Made by a program: the position numbers and the translations under genes | The notes under the pieces: generated by a model | Database searches by the model: none | The model's input: only the letters and a program-made list of their open reading frames with translations | Told to the model about the DNA's origin: nothing | DNA from: Anaerolineales bacterium | Lineage (GTDB): Bacteria; Chloroflexota; Anaerolineae; Anaerolineales; Villigracilaceae | Direction of reading: 5' to 3' | Assembly (NCBI GenBank): GCA_016789365.1 | Contig: JAEURH010000003.1 | Location: 27,342-91,341 of the forward strand | DNA: 64,000 nucleotides | Shown here: one piece after another, positions 1-64,000 of the stretch | Layout: every line of letters begins with the position of its first letter | Position numbering within the stretch: the first letter of the stretch is position 1

Positions 1-343
1 CTTCTGGAATATTTAAAAGCGGTGTTTGATAAATTGTTTTAACTCGTTGCAAACGCCCGCGATGTAAATATCCGCCCCACACGCGATACCAAACAGGGTT
101 ATGAATGGGGTCTTTGCCTGTCACTTGTTCGTACACATGCACTAATTCATCCCGATACCAAGTGGATTGAATTTGGCTTTCATCAGTTGCCTCTTTGCGG
201 ACGGGCATTTCAGCAGTGGCAATGCGCACTACAAAACTATCGTCAAAGTCTGTCAGCCCGGGTAAAAATGGTGAAAAAGCCAAACTGCCTAATGTCAATC
301 CGCTTAGTTTGAGAAAATCTCTTCTTGAAAGTTTTTGTTTCAT
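1..343 (-). CDS. L,D-transpeptidase-like Tat-exported protein, C-terminus cut by window edge
   Basis: Reading leftward from ATG at 343, the product begins MKQKLSRRDFLKLSG, a twin-arginine signal (S-R-R-D-F-L-K) followed by a hydrophobic stretch. This predicts a protein exported folded by the Tat pathway. The next roughly 80 residues contain TAEMPVRKE, WYRDELVHVYEQVTG and NPVWYRVWGGYLHR, an SH3-like wall-binding pattern that I associate with Chloroflexota proteins carrying a C-terminal YkuD L,D-transpeptidase domain (peptidoglycan crosslinking). The catalytic domain would lie beyond position 1, so the enzymatic call rests on resemblance of the N-terminal part only. About 114 codons are visible. 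Confidence 0.6.
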   Translation of the reverse strand, partial: MKQKLSRRDFLKLSGLTLGSLAFSPFLPGLTDFDDSFVVRIATAEMPVRKEATDESQIQSTWYRDELVHVYEQVTGKDPIHNPVWYRVWGGYLHRGRLQRVKTIYQTPLLNIPE

Positions 344-397
344 AAGCAAAATTTTACCTTACAAAGTTTAAGATTTAATGAGAAAAAAGAACAAGTT

Positions 398-468
398 GCC
401 ACAGAGTTCACAGAGAGAATGAGAAAGAATTACTTAGAAAACTCTGTGACCTTTGTGTTCTCTGTGGC
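398..468. repeat. Dispersed intergenic inverted repeat, CCACAGAG/CTCTGTGG family (copy 1)
   Basis: The left arm gccacagagttcacagag and the right arm ending gttctctgtggc are near-perfect reverse complements, so the whole 71-bp unit can fold as a long imperfect hairpin. A close copy lies at 9184-9242. Elements built from CACAGAG units are common between genes in environmental bacterial genomes; no transposase is linked to it here. Confidence 0.75.
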
Positions 469-485
469 TAATCCCCTTAAAACAA

Positions 486-512
486 AACTGCCTCCCAAAA
501 TGGAAGGCAGTT
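486..512 (-). terminator. Rho-independent terminator of the SWIM gene
   Basis: On the minus strand the stem ACTGCCTTCC / GGGAGGCAGT with a short loop is followed by TTTTGTTTT. It begins about 20 bp after the stop codon of the SWIM-domain gene. Confidence 0.75.
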
Positions 513-534
513 GATATATTCAATTGTTATTTAA

Positions 535-777
535 TTATGCTTCCACTGATTCCACAATCATATCTTTCAACAAAATTTCGAGCGCCATTGAATGTCCGCA
601 ACGTTTGTGTGTAAGAAAAAACTCACAATCACAATTAAACGAACCATTGTTATACGTTACATGATGGTCATTATTATCCCCATGAAAAGTAAGGTCAAAC
701 TGATTAAAACGAAACCGTTTTCTATCCTCAGCATATCGTTTTGCTTTCTCCAACTTACCAATCAGTCCGTAGTCCAT
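535..777 (-). CDS. Small SWIM-type zinc-finger protein
   Basis: This 80-residue protein has the pattern C-D-C-(8 residues)-C-G-H (CDCEFFLTHKRCGH, about residues 49-62), the C-x-C-xn-C-x-H signature of SWIM zinc fingers, which bind DNA or protein partners. The finger is nearly the whole C-terminal half; the N-terminal half is charged (GKLEKAKRYAEDRKRF). The AGGAGACCTGCC sequence before the ATG is a good ribosome-binding site. The gene stands alone between terminator-like hairpins on both sides, the upstream one sitting in its own leader. SWIM domains usually occur in large SNF2 or transposase proteins; a stand-alone 80-residue version is unusual. The target is unknown. Confidence 0.75.
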   Translation of the reverse strand: MDYGLIGKLEKAKRYAEDRKRFRFNQFDLTFHGDNNDHHVTYNNGSFNCDCEFFLTHKRCGHSMALEILLKDMIVESVEA

Positions 778-802
778 GGCAGGTCTCCTTTTGAAATAAA
801 AT

Positions 803-836
803 AAAAAAAGACACGCACAAATATTCGCGTGTCTTT
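803..836 (-). terminator. Terminator-like hairpin in the 5' leader of the SWIM gene
   Basis: On the minus strand AAAGACACGC / GCGTGTCTTT pair perfectly (10 bp, arms at 807-816 and 827-836) and are followed directly by a run of seven T. It lies between a plausible promoter (898-925) and the SWIM start (777), so it would act as an attenuator, or end a small RNA, rather than terminate an upstream coding gene. Confidence 0.65.
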
Positions 837-838
837 AC

Positions 839-874
839 TCAACAAAGTTTTTTATCATCTCGAAATAAGCGCAT
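839..874 (-). CDS. Candidate leader peptide MRLFRDDKKLC upstream of the SWIM gene
   Basis: An 11-codon frame starts at ATG 874 and ends at TGA 839, two bases before the attenuator-like hairpin. AGAGG lies 10 nt upstream of the ATG. The last sense codon is Cys. No homology can be claimed; the call rests on position between promoter and hairpin. An overlapping frame starting at the ATG eleven bases upstream is an alternative. Confidence 0.3.
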   Translation of the reverse strand: MRLFRDDKKLC

Positions 875-897
875 AACGGCATTACCTCTATAATGCG

Positions 898-925
898 AGT
901 ATAGTCCTTTTCAAAAAAAAGTCAA
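898..925 (-). promoter_or_regulatory. Sigma-70-like promoter for the SWIM leader transcript
   Basis: On the minus strand TTGACT (925-920) is separated by 16 nt from TATACT (903-898). Transcription would start near 891 and run through the small frame and the hairpin towards the SWIM gene. Confidence 0.5.
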
Positions 926-1072
926 TCACTAAATTCATTTTGATATGCTTTCGTATGGCAATCGTAAGGTGAAATTTATTTGATTTTTATTTTTCAACTT
1001 GACTAGAATGCTCCAACGCCTACTTATTACTAATTTGACTACACGCATCTCACTTGCCCTGCGACCTGTTTG

Positions 1073-1471
1073 CTAAATCCCCAACCTTTTACTAGCCCAC
1101 ACACTCACCCATGTTGTGATTCCGCACAAAATTGTTCCCCAAGCCATATCCACCCCAGTGACTAAAAGGGGCCAATCGCGTAAAGTTGCTAAGTTAGTTA
1201 AATCATAAGTCGCGTATGTGATTAATCCAAACAACGCGCCACGTATCACATTCTGGTACATAGATTCGTTTTTCAAACTCGGAAGAATGACAAATATCAG
1301 CAAGCCATAAATGTAAAGCAAATAAAAAATCCCTGCCGCGAGGAAGTTAGCATTATCCGCCATCAAATGCCCAATCTGCGAACGATAAAATGACGGCGCG
1401 ACTAATCCCAGCCAAAATGAGTCTATGGCGAGGAAGGTGATTAAGGTGATGAAGTAAAGTTTGAGGTTCAT
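1073..1471 (-). CDS. DUF2177 family integral membrane protein
   Basis: The 132 residues form about four hydrophobic helices with the features of the DUF2177 family: a first helix with FLAIDSFWLG, then APSFYRSQIGHLM, and a late YATYDLTNLATLRDWP segment followed by WGT. The function of the family is not established. The ATG follows the stop codon of the upstream GH13 gene with no gap (TAA then ATG), so the two are almost certainly co-transcribed and translationally coupled. Length is normal for the family. Confidence 0.85.
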   Translation of the reverse strand: MNLKLYFITLITFLAIDSFWLGLVAPSFYRSQIGHLMADNANFLAAGIFYLLYIYGLLIFVILPSLKNESMYQNVIRGALFGLITYATYDLTNLATLRDWPLLVTGVDMAWGTILCGITTWVSVWASKRLGI

Positions 1472-4303
1472 TTACTTATTCTTTTTCGGTTTAGATTTAG
1501 TCACAACTTTTTTCTTCACAGCAGGTTTCTTGACTTGTTTCTTAACAACTGCTTTTTTAGCCTTAGCCTTTTTAGAGACTGTTTTCTTTGCCACTGAAAG
1601 TTTTTTCTTAGCCATTGCTTTCGGCTTTTTGCCTTCCGACTTCTGCTTCTTACCTACTGCTTTCTTTTTACCTACTACCTTCTTAGCAACTGCCTCTTGT
1701 TTAATCGCTTCTCGGCTACCAAACATCTCCACCCACGTCTCGTCCATTGACTTAACGCCCGCGCCATTCAAGTTATTATTTAATATTCCCCATTCACTGC
1801 TATTCACAAATCTAAAATCCATAAAAGCATGGCATTGATATGCGCCGAGTTCTACATACAAGCCACTTTCCCAAATTTCTTTACAAGAGCGGATATATTC
1901 CAATTGTGAGGCGTAATCTTTGAAAATGACAAATCCACTTTTTGGTAAGCCCAAACCTTCGGCTACTTGACTACGCTTTAATTTTCCGTTGGATTTGTCT
2001 AAGGCTGAAATTGAATTTTTAATCCAACCGCGTGTATCTGCAAACTTGTTGTGATAAATAATCAGTCCGCGTTCGTCACCAAGTTTGTTGGAATAGGCAA
2101 ACACGTTTTCATCTTTTCCGCCGTTGAGCAGATTAAAGTCGAAGAAAAGAAAATGCTGAACGTCAGCAAACAACTGTCGGTGGTGAAGAAGCGGGAAGAT
2201 TCTCCATTCGTGGGCTTGAATCAAATGTTCATCTTGCGTTTCATTTAATTTTGGACGGCGAAATTCCATGCCATATTTTTCGGTGAAGCCTTCAACTTGT
2301 CCGTGACCAAACATCGGCAAGCCGGGCAGTGTGGCAAGCAATGTGCATATTCCAAAATATTTATCGCCGTTGCCAAATTGTTCAATGGCTGTTTTTTCAT
2401 CGGGATTATTCATGAAGTTGACATAACGCTTAAGAATTTGCGGGTCAAACTCCAATGTGTTTTTGATTGCCATGCGATATTTTGAATTATCTTCATCACG
2501 AAGCATGTGCATAAACGCGGAGTTATAGACGCGATGCATTCCAAGCGTGCGCACAAAATAACCTTCCATTAACCAAAATGCTTCGGCAAGCAATAAAGTA
2601 TCTGGCACTTCTTGTGCAACTCTATCGACAACTTCACGCCAAAATTCATGCGGAATTTTTTCTTCAAACTCGGCTTTCGATAAACCAAATTGCGCGCGGG
2701 ATGGAATTGCTCCACCTGCGCCAGGTTCAGGAAACCATAAGCGTTGAATATGTTTTTTTGCAAGCGTCATTGCCGCATCAAAACGAATGACGGGGAAATT
2801 TCTAGCAACATGCAAGATGACTTGAATCACCGCTTCGCGGACTACGGGGTTGCTGTAATCAAGTTGGGCAGTATCATTCCACGGGAAAGATGTGCCATCG
2901 TTGCCGTGATAGATGTAACGCAAATCACCTGTTTTCAAATCACGGCGTTGAAAGACAACTGCCGCGTCAGTTTTATCGTAATAATGATCTTCGAGATGAA
3001 TGCTGACTCGCAAATCATCGGAAAGGTTTTCTGATTTGAATGAATAAGATGAATACGGTGAAAAAGGCGAAGATAAAAACCAATCGGGATGTTCAATCAC
3101 CCACTGCGAATCAATGCCCATGTGATTCGGCACCATGTCGGCAGATAAACGAATGCCTTTATCCCAAGCGCGTGTGCGCAAATTTTCTAACGCGCTCCAG
3201 CCGCCTAAATCATTGGCAATGTCATACGAATATAAAGAATAAGCAGAAGCAACTGCATCTGCTTGACCCATGCGTTGTTTTATTTTTTGTGAGGCTTTGC
3301 TTCGTTCCCACAAGCCGATTAACCATAAACCTGTAAAGCCACGCGATTTCAATAAATCTAATTCTTCATCAGGAATTTCGTTGAGGTATTTAATTTCACG
3401 ATTATATTTTTTAGAAAGTTGAGCAAGCCACACGTACGTATTTTTTGCTATCAAGACCAAACTTGGCATCCATGCTTGGTCTGGACTGTATCTTTCGTAT
3501 TCAGCATATTCCGCGCCAGAAAAATTGGGAACAACCGCTTCAGCAGTGAACGTGTCGGCTGGGTTCTGCTTGCGGATAATTTCTTCTTTGATGTAATCTA
3601 AGCCGCGTAAAATTCTGGCTGAAAATTCTTTACCAAGCAAACGCCCCCATTTTTCTAGCATAAATAACAATTGACCTTCTAATGAATCAGGTGAGGCGTT
3701 GATAGCACCCATCAAAATATCGTTTAATGATTCGCCATCCGATAAGCCTGGTTGATTTGAAAAGAAGTTTTGCAATAATGTCAAAACTTCTTTATACGGT
3801 GTAGGTTGTAAAGATGAATCATCGAATAAATCTAAATATGGCTTAATGGCTGGATTGTTATTGGCATTATGAATCAGCATCATTTCTTCGATGGCGGCGA
3901 AACGTACACCACGACCAAAATCTGCGGCGTTGGGCAACTTGGTGGAAAGATAAATGCCAGCGTTCATTTCCCCTTTGAACACGGCTTTGGGCGGAAATTC
4001 CTCTGTAAATTTGGTTAATATCAAATCATATTTTGAGCCGAGGTTAGACTGTAAATGTCCCATTGCTCGCCCCATGATGCCTGTGTAGCGGCTATGAAAA
4101 TGTTTGAGCAGGATGTGATAGGCTTCATCTAGCAAAGAGATGGCATAAAGGTCAGTAGCAGGTACCAAGTCAGAACGAAGCGCAGACATTTGAGCGGCAA
4201 AAGCCCGCGCGGATGTCAAATCTGTAAAGACCACATGCCCGTCTGGGCGAAAAAAATCTTGAGAAAAATTGTATTTAACGCGGGATTGACGGTTCGTGAG
4301 CAT
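1472..4303 (-). CDS. GH13 alpha-amylase-family protein with large N-terminal region and histone H1-like lysine tail
   Basis: This is a 943-residue protein. Residues about 1-290 are an alpha-helical region I do not recognise. From about residue 300 a GH13 (beta/alpha)8 barrel is visible: GLWLIGLWERS, DMVPNHMG (region I), RFDAAM with D509 as likely nucleophile, and LLAEAFW with E574 as likely acid/base, followed by PGLPMFGHGQ. Family knowledge predicts action on alpha-glucans or related oligosaccharides; substrate and subfamily cannot be told here. No signal peptide is seen, so it is probably cytoplasmic. The last 65 or so residues are almost entirely Lys, Ala and Val with some Ser (AKKKLSVAKKTVSKKAKAKK and similar), like histone H1 tails. 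A similar tail ends the aldehyde dehydrogenase at 37266-38945. The start is divergent from the kinase at 4357, 53 bp away. Confidence 0.85.
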   Translation of the reverse strand: MLTNRQSRVKYNFSQDFFRPDGHVVFTDLTSARAFAAQMSALRSDLVPATDLYAISLLDEAYHILLKHFHSRYTGIMGRAMGHLQSNLGSKYDLILTKFTEEFPPKAVFKGEMNAGIYLSTKLPNAADFGRGVRFAAIEEMMLIHNANNNPAIKPYLDLFDDSSLQPTPYKEVLTLLQNFFSNQPGLSDGESLNDILMGAINASPDSLEGQLLFMLEKWGRLLGKEFSARILRGLDYIKEEIIRKQNPADTFTAEAVVPNFSGAEYAEYERYSPDQAWMPSLVLIAKNTYVWLAQLSKKYNREIKYLNEIPDEELDLLKSRGFTGLWLIGLWERSKASQKIKQRMGQADAVASAYSLYSYDIANDLGGWSALENLRTRAWDKGIRLSADMVPNHMGIDSQWVIEHPDWFLSSPFSPYSSYSFKSENLSDDLRVSIHLEDHYYDKTDAAVVFQRRDLKTGDLRYIYHGNDGTSFPWNDTAQLDYSNPVVREAVIQVILHVARNFPVIRFDAAMTLAKKHIQRLWFPEPGAGGAIPSRAQFGLSKAEFEEKIPHEFWREVVDRVAQEVPDTLLLAEAFWLMEGYFVRTLGMHRVYNSAFMHMLRDEDNSKYRMAIKNTLEFDPQILKRYVNFMNNPDEKTAIEQFGNGDKYFGICTLLATLPGLPMFGHGQVEGFTEKYGMEFRRPKLNETQDEHLIQAHEWRIFPLLHHRQLFADVQHFLFFDFNLLNGGKDENVFAYSNKLGDERGLIIYHNKFADTRGWIKNSISALDKSNGKLKRSQVAEGLGLPKSGFVIFKDYASQLEYIRSCKEIWESGLYVELGAYQCHAFMDFRFVNSSEWGILNNNLNGAGVKSMDETWVEMFGSREAIKQEAVAKKVVGKKKAVGKKQKSEGKKPKAMAKKKLSVAKKTVSKKAKAKKAVVKKQVKKPAVKKKVVTKSKPKKNK

Positions 4304-4356
4304 AACAACAATGATAACCGATTAACGATTGATTTCGAGTAAAATTTAGGCACATT

Positions 4357-6642
4357 ATGGAAACATCGCTGATTCAATTCACCTTTTTGTTGTTCGTTGC
4401 CGCGCTGTATTTGCCAGTGATTTTCTTTACGCTTCAACGGCGAGATGAAGCACAAGCGTTTGCGACTTGGCTGGTGGTGTTATATGCCTTAATCGCCATG
4501 GTGATTAACGTCACAGAGGCAGTTTGGCAAAATCAGAATGATGCGTTTCTGTTCATTGGCATCAATACCTACGTTGCCTTTACGTTGGTTGCGGTTTTGA
4601 TGATTGCCCTGCAAACGTTTTTGAAAAATGAAATCTGGTGGCTGTGGCTCGGCTTTTGGCTGTTTTGGGGGTTAGGCTTAGCATTAATTTTAACCAACGC
4701 GCTTGATTTATCCGATATTGTTTGGACGAACGGCAATTTTATTTTATATCGTTCACGCCTCGGTCCCGCTTGGGCAATTTTAGGTTGGTTGATTCTTATC
4801 ATTTCAATGATATTAAGTTTAGCCAATGCCAATCGGCAAACCCGTCAGCCGTTATTACGCAACCGTTTGAATTATTGGCTGATACCTATTTTCTTTACAC
4901 TCGTTGGCGATATTTTATTATTCTCTGGTGTTTATATTCTCACGCAGCCGTTTCGTTTAGCAACTGCTATCGGCATGGCGTATGTTGTCATCACCCATTA
5001 TGTACCTGACTTAAAAAATAACTTACGCCGCGCGCTCATTTATCTGCTTAGCATTCTTGCAATTGTCGGTTTTTATATTGGGGTCTTTCTGCTCATTCAA
5101 GCCTTTTTAGGCAGAACGCCAGGCTTCAATCCTATTTGGGCGGGCGCATTTGTAGCATTGCTCATTGCAATTATTTTTCCACCGCTTACTTCACGCGTTT
5201 CAAAAGCCGTCACCAAATGGATGAAGGGCGACCAATATGATGCCAGTGCCACTATTCATCAGTATAGTCAAAACATTAGCAATATTTTAGATATGGATAG
5301 GCTCGCTAGCATTGCCGTCGGCATCATGCTTGAAGTGATGCAAATTGAACGTGGCTTTTTATTTTTGGTAGATACAGAACGCCAAGCCGATGGTAAACGC
5401 GTGTATAAAATTCGTTCTGCCCGTAGCCCCGAAGAAAGACAAATTGTAGCGGTTGAATTACAAGAAGATGGAATCATCGCTTCATTCTTAACGCGTGAGG
5501 GAAAACCGCTTCTACAATATGACCTCGACCTGTTGCCTGCTTTTCGAAATGCTTCTACCGTCGAGCGGAATTGGTTCTCACAATTGCGCACCGAAGTTTA
5601 TATTCCCATCTTTGCTAAAAAACAATGGATTGGTTTATTAGCCTTTGGTGCAAAGTTAAGCGGCAATCGCTTTACACAAGAAGACTTAAATGTATTAAGC
5701 GCCCATGCCAACCAAACCGCCGTAGCACTTGAAAATGCTCGCTTGGTAGATAATTTGATGAGCCTCAACCAAGAACTACGCAGTGCCAGACGCGCCCTAG
5801 AAAGAAATAATCAAGAACTGCAACGCATTGACCAAGCCAAGTCTGATTTCATTAGCATTGCATCACACGAATTACGCACGCCTCTCACTGTGATGAAAGG
5901 CTACACTGAAATGATGATGGAAGATAACAGGTTAGATGCAAGCCTCAAAAACATGGTTAAGAAAATGAACGAAGGCACCATGCGTTTGCACGAAATTATG
6001 GATTCGATGTTTGACGTGGCACAAATTGACTCACGCTCACTCAAACCGCATCTACAACCTGTAGATTTGGGTAAATTAATTCATGATGTTTGTGTGGAAC
6101 AATCGAAAACTGCAAATGAACGCGAGCAAAAAATTACGGTGGCTTTGCCTCCGCTTCCGCAAGTGAAAGCCGACCAAAACTTATTAAAGAAAATGTTTCA
6201 TCACTTAATTCGCAATGCCATTAAGTTCACACCCAACGGTGGCAAAATTACAGTGATTGGCAATCAAATTCCACCTGTTATTAATTTACCAAATGGTGGT
6301 GTAGAAATTACAATCATTGATACTGGTGTAGGCGTTGACCCGAATTTACGCGAGACTATTTTCACCAAGTTTTATCAGCCTGGAGAATTGGGCAAACACT
6401 CTACTAGCAAGAGCAGATTCAAAGGCGGTGGTGCTGGACTTGGACTTGCTTTATCAAAAGGAATCATCGAAGCGCATGGCGGAAAAATTTGGGTAGAAAG
6501 CCCAGGTTATGATGAAGTGAATTTCCCCGGTAGCCAATTTCATATTATTTTGCCATTAGAAAAGCTAGAAAATGGTCAATCGCATAAGATAAGTGACGGC
6601 GTGAAATACGGGTTAAAAAGTGAAAACGAAGTGCGGACGTAA
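4357..6642 (+). CDS. Sensor histidine kinase with N-terminal 7TM-type region and GAF domain
   Basis: A 761-residue membrane-bound kinase. Residues 1 to about 270 hold seven or more hydrophobic helices resembling the histidine-kinase N-terminal 7TM region; residues about 305-455 form a GAF domain (QIERGFLFLVD, FTQEDLNVLSAHANQTAVALENARL). A short coiled coil then leads to the HisKA domain with SHELRTPLTVMKGY, where H504 is the phospho-acceptor. The ATPase domain has NAIKFTPNGG (N box), DTGVGV (G1) and GGAGLGLALSKGI (G2). It autophosphorylates on His and passes phosphate to a response regulator, but none is adjacent, so it is an orphan. Its stop codon lies in the loop of the shared terminator at 6629-6657. 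Confidence 0.93.
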   Translation: METSLIQFTFLLFVAALYLPVIFFTLQRRDEAQAFATWLVVLYALIAMVINVTEAVWQNQNDAFLFIGINTYVAFTLVAVLMIALQTFLKNEIWWLWLGFWLFWGLGLALILTNALDLSDIVWTNGNFILYRSRLGPAWAILGWLILIISMILSLANANRQTRQPLLRNRLNYWLIPIFFTLVGDILLFSGVYILTQPFRLATAIGMAYVVITHYVPDLKNNLRRALIYLLSILAIVGFYIGVFLLIQAFLGRTPGFNPIWAGAFVALLIAIIFPPLTSRVSKAVTKWMKGDQYDASATIHQYSQNISNILDMDRLASIAVGIMLEVMQIERGFLFLVDTERQADGKRVYKIRSARSPEERQIVAVELQEDGIIASFLTREGKPLLQYDLDLLPAFRNASTVERNWFSQLRTEVYIPIFAKKQWIGLLAFGAKLSGNRFTQEDLNVLSAHANQTAVALENARLVDNLMSLNQELRSARRALERNNQELQRIDQAKSDFISIASHELRTPLTVMKGYTEMMMEDNRLDASLKNMVKKMNEGTMRLHEIMDSMFDVAQIDSRSLKPHLQPVDLGKLIHDVCVEQSKTANEREQKITVALPPLPQVKADQNLLKKMFHHLIRNAIKFTPNGGKITVIGNQIPPVINLPNGGVEITIIDTGVGVDPNLRETIFTKFYQPGELGKHSTSKSRFKGGGAGLGLALSKGIIEAHGGKIWVESPGYDEVNFPGSQFHIILPLEKLENGQSHKISDGVKYGLKSENEVRT

Positions 6643-6657
6643 CGTCCGCACTTTTTA
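6629..6657. terminator. Bidirectional terminator embedding the stop codons of two convergent genes
   Basis: AAGTGCGGACGT and ACGTCCGCACTT form a perfect 12-bp stem with a one-base loop, followed by T5 on the plus strand. The plus-strand stop TAA (6640-6642) is at the loop, and the convergent gene's stop (6655-6657) lies in the T tract. Confidence 0.85.
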
Positions 6658-7785
6658 TATCTTCTTTTTATACACGCGATTATTTTTATATTCCACCCCA
6701 TTTAAGTTTTTCAAGTCTGCACGCATTTGCTCAGTGGTTTCGGCAACTTGAGTCATTTCTACATGTGAAAATTGACTAAATTCCAATAATGTTTTTCCCA
6801 TTGCATAATATAACAAAGCATTTCCGCCATGCCCTTGATGTTTGGGCAGAATTCCCATACCATTCACAGAGACTGTGTTTGTACGACGAATTTCCAGCAA
6901 AATATCAAGCAGACCAAACGGGAACAACTTTCCCCTAGCACGTTGAAGCGCGGCACTCACATCATGGAATGCAAATAAAAATCCAACCACATCTTCACCA
7001 TGCGTAATAATTTTTATCAAACGATAATCAGCAATCGTCATAATATTTTCAACCACAAAATCAATTTCACGTTGCGTGAGCGGATAATATTCCCAATTAT
7101 TTACAAAAGCATTGTTATACGCCAAGCCGATTCTATCTGCCCATTTCAATAATTCTTTTTTACTTTTGAAAGTTTTAATTTCAAGGTTGCCACGTTGCAT
7201 CACGCGCTCAGCAATTTTTTCAACACGCTCTGGCATTTGAAATTTATCAGCAGGAAGATAACAAGATACAAAATCTACCTCTTTGATGAAACCCTGCGCT
7301 TCGATTAATTCGGGGTAATAGGAGTGATTGTAATTGAGCATGGTCATTGTTTGACGATGTTCAAAACCAAAGGTCAGTGTTCCATATCCATCTAACGGAC
7401 CCATTCCTTTAGGACCGATTAACATATTTAATCCGCGTGACTTTGCCCAATCAAATACTGTATTGAATAAAGCCGTTGCAGTTTCAATATTATTTTCACA
7501 TTCAAAAAAATAAAAATCAGCAGTTTTTTCTTTATGATATTGATTGAAAGGTTTATTTTCAATCGCGGCAATGCGACCGACATCTTTACCATCTCGCGCA
7601 GCAATAAAAAAATCTACATCCGAATGTTCGTGGAACGGATGCTTTTTTCGATTTAATTGATTATAGGCATCAATATTTAACGGCGGAACCCATTGCGGAC
7701 AATTTGCATAAATTTGATAAGGCAATTCTATAAAACGCTTAACCTGCTTTTTATTCTCAGTATCTACTTTTTCAATAATCAGCAT
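6655..7785 (-). CDS. GNAT-superfamily acetyltransferase-like protein (N-acetyltransferase, YghO type)
   Basis: I choose ATG 7785 (MLIIEKVDTENKK) because GGAGG lies 5 nt upstream (7791-7795); a longer frame to 7812 would begin inside poorly placed sequence. The 376-residue product has PYQIYANCPQWVPPL, DVGRIAAIEN and GPKGMGPLDGYG, and a C-terminal segment NGMGILPKHQGHGGNALLYY that fits the acetyl-CoA pyrophosphate-binding loop (Q/R-x-x-G-x-G/A) of GNAT enzymes. Proteins of this type are long, two-lobed GNAT homologues with no assigned substrate. It is convergent with the sensor kinase and shares its terminator. Confidence 0.75.
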   Translation of the reverse strand: MLIIEKVDTENKKQVKRFIELPYQIYANCPQWVPPLNIDAYNQLNRKKHPFHEHSDVDFFIAARDGKDVGRIAAIENKPFNQYHKEKTADFYFFECENNIETATALFNTVFDWAKSRGLNMLIGPKGMGPLDGYGTLTFGFEHRQTMTMLNYNHSYYPELIEAQGFIKEVDFVSCYLPADKFQMPERVEKIAERVMQRGNLEIKTFKSKKELLKWADRIGLAYNNAFVNNWEYYPLTQREIDFVVENIMTIADYRLIKIITHGEDVVGFLFAFHDVSAALQRARGKLFPFGLLDILLEIRRTNTVSVNGMGILPKHQGHGGNALLYYAMGKTLLEFSQFSHVEMTQVAETTEQMRADLKNLNGVEYKNNRVYKKKI

Positions 7786-7906
7786 GAATGCCTCCGTGTA
7801 GAGATAACCCACAAAACAAGAGATGGTTTTGCATCCAATACTCCAGTATCTAGCCTCTTATATTCCCTCATGCTATACTTGACCCATTCCATTACTGAGG
7901 CAACCG

Positions 7907-9169
7907 ATGACAGGAAAAACTCACCAAGAAATGCTCGCCAAATACGCCGAAGCGATTGTAAAAGTCGGCTTGAATATTCGTGCAGGTCAAAGACTCATTA
8001 TCACCTTAGGTTCGACGCGTGGCGTGCCGAATGAATTTGCTCCACTGGTTCGAGAAATCGCCAAATCAGCGTATTCTGTCGGCGCGAAATATGTAGATGC
8101 CATTTTTGCAGATGAAGAAATGTTACGCATCCGCGCACAACATGCGCCGAAAGATTCTTTTGATGCATATTCCAAATGGCAAATTGATGCAGTTGTAGAT
8201 ATGATTCAAAATGGCGATGCGTTGCTTTCCATTGCAGGCTCCAACCCCGATTTGCTCGGTGGCTTAGACCCTGAAGTTGTCGGCAAAATGCAAAACACAC
8301 ACATCAAAAATTGGTCGCCGATTAGCGAAAAAGTAACCACGAATGCAACCAATTGGTGTGTGGTCGCTGCGGCTGGGCAGGCATGGGCGCAAAAAATATT
8401 CCCAGATTTATCTGCTGAAAAAGCGCAAGAAAAACTTTGGCAAGCCATTTTTGAAACCACAAGAATTGACCAACCAGACCCAATCGCCGCGTGGGGCAAA
8501 CATATTGTGGCATTAAAAGAACGCGCAAATTATCTACAAGCCAAACAATACACAGGTTTACACTACAAAGCCGAAGGCACAGATTTTACTTTGGGCTTGC
8601 CGTATGGTCACAGATGGATAAGCGCACAATCGCTGGCACAAAATGGAATCGCATTTACAGCCAATATGCCTACTGAAGAAGTTTTCACATTGCCTGATAG
8701 AAACCGCGCTGATGGAGTTATTTCAGCAACATTCCCATTAAGTTATGGCGGCATTTTGATTGAAGATTTTCAAGTGACTTTTGAAAACGGACGCATTGTA
8801 AAAGTCACTGCGAAAAAAGGTGAAGAAGCATTAAAGAAATTAGTTGAAACAGATGAAGGTTCACAACGCCTGGGTGAAGTTGCACTTGTACCTGCTTCTT
8901 CCCCTATTGGTCAACGCGGACATCTTTTCTACAACACATTATTTGATGAAAACGCCTCATGCCACATCGCCATTGGACGCGCTTATCGCTTCACATTAAC
9001 TGGTGGTGAAGAATTGACCGATGAAGAATTTATCTCATCTGGTGGCAACGTCTCACTCAATCATGTGGATTTTATGATTGGCTCCAATAAAATGGATATT
9101 GATGGCATCACCAAAGACGGTAATCGCGAACCCGTCATGCGAAATGGCGAGTGGGCAATTAATTTGTAA
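7907..9169 (+). CDS. M29-family metallo-aminopeptidase (thermophilic aminopeptidase type)
   Basis: A 420-residue protein matching the M29 family over its full length: N-terminal Rossmann-like lobe (LNIRAGQRLIITLGS) and a C-terminal catalytic lobe with the conserved metal-ligand segments NMPTEEVFTLPD, GSQRLGEVALVP, ASCHIAIGRAY and NHVDFMIGS. These enzymes are dinuclear-metal exopeptidases that remove N-terminal residues from peptides in the cytoplasm. There is no signal peptide. Length is normal (about 410-420 residues). The gene is divergent from the acetyltransferase upstream (121 bp between starts) and is followed by an intergenic inverted repeat. Confidence in the family is high; substrate preference is not predictable. 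Confidence 0.93.
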   Translation: MTGKTHQEMLAKYAEAIVKVGLNIRAGQRLIITLGSTRGVPNEFAPLVREIAKSAYSVGAKYVDAIFADEEMLRIRAQHAPKDSFDAYSKWQIDAVVDMIQNGDALLSIAGSNPDLLGGLDPEVVGKMQNTHIKNWSPISEKVTTNATNWCVVAAAGQAWAQKIFPDLSAEKAQEKLWQAIFETTRIDQPDPIAAWGKHIVALKERANYLQAKQYTGLHYKAEGTDFTLGLPYGHRWISAQSLAQNGIAFTANMPTEEVFTLPDRNRADGVISATFPLSYGGILIEDFQVTFENGRIVKVTAKKGEEALKKLVETDEGSQRLGEVALVPASSPIGQRGHLFYNTLFDENASCHIAIGRAYRFTLTGGEELTDEEFISSGGNVSLNHVDFMIGSNKMDIDGITKDGNREPVMRNGEWAINL

Positions 9170-9183
9170 ACTTAATTTAATTA

Positions 9184-9242
9184 GCCACAGAGGTCACAGA
9201 GTTTTTTGAGAAAACCTCAAAGGTCTCTGTGTTCTCTGTGGC
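9184..9242. repeat. Dispersed intergenic inverted repeat, CCACAGAG/CTCTGTGG family (copy 2)
   Basis: It begins gccacagaggtcacagag and ends ctctgtgttctctgtggct, so the ends pair with each other and match copy 1 at 398-468. The central spacer differs. It ends 17 bp before the start of the next gene, so it would lie in that gene's 5' leader or in the upstream gene's 3' UTR. Confidence 0.75.
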
Positions 9243-9258
9243 TAAGAAAGAAGTACAC

Positions 9259-9837
9259 ATGGCTGGAAAAATAAAACTCAATTCAGACGAAATGTTACAG
9301 TCTGAATTCAAATACATCACCCAAAACGCTTTTCAATCTAATGAAGACCGTTCTCGTTTTTCATCTTACTATTTTGTAACTGTTGGTTCATTTGTTGCCG
9401 CAATTTTAGGCTCGCCCTCCGCCTTAGGTGATAAAACCATTGCGCTTGCATTTTTTATTCTATTTACAACATTAACTGCTATGGGGTCATTTACATTAGC
9501 ACAATTGGCAAGGTTACGCGCCGCATGGCATGAAGCGGTAGAAGCCATGAATCAAATTAAAAGTTATTACATCAATAGCAATAAAGAAATCAAACCCGCT
9601 TTCAAATGGCTTAAAAATATTCCACCAACTGATAAACCATATAGCATCGCCAACTTAATCGCAATGGAAGTCGCCATGTTAAGTTCGCTCACGGCTGGCG
9701 CAGGCGTTTATTTTTTACTCACAACATTCAATGGCATAACTTCATTCAGTTGGTTAATCATTACGCTCAGCAGTATCGTGAATTACATATTACAAATGAT
9801 GTGGTACAAAAAATTGTTAGTGGATGACCATGCCTAG
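9259..9837 (+). CDS. Four-helix membrane protein of unknown function
   Basis: I choose ATG 9259 (MAGKIKLNSDEM); an upstream ATG at 9229 would translate part of the CACAGAG repeat. The 192-residue product has two adjacent hydrophobic helices (YFVTVGSFVAAILG; ALAFFILFTTLTAMGSFTLA), a roughly 60-residue charged cytoplasmic-type loop with LARLRAAWHEAVEAMNQIK, and two more helices (EVAMLSSLTAGAGVYFLL; WLIITLSSIVNYILQ). I do not recognise the family. It overlaps the next gene by 14 bp, so it heads a five-gene operon with a flavin-oxidase-fold protein, DUF4342, an ICMT-like protein and YjbQ. Confidence 0.8.
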   Translation: MAGKIKLNSDEMLQSEFKYITQNAFQSNEDRSRFSSYYFVTVGSFVAAILGSPSALGDKTIALAFFILFTTLTAMGSFTLAQLARLRAAWHEAVEAMNQIKSYYINSNKEIKPAFKWLKNIPPTDKPYSIANLIAMEVAMLSSLTAGAGVYFLLTTFNGITSFSWLIITLSSIVNYILQMMWYKKLLVDDHA

Positions 9838-10429
9838 AGATTACGAGAATCAATCGCCTATCGCTTTTCAAAGATTGCCAGAATATACGCAAGATGAAGA
9901 ATGGATAAAAGATTTACTGCATCGTGGAAACATTGCCCGCATCGCTTCTCGTTTTGACCTACAGCCGTTTATTAATACCTCAACCTTTTTCTACGACCAA
10001 GCCAGTCAGCGCATTATCTTTCATTCCAACATCGCAGGGCGGATTCGCGCAAATATCGAAAAACATCCCGAAGTTTGTGTAGAAGTCAGCGAGTTTGGGA
10101 AATTATTACCTTCCAACATTGCTTTAGAATTTTCATTACAATATCGCAGTGTTTTAGTTTTCGGGAAAGCCTTTTTGATAGAAGATGAAAACGAAAAGAA
10201 AAAAGTTCTTCATCAACTTATTGACAAATACTTCGGTGACATGCAAATAGACAAAGATTACCGCTCCGCAACCGACAAAGAACTTAAACGTACATCTGTT
10301 TATGAAATCAAAATTGAGTCGTGGAGCGGCAAACAAAACTGGAAAGACATCACCGACCAAAGCGATGAATGGTCTGCGCTTGACCCAAAATGGTTTGATT
10401 TCTATAAATCAAAAAAATTTGGAGAATAA
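9824..10429 (+). CDS. Pyridoxamine 5'-phosphate oxidase-fold (FMN-binding split barrel) protein
   Basis: The 201-residue product has the split-barrel pattern RGNIARIASRFDLQPFINTSTFFYDQ, then IIFHSNIAGRIRANIEKHPEVCVEVSEFG and YRSVLVFGKAFLIED, which resembles the NimA-like pyridoxamine oxidase branch. Such proteins bind FMN, F420 or heme and act in redox or detoxification reactions; the ligand here is unknown. Starts at 9824 or 9830 are both possible and both overlap the upstream membrane gene, indicating coupling. The C-terminal third (SWSGKQNWKDITDQ) follows the family. Confidence 0.82.
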   Translation: MTMPRDYENQSPIAFQRLPEYTQDEEWIKDLLHRGNIARIASRFDLQPFINTSTFFYDQASQRIIFHSNIAGRIRANIEKHPEVCVEVSEFGKLLPSNIALEFSLQYRSVLVFGKAFLIEDENEKKKVLHQLIDKYFGDMQIDKDYRSATDKELKRTSVYEIKIESWSGKQNWKDITDQSDEWSALDPKWFDFYKSKKFGE

Positions 10430-10432
10430 ACA

Positions 10433-10675
10433 ATGTCTGGAACAACCGAAGAATTCAAAGTGGATGGCGAAAAACTGGTTGCGAAAATTAAAGAATTGAT
10501 TCATGAAGGCAATATTCGCAAAGTCATCATCAAAGATAAAGATGGCAAAGTAATGATGGAAATTCCCGTCACATTTGGCGTTGTCGGCGTTTTGCTTGCC
10601 CCGCAACTTGCCGCCATTGGAGCAATTGCCGCTTTATTAAGCGAAGCAACCATTGTGGTTGAAAAAACGGAATAA
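10433..10675 (+). CDS. DUF4342 domain protein
   Basis: An 80-residue protein with the arrangement typical of DUF4342: an N-terminal helix (GEKLVAKIKELIHEGNIRKV), a beta hairpin IIKDKDGKVMMEIPVT, and a hydrophobic glycine/alanine-rich C-terminal segment (VGVLLAPQLAAIGAIAALL) that may associate with membrane. Function of the family is unknown. It begins 4 bp after the preceding stop and ends 2 bp before the next start, so it is firmly inside the operon. Confidence 0.85.
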   Translation: MSGTTEEFKVDGEKLVAKIKELIHEGNIRKVIIKDKDGKVMMEIPVTFGVVGVLLAPQLAAIGAIAALLSEATIVVEKTE

Positions 10676-10677
10676 AT

Positions 10678-11253
10678 ATGAAAACGTTTGTCGTCGTCTA
10701 TTTTATTGGCATATTCATTGAAATGGCGATTCGCGCGCCAATTCGCAAAGCCCAACGCGGAGATGCAAAATCTGACCAACGAGTCACGACTCAAGAAAAA
10801 ACTTTGCTTGGTTTGTTATTCCTCGCAATGTTCTTTATTCCATTGATTTATGCCTTCACAAACTGGTTAGATTTTGCAAATTACACCTTACCCACTTGGG
10901 CAGGCTGGCTTGGAGTTGCAATTTTTGCATTTGCACTTTTCGTCTTCTGGCGCGCTCATGTAGATTTAGGACTCAATTGGTCACCATCGCTTGAAATCCG
11001 CCAGAAGCATGAATTAATTACCAAAGGTATTTATAAATTAATTCGCCACCCAATGTATGCGTCACAATGGCTGTGGGTTATTGCACAACCTTTGCTATTA
11101 CAAAATTGGATTGCAGGCTTTCTCAATTTGTTAGTATTTATCCCATTTTATTTCTTACGTGTCAAAGCCGAAGAAAAAATGATGCTCGACACGTTTGGTG
11201 AAGAATATAAAACGTATATGCAAAACACCGGTGGCGTGATTCCGAAATTGTAG
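10678..11253 (+). CDS. Isoprenylcysteine carboxyl methyltransferase-family (ICMT/PEMT-like) membrane protein
   Basis: The 191-residue protein has about four to five hydrophobic helices and the ICMT/PEMT signature in its C-terminal half: TKGIYKLIRHPMYASQW followed by LRVKAEEKMMLDTFGEEYKTYM, where the RHPMY and E-E motifs bind S-adenosylmethionine and the substrate in this family. Bacterial members methylate isoprenoid, phospholipid or unknown small substrates at the membrane. It is in the same tight operon as DUF4342 and YjbQ. The substrate cannot be inferred. Confidence 0.85.
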   Translation: MKTFVVVYFIGIFIEMAIRAPIRKAQRGDAKSDQRVTTQEKTLLGLLFLAMFFIPLIYAFTNWLDFANYTLPTWAGWLGVAIFAFALFVFWRAHVDLGLNWSPSLEIRQKHELITKGIYKLIRHPMYASQWLWVIAQPLLLQNWIAGFLNLLVFIPFYFLRVKAEEKMMLDTFGEEYKTYMQNTGGVIPKL

Positions 11254-11259
11254 GAAAAT

Positions 11260-11679
11260 ATGAAATCTTACCGAAAAGAGTTATGGTTTAATACCCAAAG
11301 CCGAAGAGCATTTATCAATATCACAAGTCAAGTAGAAGAGGCGTTGCGCGAAAGCGGAATCAAAGAAGGCTTATGTTTGGTGAACGCTATGCACATCACC
11401 GCTTCTGTTTTCATCAATGACGATGAAAGCGGTTTGCACAAAGATTACGATAAATGGTTAGAAAAACTTGCTCCACATGAACCTGTAAATCAATATCAAC
11501 ACAATGATACTGGCGAAGATAATGCCGATGCTCACATGAAACGTCAAATCATGGGACGTGAAGTGGTAGTGGCTGTGACAAACAGCGAGTTAGATTTTGG
11601 AACGTGGGAACAAATTTTTTACGGCGAGTTTGATGGCAAAAGAAAAAAAAGAGTTTTAATAAAAATTATTGGAGAGTAA
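11260..11679 (+). CDS. yjbQ: YjbQ/UPF0047 family protein
   Basis: The 139-residue product matches the UPF0047 (YjbQ) fold: [43 protein letters not shown], and the conserved [16 protein letters not shown] with the metal-type His, then [13 protein letters not shown]. Database descriptions call members secondary thiamine-phosphate synthase on the basis of a weak activity; the physiological role is not settled. It closes the operon that begins at 9259 and is followed by a strong bidirectional terminator. Confidence 0.93.
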
Positions 11680-11703
11680 TTAACTTAATGCTTTGCCAAA
11701 ATA

Positions 11704-11736
11704 AAAACACTCCAAATTTTAATTTGGAGTGTTTTT
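11704..11736. terminator. Bidirectional terminator between yjbQ and the giant surface-protein gene
   Basis: AAAACACTCCAAATT pairs perfectly with AATTTGGAGTGTTTT, with T tracts on both strands. It ends both the plus-strand operon (last stop 11679) and the minus-strand giant gene (stop at 11742). Confidence 0.9.
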
Positions 11737-11741
11737 ATATC

Positions 11742-14700
11742 CTAACGTGTTCTTTCTGTTTCTAACTGAAAAGTGCTTGTCTCCGTTTTTATTAGCACCG
11801 CTCGAACTGCAATGCGGTTAGCGTATGTATCATTGCCTTCGTTATAGTTTTTGCATGTAATCAGCGTGAGCCAAGCATCTTCCTCATGCTTTAACACAGT
11901 CATGTTGTATGGGCTGACTATGCTGTTTGTACGCACTTCGTATACATACTTTGTGCCATAGGCATAGACAATGATTTGGTCGCCCCATTTCAAATCACCA
12001 AGCTTTGCAAATGGACCTTGTTCACCAGTTGGTAAAGTGACATGCCCAGCTAGTCCGCTGTTTCCTAACCAGCCAGGGAAGGCAGTTCCCTCTAACCATC
12101 CCGCTTGACTCCACAACCACGAGACATCCCAATCCTCTTTAACAAGGGGCACGCCGACAATTGGCATTTTTACGCCGAGTTTTGGAATTTCTAACCAAAC
12201 GTCAGTTGCAGTATATGCTTTTTCAGTGGGTTGTTCTGAAAGGTTGGTAATCACATTCGGCGCAAACCCAGAGTTTGGAAGTTTCTTTGGCAAGTTTGCA
12301 TCACTATCTACTGCAATTGGCGCATTAATAGTCACTCTATCTAAAACACTATACACGTTCACTGGGTCAAGTGGGTCATACCAGCGTTCAGTAGATGCAA
12401 TGTTGTAAGCAGAGAGTTGCACAGGCAAGCCATTAAGTTGCGGGTCAATTGGGAGAGACGTCCACGCTACGGAGGCTTCATTTATAGCAGGCGAGCCAAC
12501 CAAAAAGGCTGAGAATGTAATAGTAGAGGTTTGCCCAAGTGGGAATACTGCCCATTCAAAGATTAAATCCGTTGTAGTAGCACCTGGATTGCAGTAGGTA
12601 TTCGCAGGGGTATCTGGTGCAAGCCCAGCAGTATATTGAACTGTACATTGCGCATATTGAAGTGTGGGTGGTAAAAAGTCTGAAACGATAACATCAAATG
12701 CGTCGGTTTGACTGGCTGGTGTTGTATGGTCAATCACCAGTGTGAATTGCACAGGCGTTCCAATTGGCACATTATTCACAGGTGTAGCACTCTTATTAAT
12801 TACTAAATCTGGTTCAACAATAATAACGTCTGGTGCACTCGTAGTGAATGAGCCATTATCCCACGCCCAAGTAGCACTGTTATTTAACTGCACGCCACTT
12901 TGATTTTCAATCACATCCAACACAATCGCACGGTATTGAATCACAATTTGTTGGTTTGGCGCAGTAACCGTAATGGGTGTAGGCAACGTAAATACAATTT
13001 GCCTGCCATCGTTGGCTGGGCTCGCCGATGTTCCTACTGCTGGCGTAACGGCAGGTGGGCATACATTGGCGGTTTCATCTACCCCTTGCACAAAGACCGA
13101 AACACAATCCACAAACGCAAGCCCTAAATCCAATTGGTCGGTAATGGTGGCATTATTTAATGTGTGTCCATTTGGAAGTTCAATTTCAATTTGGTAAGTG
13201 ACAATTTCACCAATTGCAACATTATTGCCACTAGTAAATGTTTCGTTCGTGTCAATAATTGTCTTTGATAAACCGTTGTTTGAAAGGAAGCCGAAATCAA
13301 CTGTTGGATTTGTAGTTGTGCCATTTGCATTGTTGACTGTGTTGTTTGATGCCGCCCCAACGCTTCCTGGCGTGAGTGACACAGGGTTGCTGGAAACCAA
13401 GCCTAGTCCTTCGCCTAAGCCATTGTCATTGCTGTCTGTGTTGGTGTTTGGACTCGCTGAGTCGGCACTATCAAAAGTATCAATTGTGCTGGCATAGCCT
13501 ACTGGCGGAAGCATGCGCACAATGTAATCGCCTTGTGGCAAACCGCTGAATAAATATGTTCCGCTAGTGCCAGTGGTTACACCACCTGAAGCGTCATCTG
13601 CTGTGCCTAAAATGCCATCGGGTCCAACATTAATTTCTGTTGTGCCGTTGCTAGCAAATAGTTGCACAACTGCTCCAGCCAGCGGTGTATCACCTGAATC
13701 AAATGTGCCATTGCTATTTCTGTCAACAAATAATAGGTTGCCTAACTCTACACGATAGAACCCAAAGTCCACGGTCATATTAGCGCGTACGTCAGGGTTT
13801 GTGCCTTGCCCAACACCTGTTTCAAGGTCGTTTTCACCTGTTGGTTCGCTATTGCCAGGTCCCAATGTAACAGTGCGGGAGGCAACTGCGCCAGGCAAGT
13901 CACTGTTGAATAGATTCAGTTCGCCATTGTCGTCAGAGTCAACATTAGTATCGGGGTCTGGTGCGGCGGTTTCAGCGGTAGTTCCATTTGCTTGCATAGA
14001 TGTTCCAGAAGACCAGTAACTTTGTAGCACACCACCAGAAGTGAAGTTAGAAGCGGCGATGACTACAACATAATCACCAGCGGGTAAGTTATCAAACAAG
14101 TAATACCCACCGTTCGTAGTGGTATCGGTTGCTAAAACTGTAGTCAAGTCGCTGGCGGCATATAGTTGCACAAGCACATCATTTACGCCCAATTCGCCTG
14201 AGTCAATCTGGCTGTTGTTGTTTGTATCAAACCAAACGCGGTTCCCCAGGCTATATGTTGTAACAATGACGCCAAAGTCCACAGTGGGGTTGGTGGTCGT
14301 CCCATTTGTATTGCTCACTGCATTATTATTTTGTGCGCCAGTGCTACCAGGGGTAAGCGCAAACAAAGCAGAGAACACTTCGCCTGCGCCCACGCCAATA
14401 CCGTTGTCGTTGTTATCTGCATTTGTATTCGGGTTAGCATTATCTGTGCTATTAAAAGTATCGATAGTGCTAGAAGAGCCTGCTGGTGCTTGAACGCTGA
14501 CGATGTAATTACCGGCTGGTAAACCAGAGAATAGATATAAGCCATTAGAGTCGGTGACCATGCCGCCGGGTGCGTCGTCTGCTGTGCCAAGAATGCCGTC
14601 TGGTCCAACTGGAATTTCTATATTTGTTGTTCCATCTGAAGCATATAGACGTACCTGAATACCTGTAAGCGGAGTATCTGCTCCATCAAATGCGCCATTG

Positions 14701-17700
14701 TGGTCAAGGTCGTTGAATACTAGGTTACCTACCTCCACACGGTAGAAGCCAAAGTCCACAGTCATATTGGCGCGTCCATCTGGTTGGTTGCCTTGTGAGC
14801 CGCCATCTAAATCTGCTTCGCCAGTAGGTTCGGTTAATCCATTGGCACCTAAAGTAACTGCTTGCGAAAGAACCGCCCCACTGAGTGAACCGCTGGTTTG
14901 TCTCATGCCGTTGTCATCGCTGTCATTGCTGCCATCGTTGTCATCGGGGTCAGGCGCAAGTGCTTCTGTAGTTGTGCCATTGGCTTGCATTGTGGTACCA
15001 GAAGACCAATATCCGACCAATCTTCCCGTGCCAGTAAAGTTAGAGGCGGGTAACACCACAACATAATCGCCAGGGGGCAAGTAATCAAATAGGTAATATC
15101 CGTTTGCGTTGGTAGTTGTTGTACGAGGGTTTCCATCAGCGAGTACAGACGTGGTTGGGTTGCCACTTGCATTGGCATGGTAGAGTGCCACTAGAACATT
15201 TTCTACGCCAACCTCACCTGAATCAATCAGGCTATTGTTATTGGTATCAAACCAAATACGGTTGCCCAACGCATAGGTTTGGACAAAACCGAAGTCTATT
15301 GTCAAATCACTGTTGGCGTCAGTTTCGCCGAAGCGTCCGCGTGAGTTTGTACCATCGCCGGCGGTGGGGTTGAATCCCAGTGCCATGTTAGCATCACCGC
15401 TCCCTGTTTCGCCAGTAGGCATACCTGTTAATGGGATGGTTGATAGGTTAATAGATGTTGAGATAACCCCATAACCAGTAGTGGGGTTAAGTGGGTCACG
15501 CCCGTTGTCAAGGCTATCTGTGTTGTTGGAGGCGTTGTCCACATGCCCAGTGCTACTGGTATATCCAAATAATGGATTTCCAGAGCCAAAGTTTGAAGCA
15601 TCCACGCCAATAATATAGCGCCCGGGTGGGATATTATCGAACAAATAGTAGCCGTTAGAGTCTGTTATATCCCATGCAATCCAGTCATCACTTGAGTCGC
15701 CAATTACTCCAAGGTCGTCGGGGATTCCATCGTTATTTGCATCACGGTAGAGGCGTACTACTGCTCCAACTACAGGCAATTCACCTGCGTCGAAAATACC
15801 ATTATTGGTATTTGTACCAGCACCAGTATCAAACCATAAATAGTTACCAAGACTGCGTGGTGGGCGTACAAAGCCAAAATCAATGGTTAAGTTACTGTCT
15901 ACATCTATTTGACCATAATTGCCACGGTTATTCGGACCGAAGGCAGGGTTGGTGCTTATGTCAATTTCATTTCCTGATGTTAGTGGTTCTGTGCCGTATG
16001 CCATTTCAATACGTTGGCTAGTAATACCAGTTGAGGCGGGGTTAGCAGAGTCAATGCCGTTATCATTCATATCAGTAGCATCGTCTGCTGGTGGAGTACG
16101 GTCGTAACTGCTGATATAGTTTTGCAAAGGTTGCCCTGCGCCAAAGTTTGAGGAAGGAATATGAACATAGTAATTGTCACCAGGTTGTAAACGTTCAAAG
16201 AGGTAGTAACCATTTGCATCAGTGGTTGTGAAGCGGATAAGTGTATCAGGGCTTCCGCCACCTACCTGTAATCCGGGGGTACCATTGGTATCTCGCCAAA
16301 GTTCGACGCGCACGCCAGCAACCCCTGGCTCTGTACCATCCTGAATGCCATTGTTATATTGTGAGCGGAAAACTGTTTCGCCTGAGCCACTATCGAACCA
16401 GACACGGTTGCCGAGACTCATCGGCGGGATAAAGCCAAAGTCAATGGTTAGGTTGCTTTGATTATCTGGTTCGCCAAAACGACCACGTGAATTGGTACCA
16501 TCCCAACCTGTGGGGTTAAATACTTGATTGGTAGGAGGGCCTGGGTCTGCCTCGCCGCTGATATGGGTTTCACCAGTTGGTGTACCCACACCTCGTGTTA
16601 AGGTCACTGCATTGCTCCAGATGCCAGCGGTTTCTGGTTGTTCAGAATTTATCCCGTTATCGTTTTGGTCATCATCGTTGCTGAAGGTGGGTTGGCTGCT
16701 GTACCAGCCTGCTAGCACGCCTCCATTTTGGAAGTTATTTGGAGCAACCCAAACGAAGTAAGTGCCAGGGTCAAGGTTATCAAATAGATAGAAACCATTT
16801 GCGTCAGTAATATCGAAGCGCATGTATTCCTGCGGGTCAGGAATGCCATTACCGTTGCCGTCTCGATAGAGTTCGACGCGTGCACCAACTACTGAAGGTT
16901 CGTTGGGTTGGCGAATACCATCGTTAATTGTCCCGCCACCTGCGCCATTATCAAACCAGAGATGATTCCCAATGCTAAAAGGAATGTCTGTGCCGCCGAA
17001 GAAGCCAAAATCTACGGTCAAGTCGCTGTTGTTGTCGCGTTCTCCGTTTACGCCACGGCGGGTGCCAGCAGGACCATCGCGGTCATTGGATGATAGGTCA
17101 GTTTCATTCACTGGTTCATTTCCAGCAGAAAGCGTGATAACAGGGCTAAACACTTCCAAGCCGGGAGTGGCGGGATCAATACCATGGTCGCTACGGTCTG
17201 AGTTACTATCCGGTGGATTTGTATAAGTAGCACTTGGAGGTGTACCTGTGCTACTTCGTAAATTGTAAAGAGGTTGCCCAACATTAAAGTTAACTGCTGG
17301 AATACCAACAACATAATCGCCAGCAGGTAGATTACTAAATAAGTAATATCCACCACTATCGGTAGTTATTGTAGCAATTGGGGTGGTAGTATCCGATGCT
17401 AGATAGAGATGCACTAACACGCCAGAGATGCCAGGGTTGAGGTCGTCAGGGGCGTTAATGGTGCCACTGTTATCGGCATCACGCCAGACGCGGTTACCGA
17501 TGCTGAAGCGTTCGGGAATAGTGATACCTACCTTGCGGGGTTCAGATGCCAATAAGTCACGGATGTTAAGAGTTAAATCTTGATAAGAACCAACATGTGA
17601 AAAAGAGTTCCAAGCAATCTCACGAGACTGTGCGTCATCATTATTGAACACGCCAACCGTAGGCGAATCTGCTGGGATGGACATTGGCATACCAAAGCGA

Positions 17701-20483
17701 ACGATGTTGGTTGGGCTACCTTCAATATAAGGAGCAATGGTGAATCCACTATTGAGGCGAATGCGATATGAGCGTACTGTTGACCAATCGCTAATACCGC
17801 TTGCATCAAACCATGTGTTGTTACAGCCAGCGGGGATTGTGTCACCAGGATTTTGATTGAAGACTTCAGGGCGACAGGGGTTTGTAGTTAGGTTATATTC
17901 GATTGTAAAATTGGACGCAACTAAGCCAGCACCACCTAAGAATTGGATAGGTCCAGTCATTACTGGTCGAAATTCAGAATCGCGCGCTGAATTAAATAAA
18001 GTGCCGCCTGAGCCTCGGTCTCCATAATATGGCAAGATATCATATAGAACATAGTTCAACATTGGCACATTGCCATCATTGTAAATTCGCAATTGGTACT
18101 CGAAGTCATCTAAATCTGCTGCACCTGGTGGTGGGGCGGCATATTGTCCAGGATTTAATGCGCCTTCAGGATACGCTTGTGAAATACAAGGGAATCGTGT
18201 GAAAGAATTACTACTACCTGGCAAGCCACTCGTACCGCCGTTCGGGCAGGAGGCATCAGGAAGGAAAGTATCTTTGTTGATTACAACACTGTTGACACTG
18301 GCAGTACTGCGAATCCATTTTTCACCGCGTAATGCGGCAGAACGGTCAACAATGTACGCATCCGTATTTTGACAAGCAGGTTCGGTTGTATTGCCATCGC
18401 CGTCAATATCGCTTGAGTCGGTTGTTTGTGTTCCAATTTCACACATCACATCCAGTGAATCGGTGGTGGCAAATATTGTGTTCGTGCGTGAGCCGGGGGC
18501 TTGACCACGAGGGATACGAGCATAAAATTCAACGGTCAATACTTGGCTACTTAATGCTAGTTGCGGAATGGTTAAGTTGTTAATCTCCCAAAGCAAGGTT
18601 TGTCCTGCACCAGGGTTAGGACCACTCTGCATAAAACTCACAGTAGCACTTGGATAAGCAGTTGAAAGCAAAACACCGTTAACACGAACATCTCCTTGCC
18701 TTACAAAAATTAGGTCGTTAGGTAAGGTATCTAAGATAGTAGGATTAATTAACGGTGCTGAAGAGCGTTCTGTTAGTTCGACGCGCAATATATAGCGTAA
18801 GGTGTCGCCTGGTAGGATGGTAGTATCTGCAGTGAAAGGGCTGATGTTTGGGTTTTCCCATTCATCCCAGGGTTCGCCGGGCGTTTCAGCCTTGCTGACT
18901 TGCAAACTAGCAAAATCACCTTGTACGGTAATGTTCTCATTTGCACATGGGTCTGTCACTGGTCCGCCTTGCCCAACTCGTGTGACGTAAACACAGTTGG
19001 TATAGGTTTGCCCAATGGCAGCTGCAGGCAAGGCAACGCCAGAAGGCGGGTCAGCAGTTGTCGGCATTGCACGAGGCGTTGTACGAATTTCGGGGTTATT
19101 AGAGAATTGCCAGACGTAAGGCAAACCGAATTCATATATCCCATTAGCATCCCAATCATGTTCGAATCGCCAGCGTACATTGGTTATATTCGTTACAGGG
19201 GCGGTGTATGTAGCATTGGTATTGTAAAGAGCAGGTTGGCTGGGAAAAGCAGTCCAAGTACTTCCATTGTTAGTTGAATATTCAATATAAGCGCGTACAT
19301 AATCTTCGCTCCATGTGCCGCTGGTGACGCTAGTTACTTGCATCTGAGGCGGAAGATTATCAATCATCACTACCTCATTGGCAGGGTAGTTTGTTAGATT
19401 GGTGTTTAGTTCAAGGACAAATCGGGCTGTACCGGTAATCCCTACGGGGTCACCTACATCGCTTTTGCTGTAGGTTGGAACATCAACAATATTAATAAGG
19501 TTTGCTGGGTTTTCTGTATCAGAATCACCAAAGCAGTTTGGGCATGGAGTACCACTTGAATCGGTATATCCAGCAGTTATAGATGCTGAATTATTAAGAG
19601 GGTCGCCAATATTGAAGGGTGGTGAAGGATAGCGAATAGTTACAAAGCGAGTAACACAATCAGGCGGGTAAACAGGTCCTGCAACTGTGGGCCAGGTGAC
19701 AACACCGCTGCTAAATGTCCCACCATTGCTGGCAGAAACAAATACTGCGCCAGTGGGCAATGTATCAGTTAAGACGATATTGGTTAATGCGGCAATACCA
19801 CCTGATGGAGGTGTGACAGGGCAGAGTTGTAAACGATAGGTAACATCTGTATCCACTGTTGGTTCGATGATTGGTGCTACACGGCTTTTAGTTAAATTCC
19901 AGCTAGGTGAAACGGGACCAACAGTGATAGGCGGAGCAGAAGCGGGTATAGCGTTTGTCCAGCCGACGGGTCCGGGTGGGTCAATTCGCCCATTGACAGT
20001 GTTATTAATTGTAGTGGGCAATGGGCGTAAATCATTACTCACACGCACAGCAATAACAGCATCGTATTGCGTACCATCTAGTAAGTTATTATCGCTTTTA
20101 GTGATAGTAATAGTGCGAGTTCCGCCGTTATAACTAATGATAAACCCGCTTGGCACAGAAGAATTTGGGGGTGGTAAATATTCCAAACCTGCTTGTAGCA
20201 CATCGGTAATTTCCATTTGTCCACATGCGGTTGTTAAACTACTACATTCCCAACGAATGCGATAGCGAATCACGTCGCCTACTTGAGCCTCAGTAATGTT
20301 ATCGTCTACTGTTTTGGTTAAGATTAATTGAGGCTCACCGCTTTGCAAAACTGGTGAAAATTCTATTTTGATGGCATCATTTTCAGCAGGCAATGAAGCC
20401 GCAAGTGCCATCGTTACTGGATCTATTATCAATGACGTGATAGCGGTAAATAATAAAAATAAAGACCGAAACAATCTCAACAT
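11742..20483 (-). CDS. Giant secreted DUF11/SdrD-B repeat protein with C-terminal sortase domain
   Basis: I choose ATG 20483 (MLRLFRSLFLLF, with AAAGGA upstream) rather than a TTG 18 bp earlier; this gives 2913 residues. A signal peptide ends near PVTMALA. Residues about 40-960 are DUF11-type beta domains (SKSDVGDPVGITGTARF, ADTTILPGDTLRYILRVEL). From about 990 to 2400 there are eight SdrD-B repeats, each starting G-N-x-(V/L/I)-(W/F) and carrying Asp/Asn-rich calcium-binding-type loops and GYYLF. Two more DUF11-like domains follow, then LPNSG (residues 2735-2739). The last 150 residues are a sortase domain: WLEIPKLGVKMPIVG, GLAGH with H2814, LITC with C2877 and R2890, the His/Cys/Arg triad with Cys-Arg spacing of 13 as in SrtA. 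It is probably a surface filament or adhesin. Having a substrate-like motif and sortase in one chain is the unusual part. Confidence 0.9.
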   Translation of the reverse strand: MLRLFRSLFLLFTAITSLIIDPVTMALAASLPAENDAIKIEFSPVLQSGEPQLILTKTVDDNITEAQVGDVIRYRIRWECSSLTTACGQMEITDVLQAGLEYLPPPNSSVPSGFIISYNGGTRTITITKSDNNLLDGTQYDAVIAVRVSNDLRPLPTTINNTVNGRIDPPGPVGWTNAIPASAPPITVGPVSPSWNLTKSRVAPIIEPTVDTDVTYRLQLCPVTPPSGGIAALTNIVLTDTLPTGAVFVSASNGGTFSSGVVTWPTVAGPVYPPDCVTRFVTIRYPSPPFNIGDPLNNSASITAGYTDSSGTPCPNCFGDSDTENPANLINIVDVPTYSKSDVGDPVGITGTARFVLELNTNLTNYPANEVVMIDNLPPQMQVTSVTSGTWSEDYVRAYIEYSTNNGSTWTAFPSQPALYNTNATYTAPVTNITNVRWRFEHDWDANGIYEFGLPYVWQFSNNPEIRTTPRAMPTTADPPSGVALPAAAIGQTYTNCVYVTRVGQGGPVTDPCANENITVQGDFASLQVSKAETPGEPWDEWENPNISPFTADTTILPGDTLRYILRVELTERSSAPLINPTILDTLPNDLIFVRQGDVRVNGVLLSTAYPSATVSFMQSGPNPGAGQTLLWEINNLTIPQLALSSQVLTVEFYARIPRGQAPGSRTNTIFATTDSLDVMCEIGTQTTDSSDIDGDGNTTEPACQNTDAYIVDRSAALRGEKWIRSTASVNSVVINKDTFLPDASCPNGGTSGLPGSSNSFTRFPCISQAYPEGALNPGQYAAPPPGAADLDDFEYQLRIYNDGNVPMLNYVLYDILPYYGDRGSGGTLFNSARDSEFRPVMTGPIQFLGGAGLVASNFTIEYNLTTNPCRPEVFNQNPGDTIPAGCNNTWFDASGISDWSTVRSYRIRLNSGFTIAPYIEGSPTNIVRFGMPMSIPADSPTVGVFNNDDAQSREIAWNSFSHVGSYQDLTLNIRDLLASEPRKVGITIPERFSIGNRVWRDADNSGTINAPDDLNPGISGVLVHLYLASDTTTPIATITTDSGGYYLFSNLPAGDYVVGIPAVNFNVGQPLYNLRSSTGTPPSATYTNPPDSNSDRSDHGIDPATPGLEVFSPVITLSAGNEPVNETDLSSNDRDGPAGTRRGVNGERDNNSDLTVDFGFFGGTDIPFSIGNHLWFDNGAGGGTINDGIRQPNEPSVVGARVELYRDGNGNGIPDPQEYMRFDITDANGFYLFDNLDPGTYFVWVAPNNFQNGGVLAGWYSSQPTFSNDDDQNDNGINSEQPETAGIWSNAVTLTRGVGTPTGETHISGEADPGPPTNQVFNPTGWDGTNSRGRFGEPDNQSNLTIDFGFIPPMSLGNRVWFDSGSGETVFRSQYNNGIQDGTEPGVAGVRVELWRDTNGTPGLQVGGGSPDTLIRFTTTDANGYYLFERLQPGDNYYVHIPSSNFGAGQPLQNYISSYDRTPPADDATDMNDNGIDSANPASTGITSQRIEMAYGTEPLTSGNEIDISTNPAFGPNNRGNYGQIDVDSNLTIDFGFVRPPRSLGNYLWFDTGAGTNTNNGIFDAGELPVVGAVVRLYRDANNDGIPDDLGVIGDSSDDWIAWDITDSNGYYLFDNIPPGRYIIGVDASNFGSGNPLFGYTSSTGHVDNASNNTDSLDNGRDPLNPTTGYGVISTSINLSTIPLTGMPTGETGSGDANMALGFNPTAGDGTNSRGRFGETDANSDLTIDFGFVQTYALGNRIWFDTNNNSLIDSGEVGVENVLVALYHANASGNPTTSVLADGNPRTTTTNANGYYLFDYLPPGDYVVVLPASNFTGTGRLVGYWSSGTTMQANGTTTEALAPDPDDNDGSNDSDDNGMRQTSGSLSGAVLSQAVTLGANGLTEPTGEADLDGGSQGNQPDGRANMTVDFGFYRVEVGNLVFNDLDHNGAFDGADTPLTGIQVRLYASDGTTNIEIPVGPDGILGTADDAPGGMVTDSNGLYLFSGLPAGNYIVSVQAPAGSSSTIDTFNSTDNANPNTNADNNDNGIGVGAGEVFSALFALTPGSTGAQNNNAVSNTNGTTTNPTVDFGVIVTTYSLGNRVWFDTNNNSQIDSGELGVNDVLVQLYAASDLTTVLATDTTTNGGYYLFDNLPAGDYVVVIAASNFTSGGVLQSYWSSGTSMQANGTTAETAAPDPDTNVDSDDNGELNLFNSDLPGAVASRTVTLGPGNSEPTGENDLETGVGQGTNPDVRANMTVDFGFYRVELGNLLFVDRNSNGTFDSGDTPLAGAVVQLFASNGTTEINVGPDGILGTADDASGGVTTGTSGTYLFSGLPQGDYIVRMLPPVGYASTIDTFDSADSASPNTNTDSNDNGLGEGLGLVSSNPVSLTPGSVGAASNNTVNNANGTTTNPTVDFGFLSNNGLSKTIIDTNETFTSGNNVAIGEIVTYQIEIELPNGHTLNNATITDQLDLGLAFVDCVSVFVQGVDETANVCPPAVTPAVGTSASPANDGRQIVFTLPTPITVTAPNQQIVIQYRAIVLDVIENQSGVQLNNSATWAWDNGSFTTSAPDVIIVEPDLVINKSATPVNNVPIGTPVQFTLVIDHTTPASQTDAFDVIVSDFLPPTLQYAQCTVQYTAGLAPDTPANTYCNPGATTTDLIFEWAVFPLGQTSTITFSAFLVGSPAINEASVAWTSLPIDPQLNGLPVQLSAYNIASTERWYDPLDPVNVYSVLDRVTINAPIAVDSDANLPKKLPNSGFAPNVITNLSEQPTEKAYTATDVWLEIPKLGVKMPIVGVPLVKEDWDVSWLWSQAGWLEGTAFPGWLGNSGLAGHVTLPTGEQGPFAKLGDLKWGDQIIVYAYGTKYVYEVRTNSIVSPYNMTVLKHEEDAWLTLITCKNYNEGNDTYANRIAVRAVLIKTETSTFQLETERTR
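11760..12215 (-). other. Sortase domain of the giant protein
   Basis: This part encodes the C-terminal cysteine transpeptidase. The catalytic His codon is at 12042-12044, the catalytic Cys codon at 11853-11855 and the likely Arg codon 13 residues later. All three are intact, so the domain should be active. No hydrophobic anchor follows it; the chain ends about 14 residues after the last beta strand. Confidence 0.88.
12267..12281 (-). other. LPNSG sorting-like motif just before the sortase domain
   Basis: The sequence KKLPNSGFAPN precedes the sortase domain by about 20 residues. LPNSG fits the L-P-x-(T/S)-G sorting consensus, but there is no hydrophobic segment and positive tail directly after it as in a normal cell-wall sorting signal. 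It may be a self-processing site or a structural linker. Confidence 0.6.
13480..17525 (-). repeat. Eight tandem SdrD-B domain repeats (coding)
   Basis: Repeat starts (G-N motif) lie near 17510, 16980, 16420, 15855, 15270, 14740, 14255 and 13750 on the minus strand, with spacing of about 480-590 bp. Repeats 5 and 7 begin with almost the same sequence (GNRIWFDTNNNS, GNRVWFDTNNNS), as do 6 and 8 (GNLVFNDLDHNG, GNLLFVDRNSNG). This shows that a two-domain block (5-6 and 7-8) was duplicated. Confidence 0.88.
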
Positions 20484-20719
20484 ACATTTTCCTTTAACCA
20501 AAACAACAAAGCCTTAGCCAATTTCGCTACTGCTAGCCTGCATGAATAATAAAATAATGACTTTCGCAATATTATATATATCTTTCAAATTTTATAGGAG
20601 GTTAGTACTAGGGTCAACGGTTATAAATGACAGAAATGAAAAGTTTGCAAATTTGTCTGCACTGGAATTAATAAATTTCAATAGCAGGAGATAATCTTTC
20701 ATAGTGATAAAATATTCTC

Positions 20720-22270
20720 ATGTCCATTGTCCCATCTATGCTTCCAGATTTTCGTGTACGGCAGAGAGATTATCTGCTGGAAATTTCGCGTTTACTCACG
20801 CAGGAATTAGATTTGGAAAAATTGTTGGCGCGGATTTTACGATTTTCAATTGAAATGTTAGCAGGGCAAGCAGGGATTATTGCATTAAAACTGACAGGTG
20901 GCTGGAAAGTGGCGGCGGCACATGGCATTGCCCCAGCCTTTCTTTCCTATTTATCTCCATTGTTAGCAGAAGAAAAAGTGCGTGAGTTAGATGTGAACGA
21001 ACTCAACCGCATGTTAAAGGAACTGACCTATACTGCCAGTATGGGCTTATTAAATGGAACAGGTTTACCACTTTCCACACGCGGGCAAGTGATTGGCGTA
21101 ATTTTTATTTTTAGAAATTACCCCGATGTATTTACGCCAAATGACCGTGTACTTTTACAATCATTTGCTGACCAAGCCGCAATTGCCGTGTTAAATGCTC
21201 AACTTTATGGGCAAGTGACATTTGAAAAGCAACGCCTTGATGCGTTGCTTGAATCAGCCGCAGATGGCATTTTGATTTTAGACGCGGCATTAAATATTGA
21301 ACGATGCAACGGCGCGTTTGAAAAAATGCTTGGGCAAAACCGCGATGAAATCATCAATAAAAATCATAGTGAAATTATTAAGTGGAAGAAAGAGCCACAA
21401 GGTAGCACATTAGAAGAATCGGTTGCGAATGGCTGGCCCCTCACGCCCAATGCCACTTTATATGTTGAAGGTGATTTAGAAAGACCACTTCCCCCACCGT
21501 TGCCCGTTGGTATTACATACGCGCCATTAATTGATGAAGAAGGTAAACTACGCAATGTAATTTTAAGCGTTCGTGATATTACACACTTCCGAACTGCGGA
21601 TGAAATTAAAGCAACTTTTATTTCAATTGTCAGCCATGAATTAAGAACACCTGTGGCTTTGATTAAAGGCTACGCTTCGACTTTGCGCCGAGATGATGCT
21701 AAATGGGATAAGCGCACTATCAGTGATTCACTAGCCGTAATTGAAGAAGAAGCCGATAGGTTATCCAAAATGGTGGATGATTTGCTCGACGCTTCGCGTT
21801 TACAAGCAGGCGGTTTGAGTTTGAATCAGGCTGATGTTTCATTACCCAACTTGGGGCAAAGAGTTGAGGCGCGATTTTCTTCTCAATCTCCAAAGCATAA
21901 AATCATCACAGACTTTCCTGAAAATTTTCCCGTCATTCTTGGTGATGAAAATCGTTTGGAGCAAGTGGTTTCAAATTTGGTATCAAATGCTTTGAAGTAT
22001 GCCAGTGAAGGCGAAATTAAAATTAGTGGCTCTTTTACACCTGAGCAAGTTATTGTTTGCGTGAGCGACCAAGGCCCAGGCATTGATAAGCGAGACCTGC
22101 CACATATTTTTGATAGATTTTATCGTTCGACATCTGCTGTGAAACAGACCAAAGGTGCAGGTTTGGGGCTATATTTGGCGCGAGCAATTGTGGAAGCACA
22201 CGGTGGGCGCATCTGGGCGGATTCGGCAGTTGGTTCTGGCGCACGAATTTGTTTCTCGCTACCACGTTAG
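20720..22270 (+). CDS. Soluble sensor histidine kinase: GAF-PAS-HisKA-HATPase
   Basis: A 516-residue kinase without membrane segments. Residues about 20-165 form a GAF domain (LDLEKLLARILRFSIEML, FTPNDRVLLQSFADQAAIAVLNAQL), about 175-290 a PAS domain (LLESAADGILILDAALNIERCN), followed by HisKA with SHELRTPVALIKGY, H306 being the phospho-acceptor. The ATPase domain has NALKYASEG, DQGPGID, and GAGLGLYLARAIVEAHGG. It should sense a cytoplasmic ligand or redox state and pass phosphate to a response regulator that is not in this window. The gene is divergent from the giant surface-protein gene, with 236 bp between starts that hold no further gene, so linked control is possible but not shown. Confidence 0.93.
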   Translation: MSIVPSMLPDFRVRQRDYLLEISRLLTQELDLEKLLARILRFSIEMLAGQAGIIALKLTGGWKVAAAHGIAPAFLSYLSPLLAEEKVRELDVNELNRMLKELTYTASMGLLNGTGLPLSTRGQVIGVIFIFRNYPDVFTPNDRVLLQSFADQAAIAVLNAQLYGQVTFEKQRLDALLESAADGILILDAALNIERCNGAFEKMLGQNRDEIINKNHSEIIKWKKEPQGSTLEESVANGWPLTPNATLYVEGDLERPLPPPLPVGITYAPLIDEEGKLRNVILSVRDITHFRTADEIKATFISIVSHELRTPVALIKGYASTLRRDDAKWDKRTISDSLAVIEEEADRLSKMVDDLLDASRLQAGGLSLNQADVSLPNLGQRVEARFSSQSPKHKIITDFPENFPVILGDENRLEQVVSNLVSNALKYASEGEIKISGSFTPEQVIVCVSDQGPGIDKRDLPHIFDRFYRSTSAVKQTKGAGLGLYLARAIVEAHGGRIWADSAVGSGARICFSLPR

Positions 22271-22426
22271 GTTTGGCAAAAGATAACCCTACTTTTGAAC
22301 CTCGCAAATTAAAGAATCAAAAGGTAAAATGGCGGGAAATCATTTATCTTAAGATATTCAAAATGATTTGAGTCATACGCGAGCGTTTGGCTACGCGCAA
22401 ATATTTTATAAAAGGATAAACCGTAC

Positions 22427-24235
22427 ATGCCTACTTCTATCCCCACTCGTAATAAGGTTAACAAAAAATATACTTGGAATAAAGAAAGTGTGTTCAAAAC
22501 TCAAAAAGACTGGGAAGATGCTTTACAAGCCTTGTTAAAAGATATTCCGAGCCTTAAGAAATTTCAAGGCAAATTAGGTGAAAGTGCGGCAACCTTACTA
22601 AATGGGCTTAACGCCATTGAAAAGTTAACGCTTCGCGCTCAAACCATTTTTATGTATGCTCAATTTGAATATGCAGTGGATACCACCAACCAAAGCGCGG
22701 CTGGCATGGTTGGCAAAGCCTCTAGCATGGCGGGTCAGGTTGCGGCGGCGACTTCTTTCTTAAACCCTGAGTTATTAAAAATTGGCAGAGAACAATTAAA
22801 TATTTGGATGAAAGAAAATTCTAAACTAGCCGAGTACAAGCAAAGTTTTGATGATTTGTTCCGCCAACAAAAACACGTCCGCTCAGCAGAGGTGGAAGAA
22901 ATTTTAGGAATGTTAGCCGACCCATTCAGTGGACCCTCTAACAGTTCAAGTATGTTAGTGAATGCTGATTTCAAATTTGCACCTGCCAAAAATAGCAAAG
23001 GCAAAAAAGTAGAAGTGACTCAGGGAAATTATCACACTGCATTGATGGAAGACCCCGATAGAAAGTTGCGCCAAAGTGCATTTGAAAGTTATCACGATAA
23101 ACATATTGAATTCAAAAATACGCTCGCTACAAACTTAGGCGCTTCTATCAGTGCCAACATTTTCAATATGCGTGCGCGTAAGTTTGATTCATCGCTTTCG
23201 GCTTCGTTGTTTAGCAACAATGTGCCTGATGAAGTTTTTCATAACTTAATCAATACTTTTAAAAAGAAACTGCCTGTTTGGCATCGTTACTTTGAAATCA
23301 AACGCAAAGCGTTAAAGTTAAAAGATATTCAATACTTTGACATGTGGGCACCGATTGTTAAGAAGAAGCCAAAAATTTCATTTGAAAAAGCAGTGGATTT
23401 GATTTGCGAAAGCCTTGCCCCACTTGGTAAAGAATATGTTGATGCGATGCGACAGGGTTGTCTCAAAGACCGTTGGGTGGATTCGACTGTCAATCAAGGC
23501 AAAATGAATGGTGCATTTTCGTATGGTTCGCCTAGCACTCACCCATTCATTATGATGTCATACACAGGTGAAGTTGGAAGCATGAGTACATTGGCGCATG
23601 AATTAGGTCACTCGATGCACTCGCATTTGACTTGGAAGAATCAACCGTTTGTGTATTCAAGTTATTCATTATTTGTCGCCGAAGTTGCATCCAATTTCAA
23701 TCAAGCCATGATGCGCGGTCATTTGCTCAATACCATCAAAGATAAAAACTTTTTAATTGCCTTAATCGAAGAAGCCGTGAGCGGAAACTTTTTTAGATAT
23801 TTCTTCCAAATGCCAACGCTTGCCCGCTTTGAGTTAGAGACTCATCAACGAGTCGAGCGGGGCGAACCGCTGACCGCCGATTCAATGCAGGACTTGATGG
23901 CTGATTTGTTTACTGAGGGTTTTGGTCGTAAAGTGAAAATTGACCGTCCGCGTGTCGGAATGGTTTGGTCAACATTTAGTCACTTGTTTGCAGATTATTA
24001 CGTCTATCAATACGCTACTGGCATTTCTGGCGCACATGCACTAGCAAGCAAAATTTTACGTGGCGAGCCAAACGCCGCAGAAAACTATCTCGGCTTTTTG
24101 AAAGCAGGTTCTTCCGATTATCCGTTGAATGTGTTGAAAAAAGCAGGTGTGGATTTATCCACACCGAAAGCGGTAGAAGAGACATTCTCTATTATGGAAG
24201 GTTATATTGATAGGCTAGAAGAGTTAGTTGGATAG
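22427..24235 (+). CDS. pepF: Oligoendopeptidase F (M3B family)
   Basis: A 602-residue metallopeptidase with the usual M3B length. The zinc motif is HELGHSMHSH, with H391, E392 and H395, and the third ligand is in FVAEVASNFNQ about 30 residues later; the C-terminal YQYATGISGAHALASKI segment is also typical. Family members cleave short peptides (about 7-17 residues) in the cytoplasm and recycle amino acids. AAAGGA lies before the ATG. The gene stands between the GAF/PAS kinase (156 bp upstream) and the CpXC gene, with a hairpin after it. Confidence 0.95.
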   Translation: MPTSIPTRNKVNKKYTWNKESVFKTQKDWEDALQALLKDIPSLKKFQGKLGESAATLLNGLNAIEKLTLRAQTIFMYAQFEYAVDTTNQSAAGMVGKASSMAGQVAAATSFLNPELLKIGREQLNIWMKENSKLAEYKQSFDDLFRQQKHVRSAEVEEILGMLADPFSGPSNSSSMLVNADFKFAPAKNSKGKKVEVTQGNYHTALMEDPDRKLRQSAFESYHDKHIEFKNTLATNLGASISANIFNMRARKFDSSLSASLFSNNVPDEVFHNLINTFKKKLPVWHRYFEIKRKALKLKDIQYFDMWAPIVKKKPKISFEKAVDLICESLAPLGKEYVDAMRQGCLKDRWVDSTVNQGKMNGAFSYGSPSTHPFIMMSYTGEVGSMSTLAHELGHSMHSHLTWKNQPFVYSSYSLFVAEVASNFNQAMMRGHLLNTIKDKNFLIALIEEAVSGNFFRYFFQMPTLARFELETHQRVERGEPLTADSMQDLMADLFTEGFGRKVKIDRPRVGMVWSTFSHLFADYYVYQYATGISGAHALASKILRGEPNAAENYLGFLKAGSSDYPLNVLKKAGVDLSTPKAVEETFSIMEGYIDRLEELVG

Positions 24236-24260
24236 TTTTGCCAGTTAGATAGTTTATTAG

Positions 24261-24303
24261 TTACGCATCATAGATTAAGTAATTCATAATCTGTGATGCG
24301 TAA
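24261..24303. repeat. 17-bp stem hairpin after pepF
   Basis: TTACGCATCATAGATTA (24261-24277) pairs with TAATCTGTGATGCGTAA (24287-24303), with one T/G position that still pairs as U-G in RNA. It lacks a clean T tract (TAATTTATTATTCG follows), so it may be a weak terminator or an inserted palindrome rather than a standard terminator. Confidence 0.65.
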
Positions 24304-24363
24304 TTTATTATTCGTTTATAATATGGCTTCGTAAATCCAAAATCTTAAATTGGAAATTGATAA

Positions 24364-25716
24364 ATGCCTCAAACACAAATTGCATGTCCTCGTTGTAAAC
24401 AAATTATCCCTGCCAATGTGGAACAGTTATTTGATGTAACTGCTGACCCACAAGCCAAACAAAGATTATTAAGCGGGCAATCAAACTTTGCGCGTTGCCC
24501 GCATTGCGGATATCAAGGTCGCTTGGCAACACCAATTGTGTATCACGATAATGCCAATGAATTGTTGCTAACATTTTTTCCATCAGAATTGATGTTACCC
24601 GTCAATGAGCAAGAAAAAATTATCGGTCCATTGATTAAGAAAGTGACCGACAATTTACCGCCAGAAAAACGCAAAGGATATTTATTAAATCCGCAAGCGA
24701 ATTTGACTTATGAATCAATGTTGCAAACGATTTTAGGCAAAGATGGCATCACGCCTGAAATGTTGAAAGAGCAACAAGAGCGCGTACAATTTTTAGAACG
24801 CCTGATGCAAGTCACCACGAAAGATGTGCGTTCTGAATTAATCAAACAAAACGAAAAAATTATTGACGAGCAATTTTTTGCTTTGTTCAGTCGCATTGCC
24901 CAAAGCGCTATGCAAAGCGGACAAGAACAAATGGCACGTGCGTTGATTGACATCCAAACACAATTGCTGGAAGAGACTGCCTATGGTCGTCAACTTAAAG
25001 AATCGGTTGGGGAATTAGAAGCCGCTCAACACGTCTTGCAAGAAGCGGGACAAAGCCTCACGCGCGAAAAACTTCTGGATTTCGTCTTAGAGTCCAAAAC
25101 GGATGCACGCATCCGCGCTTACGTTTCACTCGCTCGGGCAGGGATGGATTATCTTTTCTTTCAAACGCTTTCTGAAAAAATTGATAAAACCAGTGGCGAT
25201 GAAAAAACTCGTTTGGAAAATATCCGCGAAAAATTATTGCAGTACACCAATGAAGCCGATAAACAAGCCGAAGCGCGTTATAAACAAGCGCAAGAATTTT
25301 TGGATAAGTTGTTAGAACAAGATGACATTGAGAAAGCAACACGTGAAAACTTAGAAGGCTTCACCCAAGATTCAGTTGACCTTGCTCAACAAATGTTACG
25401 CCAAGCCTCTGAAAAAAATGATTACACGCGCATGGGCAAATTGCAAAAAATGATTCAAGTATTGCAAGCCGCTAGCACACCACCTGAAGTGATGTTGATT
25501 GAGCAATTGATTCAAGCACCTGATGATGCAACAGTGGAAGAAATGCTTAAGCAAAATGAATCAATGGTCAGCCAGCAATTGCTGGATTATATGAGCAACT
25601 TAGTAGCGCAAATGGAGTCGCAACCCGATAACCCCGAAGCCAAAGCGATGGGTGAAAAATTGAGTCAAGTGTATAAAGTGGCGTTGAAGTTTTCGATGAA
25701 AAAGAATATGGAATAA
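24364..25716 (+). CDS. CpXC domain protein with long coiled-coil region
   Basis: Residues 1 to about 130 form a CpXC domain: CPRCKQ near the N-terminus and CPHCGYQGRL about 35 residues later give a four-cysteine zinc ribbon, followed by LLLTFFPSELMLP, typical of the family. Residues about 140-450 are highly charged and helical, rich in Glu, Gln, Lys, with repeated patterns such as QVTTKDVRSELIKQNEKI and LLEQDDIEKATRENLEG, probably coiled coil. The function of CpXC proteins is unknown. It is a single-gene unit bounded by a hairpin upstream and a strong terminator downstream. Confidence 0.88.
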   Translation: MPQTQIACPRCKQIIPANVEQLFDVTADPQAKQRLLSGQSNFARCPHCGYQGRLATPIVYHDNANELLLTFFPSELMLPVNEQEKIIGPLIKKVTDNLPPEKRKGYLLNPQANLTYESMLQTILGKDGITPEMLKEQQERVQFLERLMQVTTKDVRSELIKQNEKIIDEQFFALFSRIAQSAMQSGQEQMARALIDIQTQLLEETAYGRQLKESVGELEAAQHVLQEAGQSLTREKLLDFVLESKTDARIRAYVSLARAGMDYLFFQTLSEKIDKTSGDEKTRLENIREKLLQYTNEADKQAEARYKQAQEFLDKLLEQDDIEKATRENLEGFTQDSVDLAQQMLRQASEKNDYTRMGKLQKMIQVLQAASTPPEVMLIEQLIQAPDDATVEEMLKQNESMVSQQLLDYMSNLVAQMESQPDNPEAKAMGEKLSQVYKVALKFSMKKNME

Positions 25717-25718
25717 TA

Positions 25719-25749
25719 AAAAACAGCCCATCAATGATGGGCTGTTTTT
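25719..25749. terminator. Bidirectional terminator between convergent CpXC and GH25 genes
   Basis: AAAACAGCCCATCA pairs with TGATGGGCTGTTTT in a stem of 13-14 bp with a T tract on each strand; it lies 3 bp after one stop and 11 bp before the other. Confidence 0.92.
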
Positions 25750-25759
25750 TATTATTAAT

Positions 25760-28210
25760 TTATGGTTTCACTAAAATCCCTAAGTGATTCCCAACACGGC
25801 GTTGCTGACCAGGTTTTCCTAAATCAATCGGGGAATTTACGGTTCGTGATTTACCATCAAAACCACGAATGACCATAGCGGAAGAACCGCCGCCATCCAT
25901 ATTTACTCCTGTGTGAACACCATAAGATAAAAGTAATTCACCTACTTCAGATAACGTCACACCTTCACTATAACCATCTTGGCGACCATCAATCACCATA
26001 AAAGTTAACCAACGGCCATTTTTACTTAATCCAACTGCCGTGCGTGGAGCAGGCGCAAGCGCCGCAAGGTTTTTTACCACTTTTCCATCAGTAACTACCA
26101 AGCGGTCTCCAGAAATAGCATTGAAAACAACACCATCTACTTTATTAATTGAAAACTGGTTTTTCTTGTTAATATAAATAACAGGTTGAGCAGTTTTCTT
26201 TTTTGAATAAATATTTCCGCGTGAAGCCGCATAATCACTAATGCGTACTGGCTCGCCACCAGTTGGGCAAAGTTTCTTTGGGTCAAACGAAGAATCTAAA
26301 TAACTAAAGTATCCGCCATTAATTGCTACATGTAATTTGAATTCATCTAAAAATTGTGAAATGGTGCGCGTACAAATTACATCTGATTTTGATGGCGTAA
26401 CCAAAAATTCTAATTTTGTATTTTGCAAATCAATTGCTAACACATGCATCACAATTGGGCGTGGTGCAGTTAAGTCTTTACGCATGTAGGTAATGCCCGT
26501 ATAAAGATTTTGCAATATAGAAGCAGGGCGCGAATTACCAATCAGCACCAGTGAATCTTTTGCACACCAACCGACTAACCCATCCACTTTTTGAATTTGC
26601 ACCCAGCCACTTACAGATGAATCATCTAAGGCGGGTACAGTATCATTTTTAGATAACCCACCGATAAGTTTTGCTGTTGGGCTTGCCGCTTCTCTTATAA
26701 CCAAGTTTGTGCTGTTAACCCGATACCATTTCTTATCTTTATGGTCTGGGATTGTAGTTGGCGGTGGCGGCGTTGGCTCTGGGGTTGGAGAACCTGCACT
26801 AATTAAGTATTGGCTTGAACTCCAACCAACTAATGAACGGTCTTTATTACGGATTTTGAACCATGTTCCATCTAAGTTTGAATCAATTTTTTCTACCAAC
26901 TCACCAAAATAAACCAAACCAAGTGAGTCATGCTCAAGCCCAGGTCCTTGGCGCACTTTCAATGAAGGTGCGGCAGTAACACGATACCAATCTTTATCTT
27001 CTTCATCTGGTGGAGTAGGATATTCTGGCGCGGTCGTTGGTGCAAGATATTCACTCGATACCCAGCCTGTTAAACTCCCATCTTCTTTACGAATTCTTAA
27101 CCATGTGCGGTCTGCATTGGCTTCAATTTCTTGCACAACTTCATTTGTTAATAAACTTCCAATTTGCGTAAAATTTGTCCCTGCACCTGCTCGTACTCGT
27201 AATGATGGAGATGCTGTTACTTTATACCATTTATTTGTTGGGGTCGGAGTTGGAGTTGGGGTCGGCTCGGGTGTAGGCTCTGGTGTGGGTTCAGGTTCAG
27301 GTTGGGGGTCGGGTGAAGCGGAAAGTCTTTGCAAGTAAGCAGAAAAGCTCCAGCCACTCAAACTTCCATCTTTGCGTTTGATGTTCAGCCAATTTTTATC
27401 TGTACTTTCGCCAATTTTTTCAACTACTTCATTCAGGAACAAACTTCCAATTTGTTTGGCGGTAGTATTGGGTGCTTCACGCACTCGTAAAGATGGTGAA
27501 GCCGTCACGCGATAATCATTGCTCGGTGTTGGGTTTGGAACAGGAATATGGCTAATGCCAAATCTCTGATAAAAATCTTCAATATCTCCATTGAAATAAT
27601 TTAAGTCAATATTTTTGCTTTCAACGCCATAAGGAAAACCATCACCTTTATCTGTAAATTGCCATAGCGTCCAAGTTGTCCATGGTCTAGGTATCAGCGG
27701 GTTTGCAACACCATAATTCGCCACCCACAACGGATATTGCTTGAAATAATTTAACGAAGCAGCTGGGATTCCCACTGAAACTGTGTTTTCTTGCCAGTAA
27801 TAATAAGCGGTATAAACACCAATTTCTTTATTTGGTAAAAGCTCTTTCAAACGTTCAATAAAGTTATACCAATGCTTCCAACCTGCAAAAGAGCCTTTGT
27901 AGTTATCTTCAAAATCTGCCCACAGTGGCAATTCGCCAGTATCACCATTAAATAAAGAGACCCACAACTCGGCTTGTTTCTTCGGGTCGGCGCGGCTATC
28001 ATAAAACCAATACGAACCACGCGGAATACCAGCGGCTTTTGCCTCGCGCCAATTTACTTTGAAATCGCGGTCTATCCACAAATTTTGACCTGCGCGAATA
28101 ATCGCAAACGCCGCACCATTACGGCGCATTTGTGTAAAATCTATACCCTGCGGAGTTTGGGGGTCGTCTTGATAAAAACTAACATCGGTGCCGATGACTC
28201 TATCTGTCAT
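25760..28210 (-). CDS. GH25 lysozyme - four SH3b - phosphodiester glycosidase protein
   Basis: An 816-residue multidomain protein. Residues 1 to about 215 are a GH25 muramidase (VIGTDVSFYQ with D9, and LWADFED with D99 and E101), which would cut the MurNAc-GlcNAc bond in peptidoglycan. Four bacterial SH3 domains follow, each with a YRV/YKV start and SLRVR..P motif (about residues 230-560); SH3 1 and 2 are joined by a Pro-Glu-Thr repeat linker. The C-terminal part (about 565-816) is a phosphodiester glycosidase (NAGPA/DUF2233) domain with AINGGYFSY, RTAVGLSKNG and NMDGGGSSAMV. AGGAGA precedes the ATG, so the start is firm, yet there is no signal peptide. Export could be by a holin-like or other non-Sec route; this is inference. 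No phage genes are near. Confidence 0.9.
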   Translation of the reverse strand: MTDRVIGTDVSFYQDDPQTPQGIDFTQMRRNGAAFAIIRAGQNLWIDRDFKVNWREAKAAGIPRGSYWFYDSRADPKKQAELWVSLFNGDTGELPLWADFEDNYKGSFAGWKHWYNFIERLKELLPNKEIGVYTAYYYWQENTVSVGIPAASLNYFKQYPLWVANYGVANPLIPRPWTTWTLWQFTDKGDGFPYGVESKNIDLNYFNGDIEDFYQRFGISHIPVPNPTPSNDYRVTASPSLRVREAPNTTAKQIGSLFLNEVVEKIGESTDKNWLNIKRKDGSLSGWSFSAYLQRLSASPDPQPEPEPTPEPTPEPTPTPTPTPTNKWYKVTASPSLRVRAGAGTNFTQIGSLLTNEVVQEIEANADRTWLRIRKEDGSLTGWVSSEYLAPTTAPEYPTPPDEEDKDWYRVTAAPSLKVRQGPGLEHDSLGLVYFGELVEKIDSNLDGTWFKIRNKDRSLVGWSSSQYLISAGSPTPEPTPPPPTTIPDHKDKKWYRVNSTNLVIREAASPTAKLIGGLSKNDTVPALDDSSVSGWVQIQKVDGLVGWCAKDSLVLIGNSRPASILQNLYTGITYMRKDLTAPRPIVMHVLAIDLQNTKLEFLVTPSKSDVICTRTISQFLDEFKLHVAINGGYFSYLDSSFDPKKLCPTGGEPVRISDYAASRGNIYSKKKTAQPVIYINKKNQFSINKVDGVVFNAISGDRLVVTDGKVVKNLAALAPAPRTAVGLSKNGRWLTFMVIDGRQDGYSEGVTLSEVGELLLSYGVHTGVNMDGGGSSAMVIRGFDGKSRTVNSPIDLGKPGQQRRVGNHLGILVKP
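27238..27312 (-). repeat. Coding low-complexity repeat for a Pro-Thr/Glu linker
   Basis: The minus strand encodes alternating PEP, PTPEPTPEP and PTPTPTP triplets between SH3 domains 1 and 2. Simple repeats of this kind change length easily by slippage. Confidence 0.85.
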
Positions 28211-28313
28211 AATGTTCTCCTATGTGTTTTTGATGAAAACCGCTTCTTCTCTTAATAGATGCTTGGTACTGCTTCTGAGAATTTTATTTTAACTTGTACA
28301 GATGAGATGAAAA

Positions 28314-28661
28314 TTATATCGCATTCTCAAAGTGAGTAATTTGCGGGTCTTGTTTTCCTTCAATCGCAATTACATCAATTTGCCAGTGACTGATGTTATT
28401 TTCAGCGGCATAATGCTGAGCGGCATTGAGCATGTGTTCACGCTTACGTGCAGTAATCTGTTGCTCTGGGAAAAAATTTTTACTAGAAGTTAACGTCTTC
28501 ACTTCCACAAAAACCGTCATATCTTTTTGTTTGGCGATGATGTCAATTTCACCATACGGCGTGCGGATGTTTTGTGCAATAATTTCATAACCATGTTCTC
28601 TAAGCCATTGTACGGCAGTTTCTTCACCCCATTTACCAAGTTGCTGATTATGCTTATTCAT
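28314..28661 (-). CDS. yraN: YraN/UPF0102 family endonuclease-like protein
   Basis: I choose ATG 28661 (MNKHNQQLGKWGEE) because it overlaps the TGA of the upstream glycosyltransferase as ATGA, giving translational coupling; a longer frame to 28703 would overlap that gene by 46 bp. The 115-residue product matches UPF0102: GKWGEETAVQWLREHGYEIIAQN, then GEIDIIAKQKDMTVFVEVKT, the E-x-D..E-x-K catalytic core of restriction-endonuclease-like folds, and YAAENN..WQIDVIAIEG. Cellular role is unresolved; members often sit near rnhB and rsm genes, not here. Confidence 0.92.
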   Translation of the reverse strand: MNKHNQQLGKWGEETAVQWLREHGYEIIAQNIRTPYGEIDIIAKQKDMTVFVEVKTLTSSKNFFPEQQITARKREHMLNAAQHYAAENNISHWQIDVIAIEGKQDPQITHFENAI

Positions 28662-29860
28662 GAAATAAACTCTTGTAACAATTTTTGAAGTTTTACACCC
28701 CAATTTAATTTTTTCTTTTTAGATTTTTTAATCACCGATTGGTAGAGATTAAACATCATTTGTGTAGTTCTTTCAATAGCATAGGCAGAAGATGCTCGCC
28801 GAGCAGATTTGCCCATTTTGGCACGCAGGTCTGGGTCGAGGCAGAGGCGGGTTAATTTGGCTGTAAACGCAGGCAAATCTTCGGTAGATAAAAATCCAGT
28901 AACACCATCTTCTACGGTATCACCAACGCCAACCGATTCGATACCCATCACAGGTAAACCTGCTCCCATAGCTTCAATAACAGATAATGGATGAACTTCT
29001 GTCACGGAGGCAGTGACGAAAACATCACACATGGCGAGATATTGTGGCAATTGTTCATAAGGAACTCTGCCAATGGCTTTGATGCGCTTTGAAAAATTCA
29101 ATTGTTTTATTAGTGTGTGAATTTCTTCTTCATATTGTTGAATACCACCGCCAATTAATAGCAAATGCACATTGGGAATTGCTTTGGCAACTCCTGTGAA
29201 GGCTTCAATTAAAAATGGTAGGTTTTTTTCTACTGCAATTCGCCCGGCGTACACGAGAATTACATCATTTTTTTTGTAGCCAAATTTTGCTCGTGAAAGT
29301 GGTTTTGCAGATTTGAAATTTCTTAAATCTACGCCATTTGGAACAATTTCAATAGGTTCTTCTACTTCTAATTCACGCAATATTCTCTCCATCCCCGCTG
29401 AGGGTGTTACAACCAAATCTACTGCTTTGCAAAATGATGGCATATAGGCTTGTAATAAACCTGTGCTAACTTCATCTGGCATTAATGGAAAATAGGCTTG
29501 GGCGTATAAATCATAGCGCGTATGATTTGTGTAAATAATTGGAATTTTCATTGGGCGACAGTAACGCAATGCCAAACGCCCACTTAAAAATGGATGATGC
29601 ACATGCACAACATCCATTGTTCTTAAAAGTTTCCATGCAAAGCGTTTGTATCGCAGGGATAAATAAAATCCTGAGTCTGCTAAGGGAACACCGGGACTGC
29701 GGATGATATTTTTTTCGTTATCTTTGTAGTCTAAATCACCAAACGTGAAGACGAATACTTCATGCCCCATTTTTTCAAGATATTCTTTATTGACCTCAAC
29801 ATAATTGGTAATACCACTAATGTAAGGTTTATAACTATCTACCATCATTCCGATTTTCAT
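28658..29860 (-). CDS. Glycosyltransferase family 4
   Basis: A 400-residue GT-B enzyme. The N-terminal lobe begins MKIGMMVDSYKPYISGITNYV, the usual donor/acceptor glycine-rich start; the C-terminal lobe has YAGRIAVEKNLPFLIEAF and the E-x7-E element TEVHPLSVIEAMGAGLPVMG. Family members of this branch add sugars to membrane lipids, for example the diacylglycerol glucosyl or mannosyl transferases, which would act at the cytoplasmic membrane. It lies 11 bp after the Ser/Thr kinase stop and overlaps yraN, so the three are one operon. Confidence 0.92.
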   Translation of the reverse strand: MKIGMMVDSYKPYISGITNYVEVNKEYLEKMGHEVFVFTFGDLDYKDNEKNIIRSPGVPLADSGFYLSLRYKRFAWKLLRTMDVVHVHHPFLSGRLALRYCRPMKIPIIYTNHTRYDLYAQAYFPLMPDEVSTGLLQAYMPSFCKAVDLVVTPSAGMERILRELEVEEPIEIVPNGVDLRNFKSAKPLSRAKFGYKKNDVILVYAGRIAVEKNLPFLIEAFTGVAKAIPNVHLLLIGGGIQQYEEEIHTLIKQLNFSKRIKAIGRVPYEQLPQYLAMCDVFVTASVTEVHPLSVIEAMGAGLPVMGIESVGVGDTVEDGVTGFLSTEDLPAFTAKLTRLCLDPDLRAKMGKSARRASSAYAIERTTQMMFNLYQSVIKKSKKKKLNWGVKLQKLLQEFIS

Positions 29861-29871
29861 AAGGCTATACT

Positions 29872-30861
29872 CTATCTTAATAAAGTTGCAACCAAGCCAA
29901 TCAAAAATAGCCCACCTGCTACATAACTTGCAATTTGTTCGGATGAAACAATTGTAATTTGCGGAGATTCAAAACCTAGTGTATCTACTGTGGGGAATTG
30001 CGGAACTTCTTGCTTACCAATTAAAGCATTGCGTAAAGCAATGACGTTTAATGGGCGATTATCTGGATGCAAAGACATAGCCCACAGAATAGCCTTTTCC
30101 ACATGAAGGCTCAGGCTAGGATTAATTTCACGTGGGGGAATCAGGCTACGGTTATTTAAGAAGCGTTTGCGAACTTCGGCTGGCGGTTCATTCGTCAATA
30201 AATGATAAAGAGTCGCGCCGAATGCAAAAATATCAGCACGAGGGTCGGTATGTGTATCATCACCGCCATATTGTTCAAGCGGCGTGTAAAGTGCAGTTCC
30301 TTGACCTTGTATGACGGTGATGGTCACTTCATCTGGTGCCATAATTTTTACGAGACCAAAATCTACAAGTTTGACCAAACCGCTGGGTGTGATTTTGATG
30401 TTGCTTGGTTTAATATCACGATGAATAATTGGTGGGCTTTGATGGTGCATGTAATTGAGTGCATCTGCAATTTGCACAGCCCAACGTAGCACTTCACTTT
30501 CAGATAAAAATGTTTTGTTGCGTTTGGCTTCTTGCATTAACTCGCGTAAATCTTTACCTGGCACATAATCCATTACAAGGTAATCACGCAAGTCTTCTGA
30601 AAAATAATCCGAAACTTTTGGTAGGTTGGGATGGTCGAGGCGTGCAAGCACAGAAGCCTCGCGAAAAAATTGTTCGCGAGCCTGTTCTAAAATATCGGAG
30701 GGGAGAGTCTGGTTGTGTTCTACTTCTTTAATGGCGCATAACCTACCTTGCAAGCGGATATCTTCTGCAAGATAAATATTGCCTGTGCCGCCCTGACCAA
30801 TTTTTTCTTGAATGGTGTAGCGTTCACGTAAGACCTCCCCATTCTTTAACGATTGGGGCAT
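29872..30861 (-). CDS. Membrane-anchored Ser/Thr protein kinase (PknB family)
   Basis: A 329-residue Hanks-type kinase. IGQGGTGNIYLAED is the glycine loop (residues 21-34), K45 in CAIKEVE the ATP-binding lysine, HRDIKPSN (147-154) the catalytic loop and DFG (167-169) the metal site. The activation segment has GQGTALYTPLEQYGG. One transmembrane helix ends the protein (YVAGGLFLIGLVATLLR) with no extracellular domain, so it is a tail-anchored cytoplasmic kinase without its own external sensor. AAAAAGGAGAAG precedes the ATG. It is divergent from an FHA/winged-helix regulator, a natural phospho-threonine reader. Confidence 0.95.
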   Translation of the reverse strand: MPQSLKNGEVLRERYTIQEKIGQGGTGNIYLAEDIRLQGRLCAIKEVEHNQTLPSDILEQAREQFFREASVLARLDHPNLPKVSDYFSEDLRDYLVMDYVPGKDLRELMQEAKRNKTFLSESEVLRWAVQIADALNYMHHQSPPIIHRDIKPSNIKITPSGLVKLVDFGLVKIMAPDEVTITVIQGQGTALYTPLEQYGGDDTHTDPRADIFAFGATLYHLLTNEPPAEVRKRFLNNRSLIPPREINPSLSLHVEKAILWAMSLHPDNRPLNVIALRNALIGKQEVPQFPTVDTLGFESPQITIVSSEQIASYVAGGLFLIGLVATLLR

Positions 30862-30990
30862 CTTCTCCTTTTTACTTACAAAGTGGAATAAGATTGTTTG
30901 TGATAATTTCGGCGTGTATCACATTTTGTTACAATCTGATTATGCACAGATTTCCACTTTTCTGCTATATTATAAACGAATAAACACTGT

Positions 30991-31046
30991 AGGGACACAG
31001 CGAGTTGATTTGTCATGTTGGAAGTAAATCGTTTCGCTGTGTCTCT
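30991..31046. repeat. Intergenic inverted repeat AGGGACACAGCGA / TCGCTGTGTCTCT
   Basis: Two 13-bp arms (30991-31003 and 31034-31046, one mismatch) surround a 30-bp spacer between the divergent kinase and FHA genes. The arrangement resembles the dispersed palindromic elements elsewhere in the window more than an operator, but a regulatory role at a divergent promoter cannot be excluded. Confidence 0.6.
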
Positions 31047-31116
31047 GTTCAATAAAAATTAAATTGTATAAAAATCCGCAAGTGAAATTTTATGAAAGGC
31101 GGTTATTGAGGTTTGT

Positions 31117-31773
31117 ATGGAACACGAAGCAGAATATCCTGTACTCGTCGCGCAAGATGGTCCTTTGAAAGGCGAACGTTGGTCGTTAGACCATACGCTA
31201 ATGATTGGACGCGACCCTACTTGTGATATTCAATTGCAAGATAGGCAAGTCTCGCGTTTTCATGTACGCATCACACCCACGCCAGAAGGTGTGACAATGG
31301 AAGATTTGGGCAGTAAAAATGGAACGAATCATAACGGAAATGAATTGACGAGTCCCGTTATGTTGCAAGATGGTGATTTGTTGGGTGTAGCACTTGCACA
31401 ACAATTTTTGTTTTTAACCTCAGATGCAACCATGCCACTTGCAGAAGGTGGAGCGCGTTCTGGGCGTTTGTTGATGGACCAAAAATCACGTCAGGTGTGG
31501 GTGAATCAACAACAACTTGTGCCACCATTATCAGCTCAACAATTTAAGTTATTGTGGATGTTATATGAAAAGCAAGGTCAAGTAGTTTCACGAGCAGACC
31601 TTGTCTCTATTGTATGGGGTGAAGAACAAACTGCTGGCGTTTCAGACCAAGCCTTAGATGCATTAATCCGTCGCTTGCGCGATAGATTGGCTGTGCTTGA
31701 CCATGGTCATCAATATATCAACACTGTGCGTGGGCATGGTTTACGATTAGATAATCCGCCGATAAGCGAATAA
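31117..31773 (+). CDS. FHA domain - winged-helix (OmpR/PhoB-type) regulator
   Basis: The 218-residue protein has an N-terminal FHA domain, with GRDPTCDIQL (G31-R32), SRFH (46-49) and SKNGT (66-70), which binds phosphothreonine peptides. Its C-terminal 95 residues form a winged-helix DNA-binding domain of the Trans_reg_C type (LSAQQFKLLWMLYEKQGQVVSR, DALIRRLRDRL, INTVRGHGLRL). It should join phospho-signals to transcription. The divergent Ser/Thr kinase 255 bp away is the likely partner, by analogy with PknH and EmbR. It runs directly into a flavin-oxidase-fold gene (5 bp). Confidence 0.92.
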   Translation: MEHEAEYPVLVAQDGPLKGERWSLDHTLMIGRDPTCDIQLQDRQVSRFHVRITPTPEGVTMEDLGSKNGTNHNGNELTSPVMLQDGDLLGVALAQQFLFLTSDATMPLAEGGARSGRLLMDQKSRQVWVNQQQLVPPLSAQQFKLLWMLYEKQGQVVSRADLVSIVWGEEQTAGVSDQALDALIRRLRDRLAVLDHGHQYINTVRGHGLRLDNPPISE

Positions 31774-31778
31774 CAATA

Positions 31779-32252
31779 ATGGATGCACAATCAGAGAAAG
31801 TGTTAGCGCAAATTATTCGAGGCACACGTATTGCTACTTTAGGCACAATGCGTGATGAAGCACCGCAAGTTTCTATGGTGGCGTATATTTTTGCGGATGA
31901 TTTTTCTGCTTTTCATATTTTTGTCAGCCGTTTGGCGCAACACACAGTTGATATGCAAAAAAACAAAGAAGTCAGTTTGTTGATTTGCGAAACTGATGAT
32001 GGACGAAGTGACCCTCAATCTTTAGCGCGTGTTTCGATTCGCGGCAAGGCAGAGCAAATTCAAAACGGCGCACCGGGTTATACCTTGCTCAAAAAACAAT
32101 ATCTTGAACGCTTTCCAGAATCAGAGCAATTATTTAAGTTGGCAGATTTTAATTTCTGGCGCATCACGCCCAAAGGCGGAAGGTATGTGGCAGGTTTTGC
32201 GAAAGCCTACAACATTACTGCTGAAACATTAAAGCAAGTTTCGGAAAGATAA
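31779..32252 (+). CDS. Pyridoxamine 5'-phosphate oxidase-fold protein (HugZ-like)
   Basis: A 157-residue split-barrel protein: IIRGTRIATLGTMRDEAPQVSMVAYIFADD, FHIFVSRLAQHTVDMQKNKEVSLLI, RVSIRGKAEQI and FWRITPKGGRYVAGFAKAY, the last resembling the C-terminal motif of HugZ-type heme-degrading enzymes. FMN or heme binding is predicted by family. It starts 5 bp after the FHA regulator stop and is probably co-transcribed with it. Confidence 0.85.
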   Translation: MDAQSEKVLAQIIRGTRIATLGTMRDEAPQVSMVAYIFADDFSAFHIFVSRLAQHTVDMQKNKEVSLLICETDDGRSDPQSLARVSIRGKAEQIQNGAPGYTLLKKQYLERFPESEQLFKLADFNFWRITPKGGRYVAGFAKAYNITAETLKQVSER

Positions 32253-32286
32253 ATTAAATAATTGTCTGTCTTTTTTATCAGGCTAA

Positions 32287-33609
32287 TTACCCAAACATTC
32301 TCCCCAATCCTTTACCGCCTGTTTTTTGAATCATCTTCATCATCTTTTGGGCTTCACGGAATTGTTTAATTAATTTGTTCACATCTTGCACTTCCATACC
32401 AGCACCAGATGCGATTCTTCGTCGGCGAGATGCGTTTAATAAATCAGGGTCACGGCGTTCTTTCAAAGTCATTGAATTGATAATTGCCTCTGAATGCTTG
32501 AAAGATTTTTCAACTTCTTGTGGGTCAATATTGCGTGCGGCTTGCCCTATTTGCCCGGGCAACATATCCATAATTTGTGAAAGCGGACCCATCTTTTTCA
32601 TTTGCTTCATTTGGTCAAGCCAATCTTCTAAACTAAATTCGCCCTTCATCATCTTTTGGGCTTGCTTTTCCATTGTTTGCGCATCGTACATGGCTTCGGC
32701 TTTTTCAATCAAGCCAATCATGTCACCCATGCCCAAAATACGTGATGACAAACGCGATGGGTCATAACTTTCTAACGCATCTAACTTTTCACCTGTACCG
32801 ATAAATTTAATCGGCATACCAGTCACTGAACGAATGGATATTGCCGCGCCACCACGCGAGTCGCCGTCCATTTTTGTAAGAACGAGACCAGTCAAATTAA
32901 TTGCAGATTTGAATCCTTGTGCAATGTTCAACGCTTCTTGACCAATCATCGAGTCAATCACTAACAAAACATCCACTGGATTTGTGCCAGCCGAAATAGC
33001 ACGCAATTCGTCCATCAAATCTTCGTCCATTTGTGAACGCCCAGCCGTATCTATGATGACTAGCGTATGCCCGCCTTTATCTGCTTTTTCGACAGCGCGC
33101 TTAGCAAGTTGTGGCGGCGTGATAGATGTATCCGCTTCAACTTCGACGTCAAGCCGTTCGCCGAGTTGTTGCAGTTGTTTAACTGCGGCAGGGCGATACG
33201 GGTCACCAGCGACTAATAAAACTCGTTCGCCTTTTGATTTCATCAAACGGGCTAATTTACCTGATGCTGTGGTTTTACCTGCACCTTGCAAACCGACCAT
33301 CATCACCACTCTTGGTTTTGGACCTGTGAGATTCAATGGCGCAGGTTCACCCAATGTCGCTATCAATTCTTCATTAACTATTTTGATAACTTGCTGACCA
33401 GGATTCAAAGCCTTAGAAACTTCTGCTCCAATAGCACGCTCACGCACTTTGGCAATAAAAGTTTTGACCACGCTAAAATGCACGTCGGCTTCGAGTAAAG
33501 CGAGACGCACTTCTTTCATCGCGGAATCAACATCGGCTTCGGAAAGTTTTCCGCGTTTGCGTAAGTTATCAAAGATTTGGTTTAATCGTCCAGTAAGTGT
33601 TTCAAACAT
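32287..33609 (-). CDS. ffh: Signal recognition particle GTPase Ffh
   Basis: I choose ATG 33609 (MFETLTGRLNQIF, the conserved N-terminus); an upstream start at 33672 has no homology. The 440-residue product has the N domain, the GTPase G domain with GLQGAGKTT (106-114), DTAGRSQMD and TKMDGDSRGG, and the Met-rich M domain with MKQMKKMGPLSQIMDMLPG that binds 4.5S RNA and signal peptides. It delivers nascent membrane proteins to FtsY/SecYEG. The usual downstream rpsP neighbour is absent; a convergent oxidase-fold gene follows 34 bp away. Length is normal. Confidence 0.97.
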   Translation of the reverse strand: MFETLTGRLNQIFDNLRKRGKLSEADVDSAMKEVRLALLEADVHFSVVKTFIAKVRERAIGAEVSKALNPGQQVIKIVNEELIATLGEPAPLNLTGPKPRVVMMVGLQGAGKTTASGKLARLMKSKGERVLLVAGDPYRPAAVKQLQQLGERLDVEVEADTSITPPQLAKRAVEKADKGGHTLVIIDTAGRSQMDEDLMDELRAISAGTNPVDVLLVIDSMIGQEALNIAQGFKSAINLTGLVLTKMDGDSRGGAAISIRSVTGMPIKFIGTGEKLDALESYDPSRLSSRILGMGDMIGLIEKAEAMYDAQTMEKQAQKMMKGEFSLEDWLDQMKQMKKMGPLSQIMDMLPGQIGQAARNIDPQEVEKSFKHSEAIINSMTLKERRDPDLLNASRRRRIASGAGMEVQDVNKLIKQFREAQKMMKMIQKTGGKGLGRMFG

Positions 33610-33654
33610 AATGTCTCTTTTATGTAATTGCGAGTGCGAAGCATGAATCTGTTG

Positions 33655-33700
33655 GAGATTGCTTTGCCACAAAGAGCAAGAGCGTGGCTCGCAATGACGA
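33655..33700. repeat. Intergenic repeat of the GAGATTGCTT...CGCAATGACGA family (partial copy)
   Basis: It contains gagattgctttgccac and gtggctcgcaatgac, the same ends as the fuller copies at 41163-41212 and 49299-49398. Part of the 5' leader of ffh lies in or next to it. Confidence 0.7.
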
Positions 33701-33772
33701 AATGTGTAGGTTAAGAAAAAAGCATTTTAGCGCGTAGCAGGTTGAAGGTCAAGAAAGAAGCGCGAGAACAAA

Positions 33773-33826
33773 CGTCCCGCAGGTTTTCTGATTTAATCAC
33801 ATCTATAAGTTAAAACCTGCGGGACG
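33773..33826. repeat. Intergenic inverted repeat CGTCCCGCAGGTTTT
   Basis: Arms 33773-33787 and 33812-33826 are perfect 15-bp reverse complements around a 24-bp spacer, between the divergent ffh and transporter genes. No T tract suits a terminator. It belongs with the other palindromic elements of the window. Confidence 0.7.
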
Positions 33827-33908
33827 ATTAATTCTTTACATCAAAAAACGAAATTCCGTTATACTTTCCGAAGTTCTTGTTCATATCCCTATCCCCTTTG
33901 GAGGAGTC

Positions 33909-35276
33909 ATGGCATCTGAAAGCGCAGAAGTATTGGTGAACGACAAGAAAGAAATTTTTGGCTGGGCAATGTATGATTGGGCAAACTCAGCCTTTAGCAC
34001 CACAGTGGGAACAGTATTTTTAGGTCCGTTTGTAGCAAGTTTAGCGAGAAGCGCGGCAGAAGCGGCAGGCACAGAAACAGTTTCATTTTTAGGAATTCCC
34101 GTTGCACCCGATTCATTTTTGCCATACTGTATTTCGTTTTCAGTTTTTATGCAAGTTTTATTTCTTCCTATTTTAGGCGCAATTGCAGATTATTCACATT
34201 TACGTAAAGCGATGATGCGTTTGTTTGCAACCATCGGTGCCGTTGCCACAATTTTGCTGTTTTTTGTAACAGGTAATTTATGGTGGTTAGGCGGCGTGTT
34301 ATACATTGTTGCGAATTTAGCATTTGGCGCGGCGATTGTTTTTTATAACGCATATTTACCTGATATTGCTAGCGAAGAGGAAAGAGATCGCGTCTCTTCT
34401 TACGGGTGGGCTATGGGTTATTTAGGCGGAGGCATTTTACTAGCTTTGAATTTAGCCTTTTTCATTTTTAGCGAAGACCTCGGCGTGCCAACTGATTTGG
34501 CTGTACGCATCAACCTTGCTTCAGCAGGTGTCTGGTGGCTAGGATTTTCATACTTAACTTGGGCACGATTACGTTCTCGCCATGCGGCACGAACTTTACC
34601 CGCTGGCGAAAATTATGTAAGCATTGGTTTTAAGCAATTACGAAAAACATTTAGTGAAGTAAAAAGTTTCCCGGAGACGTTGAAATTTTTATTGGCATAC
34701 TTTTTATATAATGATGGCATTCAAACTGTGATTGCTGTTGCCGCTACATTTGCCGCCGCACCGATTATTCAAGGCGGTTTAGAAATTGAGCAAACGACAT
34801 TAACTGCTGTGATTTTGATGATTCAATTTATGGCTTTCTTCGGCGCATTATTTTGGGGCAAACTCGCCACATGGATTGGTGCCAAGCAAGCGATTATCGT
34901 CAGCTTGGTGATTTGGGCTGGTGTAGTGATTTATGCCTATGGCGGTTTGCAAGGTGAAAGCCGCGTGACTGAATTCTTCATCCTCGGTGCGTTTATTGCG
35001 ATTGTATTAGGAGGTTCACAAGCCATTAGCCGCAGTTTATTTGCTCAAATGATTCCAAATGGCAAAGAAGCGGAATTTTTCTCTTTCTATGAAATCAGCG
35101 AACGTGGCACTTCATGGATTGGTCCGTTGGTGTTTGGATTGGCAAATCAGATTTATGGTGATTTGCGAATTGCAATTCTTTCATTAATCTTCTTCTTTGT
35201 GATGGGCTTGTTGTTATTACCAAGAGTCAATGTGCAAAAGGCAATTGCCGATGCGAAGAGCTATAAAAGTGAGTAA
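33909..35276 (+). CDS. MFS transporter, UMF1/Atg22-like family
   Basis: A 455-residue protein with about 12 hydrophobic helices. The N-terminus EIFGWAMYDWANSAFSTTVGTVFLGPF is the hallmark of the UMF1 family (related to Atg22 vacuole efflux proteins); GGSQAISRSLFAQMIPNGKEAEFFSFYEISERGTSWIGP near the C-terminus is the second family motif. Substrate is unknown; eukaryotic Atg22 exports amino acids. GGAGG precedes the ATG by 7 nt. The next gene follows 64 bp later in the same direction. Confidence 0.93.
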   Translation: MASESAEVLVNDKKEIFGWAMYDWANSAFSTTVGTVFLGPFVASLARSAAEAAGTETVSFLGIPVAPDSFLPYCISFSVFMQVLFLPILGAIADYSHLRKAMMRLFATIGAVATILLFFVTGNLWWLGGVLYIVANLAFGAAIVFYNAYLPDIASEEERDRVSSYGWAMGYLGGGILLALNLAFFIFSEDLGVPTDLAVRINLASAGVWWLGFSYLTWARLRSRHAARTLPAGENYVSIGFKQLRKTFSEVKSFPETLKFLLAYFLYNDGIQTVIAVAATFAAAPIIQGGLEIEQTTLTAVILMIQFMAFFGALFWGKLATWIGAKQAIIVSLVIWAGVVIYAYGGLQGESRVTEFFILGAFIAIVLGGSQAISRSLFAQMIPNGKEAEFFSFYEISERGTSWIGPLVFGLANQIYGDLRIAILSLIFFFVMGLLLLPRVNVQKAIADAKSYKSE

Positions 35277-35340
35277 AAGATAGTGAATAGTTATATTGAC
35301 CGCAGATAATAAATTGCCTGCTGTCAACATTCAAAAATCC

Positions 35341-36420
35341 ATGCCTGCAAACCCATTAACTACAAAAGATATTCAAGGGTCAGACCCGCTCGCTAAATTA
35401 TTTTTCAACGCGTTTAAGTTGAAATGGTTTGGCATGATTTTGTTTTTCATGTTTGCAGGTTTTTTGTATGGGTATGTCATCCCAACTTTATTAAGCATCT
35501 CCCCTGCTAGCGATTTAATTACGATTATCAACATTATTCTAGTATTCCCAATGGCGGGTTATTATTATGCTTATCAGCCAAAAAGTATTTTACGCATTTA
35601 CCAAAGCGTGACGCGCTTTTTCAAAGAAGAAAACTTAGACTCCATTCCATACGAAAAAATAAAAAAATGGCACGCTAAATCTATTTGGTGGATTCTCGGC
35701 ATTGCAATTGGCTTGGTCAGCGCAGGGTTTGGAGTGTTAAATGCTGTAGCAAACATCGGCACAAGTTGGGAAAATGCAAATTGGGTGCAAATTATTTTAG
35801 TATTTGGCACACGCTTCCTTGCTATGAGCATGATTGGCATGATTGTCACACGGCATATTGCTACATCTATGGCATTAACTGAACTCTTTCAATATACAGA
35901 ATTTCCGCTCACATTAGATACAGACAAAATCGAGGTATTCAGTACAGTAAAAAGATTTTCGCTTGAAATCATCGGCGTTGCCGCGATTATTGGATTAAAT
36001 TTAGGCTTGCAACCTATTGTGATTGAAGTACCTATCCCCGAATATATTTTTTATGTGGTGATGTATTTTATTTTAGTTCCAATTACTTTTTTTCTACCAT
36101 TATGGCAAGTACATCATCGCATGGTAGTGATAAAACAAAACATGCTCGATAAATTGCACAAAGATTATCAAGAAGAAGCCGAAAAGTTATACAACACGCT
36201 TGCCAAAGACACGAAAAAAGATTTATCCAGCACCTATCTCAAACAAACTGAAAGTATGATTTCGATTAAGCAGGCAATTGAACTGATTAACAAATCTCCC
36301 GATTGGCCCTTTGAAGGCACAATTTTTTATCGGCTCATTATTACCATTCTTTCGCCATTCTTTTTGGTCATCTTTGAAATTTTTATCAACATTATGAGTG
36401 ACTTTGTAATGGGTGGATAA
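35341..36420 (+). CDS. Polytopic membrane protein of unknown function
   Basis: I choose ATG 35341 (MPANPLTTKD); a TTG frame could start at 35296, and neither has a clear ribosome-binding site. The 359-residue product has about seven hydrophobic helices (for example WFGMILFFMFAGFLYGYVI, FGTRFLAMSMIGMIVTRHI, YVVMYFILVPITFFLPLW) and a charged roughly 80-residue loop with KQNMLDKLHKDYQEEAEKL before the last helix. I do not recognise the family. It lies downstream of the UMF1 transporter, 64 bp away. Confidence 0.75.
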   Translation: MPANPLTTKDIQGSDPLAKLFFNAFKLKWFGMILFFMFAGFLYGYVIPTLLSISPASDLITIINIILVFPMAGYYYAYQPKSILRIYQSVTRFFKEENLDSIPYEKIKKWHAKSIWWILGIAIGLVSAGFGVLNAVANIGTSWENANWVQIILVFGTRFLAMSMIGMIVTRHIATSMALTELFQYTEFPLTLDTDKIEVFSTVKRFSLEIIGVAAIIGLNLGLQPIVIEVPIPEYIFYVVMYFILVPITFFLPLWQVHHRMVVIKQNMLDKLHKDYQEEAEKLYNTLAKDTKKDLSSTYLKQTESMISIKQAIELINKSPDWPFEGTIFYRLIITILSPFFLVIFEIFINIMSDFVMGG

Positions 36421-36478
36421 ACATAGCACATCTCAACATTAAGGTTTCACAGGTAAGTTTATTTTTAAGAACAAAATA

Positions 36479-36547
36479 GGACGCTGATTCACACAGAAAA
36501 CGCTGATTTTTTGCTTTTGTCAGCGCTATCAGCGTTTATCTGCGTCC
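36479..36547. repeat. Intergenic inverted repeat GGACGCTGAT / ATCTGCGTCC
   Basis: Ends ggacgctgat and atctgcgtcc pair, with repeated cgctgat / tcagcg units inside, so the element folds into a long imperfect hairpin. GCGTCC/TCAGCG elements of this type occur between genes in many environmental genomes. It lies between two convergent genes. Confidence 0.7.
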
Positions 36548-36577
36548 AAATTAAATTTTGGGTTAAGAGTGTTTTTA

Positions 36578-37111
36578 TTATTGTGTGTGGGTATCAAACA
36601 AATTTCTTAATTCTTCTTCCGAAACAAAGCCGATAAACTTTTGTATCACATTTCCACTTGGGTCTAAGAAATATAATTCAGGCTGATAGAAAAAACCTAA
36701 CTCACGTTGAAAAATTTGCGTGCGTGGGTCGTCTGCGTCTAAATAACTAAAAATCACTCGTCCAAAATATTCTGCTTCGAGCCTATGAACCATAGGCGCC
36801 ATGGTGCGGCAGGTAAATCAGGTAAAGCGGAAAAATTCAATTAACTGATATTGACCCGATGCTAGTGAAACTGTAGTTGGGTCTGTGGCATGCAAATCTG
36901 CTCCACGAGATGTGGCTACAGGTTGCACCGCTGGGATTTGTGTCGCTTCAACATTGGGGACAGTTGTTTCTGTTACTACAACATTGTCAATGGCTGATGC
37001 TGTGGGCGGAAGGACAAGTGCCTCTTGGGTTGCAGGGGCTGGGGCGCAAGAGGCGATAAGTAGTACAGTCACCAAGAACACGGTCAAGAAAAAGAGGCGG
37101 AATTTCATCAT
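36578..37111 (-). CDS. Probable selenoprotein: thioredoxin-like lipoprotein with in-frame TGA at the first redox cysteine (U-x-x-C)
   Basis: One continuous frame from ATG 37111 (37108 is equally possible) to TAA 36578 is interrupted only by TGA at 36818-36820. Read through, it encodes 177 residues. A signal peptide ends in the lipobox LIASC, then a Thr/Val/Pro-rich stalk, then a thioredoxin fold: QYQLIEFFRFT-U98-FT-C101-RTMAPMVHRLEAEYFG, YLDADDPRTQIFQ, and YQPELYFLDPSGN. The expected motif is W-C-x-x-C; here the TGA sits exactly at the first cysteine and the second is kept. A perfect 7-bp hairpin with loop G-U-U begins 20 nt after the TGA (separate entry). Both halves keep good coding quality, against a dead gene. 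It would be a lipid-anchored extracytoplasmic thiol (selenol) oxidoreductase. The alternative is a nonsense mutation or sequencing error. Confidence 0.72.
36781..36797 (-). promoter_or_regulatory. Candidate bacterial SECIS hairpin
   Basis: In the mRNA GCCUAUG-GUU-CAUAGGC forms a perfect 7-bp stem with a 3-nt loop whose first base is G. There are 20 nt between the UGA and the stem, and the loop G is 28 nt after the UGA. Known bacterial SECIS elements have a small apical loop with G in its first two positions at about 16-37 nt from the UGA, so spacing and loop both fit. Confidence 0.65.
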
Positions 37112-37205
37112 ATTGGTTTTAATGATACTGTTACATCTTATCATCTTACAAAAACTCATAAAATTCTAACCTGCTTTGACGCGGCACACATCCTACGCTA
37201 TACTC

Positions 37206-37238
37206 TGCTCTATCAGGGTCTTAGACCCTGATAGAGCA
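37206..37238. repeat. Perfect 15-bp inverted repeat upstream of the aldehyde dehydrogenase
   Basis: TGCTCTATCAGGGTC (37206-37220), loop TTA, GACCCTGATAGAGCA (37224-37238). It lies 28 bp before the ATG at 37266, between a possible promoter region and the AAGGAG ribosome-binding site, so it would be in the 5' UTR. It could be an operator, an attenuating hairpin or a dispersed palindrome. Confidence 0.7.
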
Positions 37239-37265
37239 AATAAATTAATATAAGGAGATTTTCTT

Positions 37266-38945
37266 ATGGCAGATTTCAAACTGACTTACTCGACGATGTT
37301 CAACCCGCCCGAAGTTTTGCATACTGGTTTTGAAAAAGCAATTGCAAACCTGAAAAGCAATATGGGCAAAGAACATGCAATGTTTATTGATGGCAAAGAT
37401 GTTTTTGCCGATGAAAAATTTGAAGACCGTTCACCTGTGAACACCGATTGGGTTTTGGCTGTGATGCAAAAAGGCAACGCTTCACATGCAAAAATGGCAA
37501 TTGATGCGGCGCGTAAGGCTTTTCCATCATGGAGTAGAACGCCATGGCAAAAGCGCGTGCAATTGGTTCGTAAAGCCAGCGCATTAATTGAAAAAAGAAT
37601 TTTTGAATTAGGCGCGGCAATGTCTTTAGAAGTTGGTAAGAATCGTATGGAAGCATTGGGCGATGTGCAAGAAACCGCAGATTTGATGTACTTCCCCGCT
37701 CAAATGATGGAAGAAAATAATGGGTTTGTAAAACCGATGTTGAAAGACCCATTGGTTGGTTTTGATTCAACAAATACATCTGTCTTGCGACCTTATGGCG
37801 TGTGGTTAATTATTTCTCCATTCAATTTTCCATTTGCGTTGACGGGTGGTCCAACTGGCGCGGCACTTGTTGCTGGCAATACTGTTGTGATTAAACCCGC
37901 TTCGGACACGGCATGGATTGTACGCTTGTTTGTTGAATGTTTACGAGATGCAGGCATTCCAAATGGTGTGGTGAATTTTGTAACAGGTCCAGGTTCTACA
38001 TTAGGTCAAGCCTTAGTAGATAGCCCTGAAATTGATGGTGCAACTTTCACTGGCTCATTTGATGTGGGCATGAAACTGTATCGTGATTTTGCGAATCGCA
38101 ATTACATTCGCCCTGTTATTTTGGAACTTGGTGGTAAAAACCCAGCCATTGTTTCAAAGAATGCAAATCTCGAAGATGCGGCAACTGGGATTTATCGTTC
38201 AGCCTTTGGTTTACAAGGACAAAAATGCTCCGCCGCTTCTCGCGTGCTTGTAGAGGATGCTGTTTACGATGAATTGGTTGCTAAGTTGAAAGAAAAAGTG
38301 GATGCACTTGTGATTGGTGACCCAACCGAACGTGCAACATATTTAGGTCCAGTGATTAATCAAAATGCTTATAACGAATTCAAAGGTTATACAGAAGAAA
38401 TCAATCAAGCAGGTGCAACTTTCTTGACAGGTGGCAATGTCAAATCTGGTGGCATGTATAACAAAGGCTTTTATTGTGAGCCGACTTTCGTGACAAATTT
38501 ACCTTTCAATCACCGCTTGTGGAAACATGAAATGTTCTTGCCGATTAGCATGATTGGCAAGGTCAGCAATTTAGATGAAGCGATGCAAATTGCGAACGAT
38601 GTGAATTACGGGTTAACGGCTGGTTTCTACGGAAGCCAAAAAGAAACCGAATGGTTCTTTGACAATATCCAAGCAGGCGTAACTTATGCAAATCGCCCAC
38701 AAGGGGCAACAACTGGCGCGTGGCCTGGCTATCAACCTTTCGGTGGCTGGAAAGGCTCTGGCGCAAGTGGCAAAAATGGCGGTGGATATTATTATGTTCA
38801 GTTGTATATGCACGAGCAGATTCAAACATCCGTCAAACATGCTCCAGTGAAGGCAAAAGCCGCAAAGAAGAAAGCAGTTGTCAAAAAGAAAGTGGCTAAG
38901 AAAGTCGTCAAGAAGACAGCAAAGAAATCAGGCAAGAAGAAATAA
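37266..38945 (+). CDS. Aldehyde dehydrogenase (1-pyrroline-5-carboxylate dehydrogenase-like) with lysine-rich C-terminal tail
   Basis: A 559-residue NAD(P)-dependent aldehyde dehydrogenase. E287 in LELGGKNP is the general base and C321 in GQKCSA the catalytic thiol; ISPFNFPFALTGGP and FTGSFDVG are cofactor-binding segments. Close to the end, ANRPQGATTGAWPGYQPFGGWKGSG resembles L-glutamate-gamma-semialdehyde (P5C) dehydrogenases, so oxidation of P5C to glutamate in proline catabolism is the likely role. The last 35 or so residues (KAKAAKKKAVVKKKVAKKVV and on) are a histone H1-like Lys/Ala/Val tail, not part of the enzyme fold; a similar tail ends the GH13 protein at 1472-4303. AAGGAG precedes the ATG. 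A terminator follows. Confidence 0.9.
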   Translation: MADFKLTYSTMFNPPEVLHTGFEKAIANLKSNMGKEHAMFIDGKDVFADEKFEDRSPVNTDWVLAVMQKGNASHAKMAIDAARKAFPSWSRTPWQKRVQLVRKASALIEKRIFELGAAMSLEVGKNRMEALGDVQETADLMYFPAQMMEENNGFVKPMLKDPLVGFDSTNTSVLRPYGVWLIISPFNFPFALTGGPTGAALVAGNTVVIKPASDTAWIVRLFVECLRDAGIPNGVVNFVTGPGSTLGQALVDSPEIDGATFTGSFDVGMKLYRDFANRNYIRPVILELGGKNPAIVSKNANLEDAATGIYRSAFGLQGQKCSAASRVLVEDAVYDELVAKLKEKVDALVIGDPTERATYLGPVINQNAYNEFKGYTEEINQAGATFLTGGNVKSGGMYNKGFYCEPTFVTNLPFNHRLWKHEMFLPISMIGKVSNLDEAMQIANDVNYGLTAGFYGSQKETEWFFDNIQAGVTYANRPQGATTGAWPGYQPFGGWKGSGASGKNGGGYYYVQLYMHEQIQTSVKHAPVKAKAAKKKAVVKKKVAKKVVKKTAKKSGKKK

Positions 38946-38952
38946 GCAAGTT

Positions 38953-38989
38953 AAACTTCCGAAGTACATGAAACTTCGGAAGTTTTTTT
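38953..38989 (+). terminator. Rho-independent terminator after the aldehyde dehydrogenase
   Basis: AAACTTCCGAAGT pairs with ACTTCGGAAGTTT around a 7-nt loop and is followed by a run of T. The core ACTTCCGAAGT also occurs in the palindrome at 54640-54672. Confidence 0.88.
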
Positions 38990-39022
38990 GTATGGGGTAA
39001 AATAATTCAAACAGGAACTACT

Positions 39023-39304
39023 ATGGAAAATGATGACCCCTTTGTAGTGCGCGTTGGAACATTTTTCTTTGTAATCGGCATGGGTGCTTTTTTGTTGTTT
39101 GTCGTCTCAGACCTTGCTGAGCAGGTTGATTTTGATTTTTTGTTTATCGCCGTTCTATTAATCGGCATAGGCTGGTACATGCGCCGCAAAAAAGCCAAGC
39201 CACCGCCAGCAGGTAGATTCGCTTGGATAAAAAATATGCGAAAAGGCGGTGGAAAAGGCTCGAAGCCTGTTCCAAAAGCAGTAGAAGAAGATGAAGGAGA
39301 ATAA
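39023..39304 (+). CDS. Small two-helix membrane protein
   Basis: The 93-residue product has two hydrophobic helices (VGTFFFVIGMGAFLLFVVSDL and DFLFIAVLLIGIGWYM) followed by a basic, Gly/Lys-rich tail (RRKKAKPPPAGRF, MRKGGGKGSKPVPK). AGGA lies 8 nt before the ATG. I do not recognise a family. It lies 11 bp before the CoA-transferase A gene and is probably co-transcribed with it, without an obvious functional link. Confidence 0.7.
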   Translation: MENDDPFVVRVGTFFFVIGMGAFLLFVVSDLAEQVDFDFLFIAVLLIGIGWYMRRKKAKPPPAGRFAWIKNMRKGGGKGSKPVPKAVEEDEGE

Positions 39305-39315
39305 CATTTTATTTT

Positions 39316-40218
39316 ATGTCTAAATTTGTTTCGTTGAAAAAAGCAATTTCAGAATTTGTCAGTGATGGTGACGTGGTCTATGCGGCTGGCTTTACCCATT
39401 TGATTCCATTTGCGGCTGGGCATGAGATGATTCGTCAAGGCAAAAAGAATCTCACGCTGGCACGCGCCACGCCTGATTTAATCTATGACCAAATGGTTGC
39501 GGCTGGTTGTGCAAAAAAAGTTATCTTTTCTTATATGGGAAACCCCGGCGTTGGCTCGTTGAGAATCGTCCGCAAGGCAATTGAGCAAGGTCAACTCGAA
39601 TGGGAAGAATATTCTCATTTTGGCATGATTACGCGTTTGCAAGCAGGTGCATCAGGCTTGCCATTTTTACCAATGAATCAAACTGGTGCAGAAGATTTAG
39701 AAATTGCGAATCCATTAATTAAAAGAATCGAAGACCCTTATGGTGGTAAAGATGTTGTCCTTGTTCCCGCATTAAATCCAGATGTTGCAATTGTCCATGT
39801 GCAACGGGCAGATAAAAATGGCAACTCTCATTTGTGGGGAATCATCGGCGAGCAAAAAGAAGCCGCGTTTGCCGCAAAAAAAGTTATCGTCACTGCCGAA
39901 GAAATTGTAGATGAATCAGTTATCAGGTCAGACCCGAATCGCACCATGATTCCAAGCATCATTGTCAGTGCAGTTTGTCATGTTCCGTTTGCGAGTCATC
40001 CATCTTATTCACAAGGATATTATGACCGTGATAATGAATTTTATTTGGCATGGGACAAAATCAGCGAATCGCCTGAACTTGTAAAAAAATATTTGGATGA
40101 ATGGGTGTATGGTGTAAAAGATAGAAATGCGTATTGGAAAAAACTCGGCGCGAAAACACACAAACGCTTGAAAGTGAAAGCGCGTTATAGCGACAAAGTA
40201 AATTATGGAAATTATTGA
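39316..40218 (+). CDS. CoA-transferase family I, subunit A (glutaconate CoA-transferase-like)
   Basis: A 300-residue alpha subunit: SLKKAISEFVSDGDVVYAAGF at the start, ATPDLIYDQMVAAG, NPGVGSLRIVRKAIEQG, and NPDVAIVHVQRADKNGNSHLWG. Family I CoA-transferases move CoA between acids such as glutaconate, 3-oxoacids or acetate through a gamma-glutamyl-CoA enzyme intermediate; the catalytic Glu is in subunit B, here encoded at 41222-41998. The two subunit genes are normally adjacent; here an alpha/beta hydrolase gene and repeats lie between them. The exact acid is not predictable. Confidence 0.9.
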   Translation: MSKFVSLKKAISEFVSDGDVVYAAGFTHLIPFAAGHEMIRQGKKNLTLARATPDLIYDQMVAAGCAKKVIFSYMGNPGVGSLRIVRKAIEQGQLEWEEYSHFGMITRLQAGASGLPFLPMNQTGAEDLEIANPLIKRIEDPYGGKDVVLVPALNPDVAIVHVQRADKNGNSHLWGIIGEQKEAAFAAKKVIVTAEEIVDESVIRSDPNRTMIPSIIVSAVCHVPFASHPSYSQGYYDRDNEFYLAWDKISESPELVKKYLDEWVYGVKDRNAYWKKLGAKTHKRLKVKARYSDKVNYGNY

Positions 40219-40228
40219 TTCGCAGAAT

Positions 40229-40263
40229 AAGTAAACAGGTAGACAGGTAAATAAGTAGACAAG
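40229..40263. repeat. Degenerate short tandem repeat (gtaracag units)
   Basis: aagtaaacaggtagacaggt and the following bases to 40263 are four loose copies of an 8-bp unit gtaracag. It fills the gap between CoA-transferase A and the hydrolase and makes spurious hydrophobic frames (YLFTCLPVYLF) on the other strand. Confidence 0.6.
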
Positions 40264-40265
40264 AA

Positions 40266-41159
40266 ATGAGTAACGAGATATCAAGTTTTAATTTCGGCAA
40301 CGATGGGTTGCCAATGCACTTTTTACACGCTAATGGTTACCCGCCAGAAGTTTATAAAAATTTATTTGAACTTTTACAAAATCAATATCATCTTTTCGGC
40401 ATGAAACTTCGCCCGCTATGGGATGACGCAAGAATAGAAGATGTAAAACACTGGCAAATTTTTTCTGATGACTTACATCGCTTCTTATCTGACTATGAAC
40501 CTGATTCTGTACTTGGAGTTGGTCATTCCATTGGGGCAACTGTCACATTGCGAGCGGCATTGCAGAACCCAAATAAATTTCGCGCCTTAGTTTTGTTAGA
40601 CCCTGTACTTTTTGTTCCATCTTTTATCTTTACATGGAAAATTATTTACGGACTCGGTTTAGGGAAAAGATTACATCCAAGAGTAGCAAGTGCATTAAAA
40701 CGTAGAAAAACTTTCGATAATCTTGATACTCTTTTTCAAGGCTATCGAACCAGAGAAGTTTTCAAGTACATGAATGATGAAAGTTTGAAAAATTATATTC
40801 AAGGTATTACAAAACAAAAATCGGATGGAACTTACGAATTAGTTTTCAGCCCTGAATGGGAAAGCCACATCTATTTAACTGGTTTACAAGATTTTGATAT
40901 TTGGAATAATTTGCATAAACTTGAACTACCGACTTTAATCATTCGCGGAAATGAGTCGGATACATTTTTAGAAAATGCGGAAAAATTGATAAAAAAGAAA
41001 AACCCAAAAATTCAAATAGAAGTTTTAGAAAAAGCAACTCATATTTTTCCATTGGAATATCCGCAGGAAGTGTTTGAGAAAATAAATCATTTTATTAGTG
41101 TCACCCTGAGCCAAAGCCCTGAACGAAGTGAAAGGGCAAGCGAAGGGTCTCGAAAATAA
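40266..41159 (+). CDS. Alpha/beta hydrolase with repeat-derived C-terminus
   Basis: A 297-residue alpha/beta-hydrolase: MHFLHANGYPPEVYKNLFELL, the nucleophile elbow GVGHSIGAT, LVLLDPVLFVPSF, and LPTLIIRGNESDTFL with the acid residue, then EKATHIFPLEYP with the catalytic His. Substrate is unknown. The last about 20 codons, TLSQSPERSERASEGSRK, and the stop codon are provided by a dispersed intergenic repeat beginning at 41100. The natural end of the fold is at EKINHFISV. Lying between CoA-transferase subunits, it may act on the same acyl-CoA pathway, but the repeats on both sides suggest insertion. Confidence 0.87.
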   Translation: MSNEISSFNFGNDGLPMHFLHANGYPPEVYKNLFELLQNQYHLFGMKLRPLWDDARIEDVKHWQIFSDDLHRFLSDYEPDSVLGVGHSIGATVTLRAALQNPNKFRALVLLDPVLFVPSFIFTWKIIYGLGLGKRLHPRVASALKRRKTFDNLDTLFQGYRTREVFKYMNDESLKNYIQGITKQKSDGTYELVFSPEWESHIYLTGLQDFDIWNNLHKLELPTLIIRGNESDTFLENAEKLIKKKNPKIQIEVLEKATHIFPLEYPQEVFEKINHFISVTLSQSPERSERASEGSRK

Positions 41160-41212
41160 TAGTAGAGATTCTTCGCCGCAAAAGCAAGAGCGCGGCTCAG
41201 AATGACAATGAC
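41100..41212. repeat. Composite dispersed repeat: GTCACCCTGAG...GAAGGGTCTC plus AGAGATTCTTCGC...AATGAC
   Basis: Two known-looking intergenic repeat types abut here: gtcaccctgag to cgaagggtctcg, then gagattcttcgccgc to ggctcagaatgac. The second resembles the elements at 33655-33700 and 49299-49398. The first is translated as the end of the hydrolase gene (TAA at 41157-41159). Confidence 0.75.
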
Positions 41213-41221
41213 TGGAGAGTT

Positions 41222-41998
41222 ATGACTGAAATAAAATATTCATCTGCTGAGTTGATGATTGTCAATGCGGCAAGGTTGTTAAAAGATGGTGATGTGGTTT
41301 TCGTTGGCGTGGGTCAGCCAAATTTGGCGTGCAATTTAGCCAAGCGGACACATGCCCCAAATTTAGTAATGATTTATGAAGCAGGCGTGATTGGTGCTGA
41401 ACCTGAACGGCTTCCCCTTTCAATAGGCGACCCAACTTTGGTCAGTGGGTCATTATCGGTTGTGAGTATGTATGATATTTTTTCAAATTATCTACAACGC
41501 GGTAATGTGGATGTGGGTTTTATGGGTGGTGCACAAATTGATAAATATGGAAATATCAACGCTACAACGATTGGCGGCTACCAGAACCCAAAAGTACGGT
41601 TGCCGGGTTCAGGTGGTTCGCAAGAAATTGCGGCGTGGGCAAATCGTTGCTATATCATGACTCCACATCAAAAAAGAAGATTTCCTGAAAAAGTTGAGTT
41701 TATGACATCGGCTGGGTTTATTCATGGCAAAGGCTCACGCGAAGCGAGAGGGTTGCGTGGCGGTGGCATGTTGGCTGTGGTTACGGACATTGGGATTATG
41801 GAGCCAGATGATTCGGGCGAAATGATACTCACAGCGCTGCACCCAACTAAAAGCGTGGAAGAAGCGGTGCAGAATACAGGCTGGAGTTTGAAGATAGCAC
41901 CCAAAGTTCGTGTGACAGAATCTATCACAAAGAAGGAATTGAAAATTTTAAGAAACGAATTAGACCCAACGGGCATATACTTGAAGGGTGCTGGTTAA
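41222..41998 (+). CDS. CoA-transferase family I, subunit B (glutaconate CoA-transferase-like)
   Basis: A 258-residue beta subunit: SSAELMIVNAARLLKDGDVVFVGVGQPNLACNLAKRTHAPNLVMIYEAGVIG, with E53 (in YEAG) at the place of the catalytic glutamate that forms the gamma-glutamyl-CoA thioester in the glutaconate enzyme. LPGSGGSQEIAAWANRCYIM and the C-terminal KSVEEAVQNTGW are also typical. It should pair with the subunit encoded at 39316-40218. A run of two new membrane-protein genes follows 27 bp later with its own AAAGGAG. Confidence 0.92.
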   Translation: MTEIKYSSAELMIVNAARLLKDGDVVFVGVGQPNLACNLAKRTHAPNLVMIYEAGVIGAEPERLPLSIGDPTLVSGSLSVVSMYDIFSNYLQRGNVDVGFMGGAQIDKYGNINATTIGGYQNPKVRLPGSGGSQEIAAWANRCYIMTPHQKRRFPEKVEFMTSAGFIHGKGSREARGLRGGGMLAVVTDIGIMEPDDSGEMILTALHPTKSVEEAVQNTGWSLKIAPKVRVTESITKKELKILRNELDPTGIYLKGAG

Positions 41999-42025
41999 TT
42001 TTCCTTCCACCAAAGGAGAAGTATT

Positions 42026-42634
42026 ATGAAAGAAGAGAGATTTAAGTCGTTTGTGGCTGTGTTAGTGGCAGTGGTAACAGTGCTTGGTGCTTCGGCGGCA
42101 TGTTTTTCGGCTGTGGCGGTTTCGAGCGCAGGCGATATGGATTTTAGTGGGATAGATATTGCTATTCGCGGGCAAAAGGCACAAATTATTAATCATATTG
42201 ATGCGTATGAGGATTATCGTGCGTTTACAGATTTTTTGCGTTACGATGAATTAGGGTATCAATATTATGATAACGAAAAACTTCAAAAGGAATCATGGGG
42301 AGTGGCAGAAGGGATTCGTTTTTATTTTTTTGATTCACGCTATTTAGGTTCTGATGCGTTATCGTTTGATATTCAACGTCAGATTGATGGAGAGTGGGCA
42401 GAAGATACGCAACAGGAAGATTTGAACCCACAACCTTATTTTGACCAATCAGATGCGTTGCGCGTCACTTCGTCTTCTCACGCTTCTATGATGATTGTAT
42501 TTGCGATTTCTTTTTGGTTTTTGACTCTTGCCCAAGCAACTGAAAAAAGTATTAAGTATTTATGGGTATCGCTTGGTATTTTATTTGCCCTGGGTGGAAT
42601 CTTTGGCTTGGCGATAGGAGGGCTATTATCATGA
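42026..42634 (+). CDS. Membrane protein with extracytoplasmic domain, partner of the TPR protein
   Basis: The 202-residue product has an N-terminal helix (FKSFVAVLVAVVTVLGASAACFSAVAV), a polar domain of about 110 residues rich in Tyr, Asp and Glu (HIDAYEDYRAFTDFLRYDELGYQYYDNEK), and two C-terminal helices (MMIVFAISFWFLTLAQA; YLWVSLGILFALGGIFGLAIGG). AAAGGAG precedes the ATG. I do not recognise the family. The same helix-domain-helix-helix order starts the next gene, with which it shares an ATGA overlap, so the two look like diverged duplicates working together. Confidence 0.78.
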   Translation: MKEERFKSFVAVLVAVVTVLGASAACFSAVAVSSAGDMDFSGIDIAIRGQKAQIINHIDAYEDYRAFTDFLRYDELGYQYYDNEKLQKESWGVAEGIRFYFFDSRYLGSDALSFDIQRQIDGEWAEDTQQEDLNPQPYFDQSDALRVTSSSHASMMIVFAISFWFLTLAQATEKSIKYLWVSLGILFALGGIFGLAIGGLLS

Positions 42635-44319
42635 GTGAGCAAGTAAAAGCGGATAAAAGTTTTGATAATTTAGTTACTATCTTAATCGCTTCGGTAGCAG
42701 TGTTGGTTGCAGTGATTGCGTTTTTCCAAAACGTGGTTTCTAATGTGTCAGACCAAGCCCGTAGGAGCGCACAACGAAATTCGATTGATGCAACCCGAGA
42801 AGAAATTGTTGGCGAAATTAAGTATAGTTATGAGTGGCAAGGGGCGTATCAAACATGGAATGAGTTGTACTGGCAGATTGTATCTGCCGAAGACCATGGA
42901 GATTATGATGCCGCTGACCGATACCGCGAAGTACAAAAACGGATTATTGACATTAGCGATATGCTGGGGAATCAAAATTATTTCGACTCGACAGATGGAA
43001 CTGCATATACTCAGTTATATCGTTCTGAAAAATTCGTGGTTAAGGCGCAAACGCTTTATGAAACTTATTTAGCCGAATCAGAGTTAGGCAACATCACCGA
43101 TAACATTGCCGATAATATGATTGTGCAAATTACATTGCTAACGGTTGCTTTGTCTTTGTATGGTCTTTCGTTAGCATTAGCAGGGCGTGTACGTTGGTTG
43201 TTCGTGTTAGTAGGTTCTGGAATTGTTGGCGTGTGTATTGCTTGGTTTAGCATTTCGCTATATCAATACTTTAGCCGCCCAGTAGTAAATCACATTGCTA
43301 TTCAAGCGTATGCCGAGGGTGTTGGGCTTTCTACACAGGGGCGTTACGAAGAAGCCATTCAAAAATTCAATATTGCCATTGCACAAAGACCTAACTATGC
43401 CAAAGCCTATTATGAACGTGCGAATGTGTATTACTCACTAGGAAATTATTCAACTGCCATAGCAGATTATGAAGCCGCTCGCGCGCGTGGTTTAGACGAC
43501 ATCAGCACAAACTGGAATTTAGGCTGGACGTATTATCTCGTTGGGGAATATGAAAAAGCATTAGAAACCAATGAACGGATTCTGCAAAACCATCCCGAAG
43601 TGCTAGGCATGAGAATGAATCAAGCGCTTACTTATTTAGTGATGGGAGATCTAACCCGCTCTAAAGAGCAATATGATGCACTCATGCGCGAAGCCGAAAG
43701 GCAAATTAGCCAAGCCCGTAGTGACCAAAAAGAACCACCCTCCTCCATTTGGTTTTACATGGATGCCAGCGCCATTGATTTGCGAAATCTAATTGACGAA
43801 CTGGATGGCAATCGCAATTACTGGACGCAAGCCCCAGCCGCCAACCTAGTGCGTGGCAATCACGATGAAATTCGTGACTTTGCCTATCAACAAATGATTC
43901 GCTTAAAAGAGGCTACCACCGCCTTAGAATACGACAGCCGCTTGCCAACAGGCGAAACCAGTGCACAAGTAGGCACATTTGTATTTGGGCATGTGACTGG
44001 CAAAGACAATGAAGGATATATTACAGATTTTGAGCCAGATACTGACAATACCATGTCGTATGGAGAAGTATCTTTTGATGTGCAATTCACTTATAGCGGT
44101 CCAGCAACCGAACAATATATTTGGAAAGTATTTATTGATGGATACGAGTATTTACCGCTTCGCAGGGTCGTCAATCAAGATTTAAGCGAAGGAAACACAT
44201 GGTACACACACTTTGGTTTTGATTATACAAATGTTTTCTACCTTGCCCCTGGCGAATACTTACTAGAGTTATATATTGATAACCAACTCGTGCAAAGTGG
44301 CGTTTTATACATCGAATAA
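42631..44319 (+). CDS. Membrane-anchored TPR protein with C-terminal beta domain
   Basis: I choose ATG 42631 (MSEQVKADKSFDN), which overlaps the upstream stop and has GGAGG nearby; an earlier start at 42562 lies wholly within that gene. The 562-residue product has a helix (LVTILIASVAVLVAVIAFF), a polar domain to about residue 165, two helices (IVQITLLTVALSLYGLSLAL; WLFVLVGSGIVGVCIAWFSI), then three to four TPR units (AEGVGLSTQGRYEEAIQKFN, NVYYSLGNYSTAIADYEAA, WTYYLVGEYEKALETNERI, ALTYLVMGDLTRSKEQYDA) and a C-terminal beta-rich domain (FVFGHVTGKDNEGY). The TPRs are predicted outside the membrane. Such proteins act as scaffolds; the partner is unknown. Confidence 0.85.
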   Translation: MSEQVKADKSFDNLVTILIASVAVLVAVIAFFQNVVSNVSDQARRSAQRNSIDATREEIVGEIKYSYEWQGAYQTWNELYWQIVSAEDHGDYDAADRYREVQKRIIDISDMLGNQNYFDSTDGTAYTQLYRSEKFVVKAQTLYETYLAESELGNITDNIADNMIVQITLLTVALSLYGLSLALAGRVRWLFVLVGSGIVGVCIAWFSISLYQYFSRPVVNHIAIQAYAEGVGLSTQGRYEEAIQKFNIAIAQRPNYAKAYYERANVYYSLGNYSTAIADYEAARARGLDDISTNWNLGWTYYLVGEYEKALETNERILQNHPEVLGMRMNQALTYLVMGDLTRSKEQYDALMREAERQISQARSDQKEPPSSIWFYMDASAIDLRNLIDELDGNRNYWTQAPAANLVRGNHDEIRDFAYQQMIRLKEATTALEYDSRLPTGETSAQVGTFVFGHVTGKDNEGYITDFEPDTDNTMSYGEVSFDVQFTYSGPATEQYIWKVFIDGYEYLPLRRVVNQDLSEGNTWYTHFGFDYTNVFYLAPGEYLLELYIDNQLVQSGVLYIE

Positions 44320-44346
44320 ACATCCCTCTTAATACCCCTTTACGAA

Positions 44347-44383
44347 AAACAGCCATTCAGGTATATACACTGAATGGCTGTTT
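44347..44383. terminator. Terminator-like hairpin overlapping the start codon of the HAD gene
   Basis: AAACAGCCATTCAG (44347-44360) pairs perfectly over 14 bp with CTGAATGGCTGTTT (44370-44383). It is placed to end the TPR transcript (stop at 44319), but the ATG of the next gene (44374) lies in the right arm. Confidence 0.75.
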
Positions 44384-45120
44384 CTTCTATTAAACACATT
44401 TTGTTTGACTTAGGCGGCACACTCATGCACGCCCAAAAAGATTGGGCAGATATTCATCGCCAAGCCGACGAAGCCTTAGTCAATAAACTCAATGAGTATG
44501 ATATTCAACTCAACGCAAAAGTTTTTCGCGCACGTTTAGAAAAATATTACAACCAACGCGATATGGATTTTCGAGAAACAACATATCACTTTGTACTACT
44601 TGAATTGCTCAAAGAATTAAACTATGCCGAAGTTTCAGAATCCATTCTCAGGTCAGCTTTAGACGCGATGTATGCCATCACCCAAACCAATTGGGAATTA
44701 GAGAAAGATTGTCTCGAAACCTTGCGCTCCTTAAAAAAACGTCAATTTCATTTAGGCATTTTTTCAAACGCAGGCGATGATAAAGACGTGCAACAACTGA
44801 TTCAAAATTTCGGCATCAGTGATTATTTTGATTTTGTACTCACCTCTGCCGCTTGTTATTATCGCAAACCGCATCCACGCGCTTTTGAAATTGCATTAGC
44901 ACAATGGAGCATCATGCCACAAGAAGCCGTGATGATTGGCGATAGTTTGGTAGCCGATATTTACGGCGCCAAAAAAATAAACATGAAAACCATTTGGATT
45001 ACCCGCCGCGCCCAATTTACAGCAGAAGACATGCACCGCTTCAAACCTGACTTCAGCCTGCGTAAGCTCAGCGAACTTTTGCCTACCCTCGACTTAATGA
45101 ACATGAAGCGGATGATGTAA
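44374..45120 (+). CDS. HAD-superfamily hydrolase
   Basis: A 248-residue HAD phosphatase-like protein: motif I HILFDLGGTL near the start (nucleophile Asp in FDLGG), a helical cap domain, motif II LGIFSNAGDD, motif III near YYRKPHPRAF, and motif IV VMIGDSLVADIYGAKKINMKTIWI. Substrates are probably small phosphorylated metabolites. Because motif I begins about nine residues after the ATG, no downstream start is possible, so ATG 44374 is firm even though it sits in a hairpin and has no ribosome-binding site. Initiation may be on a near-leaderless transcript (TATATACAC just upstream). Confidence 0.9.
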   Translation: MAVSSIKHILFDLGGTLMHAQKDWADIHRQADEALVNKLNEYDIQLNAKVFRARLEKYYNQRDMDFRETTYHFVLLELLKELNYAEVSESILRSALDAMYAITQTNWELEKDCLETLRSLKKRQFHLGIFSNAGDDKDVQQLIQNFGISDYFDFVLTSAACYYRKPHPRAFEIALAQWSIMPQEAVMIGDSLVADIYGAKKINMKTIWITRRAQFTAEDMHRFKPDFSLRKLSELLPTLDLMNMKRMM

Positions 45121-45145
45121 CACGCATGAGGTACAATACTGCCTC

Positions 45146-46039
45146 ATGTCACAAAATAGAGCTTTCCCTTATATTGCACTTCTCATTGGAATCACTGCTT
45201 TAAGTCTCTCAGCCATGTTCGTGCGCTGGGCAGATGCACCTGGTCCAGTCACTGGGTTTTATCGTGTTTCCATCGCCACCATTTTATTTCTGCCATTTTT
45301 TATTCAACGCCAAAAAACTTTACCTCCGCTTGAAATGCGTTGGGTTTGGTTTCCGCTTTTGGCAGGTTTATTCACCGCCTTAGATTTTGCCACATGGAAC
45401 ACATCAGTCAAATTTACAACCGCCGCCAAAGCCACTTTGCTTGGTAACACTTCTCCGCTTTGGGTGGCATTGGTAGCATTCTTTTTCTTGCGCGAAAAAT
45501 TACGCGGCTCGTTTTGGATTGGGTTAGTATTATCGTTAGTCGGTGCGACATTTGTTGTTGGTGCTAACTTTGCAGAAGATTTAAGCATCAACATCGGCGA
45601 TGTGCTTGCCAGCACTGCCGCAATCTTTTATGCACTTTATCAACTGATTACCCAGCGCGGAAGAAAATATTTAGACCCGTTTCGTTATACTTGGTTCGTT
45701 GGTGTGAGTGCTACATTTTTTATTTTCATCATCAACATTATTCTAAAAAATCCATTAACAGGATATTCATCACAAACTTGGATTGTCTTTTTTGCTACTG
45801 CCATTGTTTCTCAAATGATTGGATACCTCGCCATCTCTTACGCCTTAGGGCACTTACCCGCTTCTGTCGTATCGCCTACTTTGGTCGGTCAGCCAATACT
45901 AACAACTATCCTCGCTATTCCTTTGCTTGGTGAAATTCCAACGCCTATCCAATGGCTAGGTGGAGCGATTGCCTTAACAGGAATTTACATCGTCAATCAA
46001 TCGCATCAAACCAGTGCAGAAGAAATCCCAAACGGTTAA
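45146..46039 (+). CDS. EamA-family (DMT superfamily) transporter
   Basis: A 297-residue protein with ten hydrophobic helices in two EamA repeats: IALLIGITALSLSAMFVRWADAPGPVTGFYR in the first and SQMIGYLAISYALGHLPASVVSPTLVGQPILTTILAIPLLGE in the second, where the P-x-x-x-x-L..GE pattern is typical. Family members export amino acids or other metabolites. It starts 26 bp after the HAD stop and 16 bp before the STAS gene, in a long same-strand run. Confidence 0.93.
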   Translation: MSQNRAFPYIALLIGITALSLSAMFVRWADAPGPVTGFYRVSIATILFLPFFIQRQKTLPPLEMRWVWFPLLAGLFTALDFATWNTSVKFTTAAKATLLGNTSPLWVALVAFFFLREKLRGSFWIGLVLSLVGATFVVGANFAEDLSINIGDVLASTAAIFYALYQLITQRGRKYLDPFRYTWFVGVSATFFIFIINIILKNPLTGYSSQTWIVFFATAIVSQMIGYLAISYALGHLPASVVSPTLVGQPILTTILAIPLLGEIPTPIQWLGGAIALTGIYIVNQSHQTSAEEIPNG

Positions 46040-46054
46040 AATAGGAAAAGCCTT

Positions 46055-46456
46055 ATGCTTGAAATTACTTCAACTACTCAAAATGCCCGCGTGCCTGTGA
46101 CTATTATTAACGTCAAAGGTGATATTGACGCATCCAATTATCAAGAATTTCAATCACAATCTGAACAACTTGTTACAGATGGCGCAAGATATTTGCTTTT
46201 GAATTTGAAAGAAGTTGCTTACATGAGCAGTGCTGGTTTGCGCGTGATTCATAATTTATTCAATCAACTCCGTACGTTACACAAAGATGCAAATGATGAT
46301 GAACTCCGCAAGAAGATGAGTGCAGGTGAATACAAATCTCCATTTATCAAAGTAGTCAATTTATCTGAACGCGTAAAAGAAGCCTTTGAGCTTGGCGGCT
46401 TTGAAACATATATTGAAGCCTATAATGATGTAGAAAAAGCAGTCAACTCTTTCTAA
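46055..46456 (+). CDS. STAS-domain anti-sigma factor antagonist
   Basis: A 133-residue STAS protein: PVTIINVKGDIDASNYQEFQ and LLLNLKEVAYMSSAGLRVIHNLF, where the serine before Ala-Gly-Leu (S59) matches the phosphorylated serine of SpoIIAA-type antagonists. A charged insertion (LHKDANDDELRKKMSAGEYKSP) lies before VVNLSERVKEAFELGGF. It should bind and release an anti-sigma kinase (RsbW/SpoIIAB type) when dephosphorylated. No anti-sigma kinase or PP2C is encoded in the window. Confidence 0.92.
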   Translation: MLEITSTTQNARVPVTIINVKGDIDASNYQEFQSQSEQLVTDGARYLLLNLKEVAYMSSAGLRVIHNLFNQLRTLHKDANDDELRKKMSAGEYKSPFIKVVNLSERVKEAFELGGFETYIEAYNDVEKAVNSF

Positions 46457-46461
46457 AAAAT

Positions 46462-47868
46462 ATGTCTGACCTCTTCGACCATGCCATGCAAGAAAGAATG
46501 AAAAGCGAAGCGCCGCTTGCGGCGCGTATGCGTCCGCGCATGCTCGAAGAATATATCGGGCAAGAACATATCGTCGGTGCAGGAAAACTGTTGAGGCGTG
46601 CGATTGAGGCGGACCGTCTTTTTTCATCTATTATTTTATGGGGACCTCCAGGCACTGGTAAAACCACGTTAGCGCAAGTCATCGCAAATACTACAAAAAG
46701 TCATTTCGTTACTATTTCGGCAATCCTTGCAGGCAAAGCGGATTTGCGCATTGTGATTGATGAAGCACTTGAACGCAGACGATTGCATAATGAAAGAACA
46801 ATTTTATTTGTGGATGAAGTGCATCGTTGGAACAAAGCCCAACAAGATGCGTTGCTTCCGCATGTTGAAAATGGCACGTTTACTTTAATTGGTGCAACAA
46901 CTGAAAACCCATATTTTGAAGTTATCAAAGCATTGATTTCTCGTTCGCGTGTTTTTCAATTGAGAAATTTGAATAAAGATGAGACTGGTTTATTGCTTGA
47001 CCGTGCTTTATCTGACAAAGAACGCGGCTATGGAAATAAACGCATCATACTTGACCGTGAGGCTCGGTTGCATTTCATCGAAGTTTCATCTGGCGACGCA
47101 AGAAATGCACTGAATGCTTTAGAACTTGCTGTTGAATCTACGCAACCCAATAATGATGGCGTAATTCACATTACATTAGATGTTGCCCAAGAATCGATTC
47201 AACGCCGCGCCGTTTTATATGACAAAGACGGCGATGCGCATTACGACACGATTTCTGCATTTATAAAATCATTACGCGGCTCTGACCCTGATGCGGCTTT
47301 ATATTGGCTGGCAAAAATGATTTATGCAGGTGAAGACCCCAAATTTATCATTCGCAGATTAATTATTCTCGCTGGTGAGGATATTGGCTTAGCAGACCCA
47401 ATGGGTTTAGTTGTGGCTTCTTCTGCGATGCAGGCGTATGAATTTATTGGATTACCTGAAGGAATTTATCCAATTGTTGAAGCGACTTTGTATTTAGCAA
47501 CGGCTCCAAAATCAAATACGGCTGGGGCGTATTTCAAAGCCATGCAAAAGATTGAAGAAGAGGGTCAAGTTTCGGTTCCTCGACATTTACAAGATGGCAA
47601 TCGAGACCGTGCCGCAACGGGTCAAGGAAAAGATTATGTGTATCCGCACGAGCATGAAGGTCACTTTACGCCACAGCAATATTTACCGAAAAGATTATTA
47701 GGTACTTATTTTTATACTCCTTCACAAGAAGGCTATGAATCTCAAGTAGGCGCTCGCCTAGAAATGTGGCGCGAAGCGCAAAGAAAAGCGTTGGGAATTA
47801 CGGAAGTGAAGCACATCCCTGATATGAGTGAAGAAAAAATTATTGAGATGAAGAGAAAGATAAAATAA
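46462..47868 (+). CDS. rarA: Replication-associated recombination ATPase RarA (MgsA)
   Basis: A 468-residue AAA+ protein: PLAARMRPRMLEEYIGQEHIVGAG, Walker A GPPGTGKTT (61-69), Walker B ILFVDEVHRWNKAQQDALLPHVE, sensor 1 LIGATTENPYFEVIKALISR, and a C-terminal MgsA tetramerisation domain (RGSDPDAALYWLAKMIYAGEDPKFI). It acts at stalled replication forks with SSB. The length is slightly above the E. coli protein. It begins 5 bp after the STAS stop and its stop overlaps the next start (TAATG). Confidence 0.96.
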   Translation: MSDLFDHAMQERMKSEAPLAARMRPRMLEEYIGQEHIVGAGKLLRRAIEADRLFSSIILWGPPGTGKTTLAQVIANTTKSHFVTISAILAGKADLRIVIDEALERRRLHNERTILFVDEVHRWNKAQQDALLPHVENGTFTLIGATTENPYFEVIKALISRSRVFQLRNLNKDETGLLLDRALSDKERGYGNKRIILDREARLHFIEVSSGDARNALNALELAVESTQPNNDGVIHITLDVAQESIQRRAVLYDKDGDAHYDTISAFIKSLRGSDPDAALYWLAKMIYAGEDPKFIIRRLIILAGEDIGLADPMGLVVASSAMQAYEFIGLPEGIYPIVEATLYLATAPKSNTAGAYFKAMQKIEEEGQVSVPRHLQDGNRDRAATGQGKDYVYPHEHEGHFTPQQYLPKRLLGTYFYTPSQEGYESQVGARLEMWREAQRKALGITEVKHIPDMSEEKIIEMKRKIK

Positions 47869-48494
47869 TGCCAACTTTATTACTAATTCGTCACGGTGAA
47901 AATGATTACGTCAAAACTGGGAAGATGGCAGGGAGAATTCCAGGTGTGCACTTAAATGAACGCGGGAAGAAACAAGCTGAGGCGTTGGGTGAAGCGTTGA
48001 AAGATGTGCCAATCAAAGCGATTTATGCAAGTCCGCTTGAACGGGCAATGGAAACTGTACATCCAATTGCTGACTCGCATAAATTGAAAATCAATCAAGA
48101 ACCCGATTTGATGGATACATTGATTGGCAAATGGCAAGGACGTTCGTGGAAAATTTTGCGGCTGACGAAAGCATGGAAGATTGTGCAAAACGCGCCATCG
48201 CGTTTTCGTTTTCCTGATGGTGAGTCATTTCCTGAATGTCAGATGCGGATTGTCAATGTGTTGGAGCGCGTGATTCAAAAACATAATAAACCACAAGATG
48301 TGATTGCAGTTGTGTTTCATGCTGACCCAATTAAATTAGCAGTGGCACATTTTCTTGGAATGCCACTTGACCACTTTCAGCGATTAAGTTGTGATACAGG
48401 TTCATTAACGGCATTGCATGTGAGTGAATCAAATGCAAATTTAATTAAGTTAAATCAACGTCCGCCGTTTGATTTTTTACCAAATAAAAAATAA
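47868..48494 (+). CDS. Histidine phosphatase-superfamily (phosphoglycerate mutase-like) protein
   Basis: A 208-residue protein starting TLLLIRHGENDYVKTGKMAGRIPGVHLNERG, with the catalytic H9 in RHG, YASPLERAMETVHPIA and VVFHADPIKLAVAHFLG carrying the second histidine. The GKMAGR spacing resembles the MSMEG_4193 subgroup. It probably removes phosphate from a small metabolite. It overlaps both neighbours by start/stop bases (TAATG on each side), so it belongs to a coupled operon. Confidence 0.9.
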   Translation: MPTLLLIRHGENDYVKTGKMAGRIPGVHLNERGKKQAEALGEALKDVPIKAIYASPLERAMETVHPIADSHKLKINQEPDLMDTLIGKWQGRSWKILRLTKAWKIVQNAPSRFRFPDGESFPECQMRIVNVLERVIQKHNKPQDVIAVVFHADPIKLAVAHFLGMPLDHFQRLSCDTGSLTALHVSESNANLIKLNQRPPFDFLPNKK

Positions 48495-49027
48495 TGAAAA
48501 TTTTAGAAACAAAGCGATTGATATTACGTCATCAAACATTAGATGATTTAGATTCATTGTGGGCGTTATATCAAAACCCCAACATCACAAAATATATTCC
48601 CGATGCGCCACGTTCTTATGAAGAAGCCAAAGAAGAATTAGAATGGCACATGCACGGGCATCCCAAACATCCTGAATTGGGATTATGGGCGACGATTCAC
48701 AAAGAAACAGGAAAATTTATCGGGCGTTGTGGTTTATTACCATGGACGATTGATAATCAATTCGATATTGAAGTTGCATACACCATTGCCGAAGAATATT
48801 GGGGACAAGGTCTCGCCTCTGAAGCGGCTGAAGGCATATTGAATTATGGCTTTGAAAACTTAAATTTATCAAGATTGATTTGTTTAATTGACCCTGAAAA
48901 TATCGGCTCACAAAAAGTAGCAGAGAAAATTGGCATGAAGTTTGAAAGAAAAGTGGATGGTTACGAAGGCGATAATATTCCGTTTTATATTTATTCTATA
49001 GAAAAATCGTCGAAGACCGCAGTTTGA
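48494..49027 (+). CDS. GNAT acetyltransferase, RimJ/RimL type
   Basis: The 177-residue protein begins MKILETKRLILRHQTLDDLDSLWALYQNPNITKYI, the classical start of the Acetyltransf_3 group, with FIGRCGLLPW, VAYTIAEEYWGQGLASEAAEGILNYGFE (acetyl-CoA binding Q-G-x-A) and NIGSQKVAEKIGMKFERKVDGYEG. Members acetylate ribosomal proteins or small molecules; the target is not predictable. It is coupled to the upstream phosphatase gene by overlap. Confidence 0.92.
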   Translation: MKILETKRLILRHQTLDDLDSLWALYQNPNITKYIPDAPRSYEEAKEELEWHMHGHPKHPELGLWATIHKETGKFIGRCGLLPWTIDNQFDIEVAYTIAEEYWGQGLASEAAEGILNYGFENLNLSRLICLIDPENIGSQKVAEKIGMKFERKVDGYEGDNIPFYIYSIEKSSKTAV

Positions 49028-49037
49028 GTAAACAATT

Positions 49038-49292
49038 ATGGCGAAACTAAAACTAGACCTACATGATATTTACAACAAAGGCGATATGATTGACAAAGAA
49101 TTAAATCGCATTGTAGAAGAAGCCATTGATAAAAAGATTAATCTAGTTGAGATAATCCCAGGCAAAGGAAGCGGGCAACTTAAAAAGAAAGTTTTACGAT
49201 TTCTCAATCAAGGTCATATCAAAAAGTTATATCATCGTGTAGAAAAAGATGATAAAAACTTTGGGCGCATCTTTATTCATTTTCGGTTTTAA
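49038..49292 (+). CDS. Stand-alone Smr domain protein
   Basis: The 84-residue product is a single Smr (MutS2 C-terminal) domain: KLDLHDIYNKGDMIDKELNRI with the L-D-x-H motif, LVEIIPGKGSGQLKKKVLRFLNQ with H/I-x-x-G-x-G, and GRIFIHFRF at the end. Smr domains are nucleases that cut branched DNA or mRNA at stalled ribosomes. Small stand-alone versions are known. It ends the operon; a dispersed repeat follows. Confidence 0.88.
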   Translation: MAKLKLDLHDIYNKGDMIDKELNRIVEEAIDKKINLVEIIPGKGSGQLKKKVLRFLNQGHIKKLYHRVEKDDKNFGRIFIHFRF

Positions 49293-49298
49293 GAATCA

Positions 49299-49398
49299 TG
49301 TCATTGCGAGCCGTCGCACTTGCTTTTTGACGGCGAAGCAATCTCTACCTTTATTATGAGATTGCTTCGTCGCCACTTCGTGGCTCCTCGCAATGACA
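49299..49398. repeat. Dispersed inverted repeat TGTCATTGCGAG...CTCGCAATGACA
   Basis: The 100-bp element has complementary ends (tgtcattgcgag and ctcgcaatgaca) and inner complementary parts (gaagcaatctc, gagattgcttc). It lies between convergent genes and may serve as their terminator. Partial relatives are at 33655-33700 and 41163-41212. Confidence 0.82.
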
Positions 49399-49402
49399 TA
49401 CA

Positions 49403-52222
49403 TTATTTCCACAACTTTGCTAATTCATTCAAGGCTTTGTAGTATGGCTCAATGCTTGGAATATAGTGTCGTTCATCTTTTGCATGTGGACCTACACCAG
49501 ATTGTCCCCACACAACGGCTTGACCATTGGGTGCGAACCTTGCGCTTGTGCCTGGAAGTTTTTTCCCAATCTTCGCTTCGACTTCGCCTGATGCCTGTTT
49601 GACTGCACCCTTCAACATGGTCAATGCTTGATTATTTGGGTCACATGCTACGCCATTTTCCATCACAGAAAATTTTGCTTCCAAGTTATTTGTTGAACAA
49701 TATTTCTCAACTTCATCTTTCAATTTGAAAATATCATCTTGAGGAATGGGACGAATTTCAACGCCTAAGATTCCTTCGCCAGCAGTGACGTTATACACAC
49801 CCACTTGACCCACATTGATAAATGGAAATTTTGCTTGCGATTGCCAGCCATCAGATGATTTCAAATTTAAATGTTTGTCAAAAATTTCATTCAAGGCAGT
49901 TCGAGCAGAAATTAATTTCTCACTCAAATCACCTGTACCCGCCACACCTGAATGACCTTTTGTTCCACGAGCAATGACATCAAATCGCATCACACCACGA
50001 TTCTCGACACAAATTTCACCAAAGATTTCATCGCCTTTTTCGCCAGTGCGTTCGCCAGCAATGAATAATGATGGTTGTAAATTTAATTCTTTTAATACAT
50101 GAGGCGTGCCCCATTGTTCTGCTTCTCCGTTTTCTTCATTACCAACAAGTAATAGAGAAATATTTGGCAATTCCAACTCTTCTGATTTGGCTACACGCAA
50201 AGCGTCTTTCATCCAGACTAAATAAGTGGCAACGACAGTTTTCATATCTGCAGAGCCACGCCCCCACAGATAATCACCTTCTATGCGTGGAATAAATTGT
50301 GAATCATCAGGTTCGGGTTCAACGACATCAAAATGACCAGTTAAAAGAATTGGGGAATTAGAAGATTTCGCAGTAAATGGCGGGAATTGAGCAAAAACAG
50401 CAGGATACTTTCCGTCGAAGAATTTGACATCCAAACCTGCATTTCTTAAATAATCATCAATCAACGAGCCTGCACGATGAACTTCGTCGAGTCTTTCATT
50501 TGGTGAAGCAGTGACCGATGGGATACGAATTAGTTGTTGTGCTAAATCCAAAATTTCGGCAGTTTTGTTGGGATATGAAATTTCAATGACGGCTTGCTCT
50601 TTTGCACGGAATTGAATCGGCGCATTTTGAATCTGACGAGCTGTATCACGTCCACGTTGGAGATATTCAGCAATTTTTGATGATTCAGTTCCAAGCACAC
50701 TGTATTCAGAAGCAATTCTTTCCACATCACTTTTTACTTGGGCTTCGCGTTCAAAATGGAGGGCTTTCAAAACATCTAGTGGAACTTCGTTGCCTTCAAG
50801 CAATTCGTTTTGCAAACGAGCTCTAAATTTTTCAGCAGTATTTTTTCCACCTTCAGACATTTCAATTAATGGCGTCAAATCTTCCCATAAATTTAATGCT
50901 TGGGCTAAAGGTTTGACTTCATTCAATGTCCATTTGAGAAAATCACGCATGGCAATTGGTTTGCCTGTAAACGGATTTTCAATTTCAGCACCCAAACTCT
51001 TTTTAGCGGCAAGGTTTTCGTTTTTACGAGCACGCTGTATGTCTTCAGAATCATATCGAAACGCTCGACCAAATTGAAGGTCAGAATAGAGGCGCAATAA
51101 AAGTAAATGTTTAAGCGTCAGATTCGCCACATCAATATCTAAACTATGCCCACCATCATCCACACGAACTTCGACGCGACCCATTGGCAAATTAATGCGT
51201 GCCATCAAATTTTGTTTCTCAATTTGCAATGCCATCTCTTCAGGTGGCGGGGCTTCACCAGCAGAAAACAAGCCGCGCGTATAAAGATGCGTGAGTTCAT
51301 CGCTTGTGGTTGAAATCAATCGCTCAACAGGTTCAGCAAATGAACGCGCTCGTACGGGCGTCCAATTGTTATTTCCAAAACGCACACCACGCCGAACAAG
51401 GTCGTAAGAAATTTGCAGATAATCATTATAAGAACGATATAAATCAGGCAAATCAACTTCACGCGGATTTGGAAACGTGAGATTACGCACTGAATCATTT
51501 TCAGTGAGGATGACAACCGCGCGTCCATCCTTAACTTGAGCCTGCATCGGCGTGGACGCAGCAGTTGCTATAAACAGGCTGGAGAATGCACGAAGCAAAC
51601 GTGTGGCGGTGATATAAAATTCGGATTTGAAATCATCGAGATGTTTATCACCACGTTCACTGGCTGATAAGTGCATAAAGTCCCAAGCAAATAATGGATC
51701 GGGCAAAGATAAATTGCTATGAATACCTGCAGTTGCAAGCCCACTGCCATATAGGTCAACACATTTTTCGAGGTAACGTCTTTTGGCAATAGACCAATTA
51801 CCAGGAATGGAATGATGACCAATATCAGTCAGAAATAAAAGATTGCCATGCCAATAATGTAAACGTTCGCCAAAGTTTACACCTGCGCGATGTAAAGCAT
51901 TCATTAACGATGCTTCCATCATGCGGGCTTCGTAAATGGTTCCACGTGGTGTATAAAACGGACGCGTTGCCCATTCAATCATCCAGTGAAATACTTCGAG
52001 TTGACTGAATTGTGCTTGCCAACTTGGCAGACATTCCGCACGAAGATAATCTACAAATGATTGTTGATTAGGCCCAACACCCACAGTTAACAATGGACGA
52101 AGTTCTTCATCCAAAAGATTCCATTCTTGTTCAAAACCATTGAGTCCGCTTTGTGGTTTTTCTTTGATGGATTGCTCTACTGCAAGGTAATATTTATCAG
52201 CGAATTTTTGTTGGGGTGACAT
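49403..52222 (-). CDS. Fusion of a glutamate-cysteine-ligase-like domain and an M20 metallopeptidase
   Basis: A 939-residue two-enzyme protein. Residues 1 to about 500 resemble glutamate-cysteine ligase family 2: NGFEQEWNLLDEELRPLL (substrate/metal E-x-E), GIHSNLSLPDPLFAWDFMHL, ATAASTPMQ, and GRVEVRVDDGGHSLD. Residues about 560-939 form an M20 (ArgE/DapE/CPG2) peptidase with metal ligands in LTGHFDVVEPEPD, GRGSADMKT, GNEENGE and a late GPHAKDERHYI, plus a dimerisation domain (VIARGTKGHSG). One half may make gamma-glutamyl amides and the other cut amide bonds; that they share a substrate is inference. No stop or frame change lies between them. GGGGTGACATG-type start with a weak ribosome-binding site. 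Confidence 0.85.
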   Translation of the reverse strand: MSPQQKFADKYYLAVEQSIKEKPQSGLNGFEQEWNLLDEELRPLLTVGVGPNQQSFVDYLRAECLPSWQAQFSQLEVFHWMIEWATRPFYTPRGTIYEARMMEASLMNALHRAGVNFGERLHYWHGNLLFLTDIGHHSIPGNWSIAKRRYLEKCVDLYGSGLATAGIHSNLSLPDPLFAWDFMHLSASERGDKHLDDFKSEFYITATRLLRAFSSLFIATAASTPMQAQVKDGRAVVILTENDSVRNLTFPNPREVDLPDLYRSYNDYLQISYDLVRRGVRFGNNNWTPVRARSFAEPVERLISTTSDELTHLYTRGLFSAGEAPPPEEMALQIEKQNLMARINLPMGRVEVRVDDGGHSLDIDVANLTLKHLLLLRLYSDLQFGRAFRYDSEDIQRARKNENLAAKKSLGAEIENPFTGKPIAMRDFLKWTLNEVKPLAQALNLWEDLTPLIEMSEGGKNTAEKFRARLQNELLEGNEVPLDVLKALHFEREAQVKSDVERIASEYSVLGTESSKIAEYLQRGRDTARQIQNAPIQFRAKEQAVIEISYPNKTAEILDLAQQLIRIPSVTASPNERLDEVHRAGSLIDDYLRNAGLDVKFFDGKYPAVFAQFPPFTAKSSNSPILLTGHFDVVEPEPDDSQFIPRIEGDYLWGRGSADMKTVVATYLVWMKDALRVAKSEELELPNISLLLVGNEENGEAEQWGTPHVLKELNLQPSLFIAGERTGEKGDEIFGEICVENRGVMRFDVIARGTKGHSGVAGTGDLSEKLISARTALNEIFDKHLNLKSSDGWQSQAKFPFINVGQVGVYNVTAGEGILGVEIRPIPQDDIFKLKDEVEKYCSTNNLEAKFSVMENGVACDPNNQALTMLKGAVKQASGEVEAKIGKKLPGTSARFAPNGQAVVWGQSGVGPHAKDERHYIPSIEPYYKALNELAKLWK

Positions 52223-52300
52223 GGTTAATTCCTAATGCGTGGTTTTCAGGTCGTAGATTGCAAGTTACAGAAGAAAGTAGAAAGTGTGGGAAGTAAAATA

Positions 52301-53299
52301 CTATCTCCACCAATTTGGCCAATTACTACTTGGTGTTTCCAAACATTTATCTATAGGTTGACTATATATTTGGTAAAACTCATCAATTGTCATATTCATA
52401 CCGTCAGAAATAGATTTAGTTCGAGGTGAGGGAACAGGAAAAATATAAGCCAATTCTTGGTCATAAGCAAGTAACTCTTCTTTATATAGGTCAATTTTAT
52501 AAGGGGGGAAAAGCCATAAATTTACAAACGCTTTCGATAGGCATCCATGTACTATTCCATCTACTTCATAAGCATTAGCAGTGTATTTTGCAATAAATCC
52601 TTTTTGGGGATATACAAGCCATAATAAGACAAAATCTGGCGAGTCGTATTCTGCTTCATTTATTTCAACAGTCATATAAATCTCTTTTGGATGCCCATGA
52701 GTTGATAATATTCGTTGTAAGGAATATTTAGAAAATACTTCATGATAAAGTTTCGCGTCATACATCCGCTGATAATAGCTACCTTCTTCAATTTTTTGTA
52801 ACGCCTGAGAAAACACACGAAACAACTGAACTTTGTTACTATTTCTTGAAGAATCAATCTGAAAAAACAAATTCAATATCAAACCTTCCTTTGTATAGTC
52901 TATACCAATCGCCCCACCTTTTTCATATAATGAATTCCAATCAGATATACTGCCGAATGGAAACAAAGTTTTACTAGCATCAATAAGCAATGTTTCACCT
53001 GGGGTAATTCCTGCGAAACAAGGCAATTCACAGTTGTATTTTAATAAGTCTTCTAATTCAAGATATGCTTTCTCAGGAAGAAAAGTTGAAACTCCAGAGA
53101 TTGTTGGAGGTGGGGTGATTTTTGTTGGAGTGGGAGTGTCTGTAGGTAAGTTAAGTGGTATAGATGTGGCTTGTGGCAAATTTGTTTCAGTCAAAATAAA
53201 TAACGGTTCAGCAGTGTTAGGTCTTGTTATACAAGAAATTAAAAAGAGTGATTTTAAAGTGAATATAATTAAAAAAACAAATTTTTTTCTGTATAACAT
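52301..53299 (-). CDS. Lipoprotein of unknown function
   Basis: A 332-residue protein with a lipoprotein signal (FVFLIIFTLKSLFLISC), a Thr/Pro-rich stalk (NLPTDTPTPTKITPPPT), and a mature domain with conserved-looking cysteines (YNCELPCFAGITPGE) and a mixed alpha/beta composition. I do not recognise the family. Similar stalked lipoproteins are numerous in this window. A weak AAGGAAAAGATT ribosome-binding site precedes the ATG. It lies 22 bp after the aminotransferase stop, so the two are probably one transcript. Confidence 0.78.
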   Translation of the reverse strand: MLYRKKFVFLIIFTLKSLFLISCITRPNTAEPLFILTETNLPQATSIPLNLPTDTPTPTKITPPPTISGVSTFLPEKAYLELEDLLKYNCELPCFAGITPGETLLIDASKTLFPFGSISDWNSLYEKGGAIGIDYTKEGLILNLFFQIDSSRNSNKVQLFRVFSQALQKIEEGSYYQRMYDAKLYHEVFSKYSLQRILSTHGHPKEIYMTVEINEAEYDSPDFVLLWLVYPQKGFIAKYTANAYEVDGIVHGCLSKAFVNLWLFPPYKIDLYKEELLAYDQELAYIFPVPSPRTKSISDGMNMTIDEFYQIYSQPIDKCLETPSSNWPNWWR

Positions 53300-53321
53300 A
53301 ATCTTTTCCTTAATCCACTTT

Positions 53322-54626
53322 CTACTTTCTAAGGCTAGTCAACCCATCCAATAATCTCCCAAACGCACCCTCGACTTTTTCAACAGGAGTTGCATAAGAG
53401 AAGCGAATCCAGTCATTGCCGAAGGGAGAGAAGAATGCTCCCGGGACAACTGCCACGCCGTAATTTTCAGCAAGATATGCGCCGAGTGGTTCGCTATTGT
53501 CCCAGCCTTTGGCTTTGATGTATTCCCCAACATTGATAAAAGCATAATAGCCTTTGCCGATGATGTGTTCCATTTCATTTTTCATCAACAGATTTTTCAA
53601 TGCCACACGGCTGATATTGGTTGGCTCAATAATTGTTTTCGCGGCTTCGGTAAATCCCATTTCATAGGCTGCCATAGCAACTGCTAAAGAAAAGAACGGC
53701 GGAATGACTCCATGCGAAGCACGTGCCATAATAAATTTAATAACGTTTTCATCCGCAATTAAATGACAATTGCGAATATTTGAACCGCCTAATGACTTTG
53801 TAATTCCATCCAAAAACATCAATCGTTTTCGTTCTTCGGGTGTGAAAAACTTGAGGAAAGAATTTAAATCCATTGGAGATTCATCTGTGACGTAGTGATA
53901 CATCCAATCGAAAAATACAAATGCCACACCTGCTTCTAAAGCAGTTTTAGCAAGTGAAACTTGTTTCTCCACTGAAATCGTCAAACCTGTTGGGTTATCT
54001 GGATTTGTAATCACAAGCCCAGCAATTTTTCTGCCTTTTGATTCAACAAACTTTACACTTTCACGAATCGCATCTTCTGAATATGCCCAACCTTGTGCAG
54101 GGTCACCGGGTGCCCATAAAACATTTGCACCAACTCCGTATGGTCCCCAGTTATAGGTAATCCATGGCACGCGCGAGACCATGATTAAGTCACCTTGGCG
54201 ACCATGTCCTAACGCCAACATAGCTTGATAGCCTTTAACCAATGCATCACGTCCGCCAGTTGTTCCCATCACATTGGCTGTTCCCCAACCTGATGATGAA
54301 TCTAATTTCCAATATTGTTCAATGACCGCTTTGCGATATGCCTCCGTACCAAAAGGCATGTCGTAAGCAGTACCATGTTCCAATTGAAGTTGAAGCGCAC
54401 GTTCTAAAATCGGCTTCGGAGTCCCCGGTAATGATGCGCCACCATCACCTTGCGAAGCATCGAATATTTTTTCGTTTGGATTTTTTTCCAAATATGTTTT
54501 CAAAGATTTGTTAATCAAAAACATTCTGGATGGCGGAATATCTGCCATATGACGTAAATGGTCACTAACTGGGATTAAATATTTTTCATCAAGTGCAAGA
54601 ACGGGCGTAGTGTTAGAAATTGACAT
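53322..54626 (-). CDS. Class I/II pyridoxal-phosphate aminotransferase behind a Trp-type leader
   Basis: A 434-residue fold-type I aminotransferase: TTGGRDALVKGYQAML (phosphate-binding loop), VITNPDNPTGL, FFDWMYHYV (D240 and Y243 contact PLP) and GITKSLGGSN with K277 as Schiff-base lysine. It is longer at the N-terminus than aspartate aminotransferases (MSISNTTPVLALDEKYLIPV). GAGGATAATTT precedes the ATG. The leader upstream (promoter, peptide with two adjacent Trp codons, terminator, palindrome; 54640-54857) suggests that transcription responds to tryptophan supply, so an aromatic amino acid or a linked 2-oxoacid is a likely substrate. That is inference from regulation, not from the active site. 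Confidence 0.9.
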   Translation of the reverse strand: MSISNTTPVLALDEKYLIPVSDHLRHMADIPPSRMFLINKSLKTYLEKNPNEKIFDASQGDGGASLPGTPKPILERALQLQLEHGTAYDMPFGTEAYRKAVIEQYWKLDSSSGWGTANVMGTTGGRDALVKGYQAMLALGHGRQGDLIMVSRVPWITYNWGPYGVGANVLWAPGDPAQGWAYSEDAIRESVKFVESKGRKIAGLVITNPDNPTGLTISVEKQVSLAKTALEAGVAFVFFDWMYHYVTDESPMDLNSFLKFFTPEERKRLMFLDGITKSLGGSNIRNCHLIADENVIKFIMARASHGVIPPFFSLAVAMAAYEMGFTEAAKTIIEPTNISRVALKNLLMKNEMEHIIGKGYYAFINVGEYIKAKGWDNSEPLGAYLAENYGVAVVPGAFFSPFGNDWIRFSYATPVEKVEGAFGRLLDGLTSLRK

Positions 54627-54639
54627 AAATTATCCTCAC

Positions 54640-54672
54640 AGACTTCCGAAGTCTTAAAGACTTCGGAAGTCT
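54640..54672. repeat. Nested 16-bp palindrome in the aminotransferase 5' UTR
   Basis: AGACTTCCGAAGTCTT (54640-54655) and AAGACTTCGGAAGTCT (54657-54672) are perfect reverse complements with one base between, and each arm is itself a near-palindrome (GACTTC-C-GAAGTC). It lies between the attenuator terminator and the ribosome-binding site. Confidence 0.8.
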
Positions 54673-54684
54673 AAGTATAAAAAT

Positions 54685-54707
54685 AACGCCCCGAGTTTCG
54701 GGGCGTT
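54685..54707 (-). terminator. Attenuator terminator of the aminotransferase leader
   Basis: On the minus strand AACGCCCCGA and TCGGGGCGTT form a perfect 10-bp GC-rich stem with loop AAC, followed by ATTTTTAT. The 5' arm is also complementary to GGGCGTT around the Trp codons of the leader (about 54763-54757), an alternative pairing that would exclude the terminator. Confidence 0.8.
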
Positions 54708-54715
54708 TGGTGTAC

Positions 54716-54820
54716 TTAGTTAATGTGAACTTGTGTTTGTTCACTTTGCAACCACCAACGCCCAGCCACATGATTTGTGACGGTATTATTATTGTTGGTA
54801 GTAGTATGACAGATAAACAT
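54716..54820 (-). CDS. Leader peptide with tandem Trp codons (trpL-like)
   Basis: A 34-codon frame from ATG 54820 to TAA 54716: it begins MFICHTTTNNNN and contains GRWWLQSEQ, with TGG TGG as codons 22-23. The stop is 9 nt before the terminator stem. The ATG lies only 8 nt after a good -10 box, so the transcript is nearly leaderless, explaining the lack of a ribosome-binding site. Two adjacent Trp codons in 34 is strongly enriched. This is the arrangement of transcription-attenuation leaders such as trpL, and of tnaC-type control. Confidence 0.7.
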   Translation of the reverse strand: MFICHTTTNNNNTVTNHVAGRWWLQSEQTQVHIN

Positions 54821-54828
54821 TGCGCGCA

Positions 54829-54857
54829 AGCATACCACTCTGATTATGTTGCGTCAA
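54829..54857 (-). promoter_or_regulatory. Sigma-70-type promoter of the attenuator
   Basis: TTGACG (54857-54852) and TATGCT (54834-54829) are 17 nt apart on the minus strand. The predicted start falls on or next to the A of the leader ATG. The rest of the gap up to the terminator at 54979 shows no further gene. Confidence 0.72.
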
Positions 54858-54946
54858 GCAATTTTTAAGTATAGATACTTCTTAATCGCCTCTTTCTTGA
54901 TTTAGACCTGTTCATTGTTCCCCAAGAGTTTCTCTAACCCCAAAAC

Positions 54947-54979
54947 AAAAAAGACCTTCCATTAGGAAGGTCTTTTTTT
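54947..54979 (-). terminator. Terminator of the first small secreted protein gene
   Basis: AAAGACCTTCC / GGAAGGTCTTT with loop taat, followed by a long T tract on the minus strand. Stem core and loop are identical to the terminator after the paralogous gene (55711-55745). Confidence 0.9.
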
Positions 54980-54994
54980 GAATGCGGTTCTACA

Positions 54995-55582
54995 CTAAAA
55001 ACCGCAAATATAATAATAAGCATTGACATTTACAGGACTCAAACAACCGGGGCTGTTTGGCAGAAATTCGTAATTATTGTAATCATCATAATCTGGGTTG
55101 TAAAAGTTTTGGAGAACATTGCCAAAGTTTGCAGGAGCATCTTGGCAATGTGTGTCAAATTGTTCCCATTCATAATCGTCTTCACTTTCATTAAAGTAAA
55201 TATCATAAACACCATAGCAATATTGAGAAGCAGGTGGTGTTCCGCCTCGTTCTGGTACGCGCGCCCAGAAGATGAAGCCACCAATATTTAAGGTGACGTA
55301 TTGCCCAGCAGTGGCTCGGGAGGTAGTACACTGCAAAATAGCATCACTCAAGTTGCAATCAAGTGGGAAGCGGCTATCTCCAAAAGTGAGGAAACTGCCT
55401 TTGAAATCTGCTTTTGAGAATTTACCGACTACGTCAAAGACGAAGATAACGCCTCCTTTGGGGTCGTTGCGGACTTCTCTTAATTGAAGATAGCCATCTG
55501 CTAGTGGGGCGGCAAAAGCGGCACCCGTAGATAGAATCAGCAGAGAAAATAAAGTAATAAGGGTAGATAATAACTTCTTCAT
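54995..55582 (-). CDS. Small secreted protein, paralogue 1 of a three-member family
   Basis: The 195-residue product has a signal peptide (MKKLLSTLITLFSLLILSTGAAFAAPLADG). The mature part begins LQLREVRNDPKGGVIFVFDVVGKFSKADFKG and has the paired-cysteine pattern PLDCNLSDAILQCTTSR, then GGFIFWARVP, QYCYGVYDIYF, WEQFDTHCQDAPAN and a Tyr/Asn-rich end. Paralogues are encoded at 55756-56328 and 62455-63030. I do not recognise the family; a small beta domain held by disulphides is likely. AGGAG precedes the ATG. Confidence 0.85.
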   Translation of the reverse strand: MKKLLSTLITLFSLLILSTGAAFAAPLADGYLQLREVRNDPKGGVIFVFDVVGKFSKADFKGSFLTFGDSRFPLDCNLSDAILQCTTSRATAGQYVTLNIGGFIFWARVPERGGTPPASQYCYGVYDIYFNESEDDYEWEQFDTHCQDAPANFGNVLQNFYNPDYDDYNNYEFLPNSPGCLSPVNVNAYYYICGF

Positions 55583-55710
55583 AAGAACTCTCCTTTAAAC
55601 AAATTATAGGTTTTTTTTGAGAATTTCCAAAAATAAAAAATTACAGTATCTTTACAATTCTTTATAAGAATTTAGTCGCTAAAAAGGTGTGTGAAAGGTT
55701 GTCGAAAATA

Positions 55711-55745
55711 AAACAGACCTTCCATTAGGAAGGTCTGTTTTTGAT
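55711..55745 (-). terminator. Terminator of the second small secreted protein gene
   Basis: AAACAGACCTTCC and GGAAGGTCTGTTT pair over 13 bp around a 4-nt loop, with flanking A/T tracts. It was evidently copied together with the gene, as its core matches the terminator at 54947-54979. Confidence 0.9.
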
Positions 55746-55755
55746 AGGTTAACAA

Positions 55756-56328
55756 CTAGTCTAGGCAGAATACATCTCGATAGAATGCATCACCTGATTG
55801 TGAAGGAGTACAGAATGGGCTAGAGGGCATCAACTCAAAAAACACTTCACTGAAATAGATGAGCGTATCGCCATAATTTGCAGGGGTATCTTGGCAATGG
55901 GTATCAAATTGCTCCCATGTTTCACCTTCGCCCTCTCCTGTTAAGTCTAAAACGGGGTAACAATATTCAGATGATGTTGAGCCTTCGCCGCTTCTATCTG
56001 GTATGCGCGTCCAGAAGAGAAAGCCACCAATATTTAAGGTGACGTATTGCCCACCGACTATGCGTGTGGTAGTACACTGCAAAACGGAGCCTTGCAGGTT
56101 GCAATCCACTGGGAAGCGGTTATCTCCAAGGGTGAGGAAACTGCCTTTGAAATCGGACTTTGAGAACTCACCGACCACGTCAAATACGAAAATGACCCCG
56201 CCACCTGCATCATTACGGACTTCTCTCAATAGTAGGTAGCCATCTGCTAGTGGGGCGGCAAAAACGGTACCCGTTGTGAGGACGAGCAGGGAAAGAACTG
56301 TAATAAAGGTAAATAATGACTTTTTCAT
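55756..56328 (-). CDS. Small secreted protein, paralogue 2
   Basis: The 190-residue product aligns closely with the gene before it through the signal peptide (FAAPLADGYL), LREVRNDAGGGVIFVFDVVGEFSKSDFKG, PVDCNLQGSVLQCTTTR, GQYVTLNIGGFLFWTRIP and WEQFDTHCQDTPANYG. The tails differ (ELMPSSPFCTPSQ here). The tandem arrangement with matching terminators shows a recent local duplication. AAAGGAG precedes the ATG. Confidence 0.85.
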   Translation of the reverse strand: MKKSLFTFITVLSLLVLTTGTVFAAPLADGYLLLREVRNDAGGGVIFVFDVVGEFSKSDFKGSFLTLGDNRFPVDCNLQGSVLQCTTTRIVGGQYVTLNIGGFLFWTRIPDRSGEGSTSSEYCYPVLDLTGEGEGETWEQFDTHCQDTPANYGDTLIYFSEVFFELMPSSPFCTPSQSGDAFYRDVFCLD

Positions 56329-56461
56329 ACAATCTCCTTTTGGAATGTAGCAATATTATAAATCTAGGCTTGCAAATTTGAAAAGCAAAAGCGTTGCAGA
56401 ATAGGATGCGCCTTAAGTACTAGGTTTTGTCATAGTGATTTTATTTGAGTAAGATTGAGGT

Positions 56462-57565
56462 ATGGCAGAAAAAAGCACAAACCAAAGTTTTTACTACCCG
56501 CAATTAGACGGGTTACGCTTTTTTGCATTTTTACTGGTGTTTATCCATAATGCACCCCATTTAGAATCAATAAAGATTTGGAAGATACTTCATGAATATG
56601 GCTGGATTGGGGTAGATATATTCTTTTGCTTATCTGCTTTCTTGATTACGAAATTACTTTTACTCGAATACGAGAAAAATAAAAGTGTAGATTTAAAGAA
56701 ATTTTATTTTCGACGATGCTTAAGGATTGTTCCCCTTTATGTTTTTTATTTGTTACTTGCCAGTATCTATATCATATTAAGCGTTAAGCAAAAAGAATTT
56801 CTTGGGGTTCATCTGCTTTCACTTATCACCTTTACCTATAATATTGCTTACTTTTATTTATTGCCTAATAACTTTGTGCTTTTTGTTCATCTATGGACTA
56901 TTTCTTTTGAAATGCAGTTTTATTTTGTTGCTCCATGGTTTACCAAAGTAATAAAGTCAGAAAATCAAAAAAAATATATGATTTTTATCTCATTATTCTT
57001 AATCGGTTTTATCATTCGCGGTCTATTTATTTTTTACGAAGTAAAACATCCTATCATGTATATGTCACCGTTTAGTCACTTTGAAGCAGTTTTGCTGGGT
57101 GCTTTTTTAGCCACAACAAATATAGGTACGGACAACAAAATTAATAACACGCCAACATCTATAATCTTATTTTTTGCAGGGATTTTTGTGCTGTCGTTGG
57201 TTTTCCTTTTGCCAAACACTTTTGAAATAGGTTGGCATTTAATGGCAACCTATTTATTTGCTGGGGTAGGCTCGTTTTTGTTAATTTGGAGTTTAATCAT
57301 TAAGCCAAGAAATCCCATTAAGTCGTTTTTTCAATTGAGTCTGTTTAAGTATTTAGGAAAAATCTCTTATGGCTTATACATCTATCATGTATTTGCTTTA
57401 GTCATTGTAGATTTGCTATTCAAACGATTTATCGCTTCAACCGACATGAGAACTTACATTTTGTTTATGGTATTTTTTGGTTTGTCATTAACTATATTAT
57501 TTTCTATTGCTTCTTATCACGTAATAGAAAAACGATTTTTATCATTAAAAGAAAAACTTCATTAA
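56462..57565 (+). CDS. Membrane acyltransferase (Acyltransferase family 3, OafA-like)
   Basis: A 367-residue protein with about ten hydrophobic helices: YPQLDGLRFFAFLLVFIHN with the catalytic His, GWIGVDIFFCLSAFLITKLLL, FYFRRCLRIVPLY (the R-R-x-x-R-I-x-P motif), HLWTISFEMQFYFVAPW, and KISYGLYIYHVFALV near the end. Family members O-acetylate surface polysaccharides or lipids, using acyl donors from the cytoplasm. It is the only plus-strand gene in the 53-64 kb island and is notably AT-rich, so it may have been acquired on its own. Confidence 0.92.
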   Translation: MAEKSTNQSFYYPQLDGLRFFAFLLVFIHNAPHLESIKIWKILHEYGWIGVDIFFCLSAFLITKLLLLEYEKNKSVDLKKFYFRRCLRIVPLYVFYLLLASIYIILSVKQKEFLGVHLLSLITFTYNIAYFYLLPNNFVLFVHLWTISFEMQFYFVAPWFTKVIKSENQKKYMIFISLFLIGFIIRGLFIFYEVKHPIMYMSPFSHFEAVLLGAFLATTNIGTDNKINNTPTSIILFFAGIFVLSLVFLLPNTFEIGWHLMATYLFAGVGSFLLIWSLIIKPRNPIKSFFQLSLFKYLGKISYGLYIYHVFALVIVDLLFKRFIASTDMRTYILFMVFFGLSLTILFSIASYHVIEKRFLSLKEKLH

Positions 57566-57581
57566 TCCCTTCACGTCCAAT

Positions 57582-57617
57582 ATAAAAGACTTCCTAAATT
57601 ATTAGGAAGTCTTTTAT
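57582..57617. terminator. Bidirectional terminator between convergent genes
   Basis: ATAAAAGACTTCCTA and TAGGAAGTCTTTTAT form a perfect 15-bp stem with a 6-nt loop and T-rich flanks on both strands. Confidence 0.88.
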
Positions 57618-57640
57618 ATCAAATATGCTTTTTGTACTTT

Positions 57641-59245
57641 TTACGGAATATATCCTGCACATTTACTTGGCTCACCCCATGTACATGTACAACCACATTG
57701 ACCATCCCATGCATAAGGATAGGAACAGCCAGGGTCTTTAGGTACAGTACATCCGCTAGGGTCACCACCTGGGTCATCTTCTGGCCTATCTTTTGGTGGC
57801 TCACATGAATTGAAAAGCACGTTTTCATTCACAGTAGATAACTCACCACTTGGGCTACCAACACAAACACCATCCACTGGGGTTGTGCCTGCTGGGCATA
57901 ATGGAAGCGTATTGGCAGTGCCGGGGTTTGCTGAACAGCATTGGGTATTTGTATCATACGTCATGCCGGGTAAACAGGCAGTGCCAGTCAAAGTATCAGG
58001 CGTGCCACCCCATATACAAGTATTGCCATCTTGTATATATCCTTGCGGACAAGCCGAAGCACAAGAATTTTCATTTACAGTACAAGAGCCTGTGGCAATC
58101 AATGGTCCAACTTCGCCTGGCTTACATTCAAATTTGCTGGTTTCTCCAGATAATAAAGTACAACCGGGTGCGTCAAATGTCCAATTATCTGGTGGTGTGT
58201 TATCTACCTTAAAAGTCACAATGGTATAAGGCAAGTATGTACCAGAACACAAAGCGTTTTGGGTTACAGATACAGTATTGCAATCTACTTGGGTCATACA
58301 GTTATCAGGTTGACCGTTAATATCTAGCCCGTTGTAGGCTAAAATTTCGCAGGCAGGTGCAAAGTGAACAGGCTCCTCCACGACACAACGGAAGCCGAGG
58401 TCTGGCAAGGTAAGTGTCGGGTCAAGTGAGAAGCGGTTTGATGGAAAGACCGATTCAGAACCATCCTGATAACTGCTTCCGCGCACCGAGCGTTTTTCTC
58501 CGAAGTCAGGTCCGAGCGGGTTTTCACCTACAGAACTATTGTAATAATCAGGCGCATACCAATCAGCAACCCATTCGCGTGCATTGCCTGCCATATCTAA
58601 GGCGCTGTAATAACTAATGCCATTTTTGTATTCAGTTACTTTGGTGGTTTTACCTACACATGATTGAAAATTAAGCAAATCACAAGCAGGTGCGCCATCA
58701 CCCCATGGAAAAATATTGCCATCAGGTCCGCGGGCTGTTTTTTCCCATTCGGCTTCGGTGGGTAAACGTCCGTTTACATATTCGCAGTATTCTGAGGCTT
58801 GTGTGTGTGTTACACCAGTTACTGGGAAGTTGATAAATTTATAATCTTTATAAATGGGGTTGTTATCTGGGTCTGGTGGTGTGCAATGCCCTGCCGCTAC
58901 ACAACCTGCATATTGTGCATTGGTTACTTTGGTACTATAAATCCAAAAATCACTGACGGTTACTTCGTGCACAGGGTTATCTTCTTTATCGCCACCCATA
59001 ATGAATTTGCCACCTGGCACGGCAACTAATAACGTCCCATCTACATAGCGATAGGTAGAGCCAACTTCCATGAGTGGACCAGCAAGATCAATTGTTTCCA
59101 ATGTTGGCGTTTCGTCTGTTGTTGGTTGCTGTTCTTGTTCCCCTTCACCATCACCTGCCGCACCTGGTTGAATAGGTGCATTACAAGACATTACAATGAT
59201 GGAAACAAGTGCGATGAAAGATGTAAAGTTAATAAATCTTTTCAT
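57641..59245 (-). CDS. FGE-sulfatase-fold lipoprotein with Cys-rich tail (paralogue 1)
   Basis: I choose ATG 59245 (MKRFINFTSF) with AAAGGAGAAGAA upstream; a TTG 15 bp earlier would lie in that site. The 534-residue product has a lipobox (VMSC), a short stalk, then an FGE-type fold (about residues 60-290): GGKFIMGGDKEDNPVHEVTVSDFWIYSTKVTN, LPTEAEWEKTARGPDG, FPWGDG, ALDMAGNAREWVADW, VRGSSYQDG and GFRCVV. The two catalytic cysteines of true formylglycine-generating enzymes are absent, so binding rather than catalysis is likely. The rest is Cys-rich (CPQGYIQDGNTC, CCSANPGT). A paralogue follows upstream at 59424-61181. Confidence 0.88.
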   Translation of the reverse strand: MKRFINFTSFIALVSIIVMSCNAPIQPGAAGDGEGEQEQQPTTDETPTLETIDLAGPLMEVGSTYRYVDGTLLVAVPGGKFIMGGDKEDNPVHEVTVSDFWIYSTKVTNAQYAGCVAAGHCTPPDPDNNPIYKDYKFINFPVTGVTHTQASEYCEYVNGRLPTEAEWEKTARGPDGNIFPWGDGAPACDLLNFQSCVGKTTKVTEYKNGISYYSALDMAGNAREWVADWYAPDYYNSSVGENPLGPDFGEKRSVRGSSYQDGSESVFPSNRFSLDPTLTLPDLGFRCVVEEPVHFAPACEILAYNGLDINGQPDNCMTQVDCNTVSVTQNALCSGTYLPYTIVTFKVDNTPPDNWTFDAPGCTLLSGETSKFECKPGEVGPLIATGSCTVNENSCASACPQGYIQDGNTCIWGGTPDTLTGTACLPGMTYDTNTQCCSANPGTANTLPLCPAGTTPVDGVCVGSPSGELSTVNENVLFNSCEPPKDRPEDDPGGDPSGCTVPKDPGCSYPYAWDGQCGCTCTWGEPSKCAGYIP

Positions 59246-59371
59246 TTCTTCTCCTTTCAAATTACGTTTGAAGATTATAACCCTGAGGTTTTTGGATTTA
59301 CTATGCTTACGGCATCACCCAAAGGTCATAAGGAATTATGAGATTAAATTTGATGAATCACTATGATTAAT

Positions 59372-59408
59372 AAAAAAATACTCTGAGATACCTCAGAGTA
59401 TTTTTTTA
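59372..59408. terminator. Terminator between the two FGE-fold lipoprotein genes
   Basis: AAAAAAATACTCTGAG and CTCAGAGTATTTTTTT form a perfect 16-bp stem with loop ATAC; it can end transcription from the gene at 59424-61181. Confidence 0.9.
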
Positions 59409-59423
59409 TTGTGATGTGAAAAT

Positions 59424-61181
59424 TTATTTTGGTTCACAAACATTCGCTGATTCGTTCCATTTGCAGGTGGTTTGAGCAACACAGCGAGACTCAGTATCAA
59501 TTGGGGCACAAACGGTATCTTCAATGGTGGAGCATTTAAGGGTATTTACGCGAACTGTAATACACCCTTCGCCACCTACTGTTTCTTGAAGCACCGGCAC
59601 ACAAGCATTTATATTTTCATTAAAGATTGTTCCTGCGGGGCAACCAAGCAAAACACTACCCGGATTTGGCTGGCAACACTGGAAGTTTTCATTATAAGCA
59701 TACCCAGCCGCACAGCCAGCAAATGTCTGTTGTGCTAATGTAGGGTTATTAATACCAAATGGCGTATTGCTTTGCCCATTGGGTGGGGCACACATCCCAG
59801 CCGCATCATCAAAATACAAACCAATAGGGCAAAAACCATCTAACCCGATGCTAGCCACGCAGAATTGTTGTCCATTGTTTTCTTTGGTGATATATCCAAT
59901 CGGACATCCGCCGGTGCTAGGTTGAGCAGCTATTGGCGAATACACACAAGAACGGCTAGAGGCGTCAAAAGTGTAGCCGCTATCACAAACCGGGCTTAAG
60001 CCACTTACGTCAACTTGGCTCGTACAAGCTGGATTACAAACCACAACCTCATTGGTTGATTCAATCCCACGAGGTCCACGACAGGTCAAAGTTCTTAATC
60101 CGCCTTCAACTTTTTCTTCACATTGGATGCGTGTACCTCGTTCATCCCATACAGATTCAAATGAAATTTGCACAACTGCATAACCATCGCCTTGTTGGCA
60201 ATATTGATTAAGCACCACGCCTTCTGGCAAAGCACAGGTATTCGTGCTTACTTGTGTATTTACTGGAACCCCAGCCCGTAATTGACAATATGGGGCAAAT
60301 GGCTGAGGGTTAGCCACAGCACAACGAAAACCAATGTCTCGTCCGCTATCTAACGGTTCATTAAAGCGGCGTATGGTTGAAGAAATTTGCTCTGGTGCCG
60401 ATTCAAATGAACTGCCGCGAATTACACGATATTGACCGATTTCTGGTCCAGTGGGATTCTCTACTGGTGATTGACCGTAATAATTAGCATCGTACCAATC
60501 AAAAGCCCATTCAAATACATTCCCTGCCATATCGAATAACCCAAATGGACTAGTGCCGTTTTCATAAGTTGTGACTTTTGTAGTGCGCCCAAAACAATTT
60601 GCGAAATTTAACAATTCACATGAAGGGTTGGCATTTCCCCATGGATAGGCAGTTCCGCTCACTGAGGCTCTTTCCCATTGCGCTTCGGTTGGCAAGCTTC
60701 CTTGAATCCAACTGCAATATGATTGGGCTTGTTCCCAATTAACACCAACTACTGGATGGCTAGCAAATTCGGGATTGCTAAAAACGGGTCCGCCTAGCTC
60801 TTGCGTTGGCGCAGTACATACGCCAGCCCGCACACATTGCTCATACATGCGGTTGGTAACTTTCGTTTGTTGTATCCAGTATCCGCTTAAATTAACAGAA
60901 TGTTTTGCACCATAGATATTATCCCCCATGGCAAACTCACCAGCAGGGATGTAAACCAACACACTGCCATCTATCCACTTCATAGATTCTGCGCTTCCTG
61001 GACCGCCTAATGCAACGGGTGCTAATACGGGAACAGATTCAGCAGTGGGTACTTGGGTTGATGCTTCTCCTGTGGCAGTGACTACCACAACCACAGTCTC
61101 TGGAGTAGTAGGCGCACATGCTGATAGCATAAAAATAATAGTTAATGTAAATGCCAGAACTATATATCGAACTTGTTTCAT
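59424..61181 (-). CDS. FGE-sulfatase-fold lipoprotein with Cys-rich tail (paralogue 2)
   Basis: A 585-residue protein with a lipobox (MLSAC), a Val/Thr-rich stalk, and an FGE-type domain (about residues 65-290): YIPAGEFAMGDNIYGAKHSVNLSGYWIQQTKVTN, GSLPTEAQWERASVSG, YPWGNANPSCELLNFANC, LFDMAGNVFEWAFDWY, VIRGSSFESA and DIGFRCAV. Like its paralogue it lacks the catalytic cysteine pair. The C-terminal 300 residues contain about 25 cysteines in short spaced motifs (CPIGYIT, CCQPNPGS, CAPIDTESRC), resembling extracellular disulphide-rich repeats. AAAGGAG precedes the ATG. Its terminator is at 59372-59408. Confidence 0.88.
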   Translation of the reverse strand: MKQVRYIVLAFTLTIIFMLSACAPTTPETVVVVVTATGEASTQVPTAESVPVLAPVALGGPGSAESMKWIDGSVLVYIPAGEFAMGDNIYGAKHSVNLSGYWIQQTKVTNRMYEQCVRAGVCTAPTQELGGPVFSNPEFASHPVVGVNWEQAQSYCSWIQGSLPTEAQWERASVSGTAYPWGNANPSCELLNFANCFGRTTKVTTYENGTSPFGLFDMAGNVFEWAFDWYDANYYGQSPVENPTGPEIGQYRVIRGSSFESAPEQISSTIRRFNEPLDSGRDIGFRCAVANPQPFAPYCQLRAGVPVNTQVSTNTCALPEGVVLNQYCQQGDGYAVVQISFESVWDERGTRIQCEEKVEGGLRTLTCRGPRGIESTNEVVVCNPACTSQVDVSGLSPVCDSGYTFDASSRSCVYSPIAAQPSTGGCPIGYITKENNGQQFCVASIGLDGFCPIGLYFDDAAGMCAPPNGQSNTPFGINNPTLAQQTFAGCAAGYAYNENFQCCQPNPGSVLLGCPAGTIFNENINACVPVLQETVGGEGCITVRVNTLKCSTIEDTVCAPIDTESRCVAQTTCKWNESANVCEPK

Positions 61182-61220
61182 TCAATCTCCTTTTCCTGTA
61201 AACACAGTCTTAATATTATA

Positions 61221-61263
61221 AAAGAAAAATGCCTTGTAGATTCATTATATATCTGCAAGGCAT
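61221..61263 (-). terminator. Terminator of the 61315-62367 lipoprotein gene
   Basis: On the minus strand ATGCCTTGCAGAT and ATCTACAAGGCAT pair (13 bp, one mismatch) around a 9-nt AT loop, then TTTTTCTTT. Confidence 0.82.
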
Positions 61264-61314
61264 CTTTGCTTTCTTGATTCTCTTATGTTTATCTAATTTT
61301 AATCATAGTTTTTA

Positions 61315-62367
61315 TTAAGGTTGAATACAATAACAAACGACTTGATTACCAAAATTAAAACATACTGTATATTCCGGAGGGCATCCGCCTGAAGCCGGGG
61401 GATCTTGGCCGGGCTTCGGTGGCAAAGGACATAAACCTGGTTCGTTGCCTGTCGGTTGAAAACCAATTGCCATGCGGCAAGTATTATCTAATTCAGAAAG
61501 TTCTTTGATTGGATAAAAATACTCAAACTCAATCAAAGACGTGCCTGCTTGTTCATGGGTATAGTGGTCATTAAAGTCAAACAAAGCAGGATTCAAATCA
61601 TCGGTACCTGCCCATACTCCAACCATAAAAGATGCGTCACCTTCAAGAATACTTCGCTTTACCGCAACCTCAACAGCATAAGGGTCTTGTGGTGAAATTC
61701 TGCCCCATGCCAAATCTGGGTCATCCCCTTGGCTTGTGCCAAAAACAAGTGTTTCATAGCCGTTACCCTCTGTAAATGTATTGTCGGAATACATGGTTTT
61801 TACACCGCCAACATCATTGTTTGAATCAAACCAAACTTCCACTCCATTTGTAGACCATCCTTCTAAAGAGGGTTCTGAAACTAAAATCAACCAGTCGCCA
61901 CCACCGTCGATATCCAAATCAATTTCAAAGCCGTATTTTCCATTCAATACATAACTGGAATCATTATTCTTAAATTTTATTTGAGCATAAAGCCATGTAT
62001 CATCTTCATAAAACAATGCACCTTGAATATCAAGCGCAGGGTAATATACATCCATTGTATTGGCATTAAATGGTCTTTCATAACGCCCAAATGTAAAGCG
62101 GTCACCACTAGGTGCTCGTTTATCATCAGCAGTAATAGATGAGTCTTGGTCGCCTATCACGCCACTTTGCTTTTCGGGTAACTCATCTGGAATCAAGACA
62201 TGCACAATTGGTGTTGGCTCGGCAGTAGCCGTTGGTGACTCTGCCGTATCAGTTACTTCTGAGTCGGAGCCACCACTTGCTTCTAATGGCGCAGTATTAC
62301 CTTGACCACAAGCAAGTGTTACAACCAAAATAACAAGTACAAAAACTAAAGAATTTTTCTTTTGCAT
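61315..62367 (-). CDS. Lipoprotein with Asp/Asn-rich extracellular domain, unknown function
   Basis: I choose ATG 62367 (MQKKNSLVFVL) with AGAGG 6 nt upstream; a longer frame to 62406 has no support. The 350-residue product has a lipobox (VTLAC), a Glu/Thr/Ala-rich stalk, and a mature beta-rich domain with ALDIQGALFYEDDTWLYAQIKFKN, FEIDLDIDGGGDWLILV and VEVWFDSNNDVGG. The Asp/Asn loops suggest calcium binding, and DDTWLYAQIKF resembles carbohydrate-binding or DOMON-like folds; this is weak. The C-terminus has six cysteines (CPPEYTVCFNFGNQVVCYC). Confidence 0.78.
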   Translation of the reverse strand: MQKKNSLVFVLVILVVTLACGQGNTAPLEASGGSDSEVTDTAESPTATAEPTPIVHVLIPDELPEKQSGVIGDQDSSITADDKRAPSGDRFTFGRYERPFNANTMDVYYPALDIQGALFYEDDTWLYAQIKFKNNDSSYVLNGKYGFEIDLDIDGGGDWLILVSEPSLEGWSTNGVEVWFDSNNDVGGVKTMYSDNTFTEGNGYETLVFGTSQGDDPDLAWGRISPQDPYAVEVAVKRSILEGDASFMVGVWAGTDDLNPALFDFNDHYTHEQAGTSLIEFEYFYPIKELSELDNTCRMAIGFQPTGNEPGLCPLPPKPGQDPPASGGCPPEYTVCFNFGNQVVCYCIQP

Positions 62368-62454
62368 ATAACCTCTTTTCAATATTAGTTCATTGTATAC
62401 AATCAAATAAGGTATATGCTATGGGATATTGGGGCTATTTTGTATAAGATAAAA

Positions 62455-63030
62455 TTAATTTATGCAGTAATTATAATAATAGCCTGGTCCAAGCCCGCTC
62501 CATGATGGACACCAACTTGGTTGTGATGCAGAAGAATACCGATACAAATATGGAGGGAGCAATGAAGGATTTTCCCAAATAATTTCATCACCGTCGCTTG
62601 GCGGAAAATCTTGACAATACTCGCCATACTTGACCCAACCGCTAGGGAAAAAACTATCATCCCAATCATAAACGCTATAACATTGTGTAATGGTTTTTTG
62701 CATTGGCACATATACCCAAAACTTTGCACCAGCAAACCCTACTACTACATTTTTTCCTGATGCTTTTTTTGAAGTAATACATTGCACGCGATTATCATCT
62801 ACTTGATTACAATGCAAGCCATACGAATCTCCACCTTCCACTTGAACAAAACCATTATTCAAATCTGACTTTGAAATTTTATCATTCACTTGAAAGACAA
62901 AAATGATTCCGCCTTTGCTATCGTTCCTTACTTCTATAAGAGTAACGACTGTATTTTCTTTCGGTTTAGCAGAAACATTATAGACAGGGAGCATTAACAA
63001 GATAAACAATAAAATCCGAATGTATTTCAT
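62455..63030 (-). CDS. Small secreted protein, paralogue 3
   Basis: The 191-residue product has a signal peptide (IRILLFILLMLPVYNVSA) and the family pattern VTLIEVRNDSKGGIIFVFQVNDKISKSDL, GLHCNQVDDNRVQCITSK, FAGAKFWVYVP, QCYSVYDW and WVKYGEYCQDFPPSDGD. It is the most divergent of the three paralogues and lacks the terminator copy seen in the others. Its ATG overlaps the TGA of the methyltransferase gene upstream, so it is translated as the second gene of that transcript. Confidence 0.83.
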   Translation of the reverse strand: MKYIRILLFILLMLPVYNVSAKPKENTVVTLIEVRNDSKGGIIFVFQVNDKISKSDLNNGFVQVEGGDSYGLHCNQVDDNRVQCITSKKASGKNVVVGFAGAKFWVYVPMQKTITQCYSVYDWDDSFFPSGWVKYGEYCQDFPPSDGDEIIWENPSLLPPYLYRYSSASQPSWCPSWSGLGPGYYYNYCIN

Positions 63031-63674
63031 ACAGCCTCTCTCTCATACAAAGACATTTCCCAAACAAATAAACGCTTGGTTAACGTTCGAGAAAAGCCCA
63101 ATTCATTCAGCAAAGATTCCATTTGCTGAATTGGATGAATAAAAACGCGAAACGGGTCATTGCTAAGTTTTTGAAAAAAGTTGACGATGCCCAATGCAAT
63201 TCTAAAATACCATGTCTCACGCGGATACGTCATCACCAATGCGCGTTTGCTGTGTTTGCCAGCCGCAGTTAACAACTCGCGATAGTTTGGATAGCAACAA
63301 ACCACTCTATCTAATGTAACAATATCTGTTTTATCAACTTCTTTTTCAACATCTGTAAAATCAGCATGGATAAATTTTATTAAATCTATTTTGCTACGCT
63401 TCATCGATTCTTCTTTAGCAACTTTCAAATAAGCGGATGAAGCATCTACGTGAATTACATTATCAACAACACCTTGCATCAACTCGTGATAAATCGTGCC
63501 AACGCCACCACCAATATCTAATAAACTTGCATTCTTTAATTTCAAAGAACGAACTGCTTCTAAAATTAATTTTGTTTGTTTAGCAGGTCCGTGCTTAAGA
63601 TAATACTTAATATCTTCTTTCGCACGGTCTTCATTAAATTGAGTATCTGTGATTTCACAACAATTACAAGGCAT
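63027..63674 (-). CDS. Class I SAM-dependent methyltransferase
   Basis: A 215-residue enzyme: LLDIGGGVGTIYHELM (motif I, SAM binding), VIHVDASSAYLKVAKEE, KFIHADFTDV and IVTLDRVVCCYPNYRELL. The N-terminus has three cysteines (MPCNCC). The DRVVCCYPNY segment recalls magnesium-protoporphyrin methyltransferase-like proteins, but no tetrapyrrole genes are near, so only the fold is certain. It ends in a 4-bp overlap with the small secreted protein gene and begins 6 bp after the acyl-CoA synthetase stop. Confidence 0.87.
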   Translation of the reverse strand: MPCNCCEITDTQFNEDRAKEDIKYYLKHGPAKQTKLILEAVRSLKLKNASLLDIGGGVGTIYHELMQGVVDNVIHVDASSAYLKVAKEESMKRSKIDLIKFIHADFTDVEKEVDKTDIVTLDRVVCCYPNYRELLTAAGKHSKRALVMTYPRETWYFRIALGIVNFFQKLSNDPFRVFIHPIQQMESLLNELGFSRTLTKRLFVWEMSLYEREAV

Positions 63675-63680
63675 ATTATA

Positions 63681-64000
63681 TTATTCCCTTATCTTTTTAA
63701 TTTCTTCCACCGCTTGCGGATTCACCAATGAGGATGTATCGCCTAATTCCAAACCAAGATATGCAGAGCGAATCATTCTTCGCATTACTTTGGCGTTGCG
63801 TGTTTTTGGTAAGTCATTCACAAATAAAATTTCTTTTGGTGCAAGTGGTTTGCCCATTTCATCTATTACCATTTTATTTAATGCTTGACGAAGTGCATCG
63901 CTTCTTTCTACGTTCGGCTTGGTGACTGCAAACAGAATCAGCTCACTCCCTTTGACATCGTGCGGCACACCAATTGCGGCGGCTTCAACAATATCTTTAT
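63681..64000 (-). CDS. AMP-forming acyl-CoA synthetase (acetyl-CoA synthetase-like), N-terminal part beyond window
   Basis: The visible C-terminal 106 codons are the mobile domain of an ANL-superfamily ligase: EAAAIGVPHDVKGSELILFAV, LRQALNKMVIDEMGKPLAPKEILFVNDLPKTRNAKVMRR, where the lysine of NAKVMRR matches the catalytic lysine that is acetylated in acetyl-CoA synthetases. The enzyme joins a carboxylic acid to CoA through an acyl-AMP intermediate. The reading frame is open through position 64000, so the gene continues outside. It probably starts the transcript that includes the methyltransferase and secreted protein. Confidence 0.88.
   Translation of the reverse strand, partial: KDIVEAAAIGVPHDVKGSELILFAVTKPNVERSDALRQALNKMVIDEMGKPLAPKEILFVNDLPKTRNAKVMRRMIRSAYLGLELGDTSSLVNPQAVEEIKKIRE

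Follow-up and report, generated by a model that had tools for sequence, protein, structure and literature searches.

A predicted lipid-anchored thioredoxin-fold selenoprotein with an in-frame UGA in Anaerolineales

Does the TGA codon interrupting a thioredoxin-like reading frame in this Anaerolineales genome mark a damaged gene, or is it read as selenocysteine (Sec)? A sequence-only reading of the window, by which we mean the whole stretch of 64,000 nucleotides analysed, had judged Sec more likely than a random nonsense mutation. This judgement is supported by the Sec machinery of the genome, by conservation of the TGA among relatives and by a covarying hairpin. From these comparisons we predict that the gene almost certainly encodes an exported, lipid-anchored thioredoxin-fold selenoprotein in which UGA is read as Sec.

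The interrupted gene and its predicted product

The gene and its surroundings comprise the following features.

36578..37111, minus strand: predicted selenoprotein coding sequence, 177 residues with UGA read as Sec, TAA stop at 36578-36580 (read-through translation; purifying selection past the TGA)
37049..37111, minus strand: signal peptide, residues 1-21 (by translation)
37046..37057, minus strand: lipobox I-A-S-C, with Cys22 predicted to be lipidated (pattern match)
36581..36898, minus strand: thioredoxin domain (Pfam PF00085, AlphaFold, Foldseek)
36818..36820, minus strand: UGA codon, predicted Sec at residue 98, the first residue of UxxC (TGA conserved at the aligned place)
36809..36811, minus strand: codon of the resolving cysteine, Cys101 of UxxC (column invariant in alignments A1, 32 rows, and A3, 43 rows)
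37266..38945, plus strand: divergent aldehyde dehydrogenase gene (PF00171, E 1.1e-131)

The positions given by the sequence-only reading for the two ends of the gene (36578 and 37111) and for the TGA (36818-36820) all hold, with the ATG at 37111 and the TAA at 36578-36580, and the strand, which it did not give, is minus. The frame had been described as open except for the TGA, with the downstream part in register; indeed, the read-through translation of 37159-36578 contains a single in-frame TGA and stays open for 79 codons past it. An ordinary gene caller had been expected to report two fragments, and translation table 11 does yield two separate open reading frames (ORFs), 36818-37159 and 36578-36802. 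From the likely start at 37111, the product of 177 residues consists of a signal peptide, the lipobox I-A-S-C, a linker rich in Pro, Thr and Ala, and the thioredoxin domain. The signal peptide with a lipobox cysteine that characterizes bacterial lipoproteins is thus predicted in the window protein, and, counting paralogues, 89 of 108 homologue rows show a hydrophobic stretch followed by a lipobox pattern; the other 19, sorted by eye, are sequences cut by contig ends or upstream stops, near-lipobox variants outside the pattern (L-F-A-C, for example) and paralogues that have a membrane segment at the N-terminus.

The thioredoxin-fold character noted by the sequence-only reading is borne out by family and structure comparisons. 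The best Pfam model for the predicted selenoprotein is PF00085 (read-through protein, E 8.4e-7, 29.4 bits against a gathering cut-off of 23.5), and a sequence-profile comparison placed thioredoxins and protein disulfide isomerases at the top among solved structures. An AlphaFold model was computed with the window protein plus 42 rows from named relatives as input; its pLDDT averages 92-98 per block beyond about residue 71, and U98 lies just ahead of a helix spanning residues 99-114. A conserved proline opposite the redox motif has its role in the thioredoxin fold; in the model the redox motif likewise opens the first helix of the domain and a proline faces it, Q143-P144 being invariant in A3 (43 rows). 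Nearly all Foldseek matches among those listed are thioredoxins, and the top PDB entry is 2o85, a mutant thioredoxin of Staphylococcus aureus (E 2.9e-8; TM 0.80 when normalised to the target length).

Within the domain, the motif reads T-U-F-T-C, and homologues carry Cys at the place of the TGA, which agrees with the claim that the codon replaces the reactive cysteine. The classical thioredoxin motif is WCGPC, unlike the (W/T)-U-x-x-C of the present family, and the predicted selenoprotein reaches only about 30 bits with the NCBI thioredoxin equivalog TIGR01068, which demands 96.8. Three families match the window protein with E no higher than 0.001, and 11 families match the 43 A3 members with E no higher than 1e-5; none of these is a selenoprotein-named NCBIfam model.

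The frame past the TGA is under purifying selection, with dN/dS of 0.09-0.25 in the five of eight comparisons in which dS could be computed (0.086 against L021, 0.163 against L022, 0.247 against L023, 0.219 against L024 and 0.143 against L036); the other three downstream comparisons were saturated, and upstream of the TGA dS was computable in seven of eight.

As to the neighbourhood, of the 80 named loci, some of which are cut by contig ends, 48 have a homologue of the divergent aldehyde dehydrogenase gene on the strand opposite to the thioredoxin gene; there is no clear functional link, and the association may be just shared gene order. Other clusters of neighbours include overlapping ORFs. 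An ORF of 374 residues at 35296-36420, adjoining an Atg22-like MFS gene, has homologues in nine of the 80 named loci and matched no Pfam or NCBIfam family at E 0.001.

Conservation of the TGA codon and the selenocysteine machinery

A search with the read-through protein covered 151 genomes (its own and 150 relatives), 114 of which gave a match at E up to 1e-5, some of these being merely ordinary thioredoxins. Every TGA-bearing match and every match of at least 60 bits was taken for alignment, giving 108 stretches, in which the aligned place is occupied by TGA in 95, Cys in 11 (eight orthologue and three paralogue rows), Ala in one and Leu in one; the protein ends 72-91 residues past this place in all 108. 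Counted per genome and without paralogues, 88 genomes have the Sec form (TGA), eight have Cys, one has a frameshifted copy and 54 have no orthologue. Of the order's 15 coded families (f1-f15), 11 include genomes with the Sec form. Close relatives keep the TGA and more distant ones carry Cys, i.e. the Cys/Sec alternation that had been proposed as a check of the reading is found, and the disrupted or non-Cys state in close relatives that had been named as evidence against it is not (TGA in 88 genomes, Cys in eight). Among the best 80 of 172 relatives in named GTDB genomes, TGA occurs in 77 and TGT in three; these are mostly Anaerolineales, Anaerolineae or Chloroflexi bacteria, which overlap with the set of 151 genomes and are not independent of it.

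Two of the aligned rows deserve a separate remark. The Leu row (L115:786-1121, genome G104) has an intact TGA and, judged by eye, a one-base deletion a few codons on, which makes the copy appear to be an assembly error or a recent pseudogene. The Ala row comes from tandem thioredoxin copies in G140 (L085:2137-2466 and 2717-3052), the second with TGA and the first degenerate, with Ala and Ser at the redox places. The gene is evidently dispensable, since 54 of the 151 genomes gave no orthologue, including three of the same genus listed as more than 95% complete (G012, G039 and G052).

All four genes that the sequence-only reading had suggested looking for, selA, selB, selD and that of tRNA-Sec, are present in the window's assembly, each above its cut-off: tRNA-Sec scores 67 bits (gathering 47) and has the anticodon TCA according to ARAGORN, SelB scores 348 bits, SelA 537 and SelD 369. 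The genome is a draft in 398 contigs with an estimated contamination of 4.3%, and each of the four genes is on a contig of its own; contamination is unlikely to account for them, because among the 56 congeneric genomes searched besides this one 53 have SelB above cut-off and 46 have tRNA-Sec at 53 bits or more. The SelD gene (L018, G000:C221:22247-23182) itself contains one in-frame TGA, in A-G-U-A-S-K, and a 7-bp hairpin with a GUU loop 26 nt past it; UxxK is the motif listed for SelD in the part of PMC13188914 drawn on here.

When presence is defined as SelB above cut-off and tRNA-Sec at 53 bits or more, 73 of the 88 Sec genomes have both, 13 have one of the two and two have neither, the last being G014 and G017, which are 71% and 78% complete. 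Five of the eight Cys genomes, all from family f9, have neither, and three have both, as expected if other selenoproteins need the machinery. The Sec and Cys genomes differ in having either component with a Fisher p of 1.8e-5, the rows being related. On one unsure tree of 98 rows there were at least three changes between Sec and Cys, whichever their direction.

Under the ordinary code this family, present in 88 of the 151 genomes, falls apart into two ORFs, which suggests that selenium use in these bacteria is probably under-read. The pattern of Sec, Cys and absence alongside SelB kept or lost offers a natural series from which to ask what selenium buys a thioredoxin.

The hairpin downstream of the UGA

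The hairpin described by the sequence-only reading has the geometry claimed for it: GCCUAUG-GUU-CAUAGGC begins 20 nt past the UGA and the loop G is the 28th nucleotide.

36781..36797, minus strand: SECIS-like hairpin, 7 bp, loop GUU (MFE -7.9 kcal/mol; conserved pairing; RNAalifold)

It had been placed within the range of bacterial SECIS elements, rightly so: the bSECIS model as outlined in PMC13188914 specifies a stem of 4-16 bp, a loop of 3-9 nt with G in the first two places, a loop 16-37 nt from the UGA and an MFE of at most -7.5, and the window hairpin, with 7 bp, the loop GUU, 27 nt and -7.9 kcal/mol, falls inside all four limits. The weight put on this lone hairpin was too high, given its ordinary folding z-scores (-0.38, -1.20 and -0.14, i.e. 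no significant stability) and the high chance rate in the window, where 353 of 2556 TGA triplets have a stem of at least 6 bp, and 148 one of at least 7 bp, with a loop G at the allowed spacing. Of 20,000 random synonymous recodings, 29% produced such a stem of at least 6 bp and 19% one of at least 7 bp. Because the measured chance rate is high, we did not use the lone hairpin as evidence. A search of 36500-37200 against Rfam found no SECIS family and three weak matches, all below their gathering scores.

Conservation of the hairpin in relatives was another of the proposed checks, and the pairing is kept, with compensatory changes. For the helix formed by columns 24-29 with 35-40 (the UGA being 1-3), 99.2% of the cells are paired across 84 distinct Sec-form sequences including that of the window, against 12-48% for slid versions of the helix, and two-sided changes occur in four of the six pairs, in 30 cells. 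None of 500 shuffles reached values as high for cells paired, cells changed on both sides or the covariation score; two other measures were not extreme, pairs with a two-sided change and further pair types being matched in 32 and 236 of the 500, respectively. RNAalifold finds the same helix unprompted in these 84 sequences. The conservation of the hairpin across relatives is far beyond chance.

The coupled changes link codon positions with no obvious reason at the protein level. In pair 25-39, the first base of a Pro (CCN) or Ser (UCN) codon is coupled with the third base of a Gly or Arg codon; in pair 27-37, the third base of the Pro/Ser codon with the first base of Arg AGG or Gly GGN; and in pair 28-36, the first base of a Met, Ile or Val codon with the third base of His CAU/CAC. 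On the unsure tree, which comprises 98 rows including one paralogue, uses few columns, among them the hairpin's own codons, and has 15 of 95 inner branches starred, the minimal numbers of pair-state changes are seven for 25-39, seven for 27-37, eight for 28-36 and six for 24-40. Sign tests on the starred branches did not reach significance, and the number of independent compensatory events is uncertain because few branches are well supported.

The stem also follows the presence of Sec. In the 85 distinct Sec windows (the 84 sequences and one paralogue) the loop invariably has G-U, and the six-pair stem is complete in 81 of them and in none of the eight Cys orthologues; among the named loci, 72 of the 77 TGA rows and none of the three Cys rows have the full stem. 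This link is clean among orthologues only, since the eight additional rows of paralogues include a Cys form with all six pairs (L120), and their five Sec rows have two to five of the six. The full stem of L120 reflects either a recent Sec-to-Cys change or chance.

A UGA in a conserved frame, the Sec machinery, homologues with Cys and a bSECIS are genomic marks of a bacterial selenoprotein, and all four are found here. The default interpretation of a lone in-frame stop is nevertheless a pseudogene or a sequencing error, in which case the TGA would be a Cys codon turned into a nonsense codon, genuinely or only in the data, and a draft genome in 398 contigs may seem to invite it. We regard this as extremely improbable in view of the dN/dS values past the TGA in the five unsaturated comparisons and of a tail that keeps to 72-91 residues in every one of the 108 rows; sequencing error is untenable when 88 of 151 genomes share the TGA at this place. 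There is next to no chance that the TGA ends a short lipoprotein and that the hairpin and the downstream frame serve otherwise. Regulated termination at low Sec supply would be possible, but nothing beyond the signal, the linker and the first strands is encoded upstream, both portions are required for the predicted fold, and purifying selection acts in register on the downstream frame.

The frame would likewise be kept if a suppressor tRNA or a changed code had UGA decoded as cysteine, tryptophan or another standard residue, and Cys does occupy the place in distant homologues. We consider such decoding very improbable, however: one of seven neighbouring ORFs examined ends in TGA (the other six in TAA), which indicates that TGA is apparently still a stop, the codon sits at the redox cysteine in a genome equipped with SelA, SelB, SelD and tRNA-Sec, and the covarying hairpin is maintained in orthologues with Sec and incomplete in those with Cys. 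Decoding of the UGA as Sec within a single exported protein is the reading we adopt in what follows.

Proposed mechanism, related proteins and known systems

We infer the incorporation of Sec in vivo, the lipidation, the redox direction, the substrates and the electron donor along the following lines. SelB carrying Sec-tRNA-Sec would bind the hairpin 20 nt past the UGA, leading to selenocysteine at residue 98; following export by the signal peptide, the lipid on Cys22 would hold the domain at the outer face of the cytoplasmic membrane. There Sec98 of the U-x-x-C motif would attack and Cys101 would resolve the mixed selenosulfide. Envelope proteins would be the targets, their disulfides, or other oxidised sulfur or peroxide groups, most likely being reduced; we prefer a reductase role because Sec favours nucleophilic attack. 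Recharging would probably proceed via a membrane electron carrier of the CcdA/DsbD type. The genome contains homologues of DsbD_TM/CcdA (62.6 bits, cut-off 27.1) and of VKOR (89.8 bits, cut-off 27.5), and parts of a reducing and of an oxidising arm are hence both present. Such a protein would carry selenocysteine on the surface of the membrane, a less expected site for this residue given export and oxidation.

Several related genes were encountered in the same searches. Five genes (L250, L251, L252, L262 and L263) in three genomes (G124, G136 and G099) of the genus g35 have the motif W-U-x-x-U, each with two TGA codons and, after these, a shared hairpin CCCGUCGUGAACGGG. Their identity past the first U ranges over 55-89%, all five have a lipobox-like start as judged by eye, and the two that were tested have PF00085 as their best Pfam match. 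The loop of their hairpin starts 26 and 17 nt past the two UGAs, which are 9 nt apart, both distances lying inside the 16-37 nt range. In 400 genomes of the order, these five were the sole two-TGA places among the matches listed (E up to 1e-12); two other candidates with two TGA, in G435:C22 and G058:C50, turned out to lack the UxxU motif. Another family of thioredoxins, mostly VLLEFQSPY-U/C-x-x-C and with an N-terminal membrane segment (L071:594-917, L122, L124, L243 and L244), has a TGA followed by a stem and includes Cys forms (L118-L120). More distant genomes of the phylum contain thioredoxin-like genes with TGA at the first redox Cys (L242 and L245-L249), some with a lipobox and each, by eye, with a stem past the TGA.

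The envelope redox system of Chloroflexota may comprise several anchored selenothioredoxins, namely the lipoprotein family, the VLLEFQSPY-U-x-x-C paralogues and, in one genus, a W-U-x-x-U lipoprotein with one hairpin serving two UGAs, a proposal to which we give an even chance. If it is true, the W-U-x-x-U lipoprotein would be a diselenide thioredoxin outside the cytoplasm, and the UxxU paralogues offer a test case for one SECIS decoding two UGAs.

Family f13, which may be Anaerolineaceae, gave weak matches (E 1e-12 to 1e-11) in eight of its nine genomes and none in the ninth. According to PMC4959059, Anaerolinea thermophila UNI-1 has kept SelB although it lacks Sec dehydrogenases; the idea that the present protein accounts for this was set aside, the f13 matches being weak. 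The same paper reports Sec formate dehydrogenases in Anaerolineales, and a tally in PMC1794560 counts three Chloroflexi selenoproteins. PMC13188914 (2026) recognizes 119 selenoprotein families or subfamilies; its text contains no word starting with Chloroflex, Anaerolin or lipoprotein. A lipid-anchored Chloroflexota family is likewise absent from the portions used of PMC9312934 and PMC2398784, and the terms looked for in PMC12013277 did not occur there. Among the matches listed from the open-access full-text literature, no paper on a lipid-anchored Sec thioredoxin family was found. We file the lipid-anchored Sec thioredoxin as a new family inside the already known Sec thioredoxin class.

TlpA and DsbE proteins are exported disulfide reductases. 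The present family shares UxxC with the TlpA-like and DsbE-like thiol:disulfide interchange selenoproteins (PF13098, cd02966), and the DsbE model recognizes 25 of the 43 A3 members with E no higher than 1e-5; unlike these proteins, it has PF00085 as the best Pfam match of the window protein and nearly exclusively thioredoxins among the Foldseek matches listed. UxxU is known from a Prx-like family (PF00578), the metal-binding NF041115 and the FmdB family, as entered in Table 1 of PMC13188914, and from Prx-like 2, according to an entry in PMC2398784. The five g35 paralogues resemble these proteins in having two Sec in one redox motif, and differ from those listed in their best match to PF00085 (two tested) and in a lipoprotein-like N-terminus in all five.

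The sequence-only reading had treated Sec-containing thioredoxin-like proteins as a known class, correctly, for Table 1 of PMC13188914 marks thioredoxin PF00085 with UxxC as experimentally verified (PF00085 being listed there only with UxxC and one Sec), and what is added here is a lipid-anchored family. With that verified Sec thioredoxin, as far as its table entry goes, the present protein shares the predicted thioredoxin fold, the UxxC motif with an attacking Sec and a UGA followed by a hairpin of the bacterial SECIS type; it is set apart by its predicted exporting signal peptide and lipobox anchor.
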